The notes beneath the pieces are model-generated. The model saw nothing but the letters and a program-made list of their open reading frames with translations, had not been told where the DNA came from and ran no database searches. From an uncultured Clostridia bacterium (GTDB lineage Bacteria; Bacillota; Clostridia; Christensenellales; Aristaeellaceae): a stretch of 52,655 bases of DNA. Location of the stretch: contig CAMVHE010000014.1 in NCBI GenBank assembly GCA_947167215.1, positions 1-52,655 of the forward strand, written 5' to 3'. Below, one piece after another: positions 1-52,655 of the stretch (position 1 is its first letter; every line of letters begins with the position of its first letter). Made by a program: the position numbers and the translations under genes.

Positions 1-27
1 GAAAAGGAGATGGACATCGGAATATGA
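1..27 (+). CDS. C-terminal tail of upstream TRAP small permease (partial)
   Basis: An open frame runs from the window edge to TGA at 25-27 and overlaps the next start as ATGA (24-27). In TRAP operons the gene just before the DctM large permease is normally the DctQ small permease, so the overlap suggests translational coupling of the two membrane subunits. Only eight codons are visible, so identity rests on position and not on sequence. Confidence 0.4.
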   Translation, partial: EKEMDIGI

Positions 28-1316
28 ATATGGTCGTACTGCTGATTCTCGTCGGAATGCTCGTACTATTCCTGCTGAAGGTACCCATTTATGTCAGCAT
101 GGGGCTGACAGGCATTGCACTCATGTTGACCCGCGGAGGAATTAAATGGGGTATTATCAGCCAGTATCTCTATACCGGCACAAACTCCTTCACGCTCCTT
201 TCCATTCCTCTGTTTCTGCTTGCAGCCAAGCTCATGAACACCGGAGGCATTACGCGCAGGCTCTTTGCCTTCTGCATGAAAGTCGTCGGATGGCTGCCCG
301 GAGGCTTAGGCCATGTCAATGTTCTTGCCTCGGTTATTTTCGCCGGCATGTCCGGCACTGCCGTTTCGGACGCCGGAGGACTGGGAAGCATCGAAATACA
401 GGCAATGCGTGAAAACGGCTTTGACAATGACTTTGCGTGCTGTGTCACTGCTGCTTCTTCCACGCTGGGGCCAATCATTCCGCCCAGTATTCCGCTGGTG
501 GTATATGCTACCGTTTCCGGTGCTTCTGTCGGTGCACTTTTCATGGCCGGCATTGTTCCCGGAATCCTCATGGCGCTCATCATGATGGCCCTCGTTTTCT
601 ACTTTGCCAAAAAACGCAATTATCCCAGAACCGCGGTTCCTTCTGCCCGTGAGTTTCTGACGGCACTGAAGGAAGGCATTCTTCCCCTGCTTGCTCCCGT
701 TATCCTGCTGGTCGGCATTTACGGCGGCGTCTTCACTCCTACGGAAAGTGCCGCTGTTGTGGTACTGTACAGCCTCGCTCTTGATGTATTCATCTACAAG
801 GAGCTCACTCTTTCAAAACTGATCAGCATCCTTAAGGAAACAGTCCGTGATGCAGTAACGATCGCACTGATCATTGCCGGCGCAACACTTTTCGGATATG
901 TGGCAACGCGCGCCAAGATTCCTCAGATGATCCTGACCGCCATGACTTCTGCAATCTCGAACAAGTATCTTTTTCTTCTCATTGTCAACGTCTTCCTGCT
1001 TATCATCGGATGCTTCCTTGAAACAGCAAGCGCCATCACCATCGTCGTACCGCTTATTATGCCTTTGCTCAAAGCCTTTGGCGTGAATCTGACCCAGTTC
1101 GGACTCATCATCGTGCTGAACCTGATGATCGGTCTTCTGACGCCTCCCTTCGGTCTTGTCCTTTTTGTAGTCTCCAAGATCGGAAACATCTCCATCGGGC
1201 GTTTTTCCAAAGCACTTCTTCCCTGGCTTTTTGCTCTGCTTATCTCCCTGCTGCTGGTCACCTTCATTCCCGGACTCAGCCTCTGGCTTCCCACAGCGCT
1301 CGGCATGAGTGTATAA
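24..1316 (+). CDS. dctM: TRAP transporter large permease (DctM family)
   Basis: Membrane subunit that moves the substrate in a tripartite ATP-independent periplasmic transporter, energised by ion gradients. The 430-residue protein has the usual family length and is almost entirely hydrophobic, with about a dozen membrane segments. Family-typical stretches include the Gly-rich FAGMSGTAVSDAGGLG region (about 110-125) and LGPIIPPSIPLVVY (about 149-162). An AAGGAG site lies about 14 bases upstream and the start overlaps the stop of the preceding gene. The next genes are an acid-sugar dehydratase and a GntR repressor, so the likely cargo is a sugar acid. The solute-binding protein is outside the window. 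Confidence 0.93.
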   Translation: MNMVVLLILVGMLVLFLLKVPIYVSMGLTGIALMLTRGGIKWGIISQYLYTGTNSFTLLSIPLFLLAAKLMNTGGITRRLFAFCMKVVGWLPGGLGHVNVLASVIFAGMSGTAVSDAGGLGSIEIQAMRENGFDNDFACCVTAASSTLGPIIPPSIPLVVYATVSGASVGALFMAGIVPGILMALIMMALVFYFAKKRNYPRTAVPSAREFLTALKEGILPLLAPVILLVGIYGGVFTPTESAAVVVLYSLALDVFIYKELTLSKLISILKETVRDAVTIALIIAGATLFGYVATRAKIPQMILTAMTSAISNKYLFLLIVNVFLLIIGCFLETASAITIVVPLIMPLLKAFGVNLTQFGLIIVLNLMIGLLTPPFGLVLFVVSKIGNISIGRFSKALLPWLFALLISLLLVTFIPGLSLWLPTALGMSV

Positions 1317-1476
1317 GCCCTTTTATCTCCTGCAGAATTGCAGAAACAGCACAGATGTGTTATATTACTCCCGTGCTGTCTGTATGCTTCTGCAGGGGAA
1401 AATGGTGGTTATGTTTCTTTTTCTGTCCATCATCATCTGAAAGATATGCAAACAAGAATAGAACGGAGAACAATGC

Positions 1477-2649
1477 ATGAAAATCACATCCGTCACAGGA
1501 ATTTGTCTCCGGGTCCCCTGCGCTCCCATTGCCGACGCGTTAACCTGTTCTCAGGCCCGACAGGCGCTGCTGATACGCATTGATACAGACTCCGGGCTTT
1601 ACGGCATTGGCGAAGCATTCACCTATGGTGCCCCCCTCAGTGCCATGAAAGCAGTCCTTGACCAGCAGCTTGCTCCGTCCCTCATCGGCCAGGATCCCCA
1701 ATACATTGAATTCCTTTGGAACATGCTGTACTGGAGAACCATTGCCAACGGCCGGAGGAGTATGACCATGGGGGTCATCAGCGGCATAGATATTGCACTC
1801 TGGGATCTTCAGGGAAAAGCCTGCCATCAGCCCATATATCGGCTTCTTGGTGCACATTCAGACCATGTTCCTTCCTATGCCAGCGGCGGATTCTATGCAC
1901 CGGGCAAAGATATAGACGGCCTTCGGCGCGAAATCGAAGGATATCTCGCCAGAGGCTATCGGGACGCAAAAATCAAAATCGGCAGAACGCTGGACCGTCC
2001 CAGTGCCCCCCTCGCGTACATGCAGAACCAGGATATGGCCGTAACTCCGGAGGAAGACTTCCGTCGGGTAAGGGCTGTAAAAGAGCTCCTTGGTTCCGGT
2101 CTGATGATTGTAGACACCAATGCTTCATGGGATTCCGTCACGACGCTGTCCCGCGGCAGAGAACTTGCCCGTCTCGGCGTCGAATGGCTCGAAGAACCCA
2201 TACCCTTCGAAGATATCGAAGGACTTGCCCGTATTTCCCGCGAACTTCCGGAGTTGTCCATCATCGGCTGTGAAACGCAGCAGGGATCTGCCAATTTTTC
2301 CAATATGATCCGTCAGGATGCGCTGCATATTGTTCAGCCTGATGTAGGCTGGGCAGGCGGCATCTCCGAGACGCTCAAAATTGGCGCTGCTGCCAGAGCC
2401 GCCGGCCGCAGAATTTCTCTTCATTGCTTTGGCAGCGCAGTCCTTTTTGCCGCAAGCCTCCATACTGCCGCCGCCATGTCCAACACTGAACGAATAGAAT
2501 CGGAGGAAAATCCGAATCCCCTGAAAACCGATCTGGCACTGACGCCCTTTGAAACGGATGAAAAAATGAATTTTCTCGTTCCTCAGGGGGAAGGTCTTGG
2601 CATCGATCTCAACTGGGATAAGGTTGCTTCCTTCTCCAAGGATGTTTGA
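1477..2649 (+). CDS. Mandelate racemase/muconate lactonising enzyme family, probable acid-sugar dehydratase
   Basis: Enolase-superfamily enzyme of 390 residues. The motifs of the mandelate racemase subgroup are all visible: KxK at K165/K167 in DAKIKIG, metal ligands D213 (IVDTNASWD), E239 (WLEEP) and E266 (GCETQ), and a His/Asp pair (D289 in VQPDVG, H316 in LHCFG). This subgroup mostly abstracts a proton next to a carboxylate and dehydrates aldonic or aldaric acids. The exact substrate cannot be read from sequence. It sits between a TRAP permease and a GntR/FCD regulator, a common arrangement for sugar-acid catabolism. The GntR ATG follows its stop by five bases. Confidence 0.88.
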   Translation: MKITSVTGICLRVPCAPIADALTCSQARQALLIRIDTDSGLYGIGEAFTYGAPLSAMKAVLDQQLAPSLIGQDPQYIEFLWNMLYWRTIANGRRSMTMGVISGIDIALWDLQGKACHQPIYRLLGAHSDHVPSYASGGFYAPGKDIDGLRREIEGYLARGYRDAKIKIGRTLDRPSAPLAYMQNQDMAVTPEEDFRRVRAVKELLGSGLMIVDTNASWDSVTTLSRGRELARLGVEWLEEPIPFEDIEGLARISRELPELSIIGCETQQGSANFSNMIRQDALHIVQPDVGWAGGISETLKIGAAARAAGRRISLHCFGSAVLFAASLHTAAAMSNTERIESEENPNPLKTDLALTPFETDEKMNFLVPQGEGLGIDLNWDKVASFSKDV

Positions 2650-2654
2650 ACCGT

Positions 2655-3332
2655 ATGAGTACTCAGGAAAAAGATACCATTCTCCTGGCAAATGCCATTG
2701 CTGAGCAGTTAAAACTCCGCATACAGAACGGAACCTATAAAGCAGGGGATCGCCTGCCCGTCCGACAGCTATGCGAAACCTTTAATGCCAGCGAAACACC
2801 GGTGAAGCAGGCACTCAATCAGCTGGTTGCCACCGGGCTTCTGGTTGCGACGCCAAAATGCGGCGTCCGCGTGCGGAGTTTCACCTTTGAGGATATGAAA
2901 AATGTCCTCGAGGCACGCCTGATGATCGAATTGTTCTGTGCAAGAGATGCTGTCCTTCGTGTTCGCAAAGATCCCGCTTATGCCGCTGAAATGCAGAATC
3001 TGCTGGATGCTTCCAATCGGGATTATCACCACTGCATTAAGGATTTTACAAAAGCGAATTTTATCCTTGCGCATGAAGGAGACGGCCGTCTGCATTCGGC
3101 CCTCGTGAATGCCAGTCACAATCCGGAAATCATCGCACTCTATCGGACGCTGAACACTCATGCCGGCATGTTTACCAGTTTTGAAAAGCATACTTCCGAT
3201 ACGCTGCAGCAGGTCATCCGGGACCACGAAAGCATTATCGAAGCATTGCTGAACTGCGATACGGATGAACTGCGTTCCGCCCTCGAAAGGCACATCCGGT
3301 CAACCCTGCGGATTCTGCAATCTGGTTCCTGA
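2655..3332 (+). CDS. GntR family regulator, FCD subfamily
   Basis: Repressor of about 225 residues. The N-terminal winged helix carries LPVRQLCETFNASETPVKQAL, typical of GntR recognition helices. The C-terminal all-helical FCD domain shows its spaced His/Asp metal-site residues (D in DFTKANF, HSALVNASHN, then H in RDHESI and ERHIRS). The ATG at 2655 is preferred over the TTG nine bases earlier because it gives the usual N-terminus. It is the last gene before a strong terminator and probably responds to the sugar acid handled by the upstream dehydratase and TRAP transporter. Confidence 0.9.
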   Translation: MSTQEKDTILLANAIAEQLKLRIQNGTYKAGDRLPVRQLCETFNASETPVKQALNQLVATGLLVATPKCGVRVRSFTFEDMKNVLEARLMIELFCARDAVLRVRKDPAYAAEMQNLLDASNRDYHHCIKDFTKANFILAHEGDGRLHSALVNASHNPEIIALYRTLNTHAGMFTSFEKHTSDTLQQVIRDHESIIEALLNCDTDELRSALERHIRSTLRILQSGS

Positions 3333-3356
3333 GTAAAAAATGCTCCTCCCGAATAC

Positions 3357-3390
3357 AACCGGCGCACCTGAAAAGGTGCGCCGGTTTTTC
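3357..3390 (+). terminator. Intrinsic terminator after GntR gene
   Basis: A perfect 13-bp stem (3357-3369 with 3374-3386) with a GAAA loop is followed by TTTT and then ATTTTT. It ends the + strand sugar-acid operon and sits between two convergent transcription units. Confidence 0.9.
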
Positions 3391-3463
3391 CATTTTTCCT
3401 TGCATGACAATTTCTGGCATATCGTCCGCATCGGAATCCGCATTCTGCGGAAAACGCGTTCTT

Positions 3464-4192
3464 TCAGGTCAGGCCATCCTTCCTGTCTGCATCAAAAGTC
3501 CATCCATGTTCTCCATGGTAAATCCTCAGCCTCGTCATCCCGCCGTCAATACAGATATTTTCACCTGTAATAAAACCGGCTTTGTCGGAGCAGAGAAACA
3601 GCGCCATCTCTGAAATATCCTGCGGCTTTCCCACCCGGCCAACCAGTTGCTGCAGTGCATCTGCCCCAGTGATGTCCGATCCCGTCGTATCAATCCAGCC
3701 GGGCGAAATGCTGTTCACCCGGGCAATGCCGGCCAGGCTTACCGCCATTGCATGGGTAAGCGCCGCGATTCCGCCCTTGGCTGCTGTATAGCTTTCGGTC
3801 TGCGGCTGACTCATGCGGTCGCGGGAAGAAGCAATATTTATCACGGCAGCATCCTTGTCGAAATAAGGCACCAGCAGCTTCGTCAGGTAAAACGGCGCTG
3901 TTACTCCGACCGCCAGGGCATACTGAAATTCCTCATAGGTGCAGTCATCCTTTCCGCGCATTAAGGGCAATGCATTGTTAATGAGATAATTCACATGCCC
4001 GCTTTTCTCCGTAATGGAAGATGCAAAACGTTCAAGGTCCCCCTTATCTCCAACATCTCCCACGAACCAGTCACCCGGTTTTTTATCGATGATATGAACA
4101 ACCGCGCCTTCCCGGAGAAAATCGTCAGCGATTGTCCTTCCGATCCCCTGCGCGCCCCCGGTAATTACAATTACCTTATCCTTGAACCGCAT
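3464..4192 (-). CDS. SDR family oxidoreductase
   Basis: Classical short-chain dehydrogenase of 242 residues. It shows TGGAQGIG (11-18) for the dinucleotide, the catalytic S122/S123 and Y135-x-x-x-K139 (YTAAK), and a C-terminal ITGENICIDGG. The usual NNAG is NNAL here. The start at 4192 is chosen because AAGGAG lies seven bases upstream; a longer frame reads 12 codons back into the previous gene. Last gene of the SGNH/RmlD-like/SDR group, 10 bases after the preceding stop. Substrate is unknown; the neighbours hint at a sugar or sugar-derived alcohol. Confidence 0.85.
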   Translation of the reverse strand: MRFKDKVIVITGGAQGIGRTIADDFLREGAVVHIIDKKPGDWFVGDVGDKGDLERFASSITEKSGHVNYLINNALPLMRGKDDCTYEEFQYALAVGVTAPFYLTKLLVPYFDKDAAVINIASSRDRMSQPQTESYTAAKGGIAALTHAMAVSLAGIARVNSISPGWIDTTGSDITGADALQQLVGRVGKPQDISEMALFLCSDKAGFITGENICIDGGMTRLRIYHGEHGWTFDADRKDGLT

Positions 4193-4202
4193 CTGTATCT
4201 CC

Positions 4203-4997
4203 TTACTGTCCCAGGCCATAATCTGCAATGCATTTTTTTAAGCCATCCACCGTATTTCTGAAGCATATCCCCATGTTTTCCGCCTTTGTGCAGTCCATCC
4301 AAAGATTATGCCACCTGCCTGCATCCTGCAGATGGACGGAAAGGGACAGCTCTTTCTTCAGCCAGAGCGCTGTTTCCAGCATTGTAAGTTCATTCTCACT
4401 GCCATAGTTGTAAACGCCGCCGGGCAGCAGGACCGCTTTACTGATATTGCCGGCTACTTCCCGGACATAGGTAACCGCTCTGTGCTGTGTCGAAGAGAAA
4501 GAGAGGCTGCTGCTGCGCAGCATATTCACAAGAAAATTCCCCCGGTTTGGCACGCCGTACATCGGCATGTCATACATACAGGTCGCTCTGAGCAAAACCG
4601 TGTCCGGATTCGCATCCAGGGTCCGTTTTTCCATCTCCAGCTTGTGTCTGGCATATACGTTTGCGGGCGCAGTTCTGTCTTCCGGATAAGGCCCTTCTTC
4701 CGTACATCCGCTGTACACCTGATCCGTGCTGATGGCAACAAGTTTTATGCCCGTACCGGCCAGCCAGACAGGAATCTCCACATTCGCATGATAAGAAGCT
4801 TCGGCATTTTTTTCGCAGGTAGGAATATCCGATATTGCCGCCGTATGGATGATCACATCCGGATGTACCTCTTCCACCAGCTTCCTGATCGTATCTTCCT
4901 TTGCATCTCGAAGGGACGGTGCAGGAACGGCCCCTTTCTGTGCATCCATGATCCGGGCACCGACAAATCCCTTCGGTCCGGTTACCAGCATTCTCAT
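4203..4997 (-). CDS. Extended-SDR, RmlD-like dTDP-4-dehydrorhamnose reductase family
   Basis: A 264-residue extended SDR. Seen: the N-terminal Rossmann start MRMLVTGPKGFVG, HTAAISD and ISTDQVYSG strands, and the catalytic Y115ARHK119. RmlD-family proteins reduce 4-keto nucleotide sugars, but no other rhamnose or dTDP-sugar gene lies nearby, so use on nucleotide sugars is not supported by context. Its ATG overlaps the stop of the SGNH gene (ATGA at 4997-4994), so the two are translationally coupled. Neighbouring genes suggest a catabolic or modifying role. Confidence 0.75.
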   Translation of the reverse strand: MRMLVTGPKGFVGARIMDAQKGAVPAPSLRDAKEDTIRKLVEEVHPDVIIHTAAISDIPTCEKNAEASYHANVEIPVWLAGTGIKLVAISTDQVYSGCTEEGPYPEDRTAPANVYARHKLEMEKRTLDANPDTVLLRATCMYDMPMYGVPNRGNFLVNMLRSSSLSFSSTQHRAVTYVREVAGNISKAVLLPGGVYNYGSENELTMLETALWLKKELSLSVHLQDAGRWHNLWMDCTKAENMGICFRNTVDGLKKCIADYGLGQ

Positions 4998-5569
4998 TCT
5001 GTTTTCCTTTCTCTGTTCTTCAGATTTTGTCGTATGGTTTCCCAGATGTATTTCGCCGCAAAATCAGATCCCTCCGGAGATGCATGTGCCCGATCCTCCG
5101 CATACATTTCCAAGTCCGGCCAGCTTCGCATATAAACCCACCAGCTCTCGCCGACCGGTGCGACCAGTGCATGAATCCTTTCCGCCACCCGCCTGTGAGC
5201 CTCATTCATATATGCCTGCTTTTCCGGTTCATCCTTCTTTGACCAGCATTCATAAAGGACAGGCGTACAACCTGCTTCCCGGATCATCGCATTCAGTTTC
5301 TTTGCCGCTTCCTCAAATTCTTCTTCCGGTCCGAACGGATGTGCATGTTCCTGGAGACTTACCTCACCAGACCCGCCAAATACAATATTGAAGCGCACCT
5401 CCGGTTCCTCAGCATGCTGTGCAAGAGTCCATCCTCCGTGGGCAATCATGGTGATATGGCACTCATATCCCGAATCTTCCGCTCTGCGTTTCACCAGAAG
5501 AGGCATATCATTGCAGTAGATATGGCTGTTGCCAATAAACAGCAGCTTCAGTTTTTTCTTCTTTCGCAT
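4994..5569 (-). CDS. SGNH/GDSL-type hydrolase, cytoplasmic
   Basis: A 191-residue protein starting at 5569 behind GGAAGGA. It has block I FIGNSH (nucleophile S15 in GNS in place of GDS) and a C-terminal block D159RAH162ASPEG matching the Asp-x-x-His dyad of SGNH esterases. The central Gly and Asn oxyanion blocks are less clear (HGGWT, GGSGE). No signal peptide is visible, so it probably acts on a small imported ester or acetylated sugar inside the cell. It starts the three-gene group after a hairpin (5649-5676) that separates it from the flavoenzyme genes. Confidence 0.8.
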   Translation of the reverse strand: MRKKKKLKLLFIGNSHIYCNDMPLLVKRRAEDSGYECHITMIAHGGWTLAQHAEEPEVRFNIVFGGSGEVSLQEHAHPFGPEEEFEEAAKKLNAMIREAGCTPVLYECWSKKDEPEKQAYMNEAHRRVAERIHALVAPVGESWWVYMRSWPDLEMYAEDRAHASPEGSDFAAKYIWETIRQNLKNRERKTE

Positions 5570-5648
5570 TGTCCTTCCCCGATCTATTTTACTCTCTTCT
5601 TCTTCCGCCGCCAATGCTGACCGGCATAAATGCTCCCCTGGAAATCAA

Positions 5649-5676
5649 AGCAAGGATAGCAGAAGCTATCCTTGCT
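5649..5676. terminator. Hairpin terminator between flavoenzyme genes and SGNH gene
   Basis: A perfect 12-bp stem (5649-5660 with 5665-5676) with a four-base loop. The T-rich tract is better on the + strand; on the - strand it is TTTGATTT. It lies between the DUF1667 gene and the SGNH gene, so it may end or attenuate the long - strand transcript. Confidence 0.6.
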
Positions 5677-5722
5677 GTTTTCTTTCCGTTTTTTGCTTTT
5701 CAATCAATTCTGCATGGCTTCT

Positions 5723-6082
5723 TTACAGGGAAACTGCCCCGCAATTTCTGGTGACTATCCAGCTGACGCCGGTATTGCAAATATCAGATACCACAACATC
5801 GCCAATGGATACCGGGGCTGTAAGTCGGATATCCTTCAGAAGCGCCATTGCTTCCGGAATCAGCTTCTTCGGAATATCCGAACTGGTCTTTACCGGACAG
5901 CAGGGATACATTGCATCCTCAATTCTTACAATGCTGGTCAGCGTTCTTGTAGGATTCGTGACCTCTTTTTTTCCATACACTTCCCCGCGTTTGCAGCTGT
6001 TCCCCGTCACTTTGAAATCCTGCTCTTCATCCACCTTCAGGTGGCATCCTTTAGGGCATACAATGCAAATCAGTTCATGCAT
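5723..6082 (-). CDS. DUF1667 family small redox subunit
   Basis: A 119-residue protein with a CxxC-xx-GC site near the N-terminus (CIVCPKGC), a further Cys in NSCKRG and a CC pair (YPCCPV). The DUF1667 family almost always accompanies GlpA-like and NAD/FAD-dependent oxidoreductases and is taken to bind an iron-sulfur centre. The ATG at 6082 lies eight bases after AAGGAGG and overlaps the upstream stop by eight bases; a TTG three codons earlier has worse spacing. It is the third member of the flavoenzyme trio at 5.7-8.8 kb. Confidence 0.85.
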   Translation of the reverse strand: MHELICIVCPKGCHLKVDEEQDFKVTGNSCKRGEVYGKKEVTNPTRTLTSIVRIEDAMYPCCPVKTSSDIPKKLIPEAMALLKDIRLTAPVSIGDVVVSDICNTGVSWIVTRNCGAVSL

Positions 6083-7343
6083 GTTCAGCAACCTCCTTCA
6101 AGCACACTTCCATCGGCCCTTTTTCCGGCAGAAGTGCCTTTGGCAGAACAATATGCTCCATTTCTCCGGGAGCCATGTGTTCACGGCGGAATTGTGCAAG
6201 TATCTTCTCTCCCTGCAGGACACAGACGGTCTGATTGTGATAAATCCGATCAACGCGGAAGAAAAGATGGACATCCTTTTCCACTTTTTCCGGGCGGACA
6301 GCCTGCGGAACGGTATAATTTACGCCTTTCCCATGAAGCACTTCTATCACAGCGGATTTTTCACCGTCACCGTTGCGAACATATTCCGCTGCCGCTTTCC
6401 CCGCCCTCTGGCTTTCTTCCGTCACATAGTCCACCAGGTCATGGACATGAAGCACATTGCCGCAGGCGAATATTCCATCCGCCTCTGTTTCCATGTTTTC
6501 ATATACCCTCGCCCCGTTTGTCCGGGGATCAAGAGGGATGCCAGCCTGACGGGTCAGCTCGTTTTCCGGAATCAGGCCAACGCTCAGGAGAACGGTATCG
6601 CAGTCAAAAAACTTTTCCGTTCCGGGAACAGGTTTTCTGTTTTCATCCACCCTGGCGATGGTTACCCTTTCCACGCGGTGTTTGCCTTCAATATTGGTAA
6701 TGGTATGAGAAAGGTAGAGCGGAATGTCATAATCCTGAAGACACTGGACCACATTGCGGTTTAGTCCGTTGGAGAAAGGCATCAGCTCCACGCAGGCAAG
6801 CACTTTGGCGCCTTCCAGCGTCATTCTTCTGGCCATGATGAGACCGATGTCCCCGCTTCCCAGGATGATAACCCTTCTTCCCACCATCCAGCCTTCCATA
6901 TTTATGTAGCGTTGGGCGGTTCCTGCTGTCAGAATACCGGCAGGCCTGTCTCCCGGAGTTCCAATCGCCCCGCGGGTACGTTCACGGCATCCCATGGAAA
7001 GGATAACCGCCTTCCCCTTCAGGGTAAAATAACCGTTCTCTGTGTTTATGGCATGCACGGTGTGATCTTTGTCCACAGACAGGACCATGGTATCCAGCAG
7101 GATGCGAACGCCAAGCTGCCCGGCTTTGCGGATAAAACGGTCCGCATATTCCGGACCAGTCAGCTCTTCCCCAAAATAATGCAGGCCAAATCCATTATGG
7201 ATGCATTGATTGAGGATTCCGCCTGCCTGTCGGTCCCGCTCCAGAACAACCACGGATTCTGCACCATTTTCCCTGGCACTGCAAGCCGCTGCCAGTCCTG
7301 CAGGCCCGCCGCCGATCACAATAACATCAACGACCCTGTCCAT
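6075..7343 (-). CDS. NAD(P)/FAD-dependent oxidoreductase, middle subunit of GlpA/DUF1667 trio
   Basis: A 422-residue pyridine nucleotide-disulfide-type flavoprotein. Seen: the N-terminal FAD motif VIGGGPAGLAAA, GGILNQCIHNGFG, the NAD(P)-binding LGSGDIGLIMARR near residue 165, and the second FAD site around IFACGNVLHVHD. Start 7343 follows AAGGAGG; it overlaps the preceding gene by 17 bases and the next by eight. It matches the middle gene of clostridial GlpA-like/FAD/DUF1667 operons, where electrons pass from a substrate-oxidising flavoprotein to NAD or a membrane acceptor. The substrate is not known here. Confidence 0.88.
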   Translation of the reverse strand: MDRVVDVIVIGGGPAGLAAACSARENGAESVVVLERDRQAGGILNQCIHNGFGLHYFGEELTGPEYADRFIRKAGQLGVRILLDTMVLSVDKDHTVHAINTENGYFTLKGKAVILSMGCRERTRGAIGTPGDRPAGILTAGTAQRYINMEGWMVGRRVIILGSGDIGLIMARRMTLEGAKVLACVELMPFSNGLNRNVVQCLQDYDIPLYLSHTITNIEGKHRVERVTIARVDENRKPVPGTEKFFDCDTVLLSVGLIPENELTRQAGIPLDPRTNGARVYENMETEADGIFACGNVLHVHDLVDYVTEESQRAGKAAAEYVRNGDGEKSAVIEVLHGKGVNYTVPQAVRPEKVEKDVHLFFRVDRIYHNQTVCVLQGEKILAQFRREHMAPGEMEHIVLPKALLPEKGPMEVCLKEVAEHA

Positions 7344-8784
7344 GATAGGTTTCCTCCTTGATCGGTCCGCTAAGCATCCAGGTTCCTTCCTCATCCATCA
7401 GGATATCCATGGGGCTCACGCCAAGTTCCCTTGCCAGTATTTCATGCACGCGCGGCCCGCAGAATCCTCCCTGGCAGCGTCCCAGTCCCGCACCGCAGCG
7501 GCGCTTGATCGCATCAATGGTCCTCGGCACAATCGGTCGGTGGATGGCTTCTACGATTTCACCTTCCGTAACCGTTTCACAGCGGCAGATCACACGGCCG
7601 TAAAGTGGATTTTCACGAACCACTGCTGCTTTTTCTTCTTCGCTCAGCTGATTAAAACGAAGGTGGCGCCGATGGTCATCATATTGTTCCTTGGGATGCA
7701 GTTCCAGTCCGATGCTTTCCAGAATTCTGAGCCCTTCCTTGGCAATGGAAGGAGCCGATGACAGTCCCGGGGATTTAATGCCTGCAAGGTTGACAAAATG
7801 CGGGCAGATGGGGGATTCTCCGATCACAAAGTCCGGAATCTGGGTATTCGGCCGCACGCCGGCATACTCATGAATCACCTGCCGGAAATCCAGCCCGGGC
7901 ACGGAGCGAAGGCCGCCTTCCCTTACCTGGGTCAGATACGGTTCCTTGGTAGCGACGCAATCGCCATTCTCCACTTCATATGCATCCGGTCCCACAATCA
8001 GATTTCCGTGAACGGTAGGTGCAACCAGAATACCTTTGAAGCCATGTTCGTCCGGACAGGGGAAAATAACGGAATTCACTTTCGATCCTTCTGCCTTGTC
8101 CATGACATAATACTGACCACAGAAATTGGTCTGCACCAGATCATGTCCGCCCACCAGTGCGTAGACATCCGCGGAAAAGGCTCCTCCCGCATTGATCACA
8201 TAGCGTGCCCGGAAGACGCCACTTTCAGTGGTCACTACAAAGATGTCCCCTTCCTTGCAGATGGCGGTCACCTCACTGGAAAGCCTGCATTCCACCCCGT
8301 TCTTTACGGCCGTTTCCGCCATGGCAACGGTGTACTCCCAGGGATCGATAATGCCTGAACCCGGAGCATACAATGCCTTGACAACATTAGGATTCAGCGC
8401 CGGCTCCAGGCGCAGTGCCTCTTCTCCGTCAATAATCCGGATTCCCGGTACGCCGTTTGCCACGCCCCTTTCGTAGAGCTCCTCCACGTAAGCAATCTCC
8501 CGGTCGTCGAAAGCAATGACAAACGTCGGAATATCCCGGTATTTCACATCCAGTTTCTGACAGATTTCCCGGGCCATGCGGATGCCTTCCAGGTTCATTC
8601 TGGCTTCAAGGGAACCGGGCGGGCAGTCAAAGCCTGCATGCAGAATTGCACTGTTGGCTTTTGAAACCCCATTGCAGACATCGTTGGATCTTTCGCATAT
8701 ACAGACAGACAGATCATACTTCGACAGCGTATAAGCCATCGCCGCACCGGTAACACCGCAGCCAATGATTAACACGTCATACAT
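7327..8784 (-). CDS. GlpA-like FAD-dependent oxidoreductase with C-terminal [2Fe-2S] BFD domain
   Basis: A 485-residue fusion of a DAO-type flavoprotein (N-terminal IIGCGVTGAAMAY, then GVSKANSAILHAGFD) and a bacterioferredoxin-like iron-sulfur domain. The second has CRCETVTEGEI and CGAGLGRCQGGFC, giving the expected cysteine set. In this family such proteins oxidise glycerol-3-phosphate, hydroxyproline or opine-like compounds. An importer of the NitT/TauT class sits immediately upstream and may supply an amine or organic acid; this is inference. The ATG at 8784 is chosen over one seven codons upstream because it leaves AGGGGG as ribosome site and avoids overlapping the ATPase stop. Confidence 0.88.
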   Translation of the reverse strand: MYDVLIIGCGVTGAAMAYTLSKYDLSVCICERSNDVCNGVSKANSAILHAGFDCPPGSLEARMNLEGIRMAREICQKLDVKYRDIPTFVIAFDDREIAYVEELYERGVANGVPGIRIIDGEEALRLEPALNPNVVKALYAPGSGIIDPWEYTVAMAETAVKNGVECRLSSEVTAICKEGDIFVVTTESGVFRARYVINAGGAFSADVYALVGGHDLVQTNFCGQYYVMDKAEGSKVNSVIFPCPDEHGFKGILVAPTVHGNLIVGPDAYEVENGDCVATKEPYLTQVREGGLRSVPGLDFRQVIHEYAGVRPNTQIPDFVIGESPICPHFVNLAGIKSPGLSSAPSIAKEGLRILESIGLELHPKEQYDDHRRHLRFNQLSEEEKAAVVRENPLYGRVICRCETVTEGEIVEAIHRPIVPRTIDAIKRRCGAGLGRCQGGFCGPRVHEILARELGVSPMDILMDEEGTWMLSGPIKEETYHGQGR

Positions 8785-8795
8785 TGTATCACCCC

Positions 8796-9548
8796 CTACC
8801 ACCATTTGATCTGATCCGTCACATATTTCCGAATCCGGTTGAATTCCGGAGAAAGTACATCCCTCGGATGCGGCAGGTCTACATGAAGGTCTTCCTTGAT
8901 TGTAGTCGGCTTATTGGTCAGAATCAGAATCCGCTGTGCCAGGTAGACCGCCTCCTCGATATTGTGGGTAATGAATACCACGGTGGATCCGGTCTCCCTC
9001 CACAGGCGGATCACTTCATCCTCCAGATAAAACCGAAGCTTGATATCCATCTGTCCATAAGGCTCATCCATCAGCAGCAGGTCCGGGTTCATTGCAAAAG
9101 CCCTGCCGATAATAATCCGCTGTTCCGTACTCACAGACAGCTGGTGGGGATAGGCTTTACGAAACTCCTGGAGCCCCATCAGGCGGATGATACGTTCCAC
9201 CCGCTCATTGATTTCCTCCGGAGGAAGCTTCTTGATTTCCAGTCCGAACCGCAGATTCTGCTCCACTGTCTTCCAGGGAATGGAAGAGGGCTCCTGAAAT
9301 ACAAAAGCAAGGTTGTGTTTCTTGGGATCTGCGGATTCTCCATCGATGAAAAGGTCTCCGGAAGAAGGCATGTAAATCCGGGTCAGCAGATTCAGGAAGG
9401 TGGTTTTTCCGCAGCCGGTCGGCCCTACGATGCAGATAAACTCTCCCCGCTTGATATTGAAAGAAATGTTATCGAGGACATGCAGATTTCCAAAATACTT
9501 TGTGAGATTCTTCACTTCCACTTTGTATTCCGATTTTTGTCCATCCAT
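8796..9548 (-). CDS. NitT/TauT-type ABC importer ATPase A, degenerate signature motif
   Basis: A 250-residue ATP-binding subunit. Walker A GPTGCGKTT (42-50), Q85, Walker B with catalytic Glu (LLLMDEP, 157-163) and the switch His195 (ITHN) are intact. The ABC signature, normally LSGGQ or LSGGM, is LSVST (137-141). Its partner at 9564-10325 has an intact signature but lacks the switch His, so the pair would form one standard and one impaired ATP site. Ribosome site GGGGGA precedes the ATG. It uses TAG as stop, showing that TAG terminates in this genome. Confidence 0.92.
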   Translation of the reverse strand: MDGQKSEYKVEVKNLTKYFGNLHVLDNISFNIKRGEFICIVGPTGCGKTTFLNLLTRIYMPSSGDLFIDGESADPKKHNLAFVFQEPSSIPWKTVEQNLRFGLEIKKLPPEEINERVERIIRLMGLQEFRKAYPHQLSVSTEQRIIIGRAFAMNPDLLLMDEPYGQMDIKLRFYLEDEVIRLWRETGSTVVFITHNIEEAVYLAQRILILTNKPTTIKEDLHVDLPHPRDVLSPEFNRIRKYVTDQIKWW

Positions 9549-9563
9549 TGCAGGTCCCCCTTC

Positions 9564-10325
9564 TCACAAAGCCAGATCGGTGTTGTCACCGATGATGCGG
9601 CGCAGGCGTAAAAACTCTTCTGACATGGTATCTCTCGGGCGGGGAAGGTCGATCGGATACTCTTCCTTCACCTTTGCCGGATAGTTGCTCAGCAGCACGA
9701 TCCGGTCCGCCAATACAATCGCTTCCTCAATATTGTTGGTTACAAAGATGACGGTCCTCTTCTCACTCTGCCAGATTCGCAGCACCTCATCCTGCATGGA
9801 ATACCGTGTCTGGGCATCCAGCTGCCCGAAGGGCTCATCCATCAGCAGTATTTCCGGATTGTTCGTATAAGCTCTGGCGATGCCCACCCTCTGCTTCATA
9901 CCGCCGCTCAGCTGATTGGGATAGGCTTTTTCAAAGCCCTGCAGGCCTACCAGATCGATGTATTTCTGTGCTACTTTCCTGCGTTCCTTCTTGGGAACGC
10001 CCTTTACCTTCAGTCCAAACTCCACGTTCTCCATGACCGTCTTCCAGGGCATGAGTGCCAGTTTCTGAAAGACCATTCCGATACGCTCGTCACTGCCGGT
10101 AATTGCTTCTCCATCCACCTCGATGGTCCCCTCTACCGGCTTCTCAAGGCCTGCTATCATATTGAGCGTGACCGTCTTGCCGCAGCGTCCCGGTCCCAGG
10201 AGTACCAGGAATTCATTGTCGTACACATCCAGCGAAATATCAACCACTGCATCGGACACTTCGTTTTGAACGATATAGCTTTGAGAGATATGCTTCAGAC
10301 TCAGCTTGACCTTTTTGCCGTCCAT
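9564..10325 (-). CDS. NitT/TauT-type ABC importer ATPase B, switch His replaced by Asn
   Basis: A 253-residue ATP-binding subunit. Walker A is GPGRCGKT (44-51), the signature LSGGM (139-143) is canonical, and Walker B is ILLMDEP (159-165). The H-loop reads FVTNN, with Asn197 where nearly all ABC ATPases have His. Start 10325 is chosen over an upstream GTG because AAAGGA then lies at usable distance; it overlaps the permease gene by 25 bases. NitT/TauT importers normally use an ATPase homodimer, so two non-identical ATPases in one operon point to a heterodimer. Confidence 0.92.
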   Translation of the reverse strand: MDGKKVKLSLKHISQSYIVQNEVSDAVVDISLDVYDNEFLVLLGPGRCGKTVTLNMIAGLEKPVEGTIEVDGEAITGSDERIGMVFQKLALMPWKTVMENVEFGLKVKGVPKKERRKVAQKYIDLVGLQGFEKAYPNQLSGGMKQRVGIARAYTNNPEILLMDEPFGQLDAQTRYSMQDEVLRIWQSEKRTVIFVTNNIEEAIVLADRIVLLSNYPAKVKEEYPIDLPRPRDTMSEEFLRLRRIIGDNTDLAL

Positions 10326-11113
10326 GGGCACACCATCCTTTCAAGCAGTTGCGTCAAAATCGCCAGAAGAGCGCCTACCAGTCCGATGCCAATCATGGAA
10401 AGCAGACAAAGCGCATAGTCTCCGGAATCCATTCCTCTGGTAATCAGGAATCCGATGCCAGACTTTCCTCCCAGCATTTCTGCTGCCAGCACAACCATCC
10501 ATCCGGCCGAGGTCGATGTGCGTACTCCCGCAAAGATCGCATCCAGTGCGGAAGGAACGGCAATTTCAAAAAGCATTTGTCTTTTGTTTACATTGAAAAT
10601 TGTACCTACATCCAGGTACATGCGCTGAACATTTGCAATGCCGGCCTGCGTATTGACAACAACCGGCATCAGGGCGCCGATAAAAACAATAAGGATTTTC
10701 GGGAACTCATCAATGCCAAACCACATGGTAACCAGCGGAACCCAGGCCAGCGGGGGGACGGAACGGAACGCCGTGAAGATTGGTCCAATCACCGCATTGG
10801 CCTTTTTATTCCATCCAAGAACAATTCCCAGGGAAATGCCTATTGCCCAGGACACAGCCAGAGCGATAAACACACGCCGCAGGCTTGCCCAGATATGTCC
10901 AAAGAATTCCAGTTTTTTGATAGGCTTCTGTTCCAGCAGAATAAAACGGTCGAGAACCTGTCCCGGAGATGGAAAAGACCCATTGCCGTTCTTTGCCGCC
11001 CAGAACCACAGAAGTACGAGCAATGCAAGGGAGATAACCGGAAGGACCGCATAAACCCTGGCACGGGTGCGTTCCTTTTTCTCGGCTTCACTCATGACCG
11101 GATTTGTTTTCAT
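10301..11113 (-). CDS. NitT/TauT-type ABC importer permease B
   Basis: A 270-residue inner-membrane subunit with about six hydrophobic segments and the cytoplasmic coupling (EAA-type) loop around EIAVPSALDAIFAGVR. Its ATG overlaps the stop of permease A (ATGA, 11113-11110), with GAGGTGG upstream. It is closely similar in layout to permease A, consistent with a heterodimeric channel working with the two different ATPases encoded next. Confidence 0.92.
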   Translation of the reverse strand: MKTNPVMSEAEKKERTRARVYAVLPVISLALLVLLWFWAAKNGNGSFPSPGQVLDRFILLEQKPIKKLEFFGHIWASLRRVFIALAVSWAIGISLGIVLGWNKKANAVIGPIFTAFRSVPPLAWVPLVTMWFGIDEFPKILIVFIGALMPVVVNTQAGIANVQRMYLDVGTIFNVNKRQMLFEIAVPSALDAIFAGVRTSTSAGWMVVLAAEMLGGKSGIGFLITRGMDSGDYALCLLSMIGIGLVGALLAILTQLLERMVCPWTAKRSS

Positions 11114-11955
11114 GCTTTCCACCTCAATACCTTCTTTTCAAACAGCCCCAGCACCCAGCTGAAAATGACGCCGATAATTCCGATGACCACAATTCCCAGG
11201 ATAATGAGGTCCGGTCTGGCAAACTGCCTTCCCTGCAGAATCATAAAACCGAGGCCGGCATTCGCCGCCAGCATTTCTGCCGCGACCAGTGTTGCCCAGG
11301 CATTGCCCAGTGCCACGCGGATGCCGGCGAAGGTCATCGTCATGGCACTGGGGATGCCGATTTTTATAAAGGTTTCCACGTTGGATGCCCCGCAGGTCTT
11401 GGCTACGTTAATCAGCACAGGGTTGGTCTGCTTGATGCCCGTATAGGAATTGATCACGCAGGGAACAAAGGCTGAAAAGAAGACAATAAATGCCTTTGCC
11501 TGCAGGCTGATGCCCAGCCAGACAATTGTCAGGGGGATCCAGGAAAGAGGCGGTATTGGTCGCAGAATTTCAAAGATCGGCCGCATGAAAGCATCAAAGC
11601 CCTTAAACCAGCCCATCAAAAGGCCCAGGGGTACCCCGATTACAATGGCAAGCAGAAAGCCGGTTAAAACCACCTGCAGACTTGCCAGTATATGGGTTCC
11701 CAGAACTCCGCCCTCAGGCTTTGGATCATACAGCTTTGTAAAAAAGAGCGAAATGACTTTTGTCGGCGTAGGCACGTACCTTTCCGGCAGCCATCCCTGC
11801 ATTACGGCAATCTGCCAGATCAGCAGAAAGCCCAGGACGCCGCATATGGACAGCATTCCCAACACAAAGGAATCCTGCTTTTTCTTTCTCTTTACCGCCT
11901 CAATGCGGGCCTGGTTGGAAGCCCTTTTCTGGCTGGATTCAGGAGCATTTGCCAT
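11110..11955 (-). CDS. NitT/TauT-type ABC importer permease A
   Basis: A 281-residue membrane protein with a charged N-terminal tail (about residues 1-28), six predicted hydrophobic segments and the EAA-type loop near IKIGIPSAMTMTFAGIRVAL. The sequence RPIPPLSWIPL is typical of SsuC/TauC-like permeases. AAAGGAG lies nine bases before the ATG. It follows the binding-protein gene by about 33 bases. Confidence 0.92.
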   Translation of the reverse strand: MANAPESSQKRASNQARIEAVKRKKKQDSFVLGMLSICGVLGFLLIWQIAVMQGWLPERYVPTPTKVISLFFTKLYDPKPEGGVLGTHILASLQVVLTGFLLAIVIGVPLGLLMGWFKGFDAFMRPIFEILRPIPPLSWIPLTIVWLGISLQAKAFIVFFSAFVPCVINSYTGIKQTNPVLINVAKTCGASNVETFIKIGIPSAMTMTFAGIRVALGNAWATLVAAEMLAANAGLGFMILQGRQFARPDLIILGIVVIGIIGVIFSWVLGLFEKKVLRWKA

Positions 11956-11988
11956 GCGACCGATCTCCTTTCTGCTTTACACGGTTTC

Positions 11989-13083
11989 TTACTCGATAAT
12001 GCCCAATGTCTTAAGGGTCTCCGCACACCGCTCAGCCACTTCGCCGCTTACCAGGCCTTTTTCCAGGATATTGGCGCGGTCCTCAGCGGAATAGCTGCCG
12101 ACACTGATGAAGAAGTCCAGGGTCTCAAACAGGTCGTTGGTCGCCGGTGATACTTCGCCCTCGCCATTGCGGTCCTGAACCTTGTCGGTCATCAGAGCAA
12201 CTGCTTCTGCCGGTGTCGGGCAAAGGAAGATCTTGAGCGCACGTTCGCAGATGCTTTCGTCTGCCACCACGCCTTCATCCTCACAGGACTCCACATACAG
12301 CTCTACAGCCTTTGCCATGTTTTCTTCGGATTCGTTGCACCATGCCCAGGTCAGGTAATAAACCATCCATGCCTTATCCACCAGTTCCTGCTTGTTGGCC
12401 AGTGCGTCAGGAGTTGCACACATCGTGCTGGTCACATTGAGGCCCATCTGAGCCGCATCGCTGACACGCACAAAGCCGCTGTCTTCCGCATTGTAGGCAA
12501 TGGCATTCCAGACACAGAGCACATCGCCCTGTCCGTTCTTGAAAGCATTGAGTCCGCTGGTAACATCCATATTGGTCATGACCACGTCTTCCCCGGTAAG
12601 ACCAATGCTCTGCAGATAGCTGAGCAGCGTATGCTGCAGCGTGGTTCCCAGAGGCAGAATGCATGTGACGCCTTTCCAGACTTCCGGATTGGCAGGATCT
12701 GCTGCAATGGGGCTGTCCGGTCTTGCAAAGATTGCGGTATTGCCTTCATTATCAATTTCACCGATCATCTTTACATCATAGTTCTTCATGCCGTTCAGCG
12801 CGCCAGGGCCGCCTACGTCGCATACATCCCAGTTTGAGCTGGATTCCATCATGGCAGGTCCGTTTACGAAGGATTCATACTCCACCTTAATGTTCAGCTC
12901 TTTGAAGAATCCCATCTGGTCCGCAATATACCATGGAATGGAGTGAGCGGATCCGGAGAAAAATCCGATATGCAGCGTGGTTTCCTTCTCCAGGGGTTCG
13001 AGTCCGAAGGTGGTACCTTCTGCCAATGCCGCTGCAGAAAGCAGAAGAACCAGTGTCAAGAGAACAGATACGACCTTTTTCAT
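11989..13083 (-). CDS. NitT/TauT-type ABC transporter substrate-binding protein
   Basis: A 364-residue secreted solute-binding protein. The signal peptide (1-22) ends in AALA|EG with no lipobox cysteine, unlike most Gram-positive binding proteins, so surface retention is unclear. The mature part starts like SsuA/NrtA/ThiY proteins: LHIGFFSGSAHSIPWYIAD, then GPAMMESSSNWDVCDVGGPG. The ATG at 13083 has AAAGGAGG seven bases upstream; a longer frame lacks a ribosome site. First gene of the operon, transcribed from the promoter at 13186-13214 and under an operator at 13145-13160. Ligand unknown. Confidence 0.9.
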   Translation of the reverse strand: MKKVVSVLLTLVLLLSAAALAEGTTFGLEPLEKETTLHIGFFSGSAHSIPWYIADQMGFFKELNIKVEYESFVNGPAMMESSSNWDVCDVGGPGALNGMKNYDVKMIGEIDNEGNTAIFARPDSPIAADPANPEVWKGVTCILPLGTTLQHTLLSYLQSIGLTGEDVVMTNMDVTSGLNAFKNGQGDVLCVWNAIAYNAEDSGFVRVSDAAQMGLNVTSTMCATPDALANKQELVDKAWMVYYLTWAWCNESEENMAKAVELYVESCEDEGVVADESICERALKIFLCPTPAEAVALMTDKVQDRNGEGEVSPATNDLFETLDFFISVGSYSAEDRANILEKGLVSGEVAERCAETLKTLGIIE

Positions 13084-13144
13084 AAAGAAACCTCCTTTTA
13101 TTTTTCCTGCCTTAACAGCAGGGAATACCAGCTTTGGATTATCA

Positions 13145-13160
13145 ACGCAAACTTTTGCGT
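13145..13160. promoter_or_regulatory. LacI-type operator O1, downstream of the importer promoter
   Basis: The 16-base sequence ACGCAAACTTTTGCGT is an inverted repeat with a single central mismatch. It lies roughly 20-35 bases downstream of the predicted start of the importer transcript, a position where a repressor blocks elongation. Its half-site recurs at O3 next to the lacI-type gene. Confidence 0.7.
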
Positions 13161-13185
13161 AAATCTTATCATAAATCTGTAAACT

Positions 13186-13214
13186 ATTATACTTGTATCT
13201 ATAACACCTGTCAA
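13186..13214 (-). promoter_or_regulatory. Promoter of the importer/flavoenzyme operon
   Basis: On the - strand TTGACA (13214-13209) and TATAAT (13191-13186) are both perfect and 17 bases apart. The predicted start is near 13179, giving a leader of about 95 bases to the binding-protein ATG. Confidence 0.88.
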
Positions 13215-13230
13215 GAATCAACATTTGTAT

Positions 13231-13259
13231 TTGACATTTCCCAAACGTTTGTGTAAAAT
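13231..13259 (+). promoter_or_regulatory. Promoter of the LacI-type gene, with operator O2 in the spacer
   Basis: TTGACA (13231-13236) and TAAAAT (13254-13259) are 17 bases apart. The spacer contains the perfect decamer CAAACGTTTG inside 13240-13254, so a bound repressor would cover the promoter and autoregulate the gene. Confidence 0.85.
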
Positions 13260-13283
13260 ATTTTCATCATTTTCATTTGTGTT

Positions 13284-13299
13284 ACGCAAATATTTGTGT
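13284..13299. promoter_or_regulatory. LacI-type operator O3
   Basis: ACGCAAATATTTGTGT, an inverted repeat with one mismatch and the same ACGCAAA half-site as O1. It lies 12 bases before the LacI-type ATG, just ahead of the ribosome site AGGAGG. Together O1-O3 span both divergent promoters and could support looping. Confidence 0.65.
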
Positions 13300-13311
13300 G
13301 CAGGAGGTCCT

Positions 13312-14334
13312 ATGCGTTTAAAAGATATTGCAGAGCAGCTCGGAGTTTCCGTTTCAACAGTTTCCCGGGTGCTGAATCATCCCGAATTAAATGCTGCCGG
13401 TCCGGATCTGACCAAACGCATTCAGCAGCTTGCTGCCAGCGAAAACTATACTCCCAATCCCATTGCCCGAAACCTTCAAAAACTCCAGCCGGACGCACCG
13501 CTTGCCGGTCTGTCCATCCTTATCGCCAGACCGCAGGCTGAAATCAAGGATGACCCTTTTTATAACACCATATCTACCAGCATCACCGAGGAAGCGGGGT
13601 GCTCTCATTGCAATATCAACTGCACTTACCTTGTGCCTGACGGCGGACTTCAGGATTTTCTGAATGATTACAGCGGAAAAACAGAGACGGACGTTTTCAT
13701 CATCGGTCGTTTTGCACCGGAACTCATGCCCCTCCTTCATCAGCACTTCCGCCACATTCTCTATCTGGGGCTTAACCGTCTCCCCATTGACTGCGACCAG
13801 GTTATTTGCGACGGCTATGAGGCTGTTCAGGACGCTCTGTCCTATCTCTATCGTCTGGGACACCGGCGTTTCGGATTCATCGGCGCCGAATGTGAGCAAA
13901 GATACCGCGGCTTTTTGCGTGGGGCTGATAAGCTCGGTCTCCCGGTATCTGCCTATTCCATTATTCAGATGAACACCCTGTCCATGGATACCGGCTATAA
14001 AGGAATGCTGCGTCTTCTGGAACAGCGCCCTGTAACCAGCGTCATCTGCGCCAACGACATGGTAGCCATCGGTGCCCTGCAAGCCTGCAAAGACCGGCAT
14101 AAATCCGTTCCGGACGATATTTCCATCATTGGCATTGATGATGTTCCCACTGCCCGCTATGTGGATCCCAAACTTACCACCATTTCCGTCCCTATGGAAG
14201 AAATGGGAAAAGTTGCCGTCTCCACCATGCTTTCCCGTCTTAACGGCGTCTATCATTCTCCTTTGCGTATTGTCCTGCCCTACCACCTGATAGAAAGGGA
14301 AAGCTGTGCACCTCCTTCCCGCAACCCCGGGTAA
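13312..14334 (+). CDS. LacI family transcriptional regulator
   Basis: A 340-residue repressor. The N-terminus has the LacI helix-turn-helix and hinge (MRLKDIAEQLGVSVSTVSRV, then YTPNPIARNL) and the C-terminus a periplasmic-binding-protein-like sensor ending in DDISIIGIDDVPTARYVDP and PKLTTISVP. ATG at 13312 follows CAGGAGG; the frame is open further upstream but crosses the promoter and operators. It is divergent from the importer/flavoenzyme operon. LacI regulators usually sense sugars, so the imported compound may be a sugar derivative even though the importer belongs to the NitT/TauT class. Confidence 0.92.
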   Translation: MRLKDIAEQLGVSVSTVSRVLNHPELNAAGPDLTKRIQQLAASENYTPNPIARNLQKLQPDAPLAGLSILIARPQAEIKDDPFYNTISTSITEEAGCSHCNINCTYLVPDGGLQDFLNDYSGKTETDVFIIGRFAPELMPLLHQHFRHILYLGLNRLPIDCDQVICDGYEAVQDALSYLYRLGHRRFGFIGAECEQRYRGFLRGADKLGLPVSAYSIIQMNTLSMDTGYKGMLRLLEQRPVTSVICANDMVAIGALQACKDRHKSVPDDISIIGIDDVPTARYVDPKLTTISVPMEEMGKVAVSTMLSRLNGVYHSPLRIVLPYHLIERESCAPPSRNPG

Positions 14335-14431
14335 ATTTTGCCGACTGCAATATCAATCCCCTTCATGGCCTGCAGAGGTTCCTGACGGGGATTTCCGTTT
14401 TTCAGAAACAGAATCCCTCCTTTTTCGGGGG

Positions 14432-14474
14432 AAAAGCTTCCATAATTGTGCATTTCATATGGAAGCTTTTTTTT
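14432..14474 (+). terminator. Intrinsic terminator after LacI gene
   Basis: A perfect 13-bp stem (14432-14444 with 14458-14470) is followed by a run of T to 14474. It separates the regulator gene from the surface-protein gene. Confidence 0.85.
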
Positions 14475-14559
14475 ATGTAATTAATGATGTAACCCTAAAC
14501 AATTACAATATAGCTGCGGTCGCTTTTCCCCCCCAAGTCCCGCATCAAAGGAGGTGGCA

Positions 14560-17500
14560 ATGGTGAAGCAGTTTTCCCGGATTTCATTTGATAAACATAT
14601 TCAAAAGCTGAGCGAGCAGAAAAAAAGACGAGAGTTCTGGAATGTTCTCGCTTTGGTTTTAGCTGTATTTGTCGGCATTTTCACTGTCTATTCTCTTCGC
14701 AATGATGCCATTACGCTTGAGCGCATTGCCACCTGCGGCTGTGAAGAGCATCTTCACACCGCAGAATGTATGGAAAATCATTGTTCTGTTCAGCAGGATC
14801 CCGCTGTTCTGAAAGAGCAGGGAATGGAAACCGTTCATGCTCATGACGAATATTGCAGCCGGAACGGTGAGTTTCTCTGCCTGCTGCCCGAAGTATCTCC
14901 CCATATCCACACTGAAAAATGCTTTCAGGATACCCTTGTTTGCGGTTTTCCAGGGGACGTGTCCCCTTCTGTTCATACCCATCATGTTTCCTGTGTGGAA
15001 ACACTCCCGGTCTGTCTTTATCATACTCACAGTGCTTCCTGCTTCCGTGAGGACGGCATTGCTTCCTGTGGAAAAATCCAGCAGATGCAGCACCAGCATA
15101 CGGAGCTCTGTTTTGAACCGGCATGCAGCATGCAGGAACATATACATACCGATGCATGTTACCAGCTGGTGCCGGTGAAAAACATCTCTGCTGATAACAC
15201 AGAGAGTGAGGCAACCGGTTCTGAAGAAACCGATACGATCTACGCATTCGTTTCAGATGCAACTGATTCCGAAGCAACCGATTCTGAAGCTACCGATTCC
15301 GAAGCTGTCCATAGCAGCACCCCGTCTGTTTCCGATATTGCAATTACGGAGGCCACTACCGCAGAAGCAACGCCCGCCGAGGTCGATTCGGAGATTATGG
15401 AATCATCCTCTTCTGCTAAACTGGAAATATCCGGCAGCGATTATACAGTCCGGCTCTTTGCAGACAGTCTGGACAGCGGGGCATCGCTTCATGTGGCAGA
15501 AGTGGATCCGGACGGCTACCTGGAGCAGATTGCCCGCCGTCTGGATGTGAAAACCTCCGAGATTTCTTTCCTGCGATTATTTGACCTGACCATTCTGGAC
15601 AACAGCGGAAATGTATTGGAACCTTCTGAAACCGTCCGCGTCCAGATTGAAATGGACACGCCCGATCATATTCAGGTTCTGCATTTTATCGGTGAAAATA
15701 ATCCTTCGATTCCTCCCAGGAATACCATGCTTATGAAAAGCAATGCTGCTCCGGCATCACTGCAGAATACTCAGCAGAATCTCAGGGAAGCAGCCAGAGG
15801 ATCCGACCACGCCGCATCCGGTTCCATCGTTCTTATGAACGCTTCCGTCAATAACGGCGTCATCGATTTCAGTACAGACAGTTTTTCGGTATACGGCATC
15901 GTTGGTTTAACAATTGAAAAGAACATTCTGGCAAGTGACGGACATAATTACAAGGTTTCCGTAACTTATGAAGAGACTGCCGGAATTCCGGAGGGTGCGG
16001 ACCTGGAAGTTGCCGAGATCTTTGATGTTTCTGATCAGTTCGCCGAATATATGTCCGGTGCGGAAAAGGTGATCGGCAAAAATGAAAAAGTTGCTTATGC
16101 ACGGTTCTTTGATATCCGCATCATGAAAGACGGTGCTGCAATCCAGCCCAGGACGCCCGTCCAGGTAAAAATCGAACTGCTGGATGAACTGTCCGAGGAT
16201 GTAAGGGCCATTCATTTCGGGAGCCAGGTGGAAACCCTCTCCGCCTCCCTGGCCGATTCCGAACATCTAACTGAGGCATTGGTCTTTGAAGCCAGCAGCT
16301 TTTCCGTGTATGGAGTGGTGCTGACGGAAACCATTCGTGAAGAGTTCCTGACATCCACCGGAGATCTTTATGAAGTCACCATGCATTATAATGATGATGC
16401 TCAGATTCCTGCAGGATCCAAGCTGAAACTCGCAGAGCTCGAGCAGGGCACAGAAGAATATGCTGCTGCATATCAGGCCGCCTATGGAAACGATGCAGCG
16501 GAAACCGTACCGATGCTGGCGCTGGATATTTCCATTCTCTCCCCCTCCGGAGAAGAAATAGAGCCCCGCAGCGCCGTAACCGTTGATCTGATGCTGAAGA
16601 AGCTTCCGGACGGCTGGCCCGCAGCAGGACTTCAGGACAATATTGCAGTCAATCACCTGGTAGAATCTGCAGACGGAACCGTAGCCGAAAAAATGTCTAT
16701 CCATCCCCGGATACCGGAAGCAGATGCCGGAAATGCGCTTTCCGTCTCCTTTCAGGTGAATCGTTTTTCAGTATTCACCATCTCCTACACCTCCTGGTTC
16801 TCCTCCTCCGAAATTCAGGCAGAGGTAGTTGACGGCAGCGGAAAATCCATCGGTTCAGATACGGGAAAAAACATTGATAACGTAACCTGGTACAACGTCG
16901 CCCAGCTGGCTCCGGAGGTGCCCGGATATCAGTTTGTCAGGGCCACGATCGGCAGTCCTTCGGGAACGGAATTCGAACAGATCCGATATTCCAGAGGCTG
17001 GCAGTACAGAAGGAATAATACAAGCCATGACATCGGAAGCCAGAAGGTCTATTATGTTTATGAACCGACGGACCCTCATGTAACGGTTTCCTTCCGCCAA
17101 AACGGCGGCAGCGGAAGCGCACCGGAATCCATCTCTGCCCTTCCCGGGGATTCCGTAACGCTTCCGGACTATGCAGGTACGAGAACCGGATATACATTCA
17201 TCGGATGGTCGACCGGAACCAACCTCGTCAGCAGCACCTATTTCCCGGTTTATCCTGCAGGAAGCAGCTACGCAATTCCGGAGGAAGATACGGTGCTGTA
17301 TGCGGTATGGACAAGCAATAATCCCGCGCAGGCCAATTTCTACATTCGCCTGGACGGGACTATCCCCTATGAGCCGGGGAGCTATGCATCCAGTGCTTAT
17401 ACAGGCGCCATAACCATTACCGGCTCCATCCGGAATCAGGTCTGGATTACGGACAATGATGCCACAAAACCGAATAACGGAGTTAACATAGAAAACATTG

Positions 17501-20500
17501 TCACTGCCAATCTGAATCAGGTTCCGACTGCAGATCAGCTTGTCGCAAACATCAACAGCAATTCCAACAACCTTGGATTCAAAGTGGAAAACCGGAATGG
17601 AGAGGTGGTTGTCTCTTCGATTACAAATGCCGGCACCAACAGTAAAAATTACAATGTTTCCCCCGGAGATGCGCTCTATGTTCTCTGGTATGTCCAGAAG
17701 TACCAGGGAAACTGGCACGTGGACGGTGCACTCCTTGTTAAAAACAAGGTAAATATCGCCTACCATGCCAATGTAACCGACAGCAGCGTCAGCAATATGC
17801 CCATGGGATACCAGGAAACCCAGAACACCGTAGTTACTGTCGGTGCAACCGGATCAAAGAATGGCCAGGTCAGGATTCCGGTCCGTCCCGGATACCGGTT
17901 CCTGGGCTGGAATACGAAGCCGGACGGCTCCGGCACGGGGTATCACAGCAACGATTCTTACACGCTGAGCATGGATACAACTTTCTATGCCCAATGGTCC
18001 AAGGGAACAAACATGATGACGGTTTCCAAGACCAATGAGGATGGCCAGACCCTGGCAGGAGCACAGTTCCGGCTGGAAGAAAAGACCGCTTCCGGAGACT
18101 TCCTCGAAAAGGCCAACCGGACCACCGGCGCAAACGGCACCTTTACCTATGACCAGATGGAAAATGACACTCTCTACCGTATGACGGAAACGTATGCCCC
18201 GAACGGATATGAGATTCAGAATTCGTTCTATTTCAAAGTTGCTGTTGACAGCGCCGCACTGCAGCTTCAGATATGTGATGAGAACGGCACCTTCATCACC
18301 GCGCCCGACTGGCTTCAGATCGAATATATCCCTGCAGACGATCCCTCCGCCCAGGGTGTTGCCCGGATCCAGTTTCATATCAGAGACGAGCGGATCAAGC
18401 GCAGCATCACCTTTAAAAAGGTCGACGAATACGGGAACCCCCTGTCCGGAGCATCCTATACACTTACCGGATCTGATAATCAGGTCATCGGCGGAGTACT
18501 GAAGAATGCTTCGGACCATCATGGAGTTTTCTCCATGAATGACGCTGTCCTTCCTTATGGTTCCTACACGCTTACGGAAAACATTGCCCCGGTGGGCTAC
18601 CGGATCGCGGAGCCGGTGATATTTACACTGAACGATTATGTCGACAGCAGCAATAACGGCCTTGCAATCCGCAGCGGCAGTGCCGCTGTCTCCTGCGATG
18701 TCTCCTCCGTTACGGAGCAGGGTCTTACCACTACAACCTATGCATACACCGTTACTGTAACCGATACGGAACAGCCCCATATTCTCGTGACAAAGCAGGT
18801 TGCGGTCGACGGAAATCTGAATCCCAATGATCTCAACACCTCCATTTACTATGCTCTGACGAAAAAAGGAGAGGAAGGTTACGTAAAAAAGGAAAACGGG
18901 GACCTATGGATAGAACGCATGGACATCGTGAACGGTGTCCCCACTCCTGCCCGGATCGTATTTGACGGTGTTGGCTTTGGAGAATATGACGTCTGGGAAA
19001 TGGCCCTGATCAACGGGGAATACACCAGAATGTACAATGGTCTTGCCGTCTCCAATGCTTTCCAGCTGGATTCCGTCTCCGCTTCCTCTCCGGACGGAGG
19101 CAACAATGCCGTCGTTTCCGCTGACGATCTGGAAGCACAGGTGGACTTTACAAATCATTACGGTCCGATTACCGCAAGCACGGATTTCGTTGCCAATAAG
19201 AGATGGACATTGCGGGACGGAACCGCAGTGGATCCTCCTGCCGGCGCAGTCATCCGTTTCACCCTGTTCTCCGAGAAAAAAGACTCCGAGGGACAGATCA
19301 TCCCGGGCAGCATCCGAGAAGTCCGGTCGATCGAACTGGATGGAATCCATGATCCGGACGGGGAAGACACCCCCTGGAAAGCGGTTTTCCGGTATCTGCC
19401 GCTTTATTATGAAGGAACGCTTGAATACCTCTACAAGGTAAAAGAAACCATGACGGTGGAAGGATACTATCCGAATGAGTATCCAAATGAATATCTGACC
19501 AGCAGCGGAGGTACCATCACCAACCGAAAACTGACAACGGACATCGAACTGCATAAGCATTTTGATATCTTCCCTGAAAATGCTGCGCTGCTGAATTCCG
19601 CGCAGGGCCTGACATTTACCCTTTCCGGACCGGATGGAACCACGGCAGCCTATACCCTGGATGATTTTACCGCATCCCCGGAAAATCCCGGTGATTATGT
19701 AAAGACCTTGACGGATCTGCCTCTGGGGGAATATGTCCTTTCCGAATCCGGCCAGGAGAACCTTTTCTCCGGAAATGGATATAATCTGGTTTATTCCGTA
19801 TCCTCGGCAGGCGCAGAATCCGGGACCGGCGGCACGGAGCAGCCGGTTCTGAAGCTGGAACTCCAGAACAGCTATGCAAAAAGCGGCATTCTGGTCGTTA
19901 AAAAGAACAGCATTATCCACGAGGCAGTCGATGAAGAAGCCATCCCGTCCGAAATCGCCGAAAAAGAATTCTCCTTCATTATTCGAAGAGGAAACCTGTT
20001 TCTGCAGGAAAACGGCTCCCTGGGGACAGAGCCCTATCGGTTCTCACTGGCAGAAAATCATTCCCGGCAGTTTACCAATGTTCCCTCCGGCCGGTATACC
20101 GTAACAGAGCTGGACGCCTCTGTCGAAGGCTATATCTGGGAAGTGATCGATGGAACGAGAAATCCGGACGGCACTTACTTCAAAACCATCATCATTTCCG
20201 ATGCAGGCGATTCCGGAGAAGCAGCCTTTGACAACCGCTATACCAGAATAGAAAACGGCTCCCTTACTGTGAATAAGGTAGTGGACGGCGGGCCGGAAGA
20301 CGCAGGCAGCCGGAGTTATAAAGTGGAAATAACCACCACAAGACACGGTGAACCGGTCTGGCTCGATGCAGAGGGGAACCTCACAACGGAAAGAACCGAA
20401 CTGGACGTCGCAAGAGATCATCCGCTGGTTTTCTCTTCGGTTCCGGCCGGTACATATACGGTAGCGGAAAATGAAGAAGCTGCTGCACTGGAAGAGCACT

Positions 20501-21549
20501 CTCTGGAAGTGGCGTATTCCAACAGCATGGAAAACCCGGACGATTCCAATGTCATAACGATCCACAAAGATCAGGAGGCAGCAGTTACCGTCACCAATAC
20601 CTATACCTATCTGTTTGCCCCGGTGAAAATTACCAAGACCGTCACAGGCAACATGGGCGATAAGGAACTGTACTTCGGCTTTGACATGTATGTAAAAGAT
20701 ACTAACGGGGACGCGCTTTCCATTGAAGGAGTTACCAATCCGAACGGACTTGTCCAGTTCAGCCTCCGGGACGGAGAGGAAAAACTGTTTGAGAAGCTGC
20801 CCAAAGGTGCCGTACTGACCATTGTGGAGCATAATGTTCATTACGATACAACGATAAACGGCACGGTGGGAGTTGGGGATTCCACGACAGAAGATGCCCT
20901 GACAGCCGCGGAAACGCACTCCGAGACAGAAACCGACGCAACCGCGAGCTATTCCTTTTCCATCCCGGATTCCGGTGCAACGATTGCTTTCATTAATGAC
21001 TACACAGTGGAACAGTCTGTCATCCTGAAAAAAGTCGGCTTTGACAACACAAACAGCCGCACCTGGGATCTCCCGGGAGCTGTCTTCCGGATCTATGAAG
21101 ATGCTGCCAGGACCAAGCCGGTTATCCTTGACGGAAAGACTGAGTTTATCTCCGGAGATGACGGCGTTTTCTACACCGGGAAGCTGGGGGCAGGTACCTA
21201 TTATCTGGAAGAGACCTCCGTTCCCGCAGGCTATAATCCTCCTCTCGGTATGTTTATCCTGAGGATCGGCGAGGACGGAGTCTCCCTTGGATCCACCGCT
21301 GTCCTTGGACAGCCAAGCCTGGAAAGCTGGATTCTTTCCGAGCCTGCGGAAAGCGAGCCTGAAAGCGGAGAAACGGATTCTTCGGACGCAGACAGAATAT
21401 ACACGGCAGCCATACGGAATACCGTTGGAGTGGTTCTTCCCTCCACCGGGGGCCCCGGCACCGCTCCTGTCTACCTTTTCTCCTCCCTGCTTATTATCCT
21501 GGCCGTCACTGCGCTGGTCGTACAGCGGACATGCCGAAGAAAGGAATAA
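14560..21549 (+). CDS. Giant LPxTG-anchored surface protein with His/Cys-rich N-terminus, InlB-type and CnaB/SpaA-type repeats
   Basis: A 2,329-residue cell-wall protein. In order: short basic tail and membrane segment (28-46); a region of about 150 residues with repeated H-x-H...C motifs (e.g. EHLHTAEC, HIHTEKC, HTHSASC, HIHTDAC); a TDSEA-type acidic repeat linker (about 205-285); three copies of a roughly 130-residue module, each carrying a hydrophobic DLTILD- or DIRIMK-like strand and a following PRTPVQV-like stretch; two InlB B-repeats (GYTFIGWSTG, GYRFLGWNTK); then many Ig-like CnaB/SpaA domains with LxGAxFxL and ETxxPxGY signatures. The C-terminus has LPSTG (2293-2297), a membrane helix and RRKE. 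ATG 14560 is closest to AAGGAGG. No sortase or pilin gene lies nearby. Probably an adhesin. Confidence 0.9.
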   Translation: MVKQFSRISFDKHIQKLSEQKKRREFWNVLALVLAVFVGIFTVYSLRNDAITLERIATCGCEEHLHTAECMENHCSVQQDPAVLKEQGMETVHAHDEYCSRNGEFLCLLPEVSPHIHTEKCFQDTLVCGFPGDVSPSVHTHHVSCVETLPVCLYHTHSASCFREDGIASCGKIQQMQHQHTELCFEPACSMQEHIHTDACYQLVPVKNISADNTESEATGSEETDTIYAFVSDATDSEATDSEATDSEAVHSSTPSVSDIAITEATTAEATPAEVDSEIMESSSSAKLEISGSDYTVRLFADSLDSGASLHVAEVDPDGYLEQIARRLDVKTSEISFLRLFDLTILDNSGNVLEPSETVRVQIEMDTPDHIQVLHFIGENNPSIPPRNTMLMKSNAAPASLQNTQQNLREAARGSDHAASGSIVLMNASVNNGVIDFSTDSFSVYGIVGLTIEKNILASDGHNYKVSVTYEETAGIPEGADLEVAEIFDVSDQFAEYMSGAEKVIGKNEKVAYARFFDIRIMKDGAAIQPRTPVQVKIELLDELSEDVRAIHFGSQVETLSASLADSEHLTEALVFEASSFSVYGVVLTETIREEFLTSTGDLYEVTMHYNDDAQIPAGSKLKLAELEQGTEEYAAAYQAAYGNDAAETVPMLALDISILSPSGEEIEPRSAVTVDLMLKKLPDGWPAAGLQDNIAVNHLVESADGTVAEKMSIHPRIPEADAGNALSVSFQVNRFSVFTISYTSWFSSSEIQAEVVDGSGKSIGSDTGKNIDNVTWYNVAQLAPEVPGYQFVRATIGSPSGTEFEQIRYSRGWQYRRNNTSHDIGSQKVYYVYEPTDPHVTVSFRQNGGSGSAPESISALPGDSVTLPDYAGTRTGYTFIGWSTGTNLVSSTYFPVYPAGSSYAIPEEDTVLYAVWTSNNPAQANFYIRLDGTIPYEPGSYASSAYTGAITITGSIRNQVWITDNDATKPNNGVNIENIVTANLNQVPTADQLVANINSNSNNLGFKVENRNGEVVVSSITNAGTNSKNYNVSPGDALYVLWYVQKYQGNWHVDGALLVKNKVNIAYHANVTDSSVSNMPMGYQETQNTVVTVGATGSKNGQVRIPVRPGYRFLGWNTKPDGSGTGYHSNDSYTLSMDTTFYAQWSKGTNMMTVSKTNEDGQTLAGAQFRLEEKTASGDFLEKANRTTGANGTFTYDQMENDTLYRMTETYAPNGYEIQNSFYFKVAVDSAALQLQICDENGTFITAPDWLQIEYIPADDPSAQGVARIQFHIRDERIKRSITFKKVDEYGNPLSGASYTLTGSDNQVIGGVLKNASDHHGVFSMNDAVLPYGSYTLTENIAPVGYRIAEPVIFTLNDYVDSSNNGLAIRSGSAAVSCDVSSVTEQGLTTTTYAYTVTVTDTEQPHILVTKQVAVDGNLNPNDLNTSIYYALTKKGEEGYVKKENGDLWIERMDIVNGVPTPARIVFDGVGFGEYDVWEMALINGEYTRMYNGLAVSNAFQLDSVSASSPDGGNNAVVSADDLEAQVDFTNHYGPITASTDFVANKRWTLRDGTAVDPPAGAVIRFTLFSEKKDSEGQIIPGSIREVRSIELDGIHDPDGEDTPWKAVFRYLPLYYEGTLEYLYKVKETMTVEGYYPNEYPNEYLTSSGGTITNRKLTTDIELHKHFDIFPENAALLNSAQGLTFTLSGPDGTTAAYTLDDFTASPENPGDYVKTLTDLPLGEYVLSESGQENLFSGNGYNLVYSVSSAGAESGTGGTEQPVLKLELQNSYAKSGILVVKKNSIIHEAVDEEAIPSEIAEKEFSFIIRRGNLFLQENGSLGTEPYRFSLAENHSRQFTNVPSGRYTVTELDASVEGYIWEVIDGTRNPDGTYFKTIIISDAGDSGEAAFDNRYTRIENGSLTVNKVVDGGPEDAGSRSYKVEITTTRHGEPVWLDAEGNLTTERTELDVARDHPLVFSSVPAGTYTVAENEEAAALEEHSLEVAYSNSMENPDDSNVITIHKDQEAAVTVTNTYTYLFAPVKITKTVTGNMGDKELYFGFDMYVKDTNGDALSIEGVTNPNGLVQFSLRDGEEKLFEKLPKGAVLTIVEHNVHYDTTINGTVGVGDSTTEDALTAAETHSETETDATASYSFSIPDSGATIAFINDYTVEQSVILKKVGFDNTNSRTWDLPGAVFRIYEDAARTKPVILDGKTEFISGDDGVFYTGKLGAGTYYLEETSVPAGYNPPLGMFILRIGEDGVSLGSTAVLGQPSLESWILSEPAESEPESGETDSSDADRIYTAAIRNTVGVVLPSTGGPGTAPVYLFSSLLIILAVTALVVQRTCRRKE

Positions 21550-21816
21550 CTCCCGCCTGTTCCTTCCCTGGTTCTCTGTTAATGGGAAGGGGCACAGACA
21601 GAATCGATCATTGTCCCGGTACTGACCGGACCCTATCCTCCGCTAAATATCCCCACAGAAGAGGTTCCGACTCCCTTCCATTGTTTCCCTTCAGGCTGCG
21701 GCGTGCCTATTTCCGGCCTGCTGTTTACCTCGTCCCGATCGCCGTCCGCTTTCCGAGAAACTGCAGTCACGGGCCAGCAGCAGGAAATCGGACCCGGGTC
21801 TCCTGCAAAAGAAATT

Positions 21817-21869
21817 GCCGGACAGGATGTGCTTCCCGCAAGGAAAAGCATCCTGTCCGGCTTCCTTTT
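21817..21869 (+). terminator. Strong terminator downstream of the surface-protein gene
   Basis: A long hairpin (13-bp outer stem 21817-21829 with 21849-21861, and an inner TGCTT/AAGCA stem) is followed by TTCCTTTTT. It lies about 270 bases after the stop. Between 21550 and 22134 I see no convincing gene; a frame open across the region has no family-like features. Confidence 0.8.
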
Positions 21870-22134
21870 TCTGAGGCGCACTCCCTGTTGCGATTCCTTT
21901 TTCTGCAGCCCATGACTCTTTTCGGGCGCATATGCAGCCTCCTTCCCCAGAAAGATCCGGCAGGGGCCTTCATCTCCCGGCATATCCTGCAAAATACTGC
22001 CGGTTTTCAGTCTGAATACATGCTCAGGCTGCGAAGGGATCACGGAATTCATGCGATAATGTCCACGATTCCATATAACCCTATAACGATTATAAAAACA
22101 ATGAATGCTTTAGCACATTTCACCTAATTGTTAA

Positions 22135-22163
22135 TTGACAATGTCAACTGCATAAGGTACAAT
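22135..22163 (+). promoter_or_regulatory. Promoter of the GH3 gene cluster, with a long leader
   Basis: TTGACA (22135-22140), a 17-base spacer and TACAAT (22158-22163). The predicted start is near 22170, leaving about 390 bases before the first ATG at 22560. I see no protein frame with a ribosome site and no riboswitch I can name in that leader. Confidence 0.75.
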
Positions 22164-22559
22164 CAGTTTGAAGTGAGCAGATCGATTGCCTGTTTTTTAG
22201 TAGAATACATCAAAAAATGCCATCTGCAGTCTTTGAAACTACCGGCCGTGATTGTACGCATAATAAAAGCATCATAAAGAACACACAAAATTTATAGTGA
22301 AAATCGGTATCTATGAAAACGGTTTGGCACGGCTGAAATTCTCTTCAACGGACACCGCACCGGGAAAGGGAAAAATTCAAATTGCTGCAAACGGATTCCT
22401 GCCCCGGAAACACTGCAACAGAATTCTGTTTTTCCGGAGGGTTAAGGCATCCGCAGGCTTTTCCTGTTTTTCGTTATTGGCAGGTAATAGGATTCTGTAC
22501 ACATCAGGTTCTGTATTAATGTTTCAATCAGAACGAACCAAATCAAGGAGGAGAAACAC

Positions 22560-25500
22560 ATGACCAAAAGATTCCTGTCCCTGGCCTTATGCATGGTGAT
22601 GGTTCTGTCCATGATGGCAGTACCGGCTACCGCGGAAAATAAGGTCTACTTTACCTCCGATTACGCAAGTAAAGCAGAAGCTCTTCAGGCCGGCCTTGAG
22701 CTGAACGTGGAAATTGCACAGGAAGGCATGATCCTGTTTAAAAACAACGGTGCCCTGCCTCTCCAGAAAGGTGCAAAGGTCAGTCTGTTTGGCTATGCAG
22801 CCTACAATCCCAATGCCGGTGCCAGCATGAACGGCGGCGATGCCTCTGCGGGCGCTGCAATCGCTCAGGCAAACGTGGTTTCCAGCATGAAAGATGCAGG
22901 CTTTGAACTCAATCCCTCCCTGGAACAGACTTTCACCGCGCTGATTGCTGAGGGTGCAACTTCTGACTGGGACATGATGTATGCCTACCGTGCTGTATAT
23001 CCCTATTGGGAAAACAGCTTCGCTGAGTATGGCGATGCGGCTCTCATCGTGCTTCGTGGCGGAAATGATCCTGCAGCCGTCCATTCGCTGCAGTTCGACA
23101 AGGTTCAGATGAGCATGATCGACTATGCCGCTGAACACTTCGAGAATGTCATCGTTCTGATCAACAACGTCTCCGTAATGGAAATGGCGGCGCTGCAGCA
23201 GAACGATAAGGTTGACGCCATCCTGAACATCGGAGAGGGCGGCGACAACGGCTTTGCCGCAATCGGCCCCATCCTTTGCGGTGAAGTGAATCCCTCCGGC
23301 CGTACGGTAGATACCTGGGCCGTGGACCTCACAAAGAATCCCTCCTATGCCAACTTCAATGTGAAGACTGCAGCCAACGCCCATTCCGAGGACGGTGCCG
23401 GCACCAAAACCGGCTATACCCAGTTCACCGTGGACGGCAAGCCCGTCAACACCTGGGAAGTTGGCTACGAAGAAGGCATCTATGTGGGATATCGTTACTA
23501 TGAGACCCGCGCATTTGAAGAAGCCAAGGCCGGAAACGAAGGCTGGTGGGCTGAGAATGTGGTCTATCCTTTCGGTTATGGTCTGAGCTATACCGAGTTT
23601 AAGTGGGACGTAAAAGCCCCCGAGCTTGAAACCATCACCAAGGATGACACCCTGACCTTCGATGTAACCGTAACCAACGTCGGCTCTGCCGCCGGCAAGG
23701 ACGTAGTAGAACTTTACTACACCGCGCCTTATGGCAAAGAAGCCACCGGCAACGATACCGTCATCGAAAAGAGCTATGTGGTTCTCGGCGACTTCGCCAA
23801 GACCAAAGTCCTTGAGCCCGGCGAGAGCGAGACCGTGCAGCTCGTGATCGATGTGAAGGACATGGCTTCCTACGACAACGTAACCGATAAGACCTACGTG
23901 CTGGATGCTGGCGAATATGCCATTCATATCGCCCGCGATGCACATCTGAACGGTGATATTGCAAACACTTATACCGTTGCTGAAAAAGCACTTTGCTCTG
24001 CCTCTGTAGGCGGTGCAGAAGTCACCAACCAGCTGGACGATGTGACCGATGGTTTCGCGTCGGAAGGCTATGCACTGCTGAGCCGTGCTGACTTCGCCGG
24101 CACCATGCCGGACGCTTACACCGAATACAAGGAAATCAGCGCTGAAGAATATGCTACGTATGCATATGACGATGCGAAGTTCAACGCCTATTATGATGCG
24201 GATGCCATTGGCACTGTAGAAGTGGCAGATGCTGCAAACCGTCAGGGCGATACCTATTCCATCGTACTCGCTGATCTCGTCGGTGCACCTGCAGATGATC
24301 CCCGCTATGATGAACTGGCAAAGCAGCTGACGCTGGACGAGCTTATCGAACTGGTCAACTTCGGCGGCTTCAATTCTCATGGAATCCCCTACATCGGCAA
24401 ACCCTATTCCCGCGACACGGATGGCCCGAAGGGCTGGACCGGTAACTACACGGACACCAATGACCGCTTCAATTACTTTGCTTCCGAGCCCATGATCGCA
24501 GCTACCTTCAACAAGGACCTGCTCTTCCGTATGGGCAAGATCATCGGCGATCAGGGCATCTGGGGCAATTCCACCGTCGCCAGCGGCATCGTGTACTCCT
24601 ACACCGGCTGGTACGGACCTGGCATGAACATCCATCGTTCTCCGTTTGACAGCCGTGCCACGGAATATTATTCCGAAGATCCGCTGCTCACCGGCGTCAT
24701 GGCTGCCAACGTCAGCCGCGGCGCCCTCGAAAAGGGCTGCTATGTAACCCTCAAGCACTTCGCATTCCACAACGACGGCGGCGGTGCCACCACCTACCGT
24801 ATGGGCGGCATCGGTTCCGGTTCTCCCAACGATGGTCTGGCTGCCTGGATGACGGAACAGACCGCTCGTGAAATCTATCTGAAGGGCTATCAGATTGCTG
24901 TCGAAGACGGCGATGCCCGTTTCGCCATGGGTTCCTTCACCCGTATCGGCAAGACCTGGTGCGGCGGCAGCTATGCCATCAATACCGCCATCACCCGTAA
25001 CGAGTGGGGCTTCAAGGGCGCTGTGGTCACCGACATCACCCTGTACTGGGCCTGCAATGCCTACCAGCTGATTAAAGCCGGTTCCGACATGATGCTGGAT
25101 GCCTTCGTCTACGGCCTCAATTTCGGCGTATTCCTTGATAAGGATACCATCCTGGCCATGGATGACGCGAGCCGCAACATCACCCTGTACTGCCTGCAGA
25201 ATACTGCCAAGCACATTCTGTACATGGTAGCCAACTCCAACGCCATGCAGGTGCCTGCCGGCGCAAAGGTCCGCTACAGCTCAACCATCGAAGTGGATGA
25301 TGAAGAAGTCGATCTCGCGCTTGAAAACGCCAAGGTTGGCGAGGCTTATACCTCCATTGATCTGGCAAATGCCAGCCTGAACACCTATTATGCTTATGCT
25401 CCTATTTCCTACAGCGCTTCCGGCCTGCCTGAAGGCCTGGTGCTGGAGAATGGTGTGATTACCGGTACACCCGCTGCTGCCGGCGAATACACCGTGACCA

Positions 25501-25562
25501 TAACTGCCGAGGCAGAAGGCTATGCGCCTGCTTCCATCGAGCTTCCTCTGGTGGTTGAATAA
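22560..25562 (+). CDS. Secreted, circularly permuted GH3 beta-glycosidase with C-terminal Ig-like domain
   Basis: A 1,000-residue exported glycoside hydrolase family 3 enzyme. The signal peptide ends near ATA|EN (25). Domain order is inverted relative to most GH3: the (alpha/beta)6 domain comes first (from EIAQEGMILFKNNGALPL), then the fibronectin-like domain after YPFGYGLSY (about 335-470), then the TIM barrel (about 575-880) with LKHF, and the nucleophile D825 in GAVVTDI. This permuted order is known from some ruminal Firmicutes beta-glucosidases. The last 90 residues resemble a putative Ig domain (SASGLPEGLVLENGVITGTP). AAGGAGG precedes the ATG. It likely trims oligosaccharides outside the cell; specificity is unknown. 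Confidence 0.9.
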   Translation: MTKRFLSLALCMVMVLSMMAVPATAENKVYFTSDYASKAEALQAGLELNVEIAQEGMILFKNNGALPLQKGAKVSLFGYAAYNPNAGASMNGGDASAGAAIAQANVVSSMKDAGFELNPSLEQTFTALIAEGATSDWDMMYAYRAVYPYWENSFAEYGDAALIVLRGGNDPAAVHSLQFDKVQMSMIDYAAEHFENVIVLINNVSVMEMAALQQNDKVDAILNIGEGGDNGFAAIGPILCGEVNPSGRTVDTWAVDLTKNPSYANFNVKTAANAHSEDGAGTKTGYTQFTVDGKPVNTWEVGYEEGIYVGYRYYETRAFEEAKAGNEGWWAENVVYPFGYGLSYTEFKWDVKAPELETITKDDTLTFDVTVTNVGSAAGKDVVELYYTAPYGKEATGNDTVIEKSYVVLGDFAKTKVLEPGESETVQLVIDVKDMASYDNVTDKTYVLDAGEYAIHIARDAHLNGDIANTYTVAEKALCSASVGGAEVTNQLDDVTDGFASEGYALLSRADFAGTMPDAYTEYKEISAEEYATYAYDDAKFNAYYDADAIGTVEVADAANRQGDTYSIVLADLVGAPADDPRYDELAKQLTLDELIELVNFGGFNSHGIPYIGKPYSRDTDGPKGWTGNYTDTNDRFNYFASEPMIAATFNKDLLFRMGKIIGDQGIWGNSTVASGIVYSYTGWYGPGMNIHRSPFDSRATEYYSEDPLLTGVMAANVSRGALEKGCYVTLKHFAFHNDGGGATTYRMGGIGSGSPNDGLAAWMTEQTAREIYLKGYQIAVEDGDARFAMGSFTRIGKTWCGGSYAINTAITRNEWGFKGAVVTDITLYWACNAYQLIKAGSDMMLDAFVYGLNFGVFLDKDTILAMDDASRNITLYCLQNTAKHILYMVANSNAMQVPAGAKVRYSSTIEVDDEEVDLALENAKVGEAYTSIDLANASLNTYYAYAPISYSASGLPEGLVLENGVITGTPAAAGEYTVTITAEAEGYAPASIELPLVVE

Positions 25563-25634
25563 TCCCTTAACAATCCGGCGGACGCAGTTTTCCCTGCGCC
25601 CGCCCGTCAGCATGAGAAAAGGAGATTGCTTATC

Positions 25635-26231
25635 ATGAAGAAAATCTTTGCGCTTGTTTTTGCTCTTGTGATGCTTCTTTCCGTGAGTGTCGTTCTGGCA
25701 GAAGGCGAAGGCACCGAATATGTTTTTGAAGCGGAATATACCGAGCTGGAAGGCCTGGAGGGTCTGGGCGTATCCGGTTCTCCCACCGGTCTCGGCCTGG
25801 TAACTGAAAATTCCAAGGCTTCCAACGGATACTTCGTAGGCAATCTGGGCACTTCCAGCCCTCTTACCTTCATCATTGTTTCCGACGCAGACACGACAGC
25901 AACGCTGAAAATTGTCGCAGGCTCCAACATTCTGGGCAACTGCGTCTGGAATCCCACCACACTGAAAATTCTGGTCAATGATGTGGCTGTCGACTATAAG
26001 GAATTCACCACCGACAACGGCGATGACCCCATGGATCAGAACAACTTCAAAACCCGCAAGATTGGTGACATCAACCTGGTCGCAGGTGAAAACACCATCG
26101 TAATCGTTGCGGGCGAGAACACCTACCGTTCCAATCTGCCCAGTGCTCCGTCCATTGATGCCATCAAGCTGACCAGCACCGCAGCCCTGGAAATGGTCGA
26201 ATCCGAAACCAGCCACGACGAGCTGGACTGA
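25635..26231 (+). CDS. Small secreted carbohydrate-binding (CBM6/CBM35-like) protein
   Basis: A 198-residue protein with a signal peptide ending VVLA|EG. The mature part begins VFEAEYTELEG and ends with a PSIDAIKLT strand, the first and last strands typical of CBM6/35/36 beta-sandwiches (EAE near the start, a D-x-I-x-L near the end). No catalytic domain is present. ATG 25635 follows AAAAGGAGA. It sits between two GH3 genes and presumably binds the same glycan. The match is by pattern only; ligand residues cannot be assigned. Confidence 0.7.
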   Translation: MKKIFALVFALVMLLSVSVVLAEGEGTEYVFEAEYTELEGLEGLGVSGSPTGLGLVTENSKASNGYFVGNLGTSSPLTFIIVSDADTTATLKIVAGSNILGNCVWNPTTLKILVNDVAVDYKEFTTDNGDDPMDQNNFKTRKIGDINLVAGENTIVIVAGENTYRSNLPSAPSIDAIKLTSTAALEMVESETSHDELD

Positions 26232-26254
26232 TCGGAATTTTCCTCCGGCCCTTT

Positions 26255-26292
26255 GGCCCGTGTTTTGTGCTGATGCGCACAGGGCACGGGCC
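26255..26292 (+). terminator. Hairpin after the carbohydrate-binding gene
   Basis: An 8-bp stem GGCCCGTG/CACGGGCC with an inner weaker stem, followed by TTCTTCATCTT. The poor T tract suggests an attenuator or mRNA-end stabiliser more than a full terminator. Confidence 0.45.
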
Positions 26293-26336
26293 TTCTTCAT
26301 CTTAGATCACACAGAAAGCGAGATGAATTCAGCTTC

Positions 26337-29300
26337 ATGAACAAAGAAAAGGCAAAAAAACAGGGAAAAAGCCGTCGCGTAAAGGTGTGGGCCATCATAA
26401 CTGCTCTCGTTCTGATTCTGGCCGTCGCCGTTAACGTGGTTCTGCTGACGGTGCCGATTGCCGGCAATAGCTTCAACCTACTGTTCGGCGGCCCGCGTGC
26501 CATTCTGGACGAGGGTGAAGGCTCCGGCATTGGTTACGAGCAGGAATTTTCCACCAAAGATGCAGCACTGAAAGCTGCGCAGGACTTCGTAATTGAGGTT
26601 GAAAAAGAAGGCATAACCCTCCTGAAGAATCAGGAGCAGGCTCTGCCTCTGGCAAGCGGTGCCAAAGTCAGCGTATTCGGAAAAAATTCCGTAAACATCG
26701 TGACTTCCGGTTCCGGTTCCGCCTCCAGCAATTCCTCTGCGGCCGGCAATACTCTTTATGACAGTCTCTCAGCAGCCGGTATCAGCTACAACTCCACCCT
26801 GAAAGCATTCTATGAGGATTCCGGCAAGAGCGGTTCCGGTCGTCCTGCCAACCCGGCCATGACCTCCGGGCAGCGTCTCTCCGGCTATGCCACAGGCGAA
26901 ACTCCCGTATCCTCCTACACTTCGGATGTAACGGCAAGTTATGCACAGTACAACGACGCCGCCATCGTGGTCATTTCCCGCATCGGTGGTGAAGGCTTCG
27001 ACCTTCCGCGCACCATGGCCACCGATTTCACCTATGGCACCCCGGTAGCCGGCGCGGAAGCTGCAGACAGCCATTATCTTGAACTGGACGCCAATGAAAA
27101 AGCCCTGATCGCCCATGTAAAGGAAAACTTCTCCAAGGTCATCATCCTGCTGAATGTCGGCACCACCATGGAAATGGGTGCAATTCAATCTGACGCAGAT
27201 GTGGATGCAGTGGTATGGATGGGATTCCCCGGAGCTACCGGTGTCATGGCCGTCGGCCAGGTGCTGACTGGTAAAATGACGGACGGAACTTCCTTCAGTC
27301 CTTCCGGACACACGGTGGATACCTGGGCAGCAGATTTTACGCAGGATCCCACCTGGTTCAATACCGGTGTCTATGGCAGCGAATTCGGAAACCGCTATCT
27401 GTATAACGGCGAAAAGACCGACTATGCCTTTGTCAACTACATGGAAGGCATCTATGTCGGCTACCGCTATTATGAGACTCGCGGATACGAGGAAACCCGC
27501 GCAGATGCCGCTTCCACCTGGTACCAGGACCACGTGGTCTATCCCTTTGGCTACGGCCTGTCCTACACCACCTTTGACTGGGACGTGACCTTCGGCAAGG
27601 CGGACGGCAGTGCAATAACCGCCGACGATAAAATTGACGTCACCGTAAAAGTCAAAAATACCGGCAGTTATGCCGGTAAGGATGTGGTGCAGCTGTACTA
27701 CAGTGCACCCTATGATTACGATAATCCTGCCATTGAAAAATCCTACGTGGTGCTGGGTGACTTTATCAAAACAAAGCTGCTTCAGCCCGGTGAGGAGCAG
27801 ACCGTTACCCTGTCCCTGAATGCCTCCGACATGAAGTCCTATGACTATGCCGATGCCAATGAAAACGGGTTCAAAGGCTACGAGATGGACGCAGGCGATT
27901 ATACCTTATTCGTCTCTGCAAACGCACATGAGCCCAGAGCAAGTGCCTCTTATCATCTGGACGCAGCCGTGCAGATGGCAGAGGAAAAAGACAAATGGGG
28001 CAAGGAAGTTGCTGTCACCAATCAGTTTGATGATGTCAGCGCCGGCATCTTCGGCAACTGGACCTATGAAAGCTTCATTAGCCGTAAGGATTTCGCCGGC
28101 ACTGTTCCCACTGCCTATATCAGCGACAGCGATCGCACCCTGACGGATGCCCTGATGGATGCTCTGAAAGCCTCCATCAAGCGTAAGTACAGCGCCAGCG
28201 ATGCAGGAGAGCCCTGGGAGGTAACCGGGGTAACCTATGGAGACCCGGTCAACAGCGGTCTCTCCCTCAAAGGAATGCTATCCGATGCAAATGGCGAATT
28301 CGTCGGCTCTGTGGACTATGAAGATCCCCGCTGGGAAACTCTGCTGAATGAAATCACCCTGGATGAAATGAAGACACTGGTGGGTTACGGTGCATTCCGT
28401 ACCAACCCGGTAAACGGGCTGGACGGTGTGGTAAACAAGCCCATGACCACCGACGCAGACGGACCCTCCGGTTTTACCAGCTTCCTCTCTGAATCTGTCA
28501 TCTATAACACCTGTGCCTATCAGGCAGAATGCATCATGGGCGCCACCTGGAATGTAGAACTGGCCGAGCGCATGGGTGAACTGGTCGGTGAGGAAGGCCT
28601 GATCGGAAATGAAAAAGGGGATGGCCTGCCTTATACCGGATGGTATGCTCCGGCCGTCAACATTCACCGTTCCCCCTTCGCAGGACGCAACTGGGAGTAT
28701 TACTCCGAGGACAGCGTACTTTCCGGCAAGTTTGCCGTCAAGGTCATTGAAGGTGCGGCTTCGAGAGGCGTATACTGCTATGTGAAGCACTTTGCCGTGA
28801 ATGATCAGGAAACTGACCGTGAATACAACGGTATCCTTGTATGGGCCAATGAACAGGCCATGCGCGAAATCTACCTGAAACCTTTTGAGATGTCCGTCAA
28901 GAACGCGGATGTGAAGGTCAACGGAATGATGTCCTCCTTCAACCGTCTCGGCATGCGCTGGGCTGGCGGCAGCTATCCGTTGCTGACCGCAGTACTGCGC
29001 AATGAGTGGGGCGCCAGAGGTCCGGTCATCACGGACTACAGCCTTAACACCTATACTCATGTAGATGAGATGATCCGCGCAGGCGGCGACCTGTTCCTGA
29101 CTCAGGATGCCAAGACCTTCAATAAAGACGACGATGCCACACAGATCACACTGCTGCGCAACGCCACAAAGAACATTCTGTATGCCGTAGCCAACAGCAA
29201 CGCCATGGGCGCAACCATCATCGGTTACAAACGCCCGATCTGGCAGGACGCAATGGTCGGTATCGACATCGGACTGGCAGTACTGCTGGCGGCCTGGGGT

Positions 29301-29363
29301 GTATGGGCATTCCTGACCCGCAACAAGTCCGCAAAGCCCGCGCAGAAAAAAGCCAAGCAATAA
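26337..29363 (+). CDS. Membrane-anchored, circularly permuted GH3 glycosidase
   Basis: A 1,008-residue GH3 enzyme with the same inverted order as its neighbour: (alpha/beta)6 domain (EVEKEGITLLKNQEQALPL), fibronectin-like domain after YPFGYGLSY, then the TIM barrel with VKHFAVND and nucleophile D900 in GPVITDYS. It has no cleavable signal; instead a hydrophobic helix near residues 17-39 and another near 972-993 followed by a basic tail, so both ends may be in the membrane with the enzyme outside. The ATG at 26337 has no good ribosome site (GAGAT 14 bases upstream) and overlaps the stop of a five-codon frame starting at 26323, so coupled initiation is possible. Confidence 0.88.
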   Translation: MNKEKAKKQGKSRRVKVWAIITALVLILAVAVNVVLLTVPIAGNSFNLLFGGPRAILDEGEGSGIGYEQEFSTKDAALKAAQDFVIEVEKEGITLLKNQEQALPLASGAKVSVFGKNSVNIVTSGSGSASSNSSAAGNTLYDSLSAAGISYNSTLKAFYEDSGKSGSGRPANPAMTSGQRLSGYATGETPVSSYTSDVTASYAQYNDAAIVVISRIGGEGFDLPRTMATDFTYGTPVAGAEAADSHYLELDANEKALIAHVKENFSKVIILLNVGTTMEMGAIQSDADVDAVVWMGFPGATGVMAVGQVLTGKMTDGTSFSPSGHTVDTWAADFTQDPTWFNTGVYGSEFGNRYLYNGEKTDYAFVNYMEGIYVGYRYYETRGYEETRADAASTWYQDHVVYPFGYGLSYTTFDWDVTFGKADGSAITADDKIDVTVKVKNTGSYAGKDVVQLYYSAPYDYDNPAIEKSYVVLGDFIKTKLLQPGEEQTVTLSLNASDMKSYDYADANENGFKGYEMDAGDYTLFVSANAHEPRASASYHLDAAVQMAEEKDKWGKEVAVTNQFDDVSAGIFGNWTYESFISRKDFAGTVPTAYISDSDRTLTDALMDALKASIKRKYSASDAGEPWEVTGVTYGDPVNSGLSLKGMLSDANGEFVGSVDYEDPRWETLLNEITLDEMKTLVGYGAFRTNPVNGLDGVVNKPMTTDADGPSGFTSFLSESVIYNTCAYQAECIMGATWNVELAERMGELVGEEGLIGNEKGDGLPYTGWYAPAVNIHRSPFAGRNWEYYSEDSVLSGKFAVKVIEGAASRGVYCYVKHFAVNDQETDREYNGILVWANEQAMREIYLKPFEMSVKNADVKVNGMMSSFNRLGMRWAGGSYPLLTAVLRNEWGARGPVITDYSLNTYTHVDEMIRAGGDLFLTQDAKTFNKDDDATQITLLRNATKNILYAVANSNAMGATIIGYKRPIWQDAMVGIDIGLAVLLAAWGVWAFLTRNKSAKPAQKKAKQ

Positions 29364-29456
29364 TTCAGCGTCGTCAGAAAGTTCATGCAAGAACAAATTA
29401 AACTTCTGTCACCCGTAAAAAGAGTGGTTCGGCGTGAGCTGAAAACCCTGCTATTT

Positions 29457-29488
29457 GCCAGCGTCTCAAAGGCGCTGGCTTTCTTTTT
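29457..29488 (+). terminator. Terminator of the GH3 cluster
   Basis: GCCAGCG (29457-29463) pairs with CGCTGGC (29473-29479), followed by TTTCTTTTT. Confidence 0.8.
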
Positions 29489-29568
29489 ATGCTTCCCTGC
29501 CGAAATCGCCCCATCGCCGATGAAACCGCATTGCCCCTGAAGGGGGCGCTGTACTTTGGTTCTTCCCG

Positions 29569-30945
29569 TTATTTTTCCGCGGTTCGAATCCACCCCAGGG
29601 TTTGCCTGAGCTGCTCATCTTTCGATATTCCGGCAAGTCGCAGCTTGTGCGCATAAGAAAGCGCCTCGCTGAACAAAGGTCCCGGTTCCATACCGGCCTC
29701 GATCAGATCTCTTCCCTTGAGATAGGGGTGGCTCATTCTTTCCTTATATACTCCAAGCATTTCATGCAAATAAGCTTCGGTTTCCTCATACTTTTGCGCA
29801 AGTACAGCGCGGTCCGTTCCGCCGCCGACCCGTCCCATGTGATCAGCCTTTGCAAGAAGAAGCATGTCCTCCGGACATACAGAACGATCAAACATCTTCA
29901 TGTAAGATTTGATGTGCGATCCCATACTGACCTTCTGGTTTGGTTCCATATGCAGTTCCGTCATGTTCATAACATAGTCAGACAGCTTCACCTCGGTTGT
30001 GATCCGGCCAAGAAAGCTCTGAACAAGGGGAAGACCTGCTTTTTCATGCCCATAGGCGTGGATACCATTGTCGCACTCGCTCGTTGCGACCGCTTTTCCA
30101 AAATCGTGGCATAGAGCGGAAAGCATAAACCAAAGCGGCTCCGCCGCCATATCTCTCATTTGCGCAGCTTCATCCAGCACCTGCATGGTATGGGTCCATA
30201 CATCTCCCTCCGGATGGAATTTGGTGTTCTGCGGTATTCCAATCAGGTTTTCAACCTCCGGGAACCAGACAGACAGCTGATTCATTTGTCTGAGATTTTC
30301 AAAGAACACCGATGGTTTCGCTGCTTTCAGCATCGCCTTCTCCAGTTCCATCATGATCCGTTCTCCGGTCAAAGAGCCTGTATCTACAGCAGAGGCGACT
30401 TTTTTCGTTTCTTCCTCAACCGAAAAACCAAATCGTGCAGCAAACTGTGCAGCACGAAACACCCGAAGCGGATCTTCCACGAAAGACTGCTCATTTACAT
30501 GGCGGACCCTGCAATGGATAATGTCTTCTTTGCCCCCGAAAAAGTCCAGAACTTCACCGGTCAGCACATCCTGCATCAATGCATTCATGGTGAAATCTCT
30601 TCTTCCTGCCGCTTTTTTCTCGCCGACAAAAGGATCTACAAATACTTCAAAATCCTTTTGTCCGCGGCCTGCAGCCTTTTCTGCCCGTGGCATGGCGATA
30701 TCCAGCTGATAATGACGCAGTCCCATTATGCCGAAGCTGGCTCCCATTGTGAGACGCTCGCCAAGCGTATCCAGGATTTCCTCAAGACACTGCACGGAAA
30801 TTCCATGGACCTCAATATCAACATCCTTATTCTCTCGGCCAAGCAGCTGATCACGGACATAGCCGCCCACATAATAGGTTCTGCCGCCTTTATGCGAGAC
30901 TGCTGCGGCTATCTTTTCTGCCATCTCAATGTTTTTATCTTTCAT
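29569..30945 (-). CDS. cca: CCA-adding tRNA nucleotidyltransferase with HD domain
   Basis: A 458-residue class II CCA-adding enzyme/poly(A) polymerase family member, which builds or repairs the CCA end of tRNAs. Seen: GGYVRDQLLG (28-36), catalytic D41-V-D43, the RRDFTMNAL motif (115-123), EDPLRVFRAAQFAARF (157-172), and an HD phosphohydrolase domain (H280-D281 in LCHDFGKA). The ATG at 30945 gives eight-base spacing from GGGAG; an ATG two codons earlier is too close. It shares a transcript with the RlaP-like gene. Enzymes with an HD domain can also remove 2',3'-cyclic or 3'-phosphate ends. Confidence 0.88.
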   Translation of the reverse strand: MKDKNIEMAEKIAAAVSHKGGRTYYVGGYVRDQLLGRENKDVDIEVHGISVQCLEEILDTLGERLTMGASFGIMGLRHYQLDIAMPRAEKAAGRGQKDFEVFVDPFVGEKKAAGRRDFTMNALMQDVLTGEVLDFFGGKEDIIHCRVRHVNEQSFVEDPLRVFRAAQFAARFGFSVEEETKKVASAVDTGSLTGERIMMELEKAMLKAAKPSVFFENLRQMNQLSVWFPEVENLIGIPQNTKFHPEGDVWTHTMQVLDEAAQMRDMAAEPLWFMLSALCHDFGKAVATSECDNGIHAYGHEKAGLPLVQSFLGRITTEVKLSDYVMNMTELHMEPNQKVSMGSHIKSYMKMFDRSVCPEDMLLLAKADHMGRVGGGTDRAVLAQKYEETEAYLHEMLGVYKERMSHPYLKGRDLIEAGMEPGPLFSEALSYAHKLRLAGISKDEQLRQTLGWIRTAEK

Positions 30946-30969
30946 TCCCATTTCTCCCTGTCATGCCTG

Positions 30970-31740
30970 TTACCTGTTCAGTTCAGAGAGGAAGAACGCA
31001 TCCAAAGAATCCCAATCTCTTTTTTCTTCTTTCGGCATTTCCTCAACAAGACAACCTATCTTCTCATTCTCTTCTCTCAGGAACAGATCAATATCCGCTA
31101 CATGTTCCATCTTTGCCTTCTCAGGCGCATTTTTCTTCCGTTCAAGGATATATTCCAGCGATGGCTTTCTCAAACATGGTAAAACCGCCTCCTCCAATTC
31201 GGAAAACAGCACAGGAGGTGCATAGTTTTCCCGCTCAATCCAGATGCAGGAAAGAACGGACCTCAGCGCATAAAAGTACTTCTTTGGACTTACCCGGTCT
31301 CCATCAAACACATCTCTGATATGTCTGGATGCAATTTCATGATAATAATGCAGCATGCGCTCCTTTGAGAAGTATGCCCGCATCAATGGCATGATTCGTC
31401 TCTTAAAATCTTCTCCATAATAGCACACAGGCGAACCGATCCAGTCATAAAGGCCTGGATTTGAATTATGCAGCAGCCTCAAGGCCTTGCTCAAATCCCA
31501 TCCCGATACATCCCATGTTGCATCAATGGGGCTTTCTATTACATCCCGCTTTTCCTCAAGCTTCAGGTATTCCGTTTGCGGCCTCCTGTAGATAAAGCGC
31601 ACATCAAAATCACTGTCTGGTGAAGCAACGCCCCAGGCACGGCTGCCAGATTCTGCCGCATATAAAACGGTCACACTGCTGCTTTTTTCTATTTCTCGCA
31701 GTTTAAGCGGAACAAGTTGATTCATTTCTCCCTGCGTCAT
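30970..31740 (-). CDS. RlaP-like DNA polymerase beta superfamily nucleotidyltransferase (COG3541 type)
   Basis: A 256-residue nucleotidyltransferase. The motif GSRAWG (32-37) followed by D42-S-D44-F-D46 is the signature of the predicted nucleotidyltransferases called RlaP (RNA-ligase-associated). They have been proposed from genome context to act in RNA repair. The target is unproven. Start 31740 follows GGGGGA; an ATG eight codons earlier is possible. The gene is directly upstream of cca and probably cotranscribed from the promoter at 31861-31889, which links it to tRNA 3'-end metabolism by context. Confidence 0.75.
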   Translation of the reverse strand: MTQGEMNQLVPLKLREIEKSSSVTVLYAAESGSRAWGVASPDSDFDVRFIYRRPQTEYLKLEEKRDVIESPIDATWDVSGWDLSKALRLLHNSNPGLYDWIGSPVCYYGEDFKRRIMPLMRAYFSKERMLHYYHEIASRHIRDVFDGDRVSPKKYFYALRSVLSCIWIERENYAPPVLFSELEEAVLPCLRKPSLEYILERKKNAPEKAKMEHVADIDLFLREENEKIGCLVEEMPKEEKRDWDSLDAFFLSELNR

Positions 31741-31860
31741 AGCAAATCCCCCATTACCATCCAATGCTTATGCCCCGGCCGCACTCCTCATTGCTGCTGT
31801 GCCTCCGGTAATCGATGCACGCACTGATGCCGTGCCCCGGCGCAGACCGGCATGATGTCA

Positions 31861-31889
31861 ATTGTAGCAAGTAATTTTCAATTATTCAA
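31861..31889 (-). promoter_or_regulatory. Promoter of the RlaP-like/cca operon
   Basis: On the - strand TTGAAT (31889-31884), 17 bases, then TACAAT (31866-31861). The 306-base gap 31765-32070 separates this unit from the divergent Hsp70 gene. I see only a weak candidate promoter for the latter. Confidence 0.65.
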
Positions 31890-32073
31890 TACTCATCCCC
31901 TTTGACTGCAGCCGGACTGAAGGGCACGCTGACACGTATATAATCTCCTGTTCCTGCATTTCGAAAATGTGCTGGGAAGGTCTATTGACTTCACAGAAAT
32001 TTCACATTTCAGCCCTTGCTTTTTTGGGAAGATGGGGTACACTTGCACCATAATGCAATAGGAGGGCGATATG

Positions 32074-33849
32074 ATGAGCAAAGTAATAGGAATTGATCTT
32101 GGAACCACTAACAGCTGTGTTTCCGTCATGGAAAACGGCGAAACGATAATTATACCGAACTCAGAAGGCGGACGGACCACGCCCAGTGTCGTAACGTTTT
32201 TAAAGACAGGAGAACGTATTGTAGGAGAAGCTGCAAAGCGGCAGCAGGCCGTCAATCCGGACAGAACGGTCCTTTCGATCAAGCGGGAAATGGGCAGTGA
32301 CAGAAAAATCCGGATTGATGGTCGGGACTTTACACCGCAGGAGATTTCTGCGGTGATCCTGCAGAAACTGCGCATGGACGCAGAAAACTATCTGGGAACA
32401 TCTGTGAATCAGGCGGTAATAACAGTCCCGGCATACTTTACGGACGCACAGCGGCAGGCAACACAAGATGCAGGACGCATCGCCGGACTGAATGTTCTGC
32501 GGATTATCAATGAGCCGACTGCAGCTGCTTTTGCATACGGCCTCAATCACGGGCAGAGCCAGAAAGTGCTGGTTTACGATCTGGGCGGAGGAACTTTTGA
32601 CGTCTCTTTGATTGAGATCGGTGACGGAGTGATTGAAGTACTGGCAACCAGCGGGGATAATCATCTGGGCGGCGATGACTTTGATGAACGCCTGACAGAT
32701 TATCTTGTGACAGAATTCAAAAAAACGGAAAAAGTAGATCTTCGCAGAGATCCCACTGCCATGCTCCGCGTTCGTGAAGCAGCGGAAAAAGCAAAAAAGG
32801 AACTCTCGTCCCAGATGATGACGGAGATTACCCTGCCATTCTTATCACAGGGCAAAGATGGCCCGGTACATATGGATATGAGGATCACCAGAGCCCAGTT
32901 TGAAGGGATGACCAGAGATCTCCTGGAACGTACTGCCGGTCCTGTATCTCAGGTCATGACGGATGCCGCGTTGCAGATGGGTCAGCTTTCCCAGGTGCTT
33001 CTGGTGGGCGGCAGTACCCGGATGCCTGCTGTGACGGAGCTGGTGCGTAAACTGACAGGCAAAAATCCTTCCAAAACACTGAACCCGGATGAATGCGTTG
33101 CGATGGGTGCCGCGCTGGAAGGAGATAAGCTTTCGGCAGGACAGAATGCAGGCGGTATGGTAGTGAGCACGTCTGCTTCTCAAAGCGTCATTCTGATGGA
33201 CGTAACTCCGCTTTCCCTGTCCATTGAAACGGTGGGCGGCATAGCAACCAAGCTCATAGACCGAAACACCACCATTCCAACAAAGCATAGTCAGATTTTC
33301 ACAACAGCAGCTCCGTTTCAGACTTCTGTGGATATCAAAGTCCTCCAGGGAGAAAGACACTACGCAAGAGACAATAAGCTCCTCGGAAATTTCCGCCTCA
33401 AGGGCATCCGTCCTGCGATGGCAGGAGTGCCTCAGATTGAGGTAACTTTTGCAATTGATGCCAATGGCATTGTGAAGGTGTCGGCTAAGGATCTGGGCAC
33501 TGGCAAATCCCAGGAGATTACCATTTCTTCGACCTCTAATATGAGCGAAGAGGAAATTCGCCGTGCAATGGAGGACGCAAAACAGTATGAAGCCTGGGAC
33601 AGAGAACGGAAACGGGCTGGTGAAATCCGGAACGAATGTGAGAGTCTGATATTCGAATCCGAACAGAAGATTGCAAAGGCAAAAGATGCGGATAAAGAGT
33701 TGAAGAAACAGGTTAAGGAAGAGATTGCGGCCCTAAAAAAGAAGGTCCATGCGACTAAACCGGATACCATCTCAGCACAGGAGGCAGAAGAACTTTCCAG
33801 ACTGGCAGATACACTGAGAAACAGTATTTCCAGACTGCCGGAAGCATAA
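32074..33849 (+). CDS. Stand-alone Hsp70 (DnaK paralogue) with short C-terminus
   Basis: A 591-residue ATP-dependent chaperone. The nucleotide-binding domain has [21 protein letters not shown] and LVGGSTRMP; the substrate domain starts at MDVTPLSLS and the lid contains the [11 protein letters not shown] segment. It is somewhat shorter than housekeeping DnaK (about 610-640), ending soon after the helical lid. No grpE, dnaJ or hrcA lies nearby and no CIRCE-like repeat is visible, so it is probably an extra copy. ATG 32074 is favoured over 32071 because it is eight bases from AGGAGG and gives the classical [10 protein letters not shown] start. Confidence 0.9.
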
Positions 33850-33946
33850 AAAGTGCTTAAAAAAGTTGCCGGAATGTTTGTGTAATTGTTTGAAGCATTT
33901 CAAAACTGTTGCAAATATCCCCAATTTTATTTTTTGATTTTTATGG

Positions 33947-33975
33947 TTGACAATGGGAGAAGGCTGAGCTATAAT
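33947..33975 (+). promoter_or_regulatory. Consensus promoter of tRNA-Arg
   Basis: Perfect TTGACA (33947-33952), 17-base spacer, perfect TATAAT (33970-33975), about 22 bases before the tRNA. Strength fits a stable RNA gene. Confidence 0.9.
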
Positions 33976-33997
33976 ACACACTGTTCCGCAGGAACAA

Positions 33998-34074
33998 GCA
34001 CCCATAGCTCAGCTGGATAGAGCGTTTGACTACGAATCAAAAGGCCACAGGTTCGAATCCTGTTGGGTGCACCA
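33998..34074 (+). tRNA. tRNA-Arg (anticodon ACG), CCA encoded
   Basis: Full cloverleaf of 77 nt: acceptor GCACCCA/TGGGTGC, D arm GCTC...GAGC, anticodon arm TTTGA-CTACGAA-TCAAA, T arm ACAGG-TTCGAAT-CCTGT, discriminator A and encoded CCA (34072-34074). Confidence 0.97.
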
Positions 34075-34077
34075 TAG

Positions 34078-34115
34078 AGTCGTTTGCGAGCTCTGCGCCG
34101 CAAGCGGCTTTTTTT
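34078..34115 (+). terminator. Terminator of tRNA-Arg
   Basis: An 11-bp stem (34078-34088 with 34099-34109, two G-U or mismatched positions) and seven T (34109-34115). Confidence 0.85.
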
Positions 34116-34227
34116 GTTATATTATTTACTTTTGCTTGTGGATGCCTAAAATCTTTCGTGTCCACTGTTATGGGTACAGTATACAAGTCACAAGTGAAAC
34201 CCCCGACTTTAGCAATTGGAATGCCAA

Positions 34228-34449
34228 AATGATCAAAAAGAAGTTTTTCAACAGTATTCCATGTGTCGCTTTCATATCTGCACTTCAATGAGAGAACTCC
34301 CTGGCCTCTTTCTTCCACCTTTGTCCCTGCAGCGTCATTCGGTCTCGCATCCCATATTTGTTTGCACTTTCCTGCGCGCCACTGCCAACCGGATATCCTC
34401 TCTTTCTGAAATCGGCATACTGCATCTGGTCTTTTCTCTTGCTAACATC
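34228..34449 (-). pseudogene. Decayed C-terminal fragment of a DDE transposase (ISKra4/related type)
   Basis: Read on the - strand, one frame gives MQYADFRKRGYPVGSG followed by AQESANKYGM and LQGQRW, matching the conserved GYPIGSGxxESA...RMKxxGxRW block of a transposase family. The frame then breaks near 34291-34322 and continues one base off as GVLSLKCRYESDTW and EKLLF, the usual end of such proteins. There is no start and no upstream body, so only about 70 codons remain. It lies between tRNA-Arg and the TerD-like gene and marks an old insertion. Confidence 0.6.
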
Positions 34450-34501
34450 TTATCACTAGTCACCGTTACTCTATTTTACGCTTACGGAATAACAGCAAAA
34501 G

Positions 34502-34535
34502 AAAAAAACGCAGCATTTCACTTGGAATTGCTGCG
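34502..34535 (-). terminator. Terminator of the TerD-like gene
   Basis: On the - strand CGCAGCA (34535-34529) pairs with TGCTGCG (34515-34509), followed by seven T. It sits 15 bases after the stop at 34550. Confidence 0.85.
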
Positions 34536-34549
34536 GCCCTGATAGGAAA

Positions 34550-37213
34550 TTAACATTCCAGAAAGAAATTGTTGTCCACCAGGCTGACGGCATTCTCATC
34601 CAGGCTCTTGGCCATGGTGAGAATCACGTCGGCGTCTTCCCAATTCTTCACCAGCTCCGCCTGCTGCCCTTCCAGGACGCAGTTCAGATAATCCTTGAGA
34701 GAGAACATTGCTTCCGCCGCTTCTATGGCAGGCCGGCTGGTCCAGTCTCCCCAGCCGTTCTGATTTGGCTGGCCCACGAACCGCACGAACCGGTTCTGCA
34801 CGTCGATGATGCCGTAGAACAGGTTGTTGGTGTTCTGGGTCAGGGCGTGGGTGAAGAAGCAGTTGGCCGGCTCGTAATGCCTGATCTCCTTGCCGATCTG
34901 ATCCACCGCCATCAGGCCCACATAGCAGGTCTCGATGCCCTTGAAGGAATGCTTGCCGCAGAACAGATTCACGTTGGCGTAAATCTCCCGGATTGGGGCG
35001 GACAGATCGATATCGATATATTCCGCCGCATCGCTGTGGGTCACGTCCCCGGAGTGTACCACGCCGCCGCTGCGGAAGTCCGCGTTCCAGCCCACATGCA
35101 GGTCTTCGCCTTCCGTGGTTTTGCCGGCCGCGTGCAGGTCCACATCCACCCGATGCGGATCGTTCCAGTACACGAAGAACCGGACGAACTTTGCCTCTTT
35201 GGGAATCCTAAAGGAAATCCCGCTGCGGATGTAGCCGCCGTCCTGGGAGCGATCCTCGGTTTCCAGGGTGGAATGGGCCAGGTCGAACTGGTCCATATCC
35301 AGATAGACCCGCTTGCCTTTCAGCTTCGTTTCCGCCTGCCGGAAGTGCGCCTTGAACGGCGATTTTAGCACCTCCACGGTCTCGGCGTCATGCCGCGCGG
35401 CCCGCAGCTCGGCTGCATGGCGCTTCTCCAGCGCGGCCAGTTCCGCATCCCGCCTTGCGGGAAGGGTGCGCATGGCTTCGCCGTACCGGGCGACCTCCCA
35501 GGCAAAATCCTGCTCCAGGTTTTCCCGACGCTTCTTTTCCCAGGCGTCGATGGCTTCCAGCTCCTCCGCATAGCGGGCTTCGATCGCCACGCAGGCTTCC
35601 CGGTACTGCCGGTCACCTTCCGCCCGCGCCTGCTCGATTTTCGCCTGCAGCTCCCTGGCTTCTTTTTCCAGGCGGTCTGCTTTTTCCTTTAGCTCCTCCG
35701 GGCTATCCCGGAACGCCAACACATACAGGTCCTCGCTCAGATCGGCGTTGGCGCTCTTGCGGATCCACGCGCGCTTGGGAGCCCGGGGCAAGTCGGCGAT
35801 CCGCTTTAGGATGCGCTCCCATCTGCTCCATTCCTTTACCTTGGCTTCCAGGCTCTTTTGCAGCTCTTCCATAGGCCTATAAGCATGCTCCCGGGCCTGA
35901 TTCTCCGGCTCATCCCGCCATTTCCAGGCAGCCTCATTTCGCCGTTTGTCAGCTCCCTGCTTAAGCCGTTCGCACATTTCCGCATATCTTGGCGCCATGC
36001 TGTGCTGCTCCTGCCAATATTTCTGCTGGCAGGCGTCTATTGCCCGGCGGTGCTTTTCTTCCATTTCCCCGCTGCGCTTCATCAGCGTGCGGATGGTCTT
36101 GACAGTGAGATGACCGCTGATCATGCCCGCATGGGGAAGGAGCGCTTCCTCGATGGATTCCTGGCTGTAATCCAGGCTCAGCAGCCGGTTGATCATGCGC
36201 AGCATGAAGCCGGGCCGCTCGGCGTAGTGCGCCAGCGCTTCAGGGCTGTGATCCCGGAGCAGCGTTTCGCCTATGCCGTGCCAGGACAGCAGTTCGCCAT
36301 TGCGCAGGGCGCGCACGGCCTCCTTGTGCTGGGGGCTGCGGGAATACTGGTTGTAGTCCAAATGCTGCAGGACAAGCAGGTTCCGCTCCCGCAGATGCAG
36401 GGACTGCATCATGTTCGTGCACAGATTGCCCACCGTGTAGCTTTCCAGCAGCTTCACCAGCAGCTTCTTTTCGCTGGTGGTCAGGTGCCAGCGCTTTTCG
36501 CTCAGGTAATCCCGAGCGCAGCGGAACACGTCGCCCGTGTGGGCGCACACCGCGTGCAGCGTCAGCAGCGCGGTGTTCCGGTCGGAAAGGCCCATGAGCA
36601 GCGGGAACAAAAGCTCCAGGTTTTCCTTGAAGCGCACCTTCAATCCCCGCATCTGCTCAGCTGTGCACAGTGGCGCGCATTCCAGCGCCAGCTCCAGCTC
36701 CGGATTGGTGAGCCGCTCCCGGCGGTTCAGCAGCGCTTTGAACACCGCGATGGGCGCTTTCTGCGCTGCCACCAGGTCAATGACCCGGCAGGCCATGAGG
36801 GCCGAGTCCTTCTTCGTGCGCTGGGGGCCGTTGTCATCCGGCAGCCAGCCCTTGCTTGCTTCCTTGCCCAGCAAGCTCTCCAGGCCGTAGGTGGTGAAGT
36901 AATGGATCATCTGATGCAGCCGGAATTCGGCCTCGTCCATTTCCATCACCTGCTGGGGGAAACCGGGATACATGGGCTTGTCCTTCACATTGGGCACCAG
37001 GGCCTTGACCGCCTCATAGAACCCTTCCAGGGAGGGGCTCACGGACAGCCGCAGAATATCGGCGGGCCGCAGGGTAAAGCCCAGGGACTGCAGATTCTCA
37101 TTCACCGTGACTGCTTCGCACAGCATATCATCCGTCATTTCAGCCAAATTGCCCGGCTGATAGGACACCATGCGCAGTTCGCTCAGGAGAAGCGCGTGAA
37201 ACTGTTCAGTCAT
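34550..37213 (-). CDS. Large helical/coiled-coil protein with C-terminal TerD-like domain
   Basis: An 887-residue cytoplasmic protein with no signal or membrane segment. Residues 1 to about 430 are helical and repeat-like (HEAT-like pattern); about 430-640 is a highly charged coiled coil (runs of E, K, R, A). The last 240 residues look like a TerD-type beta-sandwich: a strand RFFVYWN, then DVDLHA, SGDVTHSD and AAEYIDIDLS, resembling the acidic Ca-binding strands of TerD. Similar domain sets occur in the MXAN_6230/SCO0854 group. AAGGAGG precedes the ATG. With an XRE regulator and a Ro60-like vWA protein upstream it probably forms a stress-response unit. The function is unknown. Confidence 0.7.
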   Translation of the reverse strand: MTEQFHALLLSELRMVSYQPGNLAEMTDDMLCEAVTVNENLQSLGFTLRPADILRLSVSPSLEGFYEAVKALVPNVKDKPMYPGFPQQVMEMDEAEFRLHQMIHYFTTYGLESLLGKEASKGWLPDDNGPQRTKKDSALMACRVIDLVAAQKAPIAVFKALLNRRERLTNPELELALECAPLCTAEQMRGLKVRFKENLELLFPLLMGLSDRNTALLTLHAVCAHTGDVFRCARDYLSEKRWHLTTSEKKLLVKLLESYTVGNLCTNMMQSLHLRERNLLVLQHLDYNQYSRSPQHKEAVRALRNGELLSWHGIGETLLRDHSPEALAHYAERPGFMLRMINRLLSLDYSQESIEEALLPHAGMISGHLTVKTIRTLMKRSGEMEEKHRRAIDACQQKYWQEQHSMAPRYAEMCERLKQGADKRRNEAAWKWRDEPENQAREHAYRPMEELQKSLEAKVKEWSRWERILKRIADLPRAPKRAWIRKSANADLSEDLYVLAFRDSPEELKEKADRLEKEARELQAKIEQARAEGDRQYREACVAIEARYAEELEAIDAWEKKRRENLEQDFAWEVARYGEAMRTLPARRDAELAALEKRHAAELRAARHDAETVEVLKSPFKAHFRQAETKLKGKRVYLDMDQFDLAHSTLETEDRSQDGGYIRSGISFRIPKEAKFVRFFVYWNDPHRVDVDLHAAGKTTEGEDLHVGWNADFRSGGVVHSGDVTHSDAAEYIDIDLSAPIREIYANVNLFCGKHSFKGIETCYVGLMAVDQIGKEIRHYEPANCFFTHALTQNTNNLFYGIIDVQNRFVRFVGQPNQNGWGDWTSRPAIEAAEAMFSLKDYLNCVLEGQQAELVKNWEDADVILTMAKSLDENAVSLVDNNFFLEC

Positions 37214-37706
37214 TCGCTTTCCTCCTTATGAAATGGGCAGACTATCTGATAACGGACGCCCGCATTCAAAATGATAGATAATCAAAAGTTGCAAATGTAG
37301 AAGGATGTTATCGGATGATCTCCTGCAGGCCCGTCTGCCCAAAGCGCGTTCGTGTTTGTGTGGATGGTATAAGGTCAAGCCGCCGGGACGGATGAGCATC
37401 CGCCGTCCCCAGACGAATCATTTTTTTCTGGACAATCTTGCTTGCGCTGGCACGGAACGATTGTCCCTTCGTTCCATCCTGTGCCTGGCAGACAGGCCGT
37501 GTGCTTGCCCGCTCCTGTCTCGCTATCCTTGCCGGTGCTGGGCGTGGTTTCCGTTCGGTTCGCAGACCGGTGTTCCGGAAATCCTTTTTCTCCTGGCCTG
37601 GGGGGTGCATCCTTCCCCTTAGGCGTTTGGATAGCCGTCGCCTGATTTCTTCTCCTGCTTCCACACATGGTGCTTTATGCTGAGACGACATTTCTTTCTG
37701 TAGTTG
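37214..37706. other. GC-rich non-coding spacer with hairpins
   Basis: No convincing gene. A short frame (37308-37691, -) is arginine-rich and has no ribosome site. Visible structures are GAGCCC-GACA-GGGCTC near 37720-37735, just inside the XRE frame end; GGACAATC...GATTGTCC around 37432-37469; and GGGAC-GGAT...ATCC-GTCCC around 37386-37411, whose + strand side is followed by seven T. It may hold an RNA or the leader of the TerD-like gene. Confidence 0.35.
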
Positions 37707-38177
37707 TCAAGGTGCTTGAGCCCTGTCGGGCTCCTGCCGGGGGAGGAGGTTTTGTCCTTTCTCCCTGTCGACGTGCATAGGATAACACCGACAATCCAGT
37801 CTGTCATTAAACCTGTAGTTGAATGCTGAACTTTCAGGTGTGCAGGTTTTCTCCATATTCCACACGCCTTCATGATCCACCCGGTATAATCGGCAGCCAG
37901 ACCATGAGGTATCCTCTGCCAAAAAATGAGAGACCCCCTGGTCCTCATACACCAGGAGGTCTTCCATGGACACCCGCAGGAGCCTGGCCAGGGCAAGCAG
38001 GTTGTCCACCGTGGGCAGGCACTCGCCGTGCTGCCACTTGTATATGGCCTGCGGGTACTCAAACCCGAAATAGTCCTGCAGGTCCCGCACGGTCAGTCCG
38101 GCCCGACGGTGCTGCCGTTCAATGCAGCGGCCGGTCTCCGCCAGATCAATGACCGGATATGCAGTTTGCGCGTACAT
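37707..38177 (-). CDS. XRE-type helix-turn-helix regulator with atypical tail
   Basis: A 156-residue protein. Residues 10-75 form an XRE/HTH_3 domain (ERQHRRAGLTVRDLQDYFGF, then YKWQHGECLPTVDNLLALA and MEDLLVYE), a type common in Clostridia. The last 75 residues are Cys/Arg-rich, match nothing I recognise and overlap GC-rich hairpins, so the true end may have been lost by a frameshift. AAGGAGG precedes the ATG. It lies 46 bases after the Ro60-like gene and could regulate it and the TerD-like gene. Confidence 0.75.
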   Translation of the reverse strand: MYAQTAYPVIDLAETGRCIERQHRRAGLTVRDLQDYFGFEYPQAIYKWQHGECLPTVDNLLALARLLRVSMEDLLVYEDQGVSHFLAEDTSWSGCRLYRVDHEGVWNMEKTCTPESSAFNYRFNDRLDCRCYPMHVDREKGQNLLPRQEPDRAQAP

Positions 38178-38223
38178 CGTACCATCCTCCTTTTCGGTTG
38201 GCTGGCGTTAACGCATCTGCATT

Positions 38224-39678
38224 TCAGCCAGCCTTGATCTTTGCATACCGCTCACCGCCGATGACATTCATCATGTTGGTGTAAGGATCCATCTCGCCGG
38301 ACATGACCTGGGAGAAGATGCGAGGCGTACAGCCGGAAACCAGTGCACAGCCCTGCTCATTCATCTTCACGGGCTGCTGCTCGTTCCGTGACTGGACATT
38401 CCAGAATACCACCTGCGGCAGCCTGTAGCCGTTTTGCGCATAAAGCTGCTTTGCATGCTCAAAGTTTGACAGAGATGCGTTCTTTGCGCATATGTCAAAC
38501 TCCATGTCAGAGACAATATAAAGCCTTGATGGCAGTTCCTTCTGGGGTACATGGTTTTCAACCGCTGCCCTCAGGATCAGCTCAAACACTGCCTGCAGAT
38601 CTGTATTGGCGCACTCATCGAAAGAACGGCAGTACCGGACCTTCTCCACAATATCCCTGCCCCTGATCTCCACAAGCCGCGGCGTCATCGAGAAAGTGAT
38701 AAAGTGGTTATGAAACGCGCCATGAATCCGCTCTGCAAAGAAGATCGCCAGGGACTGTGCTACCACAGCGGGCCTCGGATTGCCATACCAGTACATGGAG
38801 CCGGAGCCATCCGCCACAACAAGTGCGTTCTCACCGCCGGTATAGTCCTCCAGTGCAGACCAGGTCACGTTCAGAGCCTCGCGCTCATCCTCCCGCGCCT
38901 CATATGCGGAAGCCACAATCTCATAGGGCATCAGCGTGCCGGTATGAAGCACAGTCCTGCCGGCCTTCACCTTATTCATAAACGTCTGATACCGCTCATA
39001 ATCATTCCGCAGAAAAGCCCTGCGGTACTTGAACATTGCCTTGGATGGCTGCTTTGCATAATCAAACGTGTAGTCGCGCTCACGAAGGCTGTTCTCAATG
39101 ATGCGAATCTCTGCCCTCAGTGCAGACAGCGCCTTGCGGTACTGTGCATCATTCATGCCGAATGCACGAGAAAGCTGCTTTGCCCTCCGAACAGTCTCCG
39201 AATTGGAAGCATTTACGGAAGGCAGCCACTTGCCGAGCAGAGAAACCGACTCACCATGTTCAAGAGCCTTCATATCTGCCAGAAACTGCTGGTACAGCAC
39301 AGCCTCTGCCTCCCGGCCCGCAGGCGTGTCAAGCAGGACAAGCAGGTCATCCCAGCGGCCATACTCTGCAATGTATGAGAGATTGCGTACCAAAGCAGTC
39401 TTCTCATTTTCTGCCAGCCCCCTGAGAATCGTACGGAATACAGTCCGCTCGCCAAGACCTCCCCGGATGTCACGGGCATAGAAGAGAATCTTCATTGCCA
39501 GATCCGGATTCTCGACATAGGCCCGCAGGAAACGATTCTCGATCTCAGCTTTGCTCTGCGTGCGCAGCGCTCCAATGGTCGCAAACAGATCCAGACAGTC
39601 AGAACCGGTGGTGCGCGGAGTAACCGCGCCATTCTCGGTAACAGTCCTGTCTGCGATCTTCTTCAGAAAAAACAGCAT
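38224..39678 (-). CDS. Ro60-like protein (TROVE/DUF2828 superfamily) with C-terminal vWA domain
   Basis: A 484-residue protein. The helical-repeat part carries TGSDCLDLFATIGALR, FYARDIRGGLGERTVF (67-82) and EYGRWDDLLVLLDT, the hallmarks of DUF2828/TROVE-type Ro proteins. The C-terminal von Willebrand A domain has the MIDAS motif D290-G-S-G-S and a second MIDAS Asp in IVSDMEFD. Ro60 proteins bind Y RNAs and misfolded or damaged small RNAs in a ring; the DUF2828 branch is poorly studied. ATG 39678 follows AAAGGAGG. The leader on the same strand contains a structured RNA and tRNA-like elements, the expected kind of ligand. An RNA-binding role is inference from family and context. Confidence 0.8.
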   Translation of the reverse strand: MLFFLKKIADRTVTENGAVTPRTTGSDCLDLFATIGALRTQSKAEIENRFLRAYVENPDLAMKILFYARDIRGGLGERTVFRTILRGLAENEKTALVRNLSYIAEYGRWDDLLVLLDTPAGREAEAVLYQQFLADMKALEHGESVSLLGKWLPSVNASNSETVRRAKQLSRAFGMNDAQYRKALSALRAEIRIIENSLRERDYTFDYAKQPSKAMFKYRRAFLRNDYERYQTFMNKVKAGRTVLHTGTLMPYEIVASAYEAREDEREALNVTWSALEDYTGGENALVVADGSGSMYWYGNPRPAVVAQSLAIFFAERIHGAFHNHFITFSMTPRLVEIRGRDIVEKVRYCRSFDECANTDLQAVFELILRAAVENHVPQKELPSRLYIVSDMEFDICAKNASLSNFEHAKQLYAQNGYRLPQVVFWNVQSRNEQQPVKMNEQGCALVSGCTPRIFSQVMSGEMDPYTNMMNVIGGERYAKIKAG

Positions 39679-39710
39679 GATATTCCCTCCTTTCCCCTTT
39701 TTTCTGATAA

Positions 39711-39806
39711 AACAAGGCACGCTGATCTGCTGGAAGCGGCCGCACTTAAGCGGGACCGTTCCGAATACTTAAAAGGTATTTGCATTTTTTTGCTGTACGT
39801 GCCTTT
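39711..39806 (-). ncRNA. Structured leader RNA with a tRNA-Lys anticodon-arm mimic, Y-RNA-like candidate
   Basis: On the - strand an 8-bp closing stem (AAGGCACG 39805-39798 with CGTGCCTT 39721-39714, then TGTTTT) encloses two hairpins. The first, 39780-39764, is AATAC-CTTTTAA-GTATT: a 5-bp stem with a 7-base loop identical to a tRNA-Lys(UUU) anticodon loop. The second, about 39762-39732, is a bulged GC hairpin that shares AACGGTCCC with the anticodon region of the neighbouring tRNA-like gene. It ends 32 bases before the Ro60-like ATG. A Ro-type Y RNA is plausible, but no Ro-binding consensus has been shown. Confidence 0.5.
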
Positions 39807-39809
39807 CAA

Positions 39810-39885
39810 TGGTGCACCTGACAGGCTTCGAACCTGCTCCTCACGGTTTAAGGGACCGTTACTCTCCCGGTTGAGTTACAGATGC
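39810..39885 (-). tRNA. tRNA-like gene, Lys(CTT)-type anticodon with C33
   Basis: A 76-nt cloverleaf on the - strand: acceptor GCATCTG/CAGGTGC (one T-G), T8 A9, D arm ACTC/GAGT, anticodon arm ACGGT-CCCTTAA-ACCGT, five-base variable loop, T arm GCAGG-TTCGAAG-CCTGT, discriminator A, encoded CCA. The anticodon would be CTT (Lys), but position 33 is C instead of the near-universal U. It begins four bases after the CCA of another tRNA-like element and ends four bases before the structured leader RNA. It could be a working tRNA, a relic or a tRNA mimic. Confidence 0.65.
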
Positions 39886-39889
39886 ATAA

Positions 39890-39967
39890 TGGTGCGTCTT
39901 CAGAGACTCGAACTCTGAATGTCCGCATTAAAAGTGCGGAACCTTACCTGTTTGGCCATAGTAGTAA
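39890..39967 (-). ncRNA. tRNA-Lys(UUU)-like element lacking a matching 5' acceptor strand
   Basis: On the - strand: D-like arm GGCC...GGTT, perfect anticodon arm CCGCA-CTTTTAA-TGCGG (39939-39923), T arm CAGAG-TTCGAGT-CTCTG, then AAGACGC-A-CCA. The 5' bases that should pair with AAGACGC (GCGTCTT) are absent; TTACTAC is there instead. A true tRNA could not form, but the anticodon and T arms are intact. Confidence 0.6.
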
Positions 39968-39992
39968 CCTCTTCAGGAGCCGAACCCCGAAC
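39968..39992 (-). other. Third tRNA-like 3'-end relic (T arm)
   Basis: On the - strand TTCGGG-GTTCGGCT-CCTGAA followed by GAGG resembles, base for base with a one-base gap, the T arm and acceptor of the element at 39890-39967. No anticodon arm is recognisable upstream. It suggests the array arose by tandem duplication of a tRNA. Confidence 0.45.
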
Positions 39993-40349
39993 CTACTCCG
40001 TGACCATTTCCCGCTGTCCGTGCTTTTTGCCTTTCGGCAAGTATAAGATAACACAGCCTTTGAACCGCTTCCCGGCAAAAAAGTTGCGAAGTCAGAGAAT
40101 TGTTTGCTCCCATGTCAGCTCTTCTTCAGCCTCCTGCAATAAAAAAAGGAGCGCTGTGATTCGCTCCTCACTTTCCGGACTTGAAGTTGTAGACCGGCTG
40201 ATCTGCTTCACGATCCCTGCTGTGTGTGCAAGTAAATAGTATGTATGGTTTTTATCGTACTTATCTAGATCATCTACTTCTGCTCGAGTTATTTGACTGA
40301 ACTTTTCAACACGGAACTCTTTCTTGCCTTTCAGACTGATGGTATTATT
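39993..40349 (-). pseudogene. Unrecognised protein remnant with in-frame TGA
   Basis: One - strand frame reads 85 codons (containing KGKKEFRVEKFSQITRAEVD and YLLAHTAGIVKQ) to TGA at 40094-40092, and continues in the same frame for 32 codons (NFFAGKRFKGCVILYLPKGK) to TAG at 39995-39993. Composition is protein-like on both sides of the TGA, but no start codon is visible and the 5' side runs into IS-end-like repeats. No family recognised. Confidence 0.35.
40141..40167 (-). terminator. Possible - strand terminator upstream of the tRNA-like array
   Basis: GGAGCG (40167-40162) pairs with CGCTCC (40153-40148), followed by seven T. It lies inside the unrecognised frame, so either the hairpin or the frame is incidental. 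Confidence 0.5.
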
Positions 40350-40365
40350 GCCAAATCGTTCACAA

Positions 40366-40463
40366 AATCGCTGACTTTTGCTGAATAATCGCTGACTTTC
40401 AGTAGAAGAGGGGCTGTCTCTTATGATCCTCTCAGATCATTTTGAGACAGCCCCTTTGTTTTT
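40366..40463. repeat. IS-end-like repeats: direct repeat plus long palindrome
   Basis: AATCGCTGACTTT occurs twice (40366-40378, 40387-40399), a 21-base period like the multiple end repeats of some insertion sequences. Next, AGGGGCTGTCTC (40409-40420) pairs perfectly with GAGACAGCCCCT (40444-40455) around an inner ATGATC/GATCAT stem, followed by TTTGTTTTT. The GGGGCTGTCTC sequence resembles terminal inverted repeats of Firmicutes insertion sequences. No transposase gene is present. Confidence 0.5.
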
Positions 40464-40515
40464 ATGTCAATCAACACAATCAAAGTCATTCATCTCAGTA
40501 ATGCAAGCGAAGGAG

Positions 40516-41241
40516 TTATACACCTTTGATTGAGCTATCAATCGTTTTTTGATCCTTCTTCATTCGTAAAATGAGCGCTTTCACGCTGGAATCGATATGT
40601 GTATACACTGCGGATCTGGTATTATTTCTGTCTTTGCTTTTTAATGCCTGAATTATATTATTATGCTCGATGAGGGTGCTGCGATGCCGTTCAAACACGG
40701 AGGAATCCTTTTCGTGAATGCTGGGATCCCGAATCAGATGATGAGGCATGAAAATATACATAACGCTTTCATACTGTTGAATCAGAGATAAGATATTAAG
40801 ATGTTCGAGCAATGCTTTATGGAAAGCAAGATCATCAAGCCAAAATTGGCTGATATTGTAAGCCTCATCATTTTCTAAAAGACGATGCTGCTGCTGTAAT
40901 GCTTCCTCCATGCGAGTGATAGTCGTAATCGCATGATCAGTAGGATAATCAGTGGAAACGATGCCAGCACAATAACTTTCGATCATCAGACGAATATGAT
41001 ATGCCTCATTGATGTCGGCTTGGCTTGGGGTATGAAGCGAAAAGCCTCTGTTGGGCAAAATATCGATGTATCGCTCATGCGCCAGTTTGTTTAGCGCATC
41101 CCGCATGGGGGTTCTGGAAATAGATATCTGTGCTGCCAGTTTCGTTTCACTGTAGATTTTTCCAAACTCAAATTCACAATTATATATCATACCCCTTAAG
41201 TGCTCATATGCGATATTGTTCAAAGCTTTGTACTCAGACAT
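40516..41241 (-). CDS. GntR family regulator, FCD subfamily, of the uronide operon
   Basis: A 241-residue regulator. The winged helix contains YSETKLAAQISISRTPMRDAL and the FCD domain has the expected D/H set (DDLAFHKALLEHLN, EHNNIIQAL, YTHIDSS). AAAGGAG precedes the ATG. It is the last gene of a - strand cluster for uronide breakdown and is the best candidate to bind the palindrome ACCGGTATACCGGT at 52426-52439. The effector is probably a uronate or keto-acid. Confidence 0.9.
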   Translation of the reverse strand: MSEYKALNNIAYEHLRGMIYNCEFEFGKIYSETKLAAQISISRTPMRDALNKLAHERYIDILPNRGFSLHTPSQADINEAYHIRLMIESYCAGIVSTDYPTDHAITTITRMEEALQQQHRLLENDEAYNISQFWLDDLAFHKALLEHLNILSLIQQYESVMYIFMPHHLIRDPSIHEKDSSVFERHRSTLIEHNNIIQALKSKDRNNTRSAVYTHIDSSVKALILRMKKDQKTIDSSIKGV

Positions 41242-41347
41242 GCGCCCACTCCTTTGTTAGCTTCATAAGCAACTCATTCATTCTATCACAAAAAAGGAAA
41301 AACACAAGAGATGAGAGAGAGATGTATTCCATGTTTTATTGTCAATT

Positions 41348-41770
41348 TCAATGATGCTCAGCAATGTATTTTTGAATCCGAAAAACAGACTGATATATTT
41401 TCTCCAAGTCTTTTTTTTGATAATTGGAGAAATAAATCGAATTATGGTCAAGAGAATGGTTGACGGCAATCATCATGTTAACTTGACATAGCTCATCAAT
41501 CGATTTATTCTTTTCGCCTTTCATAAACATCTGTATATAGCGTCTTTGAGAATTTGTGGCATCATCATTTCTCCCCGCACCGCCTGAAATAACAAATTGT
41601 CCAATATCCTTAATCCAGATTGTTTTCTCTTCGTTATGATATGTATATAACTCGAAAAGATGAAAGCCGCCAGTATAATGTTTTGACAGCACAATGCGGT
41701 CATCATAGCATACACACTTCGCCATGTTATGCTTATTTGTTTGGGTTTCGATTTCAAAAAGCTTTACCAT
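41348..41770 (-). CDS. Small protein of unknown function
   Basis: About 140 residues starting MVKLFEIETQTN, with ribosome site GGGGGA nine bases upstream; longer starts at 41797 or 41893 lack one. It contains CYDDRIVLSKHYTGGF and WIKDIGQFVISGGAGR, suggesting a small mixed alpha/beta or beta fold; no membrane segment or signal is visible. It lies 46 bases after the glycerate kinase frame and before the GntR gene, so it belongs to the same transcript. I do not recognise the family. Confidence 0.5.
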   Translation of the reverse strand: MVKLFEIETQTNKHNMAKCVCYDDRIVLSKHYTGGFHLFELYTYHNEEKTIWIKDIGQFVISGGAGRNDDATNSQRRYIQMFMKGEKNKSIDELCQVNMMIAVNHSLDHNSIYFSNYQKKDLEKIYQSVFRIQKYIAEHH

Positions 41771-41816
41771 AGCGTTTGATTCCCCCATAGTTTTCATACT
41801 GATTCGTTTTTGATTT

Positions 41817-42927
41817 TCATTCCAGTTTGAATGAGTCGAAACATTCGGATAGCACTGCATTAGAAATTGCTTCTTGCAATGACATGGGAGCATTTACTGT
41901 TGTCATGATCGAACTGATACCATAATCAAATATGTCCATTGCATTTTCACCCATGGAACCGGATAAGCAAATTGCTTGTATTCCTTTGGCTTTTGCCCGC
42001 ATACCGACTTCCTGTATAACCTTGCCATAGCAGCTCTGCCCATCAGTCCTGCCTTCTCCGGTTACAACAAGGTCAACGCTATTAAGATAGCTGTCAAAAT
42101 GTATCAAATCCAAGCACGGTTTCTATTCTTGATTTCATAGTGCCATTACAAAACACTTTTAAGGCTGCGCCGAGGCCACCTGCTGCACCCGCGCCTGGTA
42201 TTGCCGAGCAATCTATGCCGTACTCCTGCTGTATTATCTGATTGTAATTGAGCATACCTTTTTCCAATTCTTCCAGGATTTCAGGCGTAGCACCTTTCTG
42301 TTTTCCATAAACGAAAGTTGCGCCTTTTTCACCGCACAGCGGATTCATCACGTCCGACAGGATCGTGATGGAACAATCCTGCAGTCTCTGATCCAAACCT
42401 GTGGAATCAATATGGGCGATCCTGCCAAGGTTGCTGCCTGTTCCCGCCAGCGGATTCCTGTGCTGATCGAGGAAATGCATGCCAAGTGCCTGCATACACC
42501 CGATCCCGCCATCATTTGTCGCAGAGCCGCCAATGGCAATATAGATTTTCTTCACCCCATGTGCCAATGCGTCTAATATCAATTCGCCTGTTCCGAAGGT
42601 GGAAGGATTCCGGGGGTCCCGCAGATTCTCTTCAACCAATGGAAGTCCGGAAGCCGCGGACATTTCAATGATTGCTTTTCCACAGTCAAATATCCCGTAA
42701 TCAGCACTGATTGTTCGCATCAACGGGTCATGCACGCAGGCGGTTATTCGTTCGCCTTTTTCTGCGTGAAGAATGGCATCAACCGTTCCCTCACCGCCAT
42801 CGGCCACTTGTAAACCAACTGTTTCGCAAGATCCGAATACATATATCGCAGCCTGCTTTAAAAGCTGAAGTGTTTGCGCACTGGTGAGACTTCCTTTGAA
42901 TGAATCAGATGCAAACAATAGTTTCAT
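41817..42927 (-). pseudogene. Glycerate kinase (type 1) with a frameshift
   Basis: The first frame (42927-42094) has MKLLFASDSFKGSLTS, VADGGEGTVDA and GGSATNDGG, clear marks of GK-I glycerate kinases. It stops early, while another frame continues with LVVTGEGRTDGQS and the C-terminal part to 41817. Removing one G of the pair at 42110-42111 restores a single reading frame of about 370 codons, the family length. The enzyme phosphorylates glycerate, the product of the adjacent tartronate semialdehyde reductase. GGAGG precedes the ATG. Real decay, an assembly error or slippage cannot be told apart here. Confidence 0.85.
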
Positions 42928-42975
42928 ACGCTTCCTCCATTCTGCTCTCACCGACACAAATGATTTTGACGCACA

Positions 42976-44028
42976 TTATGTTTTTTGCTCCAGAAGCATC
43001 ATTTCAGTGAGCATTAAGAAAGTCAATCCTTGTCCATAGGCCGTTGGCGTAACGATAATATCTTTATAGTGCTACAAAGTGTGTCCCATTCCTGTTCCGC
43101 CAGAAACGCCTTGATCCGTACCGTTTTCATCGATCTGATCCAAAACAGCATTCGCAGACAGCATCCCCATCTCTTGATACTTTTCGATTGGAAGCCATGC
43201 CATGCGAATTCCTTTAAGGACGCCATATGCGATCGCCGCAGTCGCACTTGTTTCGCAATAGGTTTCCTCCACGTCAATCAATGTGGTAAACAGCCCATTG
43301 ACACGCTGATACTTCCATAAAGAGTTCACCTGATCGAGCCAAGCCATGTGTATCATTCGCATGGCAGCGTTGTCTCGTTTGGTGATATCAAATAATTCCA
43401 CGGCAGCGGCCGTAAACCAAGCGTTTCCACGAGCCCAAAAAGCGTTGCCAGAATTGTTCCGACGGTCAAATGTCCAGCCATGATACAATAAACCCGTGAT
43501 CTTTTCCTGGAGATAACGGATATGGAGAAGAAACTGGTATTCGCTTTCCTCAATCAATTCTGGTCGATTCAATACCACGCCGGCTTTTGCCAGGAAAAGA
43601 CATGTCATAAATAATGTATCACACCATAGCTGCTGATAATGCTTATTCCAGGCGGTACAATGCTGAAGCCCGCCAAACTCGGTGCGTGGCATTTCCTGCA
43701 TGACCCATGTGATCCAGCTTTCAATCACAGGGAGATAGGAATCTTCCTGAGTTTCTTTATACAAGCAAACCAATGTCAGCATTGGGGCCACAGTATTTAC
43801 ATTTCGCTTGGGTTGTTCAGAACGATTCAACATATTATCATACCATGATGTCAAATAATCCAAAATGGCCGGATCGCCCGTTTGCTAATATGTTTTATAT
43901 ATTCCATATAATGCAACACCCGTAGGCCACTCCCAATTATTCATTGTCAAATGCCAGTTAGAAGGGTCATTGCCGTCAGCTTGTTTCAGCATTGACAATA
44001 CTCGTCCAGCAATTTCCTGATAAGTCAT
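42976..44028 (-). pseudogene. GH105-type unsaturated uronyl hydrolase with two in-frame TAG codons
   Basis: A 350-codon frame, full family length, with AGGAG ahead of ATG 44028 and TAA at the end. It matches GH88/GH105 (YteR-like) enzymes, which cleave unsaturated galacturonyl ends from pectin fragments: GLQHCTAWNKHYQQLWCDTL, FWARGNAW, DGLFTT-like NGLFTTLID and ETSATAAIAYG. TAG interrupts it at codon 48 (43887-43885) and codon 319 (43074-43072); both fall in ordinary positions where Gln or Glu would fit. Other genes here use TAG as a stop (8796), so recoding is unlikely and the gene is probably inactive. Confidence 0.8.
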
Positions 44029-44071
44029 GGAAGTACTCCTCTCAATAACTGCTTTGAAGGATAAAACAGAG

Positions 44072-44102
44072 AAGCCGGGAACGAATGTCCCGTTCCCGGC
44101 TT
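44072..44102 (-). terminator. Hairpin between GH4 and GH105 genes
   Basis: Perfect 12-bp stem AAGCCGGGAACG with CGTTCCCGGCTT around seven bases; - strand tail CTCTGTTTTATC. It probably reduces readthrough into the decaying distal genes. Confidence 0.7.
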
Positions 44103-44114
44103 GTAATCAGGCAA

Positions 44115-45512
44115 TCATCTGAACCACTCTTTGGGAAGATAAGCACGCTGGTTTTCCAGCATATCATCAAACAGTTTTTGACCGTCAGAAACCGTAACAG
44201 AGGCCATTTGCGGATCATTCATGAAGGTAGTGAAACCCAGCTTACGATCACAGTGCAAAGCGGCAATCAACGTATTTTCCTGGTTATAGATATGCCGTGC
44301 CACCAAAGGAAGAATGTTAGACGGCATTGTTCCGGCGTAAACAGGTTCAATACGATCCCTGCCAAACAGTGCATTGGTTTCCACCACAGCGCCCAGGGGA
44401 AGATTGGGGATCTGGCCTCGGTTTGGAATATTAACATTAGATACCAAATCGCCCAATCCCAGCACCGCCTTTAGCAGCAGATGGCCTTCCTCGCCGGACG
44501 GCTTGAGCACCAATTCCTCTTTGCCGCTGATCAGATCATCGGAACGCTGCAATCTGTCATGCAGATCCTTTATACGCCAGTCCACGGTAGTCAGGCTGTA
44601 TTTCCACGTCCGAACCACCTCTGGATTCAAAGTATACCATGGCGCTGTAAACTCCGCAAGGTGGCGGTCACCTGCGGCAGCAATCACGCCATATCTGCGG
44701 AACAGATCAAACTTCACCCGTTGCGCACAGTTAAAGTGAGAGTTCATCCAGTTCCTGTCGCCGCCTTCATCATAGCCGGTTTCGTAATACTTGTCCGCAA
44801 GACAAGCATACATGGGCATCAAATCGATCCCTTTGTAGCTTGCACGGGTCAGCCAGGTAAAATGGTTGATGCCCGTGACGGTGGTATACAGATCCTGTCG
44901 CTTTACCCCTTCAATGCCTTCCTCGGTTTTCAGCATGGCGCACATCAACCGCTGTGTCCCAAATACTTCATGGCAGCAGCCGAAAGCTTTAATAGCAGGA
45001 AAAACCTCGTACAGCGTTCTGACGCACAATGACATAGGGTTGGTATAATTGATGACCCAGGCATCCGGCGCATAATCACGGATCGCCTCGGCAATCGTTA
45101 CATACATGGGAATGGTGCGCATAGCCCGCATAAAGCCGCCTGCACCAACCGTATCACCCACAGGCTGATATACGCCAACCCGTTCAGGCAGATGCACGTC
45201 GGAGCGCATTTCTTCAAAGGTGCCGGGCAGAATGGAAATCACCACAAAATCAGCACCTGTCAGCGCATCCTGCAAGGAGTCGCTGACCTCATATTCCCAC
45301 CGGGAAACAGCATCAGGATGTGCGCTGATTTTATTTCCAATGATTTTGTTGCGTTCCGCAGCCGGGCGGTCAATATCATAGAGACGAACGGTGCCGCACA
45401 TGGCCTCATCCATAGCCAAATCCATCATGAAGCCCCAGGCCCATCCGCGGGAGCCACCGCCGATATATGCGACTTTCAGTTCCTTTGCCCGTGGATTCTT
45501 TTCGAAAATCAT
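44115..45512 (-). CDS. lplD: GH4 alpha-galacturonidase (CHEV motif)
   Basis: A 465-residue family 4 glycosidase, which uses NAD+ and a divalent metal and works by oxidation-elimination. Seen: the nucleotide site YIGGGSRGW (16-24), NYTNPMSL (155-162) and the metal/substrate motif C180-H-E-V183. CHEV is the published signature of alpha-galacturonidases of the LplD type, distinct from CHSV and CHNV of sugar or phospho-sugar hydrolases. ATG 45512 lies eight bases from GGAGG; an earlier ATG overlaps that site. With the sugar ABC permeases upstream it should release galacturonate from imported oligogalacturonides. Confidence 0.85.
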   Translation of the reverse strand: MIFEKNPRAKELKVAYIGGGSRGWAWGFMMDLAMDEAMCGTVRLYDIDRPAAERNKIIGNKISAHPDAVSRWEYEVSDSLQDALTGADFVVISILPGTFEEMRSDVHLPERVGVYQPVGDTVGAGGFMRAMRTIPMYVTIAEAIRDYAPDAWVINYTNPMSLCVRTLYEVFPAIKAFGCCHEVFGTQRLMCAMLKTEEGIEGVKRQDLYTTVTGINHFTWLTRASYKGIDLMPMYACLADKYYETGYDEGGDRNWMNSHFNCAQRVKFDLFRRYGVIAAAGDRHLAEFTAPWYTLNPEVVRTWKYSLTTVDWRIKDLHDRLQRSDDLISGKEELVLKPSGEEGHLLLKAVLGLGDLVSNVNIPNRGQIPNLPLGAVVETNALFGRDRIEPVYAGTMPSNILPLVARHIYNQENTLIAALHCDRKLGFTTFMNDPQMASVTVSDGQKLFDDMLENQRAYLPKEWFR

Positions 45513-45563
45513 GGTATGATCCTCCATCTTCCTTCATTTTGGATATAGAATACGTTTATTGCA

Positions 45564-46409
45564 TTATCCCTTTAAGCCGGAGGTGGCGATTCCCTCCACC
45601 AGATATTTCTGAAGCGTAATGAAAATCAGCACGACAGGAAGGATGGAGAGAGTGGACATGGCAAACATCGCGCCATAGTCTGAGGAGGAACTGGGATCGC
45701 TGAACAGCTTTAACGCAAGACTGACAGGATATGTTTCCGTCTTGCTGACATAAAGAAGGGCAGACAGGAAATCGTCCCAGCGCCAGATGAAAGAGAAAAT
45801 GCCGCCCGTGATCAACGCGGGAACAATCAGTGGGAGAATAATCCAGAAAAAGATCCCATAGGTCGAGCAACCGTCAATCTTTGCCGCTTCATCCAAATCC
45901 TTGGGAATTCCGCCGATAAAGTTGGTCATCAGGTAAACGAAGAAGCCCTGTATGGCAAACCAATAAGGAACGATCAATGGAAGATAGTTGCCTACCCAGC
46001 CCAGCTTCTGATACCAAATGTACTGCGGAATCATCAGCACTTGCGCAGGCAACATCATAGTCACCAGCATGGCAGAGAAAAGAATGCTGCGTCCCTTGAA
46101 CTTCAAACGGGCGAAGCCGTAAGCCACAATGGAGGAGGAAGCAAGCGTCCCTAACGTTGCCATAACTGAAATGAATAAGGAGTTGAGGAAAAACCTTCCG
46201 AAGCTGACATTGGCAAAGCCCTTCCATCCATTTGCGTAGTTTTCAAGGGTCCAGGTGCGAGGAAGGAGCTCTTGTGCAGATGTGAATACCGTATTGGTCG
46301 GCTTAAAAGAGCTCAGAATCATCCACAAAAGCGGATAGATCATCACAAAGGCAAAGCCACACACAAGAATATGATAGATACTGCGTCCGATGATTTTCTT
46401 CGTTTTCAT
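45564..46409 (-). CDS. Carbohydrate ABC transporter permease (MalG-like)
   Basis: A 281-residue membrane subunit with six hydrophobic segments and the EAA loop (DLDEAAKIDGCSTYGIFFWI). ATG 46409 is eight bases from GAGGAG, which lies in the last codons of the preceding permease; the genes are five bases apart. It pairs with the MalF-like permease. No ATPase is encoded here, so a shared MsmK-type ATPase elsewhere in the genome is expected. Confidence 0.92.
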   Translation of the reverse strand: MKTKKIIGRSIYHILVCGFAFVMIYPLLWMILSSFKPTNTVFTSAQELLPRTWTLENYANGWKGFANVSFGRFFLNSLFISVMATLGTLASSSIVAYGFARLKFKGRSILFSAMLVTMMLPAQVLMIPQYIWYQKLGWVGNYLPLIVPYWFAIQGFFVYLMTNFIGGIPKDLDEAAKIDGCSTYGIFFWIILPLIVPALITGGIFSFIWRWDDFLSALLYVSKTETYPVSLALKLFSDPSSSSDYGAMFAMSTLSILPVVLIFITLQKYLVEGIATSGLKG

Positions 46410-46414
46410 ATCCA

Positions 46415-47329
46415 TCACTCCTCATAGACCCAAAAGCGTTTTGTAGCGAAGAGCAATCCCGTAAATAAACCAATAATGATCAACATGACCCAGGCGAGCG
46501 CAGCGCCATATCCAGCCTTGTAGTATTCAAACGATTGCTGATACATGTACACGGTATAAAACAGCGTAGAATTCAAAGGCTTACCCTGTGTAATTATGTA
46601 GCATTGTGTAAAGGCCAGGAAACCGTTGATCATCTGCATGACAAGATTGAAAAAAATCGTAGGCGTCAATAAGGGTAGTGTAATCTTGAAAAAACGTTTT
46701 CCTGCATTTGCGCCGTCAATCTGACCCGCTTCATACAGCGTGGTGGGAATTTGCTTCAACGAAGACAGGAATATCAGCATAGAGGATCCAAACTGCCAAA
46801 TGGAAAGAATAATCAATGTCCAGATCGCCGTATCAGTTCGGCCCAGCCACGCTACCTTTGAATCAATACCTATTCTGCGCAGCAACACGTTGATCGTTCC
46901 ATCGATGGCAAACATGCGCTTCCACAGAATCGCGACAGCAACGGAGCCGCCAATGATAGAGGGCAAATAATACGCAGCCCGATAAAACGCTGTGGCTCTG
47001 CTGGTTTTTAACAGAATCATGGCGACGATCAGGGCAAACACTAATCTGAGCGGTACGGAAACGAAAGCAAAATAGAATGTAACGCCCAGGGATTTCCAGA
47101 ATTTTGAATCAGCGAACATGACCTTGAAATTGTCAAGGCCAGTGAAAGTCGCAGGCTGGAGGATATTGAAATCGCAGAAGGCATAATATGCGGAAATCAG
47201 CATGGGAACGATCATGAACATCAGAAAACCGATGGTAAATGGCGCTGTGCAGATCATGCCCGCAATATGCTCTTCATTGAGCTTTTGTCGGAACGTTTTT
47301 TTATGCTTTTTTATAGCGATTTGTGTCAT
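46415..47329 (-). CDS. Carbohydrate ABC transporter permease (MalF-like)
   Basis: A 304-residue membrane subunit. The first membrane helix follows KLNEEHIAGMI, and the EAA loop reads LYEAGQIDGANAGKRFFKI. GGGAGG lies before ATG 47329. It follows the binding-protein gene after a hairpin (47472-47500), the usual way of keeping binding protein in excess over channel subunits. Confidence 0.92.
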   Translation of the reverse strand: MTQIAIKKHKKTFRQKLNEEHIAGMICTAPFTIGFLMFMIVPMLISAYYAFCDFNILQPATFTGLDNFKVMFADSKFWKSLGVTFYFAFVSVPLRLVFALIVAMILLKTSRATAFYRAAYYLPSIIGGSVAVAILWKRMFAIDGTINVLLRRIGIDSKVAWLGRTDTAIWTLIILSIWQFGSSMLIFLSSLKQIPTTLYEAGQIDGANAGKRFFKITLPLLTPTIFFNLVMQMINGFLAFTQCYIITQGKPLNSTLFYTVYMYQQSFEYYKAGYGAALAWVMLIIIGLFTGLLFATKRFWVYEE

Positions 47330-47471
47330 GAATGATCCTCCCTTCAAGGGCATGTCATTGCTTAACAGTAGCTATATGTGCTGGTCATTCAAAAGAATTG
47401 GCTTACGTTCATTGCATTGGGATGCCGCATTCGGCGAGAGTCAGGGAAAATATCGAATCGTGAATCAGAAA

Positions 47472-47500
47472 GGGGGCGAAGCCTTCCGGCTTCGCTCCCC
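47472..47500 (-). terminator. Partial terminator between binding-protein and permease genes
   Basis: About 12 bp of GC-rich stem (47472-47483 with 47488-47500, one bulge) with a TTCC loop; - strand tail TTTCTGATT. Fits attenuation inside an operon. Confidence 0.7.
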
Positions 47501-47513
47501 GTATAGAACTTGC

Positions 47514-48776
47514 TTATTTCAGATTGGCGGGGCAGTCGGAAATCAGCTGAGCAGCGGCGTCAGAAGCGCTCATTGCGCCGTAACAGATGGCTTCCTGCAA
47601 TTCATCTACCAGGTTGTAGAATTCGCTGGCGCCGGCGGGATCAGCGGCAGGTACGTCAGAGGAGTTGGGACTCACCACGTTGTTGATATAGGCAACAACC
47701 TTCTGGTTGCTTGCATCCAGCAGATCGGCGATGCCATCAGCGGTAGCGGCAGAGGCGGGGATGCCGCGCTCGCCCAGCAAGATCTTGTTGGCTTCAACAG
47801 AATTCGTCCAGAAATCCACAACGGCCACAGCGGTATCGGCATGCTGGGTCTTGGCGGCCACGGAGAAGAATTGGCTGGGCTTGAGGTAGTTGGATTTCAC
47901 AGGATCGGGAGAAGGCCAGGTGGTAATACCGATTTCGACGCCTTCGGGAGCAGCGTTCTGCATAGCAGTCACCTGGTTGGACCAGAAGAAGGCGCACCAG
48001 CTCATGTAGGCAGGGTCAGAGCCATAGACCATGGGATCCTGCTCCACAGTGCCAACAGCCGTTTCAGCGAACACCTCGCTGCCCAGCAGCCAGCCTTCTT
48101 TGATGCCGGTTTCATACAGGGAGAAGAATCTTTCAGCATCTTCCTTGGTGATATTCAGCTTGCCGTCTTCAAACAGGTTGATGCCATAGCCGCGCAGGAT
48201 ATAGCCAAACACCATGTCCGTGCCATAGCCGATATTGGTTTTGTAGCCGGTCTTTTCGTAAACTTCACGGCACAGAGCCAGGAATTCGTCCAGGGTCATA
48301 TTATCCTTTACAGCAATACCGGCAGCATCCAGCACGGTCTTATTGTAAAGCAGAGCGGGAGCGTTCACGCCGATGCAAACTGCATAGAGCTTGCCATCCA
48401 CTTTACCGGAGTTCACGATGCCTTCATTGACATCGTCGATCTTCAGCGCGCCGCTTTCCACATAGGGGGTCAGATCCAGCAGCAGACTGCTTTCAGAATA
48501 CTGATTAAGATACTGATAGTCCATTTGGATCACATCCAGCGTATCGCCCTGCGCGTCGGCGGCGACTTTTTTCCAGTAGTCGGCCCAGGAATTGGGCACT
48601 TCGGTGAAGGTAACGCCTTCATGCTCAGAGGCGAAGAGCATCAGCGCGTCATGCGTGCGCTCATTGCGAGTCTGGTTGCCCCACCAGGTTACCAGAATGT
48701 CTTCTTCCGCCAGCGCGCCAGTCAGGCAAGTGCAGGCGATCATCACCAGGGCCAGGAACAAAGCGAGTTTCTTCAT
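47514..48776 (-). CDS. Carbohydrate ABC transporter substrate-binding protein
   Basis: A 420-residue family 1 extracellular solute-binding protein (MalE/UgpB-like). The signal peptide runs MKKLALFLALVMIACTC to TGALA|EED; a weak lipobox (MIAC) is also possible, so anchorage is uncertain. The mature part begins ILVTWWGNQTRNERT and contains DVIQMDYQYLNQY, typical of this cluster. ATG 48776 follows AAAGGAAGG. It should capture oligogalacturonide or a related uronide, given the GH4 and GH105 genes downstream. Confidence 0.9.
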   Translation of the reverse strand: MKKLALFLALVMIACTCLTGALAEEDILVTWWGNQTRNERTHDALMLFASEHEGVTFTEVPNSWADYWKKVAADAQGDTLDVIQMDYQYLNQYSESSLLLDLTPYVESGALKIDDVNEGIVNSGKVDGKLYAVCIGVNAPALLYNKTVLDAAGIAVKDNMTLDEFLALCREVYEKTGYKTNIGYGTDMVFGYILRGYGINLFEDGKLNITKEDAERFFSLYETGIKEGWLLGSEVFAETAVGTVEQDPMVYGSDPAYMSWCAFFWSNQVTAMQNAAPEGVEIGITTWPSPDPVKSNYLKPSQFFSVAAKTQHADTAVAVVDFWTNSVEANKILLGERGIPASAATADGIADLLDASNQKVVAYINNVVSPNSSDVPAADPAGASEFYNLVDELQEAICYGAMSASDAAAQLISDCPANLK

Positions 48777-48862
48777 GGGGATTCCTTCCTTTCTTTTTTG
48801 GTTTCCTTTGGAAAACCAATATTTAAATACGGTGTTTTCCACCATATTTAGGCACAAGGAGT

Positions 48863-49750
48863 TTAATGATGGAGGGTTTCACCAGACAGTTTCTGATAGT
48901 ATTTCAGCAGCGCGCTGTGATCATAGCTCCCATTGCCGTCGTGATGCAGTATCTTCATCATTTCCAACACCGTTTGCGTCAATGGGATGGGAGCATCAAC
49001 CGTTTTGGCAGCGTCTACCACATTGTTCAGATCCTTGATATGTAAGTCGATACGGAAGCCGGGTTGGAAGTTCTGATCCATCATCATCGGCGCTTTGGCG
49101 TTCATGACAGTCGATCCAGCCAAACCGCCTTTAATAGCCTCATAGATTTTCTGCGGTTCCACACCGCACATCTGTCCCATTTGCATGGCCTCAGCCAAGG
49201 CGGCGATGTTCACGGCAACAATGGTCTGATTGCAGAGCTTTGTTACATTACCCGCTCCAATCTCACCGCAACGAACAACAGATGAGCCCATTTTTGCCAG
49301 AATATCTTTACATTGATCGAATACCTCTTGCTTACCGCCTACCATAAAGGCCAACGTGCCGTCAATGGCTTTGGGTTCACCGCCAGATACAGGAGCATCC
49401 AACATTTCAATTCCCTGTTTTTCCAGCTCGGCATAGATTTCACGCGAAGCAATGGGATTAATCGAAGAACAATCCAGAACGATGGCACCCTTTTTCATGG
49501 CCTTTGCCGCACCATCTTCACCAAACAGAGCTTCTTTCACATGGGGGGAATTGGGAACCATTGTGATCACAATATCTGCCTGTGAACCGACATCCATATT
49601 CGATGATCCAGCTTTCGCGCCGCAAGCAACAAGTTCTTCTACTGCGCCAGGTGCAAATTTGTCAGCAACGATCACATCATAACCAGCCTTGACCAGGTTT
49701 TTTGCCATGGGCTTACCCATAATACCCAAACCAATAAAACCAATTTTCAT
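48863..49750 (-). CDS. garR: 2-hydroxy-3-oxopropionate (tartronate semialdehyde) reductase
   Basis: A 295-residue beta-hydroxyacid dehydrogenase. Seen: nucleotide motif GFIGLGIMGKPM (4-15), substrate loop DAPVSGGEPKA (118-128) and catalytic K171 in GAGNVTKLCNQ. Sequence around the active site matches GarR/GlxR, which reduce tartronate semialdehyde to glycerate, and the glycerate kinase in the same operon would take the product. A 3-hydroxyisobutyrate-type substrate is a less likely alternative. Confidence 0.85.
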   Translation of the reverse strand: MKIGFIGLGIMGKPMAKNLVKAGYDVIVADKFAPGAVEELVACGAKAGSSNMDVGSQADIVITMVPNSPHVKEALFGEDGAAKAMKKGAIVLDCSSINPIASREIYAELEKQGIEMLDAPVSGGEPKAIDGTLAFMVGGKQEVFDQCKDILAKMGSSVVRCGEIGAGNVTKLCNQTIVAVNIAALAEAMQMGQMCGVEPQKIYEAIKGGLAGSTVMNAKAPMMMDQNFQPGFRIDLHIKDLNNVVDAAKTVDAPIPLTQTVLEMMKILHHDGNGSYDHSALLKYYQKLSGETLHH

Positions 49751-49777
49751 GGATTTTCGCTCCCTTCAATTGAGAAA

Positions 49778-50719
49778 TCAGATGATCGCCTCTCGAACAC
49801 GCTGCGCGATATCCTGCGGCATCAGATGATATTCCACCAACAATTCTTCGTAAGATTGGGCGGAGGTACCAAAGCAATCCGCAATGCCCATACGTAATAC
49901 TTTTACACGGCTCTCTGCCGGGCTTTCAGCAAGAGTTTCACACACTGCCGATCCCATGCCGCCGATTACGCTGGCTTCCTCAATAGTAACAGCACCCTTC
50001 ATACCTTTAGCTGTCGTCTGTACACCTTCGACATCCAAAGGCTTAATCGTATGAATGTTGACAACGCGGGTAGAAATCCCTTCAGCTTCCAAAGTTTTTG
50101 CTGCTTCAAGTGCCTGATAAACCATATAACCGGTGGCATAAATGACTGCATCATTGCCATCGCGCACCTGGCTGACTTTTCCAAACTCAAAAGGCGCATT
50201 TTCCTCGGTCACGGCAGGAATAGCATTGCGATTAAGCCGGATATAGCAAGGCCCGTCAATTTCTGCCATTGCTTTTACAATTTTCTTCGTCTCATAATAA
50301 TCCGCGGGGGAAAACACCTTCATATTGGGCAATACCCGCATCAAAGCAATATCGTCTATCGATTGATGTGTTTTACCATCGCCGAAGTCAGAGAGGCCAG
50401 CGGATGAACCGCAAATTTTCACATTGAGACGCGGGATAGCAACGGAGGAACGAATCTGATCATAGGGGCGTCCACTGGCAAACACCGCAAAGCTGCTGGC
50501 ATAGGCTACGTGACCGGTCAGTGCCAATCCTGCGGCGGTGGAGATCATGTTTGCTTCCGCAATGCCCATCTGGAAATACCGATTCGGGAATTCATTGCCA
50601 AACATGTTGGACATGGTGGACTTGCCCAAGTCAGCCTCCAAGGCAACTATGCTTTTATTGCTGTGACCAAGCTCCACAAGGGCTTCGCCGTATGCCTTTC
50701 GCATATCCATCTTGCTCAT
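49778..50719 (-). CDS. Transketolase, C-terminal subunit
   Basis: A 313-residue protein with the pyrimidine-binding and C-terminal domains of transketolase (IVALEADLGKST, FQMGIAEANM with the catalytic Glu, and DGKTHQSIDDIALMR). GGGAGGAGG precedes the ATG, two bases after the N-terminal subunit's stop. The two halves form a split transketolase, transferring a ketol unit. In a uronide operon its acceptor may be an unusual sugar or keto-acid and not the pentose phosphate cycle. Confidence 0.92.
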   Translation of the reverse strand: MSKMDMRKAYGEALVELGHSNKSIVALEADLGKSTMSNMFGNEFPNRYFQMGIAEANMISTAAGLALTGHVAYASSFAVFASGRPYDQIRSSVAIPRLNVKICGSSAGLSDFGDGKTHQSIDDIALMRVLPNMKVFSPADYYETKKIVKAMAEIDGPCYIRLNRNAIPAVTEENAPFEFGKVSQVRDGNDAVIYATGYMVYQALEAAKTLEAEGISTRVVNIHTIKPLDVEGVQTTAKGMKGAVTIEEASVIGGMGSAVCETLAESPAESRVKVLRMGIADCFGTSAQSYEELLVEYHLMPQDIAQRVREAII

Positions 50720-50721
50720 GG

Positions 50722-51561
50722 TTATGCCTCCTCCCGCATTCTTTCAACGACTTTCAAAGCCTGCTTGTATTCATCTTCCGTCATGGCTGCATTATGATAC
50801 GCAGCTTTCCCCTCCGCGAACGGGAATCCTTTTCCTTTAATTGTGTTGGCAATGATCGCAGTGGGCTTCCTTTTGCAGTCTTTAGCAGCATCCAGGGCAT
50901 CTAATATTTCCTGTATATCATGGCCGTCAATCTCAATCGTATTCCAGCCAAAAGCTTCCCATTTTTCCTTAATATTCTTATTGGGCAAAACGTTGTCAAC
51001 CGTATCAGTGGCTTGCACGCCATTCCTATCAATAATCGCGACCAAGTTATCTGCCTGATAGGCGGCACCCGCCATAGCAGCTTCCCAAATCTGCCCTTCA
51101 TCCATTTCACCATCGCCTATAATACAGTAAACGCGACTGCCGCTATGATCCAGCCGAAGCCCCAATGCCATTCCTAAAGAAACAGATAAACCTTGTCCAA
51201 GCGAGCCGGTAACAGCCTCGATTCCTGGCGTATGATCCATATCAGGATGCCCTTGAAGCGTGCCATCCAAAGTTTTTACTTTTTTCAAGTCTTCACGGCT
51301 GATGTAGCCCAGCTCTGCAAAAGCAGCGTACTGCGCCAATACAGCATGTCCTTTGGAGAAAATGCAGCGATCCCGTTGAGGCGCTTTTGGATCTGAAAAG
51401 ACTTTCATGTGCTTGAAGTATAAAGCAGCTGTTACATCCATAATGGAACTGCTGCCGCCAAGATGGCCAACCTTGCCAGCAGGAATCATTTCAATCAGAT
51501 CCGCCCGCAAATCAGCAGCAATTCTTCTCAACTCATGAATATCTTTTTCCGTATACGGCAT
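50722..51561 (-). CDS. Transketolase, N-terminal (ThDP-binding) subunit
   Basis: A 279-residue protein. The thiamine diphosphate motif is GDGEMDEG (149-156) followed by NLVAIIDRNG; HLGGSSS and FSKGHAVLAQY are further family marks. ATG 51561 follows AAAGGAG; a longer frame overlaps the SDR gene and lacks a ribosome site. It is the partner of the gene at 49778-50719. Confidence 0.92.
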   Translation of the reverse strand: MPYTEKDIHELRRIAADLRADLIEMIPAGKVGHLGGSSSIMDVTAALYFKHMKVFSDPKAPQRDRCIFSKGHAVLAQYAAFAELGYISREDLKKVKTLDGTLQGHPDMDHTPGIEAVTGSLGQGLSVSLGMALGLRLDHSGSRVYCIIGDGEMDEGQIWEAAMAGAAYQADNLVAIIDRNGVQATDTVDNVLPNKNIKEKWEAFGWNTIEIDGHDIQEILDALDAAKDCKRKPTAIIANTIKGKGFPFAEGKAAYHNAAMTEDEYKQALKVVERMREEA

Positions 51562-51577
51562 GAATCTCACTCCTTTA

Positions 51578-52333
51578 TCAATAGCATGTAACGCCGCCAT
51601 CAATGGGCAAGGCGACACCATTTATGAAACTGGCCTCATCGCTTGCGAGATATAAGACCGCATTTGCAACATCGGCAGCGGTCGCCAATCGGCCCAAGGG
51701 AACCTCGCCCAGACGTTCCGCTTTTCTTTGTGGATCTTGGAATAAAACCTGTACAAAAGGAGTATCAACAGTGCTGGGATGAATGGAATTACATCGGATG
51801 CCATCCTTGGCATATCTGGAGGCAATGGCTTTTGTCAGCATAGTGACTGCGCCTTTTGAAGCAGTATAAGCTTCCGGCGTGTATTTATGACCAATCAATC
51901 CGCACACAGAAGAAGTGTTGATGATTGCCCCGCCGCCTTGATTTCGCATTACAGGAATAGCATATTTGCAGCCCAGAAATGTTGACCCTGTGTTCACCCT
52001 CATCATGGTGCACCATTCATCAATGCTCATTTCTTCTACAGGCTTGCGGATGTTGATACCTGCATTATTTACCAGTACATCCAGTCTACCACAGTTTTCC
52101 ACTGCAGTTTGAATAGCGTGGTTCCAATCATCCTCGCTGGTTACATCCATCTTCAAGAATCTAGCGAATCCACCGGCAGCGCTGATATCATCTGCTGCCG
52201 CTTGTCCCTTTTCGGCATCCAGATCCATTAACCAGACTTTTGCCCCATTGTTACATAACAATCGGGCCATTTCACTGCCGAGGCCTCCGCCAGCACCGGT
52301 TATCATAATTACTTTGTCCTTTACCTTCACCAT
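51578..52333 (-). CDS. SDR family oxidoreductase, first gene of uronide operon
   Basis: A 251-residue classical SDR with TGAGGGLG (12-19), NNAG (89-92), catalytic Ser at 141-142 and Y156TASK160, ending INGVALPIDGG. GAAGG precedes the ATG. Similar enzymes reduce uronates, keto-deoxy-uronates or gluconate-type acids; with GH4/GH105 genes in the operon, reduction of a galacturonate-derived keto-acid or aldehyde is plausible. The exact reaction cannot be read from sequence. Confidence 0.88.
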   Translation of the reverse strand: MVKVKDKVIMITGAGGGLGSEMARLLCNNGAKVWLMDLDAEKGQAAADDISAAGGFARFLKMDVTSEDDWNHAIQTAVENCGRLDVLVNNAGINIRKPVEEMSIDEWCTMMRVNTGSTFLGCKYAIPVMRNQGGGAIINTSSVCGLIGHKYTPEAYTASKGAVTMLTKAIASRYAKDGIRCNSIHPSTVDTPFVQVLFQDPQRKAERLGEVPLGRLATAADVANAVLYLASDEASFINGVALPIDGGVTCY

Positions 52334-52425
52334 GTCCGCCTTCTTTCTCCATTTGGTGATTGTAGAAAAGTTGAATGGTTGTCGGTTGGATGAGGAAACA
52401 TATTTGCGAAGATTCTAGCCTGAAT

Positions 52426-52439
52426 ACCGGTATACCGGT
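52426..52439. promoter_or_regulatory. Palindromic operator over the start of the uronide operon
   Basis: ACCGGTATACCGGT is a perfect 14-bp palindrome starting about three bases downstream of the predicted transcription start. The GntR/FCD regulator at the end of the operon is the likely ligand. FCD-type GntR operators usually have a TAC/GTA core, which this one contains. Confidence 0.65.
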
Positions 52440-52448
52440 TGCGTTTAA

Positions 52449-52477
52449 AGTGTAATCCTCACGGCGTTAATTGTCAA
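52449..52477 (-). promoter_or_regulatory. Promoter of the uronide operon
   Basis: TTGACA (52477-52472), 17 bases, TACACT (52454-52449) on the - strand. Predicted start near 52442, about 110 bases before the SDR ATG. Confidence 0.8.
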
Positions 52478-52513
52478 TAGCAAAATTATCATTTTTTATC
52501 AGAATAGTCTCAG

Positions 52514-52591
52514 AATAAACTTGTAGAATAAACTTGTAGAATAAACTTGTAGAATAAACTTGTAGAATAAACTTGTAGAATAAACTTGTGG
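52514..52591. repeat. Six-copy 13-bp tandem repeat
   Basis: AATAAACTTGTAG is repeated six times head to tail; the first five copies are identical and the last ends in GTGG. It lies about 37 bases upstream of the -35 box of the uronide operon. No gene is visible from 52592 to the window end. Confidence 0.95.
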
Positions 52592-52655
52592 CTTTTTACT
52601 ATATTACTGTGAAACCCTCTTCAAATAAACCAAAAAAGGGCAGACTCCCCCTATG

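What the first reader, a model, noticed from the sequence alone, without database searches (positions are those of the whole stretch)
39711..40000. Array of lysine-type tRNA mimics directly upstream of a Ro60-like gene
Seen: on one strand, in less than 300 bases, a T-arm relic, a tRNA-Lys(UUU)-like element with no matching 5' acceptor strand, a cloverleaf with Lys CTT anticodon, and a hairpin whose stem-loop is a tRNA-Lys(UUU) anticodon arm. All precede the ATG of a TROVE/DUF2828-vWA gene. Known: Ro60 proteins bind Y RNAs, and bacterial YrlA RNAs contain tRNA-like modules. Inference: the array may supply ligands or decoys for the Ro-like protein, perhaps reporting on attack at the tRNA-Lys anticodon, a known target of PrrC-type anticodon nucleases. 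I know of no described Lys-mimic array of this kind.
Basis: partly seen in the sequence, partly recalled or inferred. Interest (0 to 1): 0.9.

Follow-up and report, generated by a model that had tools for sequence, protein, structure and literature searches.

The report
Ro60-linked array of tRNA-mimicking Y RNAs
Just upstream of a gene for a Ro60-shaped RNA-binding ring protein lie small RNA elements that probably fold into handles displaying pieces of transfer RNA, a layout shared by many gut clostridia and phages and possibly used as bait or protection against enzymes that cut transfer RNA.

Summary

The last hairpin sits in a Y-RNA-like handle (stem-NNACAGCAA ... stem'-UUG). Such handles lie upstream of 61 of 77 clostridial-set relatives and 20 of 80 phage-set relatives. 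Modules on them include permuted tRNA bodies, cloverleaves and isolated anticodon stem-loops; 200 of 347 units show none of these. Anticodon loops are far above chance, confirmed on a second module set (15 vs 0.28). Under the strict pattern all 46 have U36 or A36, Lys-UUU commonest; looser patterns include G36 and C36. In many relatives WYL regulators and RtcB flank the array.

Best reading: a Ro60-type RNA-repair locus whose multi-member Y-RNA array displays tRNA parts. Decoy or bait for tRNA-cutting enzymes is the leading mechanism, but inferred. No expression or binding data exist for the window. Key Y-RNA papers were not readable here, so novelty is provisional.

The parts
40069..40090 (-). 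Promoter/operator-like core TTCGCAACTTTTTTGCCGGGAA
   Evidence: Its core lies upstream of the DUF2828 gene in 51 of 72 genome loci, against 2 of 72 on the other strand, 0 of 72 downstream, and 0 of 80 viral loci. Window place. Function inferred.
40041..40055 (-). -10-like stretch TGTGTTATCTTATAC
   Evidence: Place. Similar TGnTA-type stretches follow the core at similar spacing in the rows (by eye).
39976..40024 (-). Truncated Y unit A: 5' stem AGCACG, degraded motif (GACAGCGG), T-arm-like relic 39998-39976; no matching 3' strand found
   Evidence: Sequence, places; intact counterpart in contig C24. Reading as a remnant is inferred.
39890..39965 (-). tRNA-Lys(UUU)-like element with CCA; acceptor stem mostly unpaired
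   Evidence: Rfam 39.7 bits; 3 of 7 acceptor pairs.
39810..39885 (-). tRNA-Lys(CUU)-like cloverleaf with CCA, C33 (loop CCCTTAA)
   Evidence: ARAGORN, Rfam 53.1 bits, sequence. The same C33 loop in L049, L051, L054 and L055; L049 and L051 are close copies.
39713..39806 (-). Y unit B: AAAGGCACG, T, ACAGCAA (39796-39790), module, CGTGCC (39721-39716), TTG (39715-39713)
   Evidence: Fold z -2.85; aligned with 13 relatives; handle statistics; places.
39764..39780 (-). Anticodon stem-loop mimic AATAC-CTTTTAA-GTATT (Lys UUU) inside unit B
   Evidence: fold; conserved; L059 has changes on both sides of two pairs; family statistics.
38224..39678 (-). DUF2828/DUF7788 protein, 484 aa, Ro60 fold (ring plus vWA domain)
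37707..38177 (-). Small HTH protein downstream; membership in the system uncertain
   Evidence: Weak HTH_26/HTH_3, below the Pfam cut-offs. A relative of it (56% over 77 aa) lies downstream of DUF2828 in 4 of 79 genome loci.

Best explanation
This is the RNA arm of a Ro60-type ribonucleoprotein locus. The DUF2828/DUF7788 protein is a Ro60-fold ring. The array upstream holds Y-RNA-like units, each a handle (stem-NNACAGCAA ... stem'-UUG) that probably docks on the ring and carries a module; many modules copy part of a tRNA: an isolated anticodon arm, a cloverleaf, or a permuted body of T-arm, acceptor and D-arm. Shown here: the anatomy, its recurrence, the fold, the excess of anticodon loops, and in relatives the neighbouring WYL regulators and RtcB. 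Inferred: that the RNAs are made, bind the ring, and are held out as decoys or baits that occupy enzymes attacking tRNAs (anticodon nucleases; Lys-UUU is the commonest copied anticodon), while RtcB, for the window copy supplied from contig C24, rejoins what is cut. Identity (Y-RNA array of a Ro60-like protein) about 0.88; decoy/bait mechanism about 0.45.
For: Handles upstream of DUF2828: exact stem plus TTG in 61 of 77 genome and 20 of 80 viral loci, none on the other strand or in the gene; stem partner in 161 of 181 and 111 of 166 motifs against 23-40 and 16-31 with shuffled letters. Reverse test: DNA patterns of the handle alone give 159 viral stretches, 87 with a DUF2828 gene, 97 of 98 such units on its strand; 26 of 50 further records carry the gene elsewhere. 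Ro60 fold: ten best PDB matches are all Ro60/TROVE. Anticodon loops: 31 of 173 modules against 0.57 (maximum 4 of 200 shuffles), and 15 of 118 new modules against 0.28 (maximum 2). RNA-repair setting: RtcB in 36 and WYL-type genes in 45 and 42 of 79 genome loci. For the decoy step: DUF2828 in 682 of 50,697 phage records; anticodon nucleases of host defence attack tRNA-Lys, and phages answer with anticodon-arm variants (PMC11455837 passages; PMC10264068 abstract); [quoted passage not shown]
Against: No transcript, binding or cleavage data for the window. 200 of 347 units have neither T-arm nor anticodon arm by script. Handles with stem also occur at lower rate downstream (4 of 77 genome, 4 of 79 viral loci) and 2-4 kb upstream in phages (3 of 76). 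24 of 50 searched records with handles show no DUF2828 gene (many are fragments). Upstream of G005 and G017 I saw no handle. Profile comparison with TROVE is weak (probability 39.9), and sequence searches of the PDB find no Ro60. In Listeria phage CKA15 the most transcribed non-coding region has no handle. Salmonella YrlA was reported not to be cut by the nuclease active there (PMC7790460), so a bait role is not general. The window copy has no RtcB of its own.
Confidence: 0.5

Rival explanations
1. Tether model, like Deinococcus RYPER: the handle binds the ring and each module recruits a different tRNA-binding enzyme (PNPase, processing or modifying enzymes). The tRNA look is an address tag, not bait.
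For: Known for Deinococcus Y RNA and PNPase (PMC7790460 and PMC8394870 passages). YrlA is a substrate of DusA and TruB (PMC8394870). Units with no tRNA feature (200 of 347) fit tethers of other partners. U36/A36 with A37 would also suit enzymes that modify A37 (recalled, no call).
Against: Does not by itself explain many different anticodons side by side in one array, nor the wide presence in phages.
Confidence: 0.25
2. Sentinel model: the modules are sacrificial substrates. When an anticodon nuclease cuts them, the fragments signal to the WYL regulators upstream, which switch on Ro-like protein and RtcB, as tRNA fragments do for RtcR in Salmonella.
For: WYL-type genes precede the array in 45 and 42 of 79 genome loci; a shared promoter core, on C24 also about 180 b before the RtcB match. 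[quoted passage not shown]
Against: The window copy's next upstream gene is a GntR/FCD regulator, not WYL. The WYL type and the core were not found in the viral loci (0 of 80 for the core). No cleavage data.
Confidence: 0.12
3. Cis-regulatory leader: the structures are the 5' leader of the DUF2828 mRNA, and the protein binds its own leader to control its synthesis.
For: Directly upstream and on the same strand as the gene in the window and most loci.
Against: Arrays of up to 9 units, units downstream of the gene in mycobacteriophage Kahlid, and units elsewhere on phage contigs.
Confidence: 0.1
4. Ordinary or decayed tRNA genes beside an unrelated gene (tRNA cluster or old integration site).
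For: Some interleaved elements in relatives score well as tRNAs (up to 68.5 bits), and phage tRNA clusters lie nearby in CKA15.
Against: Does not explain the handles and their strand bias, the reverse test, the isolated anticodon arms, or the shared C33.
Confidence: 0.05

Closest known systems
YrlA-type bacterial Y RNAs with the Ro60 relative Rsr; rsr-yrlBA-rtcBA RNA-repair operon (Salmonella)
   Same: Ro60-fold protein, adjacent small RNAs with a terminal stem, circularly permuted tRNA-like module in some units, RtcB in the locus of many relatives.
   Different: DUF2828 branch rather than Pfam TROVE; handle with ACAGCAA and UUG; up to 9 units per locus; isolated anticodon arms and whole cloverleaves; WYL-type regulators instead of RtcR. 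The TROVE loci seen here (L202, L203) have another stem sequence (by eye).
Deinococcus radiodurans Ro60 (Rsr) - Y RNA - PNPase (RYPER)
   Different: There the module tethers PNPase; anticodon arms are not mentioned in the passages I could read.
Phage Ro-like proteins (mycobacteriophage 'Ro-like RNA binding protein', PHROG 850; Listeria phage CKA15_055; Ro60 of Thermus phage phiLo, PDB 9l5y)
   Same: The first two are the same protein family; handles lie beside the gene in 7 of 9 loci read. PMC12282133 already suggests Y RNAs near CKA15_055.
   Different: The array structure and the anticodon-arm modules are not described in the passages seen. Whether phiLo Ro60 belongs to DUF2828 was not tested.
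Phage tRNAs resistant to host anticodon nucleases (PrrC, VapC, PARIS AriB)
   Same: tRNA-Lys anticodon arm as the contested site; variation in the anticodon loop (PMC11455837 passages, PMC10264068 abstract).
   Different: Those are working tRNAs; the units here carry tRNA parts on a Ro handle.

Membership tests
Ro60 / TROVE protein | Pfam TROVE domain (PF05731) in sequence | tested here: not met
   Only DUF7788 and DUF2828 over cut-off; no TROVE match in the own genome at E <= 0.001; hhalign probability 39.9.
Ro60 / TROVE protein | HEAT-repeat ring plus vWA domain (fold) | tested here: met
Ro60 / TROVE protein | Binds Y RNA | not testable with these tools
   Needs pull-down.
Bacterial Y RNA | Gene next to a Ro-family gene | tested here: met
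   Window and 61 of 77 genome loci; Ro fold.
Bacterial Y RNA | Stem joining the 5' and 3' ends | tested here: met
   Unit B folds so; stem statistics. The real RNA ends are unknown.
Bacterial Y RNA, YrlA class | Circularly permuted tRNA module (T-arm, closed acceptor, D-arm) | tested here: inconclusive
   Window unit A is a remnant and unit B has another module. Present in C24 (by eye) and by script in 19 of 347 units.
Bacterial Y RNA | Match to an Rfam family | tested here: inconclusive
   Only tRNA (and one Clostridiales-1) matches at gathering cut-offs. Whether Rfam 15 holds a YrlA family was not checked.
rsr-yrl-rtcBA RNA-repair operon | RtcB beside the Ro and Y genes | tested here: not met
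   Window copy: no; the only RtcB match of the genome is on C24, beside the second copy. Relatives: 36 of 79 genome loci.
rsr-yrl-rtcBA RNA-repair operon | RtcA and RtcR | not tested
   No search for either was made; WYL-type genes stand upstream in many relatives.
Functional tRNA genes | U33 and a paired acceptor stem | tested here: not met
   Lys-CUU-like: C33, acceptor paired. Lys-UUU-like: U33, 3 of 7 acceptor pairs. Each fails one of the two; 37 of 37 fetched ordinary tRNAs have U33.
Decoy or bait for anticodon nucleases | Binding or cleavage by such an enzyme | not testable with these tools
   Inferred from mimicry only.

The most novel reading that the evidence does not exclude
A Ro60-type ring carries a library of tRNA parts: each array encodes several Y RNAs that fasten an anticodon arm, a cloverleaf or an elbow/acceptor body to the ring from different sides, so that tRNA-attacking enzymes (of rivals or phages for the bacterium, of the host for the phage) meet a ring-bound copy instead of the real tRNA. 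Clostridia and phages share the device, and the copied anticodons (Lys-UUU first, mostly U36 or A36 loops with A37) record which nucleases matter.
Probability: 0.4. Interest if true: 0.92.

Novelty: new variant of a known kind. Interest (0 to 1): 0.82.

Why it matters
What tRNA-mimicking bacterial Y RNAs do is open. Arrays that carry named anticodon arms make the question testable: the copied anticodon predicts which nuclease or tRNA enzyme should bind. If true, they link Ro60, RNA repair by RtcB and the phage-host fight over tRNAs in one locus that occurs in cultured bacteria and laboratory phages. They also warn annotators: some 'tRNA genes' near phage Ro-like genes are probably not tRNAs.

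Tried and rejected
Rejected: ordinary tRNA genes (see membership). Rejected: a Lys-only array; relatives carry many anticodons. Set aside: a link to the CCA-adding and RlaP genes at 29569-31764, because DnaK and other genes lie between.

Led nowhere: an Rfam scan at loose E-values around the array gave the two tRNA matches plus six sub-threshold matches to mostly eukaryotic or plastid families. PADLOC found nothing for five window proteins. A profile of 43 family members found no Ro60 in the PDB by sequence, nor did the single protein. The Foldseek 'pdb' job was never accepted; the VIA job, a second look at Foldseek's own best 1000, ran instead. The TROVE loci L202 and L203 have ACAGCAA only inside an upstream gene; between the genes they have YrlA-like RNAs with another stem, read by eye, and an upstream ORF that looked WYL-like by eye, untested. 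Looking for known YrlA loci in Gammaproteobacteria was not possible. Five sources on Y RNAs and RNA repair (PMC4201824, PMC10870794, PMC6281776, PMC6047535, 10.1093/nar/gkw722) are not held.

Corrections to my notes: note 2 says 6 of 8 first relatives show handles; on re-reading it is 5 of 8 (window, C24, G038, G006, G064), none by eye in G005 and G017, and G029 was read on the wrong strand. The entry says 'N36 = U or A only'; that holds for the strict pattern. With a looser pattern G36 or C36 occur in 6 of 26 distinct genome modules without a T-arm, 2 of 22 viral and 1 of 4 named-phage ones, and in 2 of 21 genome and 2 of 6 viral modules with a T-arm. The '26+' hybrid units in the entry is an estimate by eye.

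Dropped rows: L047 (its match begins at base 8) was left out of all genome-locus counts, leaving 79; loci with short flanks lower the neighbour counts. One search lists only the first 45 loci. Alignment A4 (16 rows) was replaced by A7 (14 rows): one row's coordinates were wrong and L046 and L051 were left out.

Full report
OBSERVATION. The reported elements are real and on the minus strand. Reading towards the gene: a promoter-like element (40090-40069, with a -10-like stretch at 40055-40041), a truncated unit with a T-arm relic (40024-39976), a tRNA-Lys(UUU)-like element (39965-39890; Rfam 39.7 bits), a tRNA-Lys(CUU)-like cloverleaf (39885-39810; ARAGORN, Rfam 53.1 bits), a closed unit holding a tRNA-Lys(UUU) anticodon arm (39806-39713), then the ATG at 39678. 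The two tRNA-like elements are 57-64% identical to the genome's three ordinary tRNA-Lys genes; one has C33, the other 3 of 7 acceptor pairs. Of the genome's 47 Rfam tRNA matches the four lowest are the UUU-like element and three elements on contig C24; the CUU-like one ranks 41st.

A SECOND COPY. Contig C24 of the same genome has a second DUF2828 gene (81% identical protein), also preceded by tRNA-like elements (43.9, 39.5 and 35.1 bits) and two handles. Its first unit is intact: stem, ACAGCAA, T-arm, acceptor strands closed by a short loop, D-arm, stem (by eye). That is the circular permutation known for a bacterial Y RNA (6CU1; PMC11472068 passages). The window's T-arm relic follows the same 5' stem, so I read it as the remains of such a unit. 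RtcB lies upstream of the C24 array and is the genome's only RtcB match; further upstream is an ORF 46% identical over 411 positions to the WYL representative. The promoter core occurs in that stretch at L001 7898, 9346 and 9485, the first about 180 b before the RtcB match.

THE HANDLE. Relatives show a repeated form: a 5-7 bp stem, NN, ACAGCAA, a module, the other strand, UUG. I fetched 80 genome loci (of 150 confirmed) and 80 viral loci (of 478 confirmed) and used 79 of the genome loci. ACAGCAA in the 1.5 kb upstream: genome 181 in 77 loci, 118 with exact stem and TTG, in 61 of 77 loci; viral 167 in 80 loci, 26 with stem, in 20 of 80. Other strand: 3 and 9 motifs, none with stem. Gene body: 5 and 14, none. 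One letter shuffle: 3 (one with stem) and 5 (none). Lower but real rates elsewhere: 1.5 kb downstream, 18 and 63 motifs with 4 and 4 stems; 2-4 kb upstream, 11 and 38 with 0 and 3. With a looser test, an exact 6-nt partner exists for 161 of 181 and 111 of 166 motifs, against 23-40 and 16-31 when the stem's letters are shuffled (20 runs each). Up to 9 units were found in one locus (L064). In the 14 aligned copies of the window's unit B the stem hardly varies, so it gives no covariation; the anticodon arm changes on both sides at two pairs in one copy, L059.

REVERSE TEST. Two DNA patterns of the handle alone, scanned over viral contigs, gave 159 stretches with 173 units. 87 of 159 stretches hold a DUF2828 gene by tblastn; of the 98 units in these, 97 are on the gene's strand. 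Of the 72 stretches without one I searched the whole records of 50: 26 have the gene elsewhere, 24 show none; many are fragments. One of the 72 had a profile hit of its own (L278).

ANTICODON ARMS. Over all hairpins with a 7-nt loop in the 1.3 kb upstream, YTNNNRA loops number 54 (genome) and 60 (viral) against shuffled means of 3.25 and 4.6 (maxima 5 and 7 of 20 runs); on the other strand 11 and 3. Some viral ones may be ordinary phage tRNA genes, so I turned to modules inside handles. Of 173 non-redundant short modules without a T-arm, 72 have a 7-nt-loop hairpin (shuffled mean 21.4, maximum 34 of 200 runs), while loops of 4, 5, 6, 8, 9 and 10 stay within the shuffled range. 31 modules have an anticodon-type loop (0.57, maximum 4): C32 in 31 of 31, A37 in 30 of 31, N36 = U 23, A 8, G 0, C 0. 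Several further loops differ at position 33 only (CATTTAA three times, CCGTTAA twice, CAGTTAA, CAGTAAA, CCTCTAA). On 118 further modules from the pattern scan, less than 80% alike to those used before: 7-nt loops 46 (18.4, maximum 29), anticodon-type 15 (0.28, maximum 2), all U36-A37-A38: CTTTTAA 10, CTGTTAA 4, CTGCTAA 1. U36-A37 is the setting of t6A and A36-A37 that of i6A (recalled, no call). Looser patterns and longer modules include G36 and C36, for example Glu in L041. Limit: 200 of 347 units have neither T-arm nor anticodon arm by script; 68 have an anticodon arm only, 29 an anticodon arm then a T-arm, 31 a T-arm only, 19 a permuted body.

OTHER TOPOLOGIES. A script for 'T-arm plus fully paired 7-bp acceptor with ACAGCA inside' gave 47 rows. 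Many are overlapping, redundant or long chance pairings. The clear ones by eye (L139, L146, L148, L149, L150, L161, L179, L185, L197) are tRNA bodies of about 109-122 nt in which the anticodon arm is drawn out into a closed, permuted handle; in L185 the hairpin GTGTC-TTGTAA-GACAC is followed by TAACAGCAA. So the handle is fixed at the anticodon side in some units and at the acceptor side in others (for example the His-ATG-like unit in G006).

INTERLEAVED tRNA-LIKE ELEMENTS. 34 of 79 genome loci have at least one ARAGORN hit upstream of the gene (after the promoter core where one was found), 80 in all; some may lie inside handles. U33 in 71 of 80 and encoded CCA in 16 of 80, against 37 of 37 and 37 of 37 for the ordinary tRNAs fetched from this genome. 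Hosts differ in whether CCA is encoded, so the second comparison is weak. The C33 Lys loop of the window recurs in four relatives, two of them close copies.

NEIGHBOURS. Among 79 genome loci: two WYL-type gene clusters in 45 and 42 loci, 43 and 40 of the genes upstream on the same strand (representatives match PF13280 and PF25583); RtcB in 36 genome loci plus 1 viral (32 genes downstream on the same strand, 6 upstream; representative matches PF01139). Promoter core upstream in 51 of 72, against 2 of 72 on the other strand. Succinimonas amylolytica, a gammaproteobacterium, has promoter core, handle and gene, which suggests horizontal transfer. DUF2828 is patchy: 8 of 100 genomes including the own one, 7 over the cut-off; 3 of 28 other genomes of the genus. 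In named phages 682 of 50,697 records match; in the listed rows many are annotated 'RNA-binding' or 'Ro-like'; 7 of 9 loci read have handles. In mycobacteriophage Kahlid three units follow the 'Ro-like' gene, one a permuted tRNA by eye.

OUTSIDE EVIDENCE. PMC12282133 (passages and section 8): in Listeria phage CKA15 the protein CKA15_055 was matched by HHpred to Rsr and found in purified particles, and the authors suggest that nearby abundant non-coding RNAs may be Y RNAs. The region they describe at 26,236-26,727 has no handle; I find three handles at 25,290-25,552, directly before the gene, and cannot tell whether these are among the other active regions. [quoted passage not shown] YrlA itself was not cut.

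HOW IT LIKELY WORKS. Shown: anatomy, recurrence, fold, operon in relatives. Inferred: transcription, processing, docking of the handle on the ring, and purpose. The anticodon modules fit decoy or bait best, because what is kept is the anticodon loop that anticodon nucleases attack, and because phages and Clostridia share it while an anticodon arm on a handle is of no evident use to translation. Position-33 variants could be uncut decoys; this is a guess. Tether and sentinel models remain open.

NOVELTY. Bacterial Y RNAs, their permuted tRNA module, phage Ro-like proteins and the RtcB link are known. I saw no paper describing multi-unit arrays or isolated anticodon-arm modules in the listings of nine searches of an open-access library, some of which were cut to 15 or 20 rows. 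The main Y-RNA papers are not held, so absence in print is not shown. I rate it a new variant of a known kind.

Noticed in passing
L043, about 800-1030 of the 1300 b upstream of the DUF2828 gene: A tRNA-Lys-like gene whose anticodon loop seems to hold roughly 150 nt of structured insert.
   Followed up: no
L084 (Succinimonas amylolytica DSM 2873) and L079: Gammaproteobacteria with the same promoter core, handles and DUF2828 gene as Clostridia; suggests horizontal transfer.
   Followed up: partly
window 29569-31764, minus strand: CCA-adding-type nucleotidyltransferase and RlaP genes 18 bases apart, an RNA-repair-like pair about 6 kb downstream of the Ro-like gene.
   Followed up: partly
window 34550-37213, minus strand: 887-aa protein without a Pfam or NCBIfam match, weak PHROG 33734 hit over residues 635-814.
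   Followed up: no
L209 4896-5138 (Cronobacter phage S13): Annotated 'tRNA-Ser' of 121 nt and 'tRNA-OTHER' of 113 nt downstream of DUF2828 may be tRNA-handle hybrids.
   Followed up: no
Listeria phage CKA15, CKA15_055: The Ro-like protein is reported in purified phage particles (20 peptides, 57% coverage; PMC12282133), which hints at a role at the start of infection.
   Followed up: no
L202, L203 (TROVE loci of genomes G209, G277): Canonical TROVE genes with YrlA-like RNAs that seem to contain a Lys-UUU anticodon arm (CTTTTAA) ahead of the T-arm; read by eye.
   Followed up: partly
L063 286-1041: A Thg1 (tRNA-His guanylyltransferase) gene upstream of the DUF2828 locus, one more tRNA-repair enzyme nearby.
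   Followed up: no
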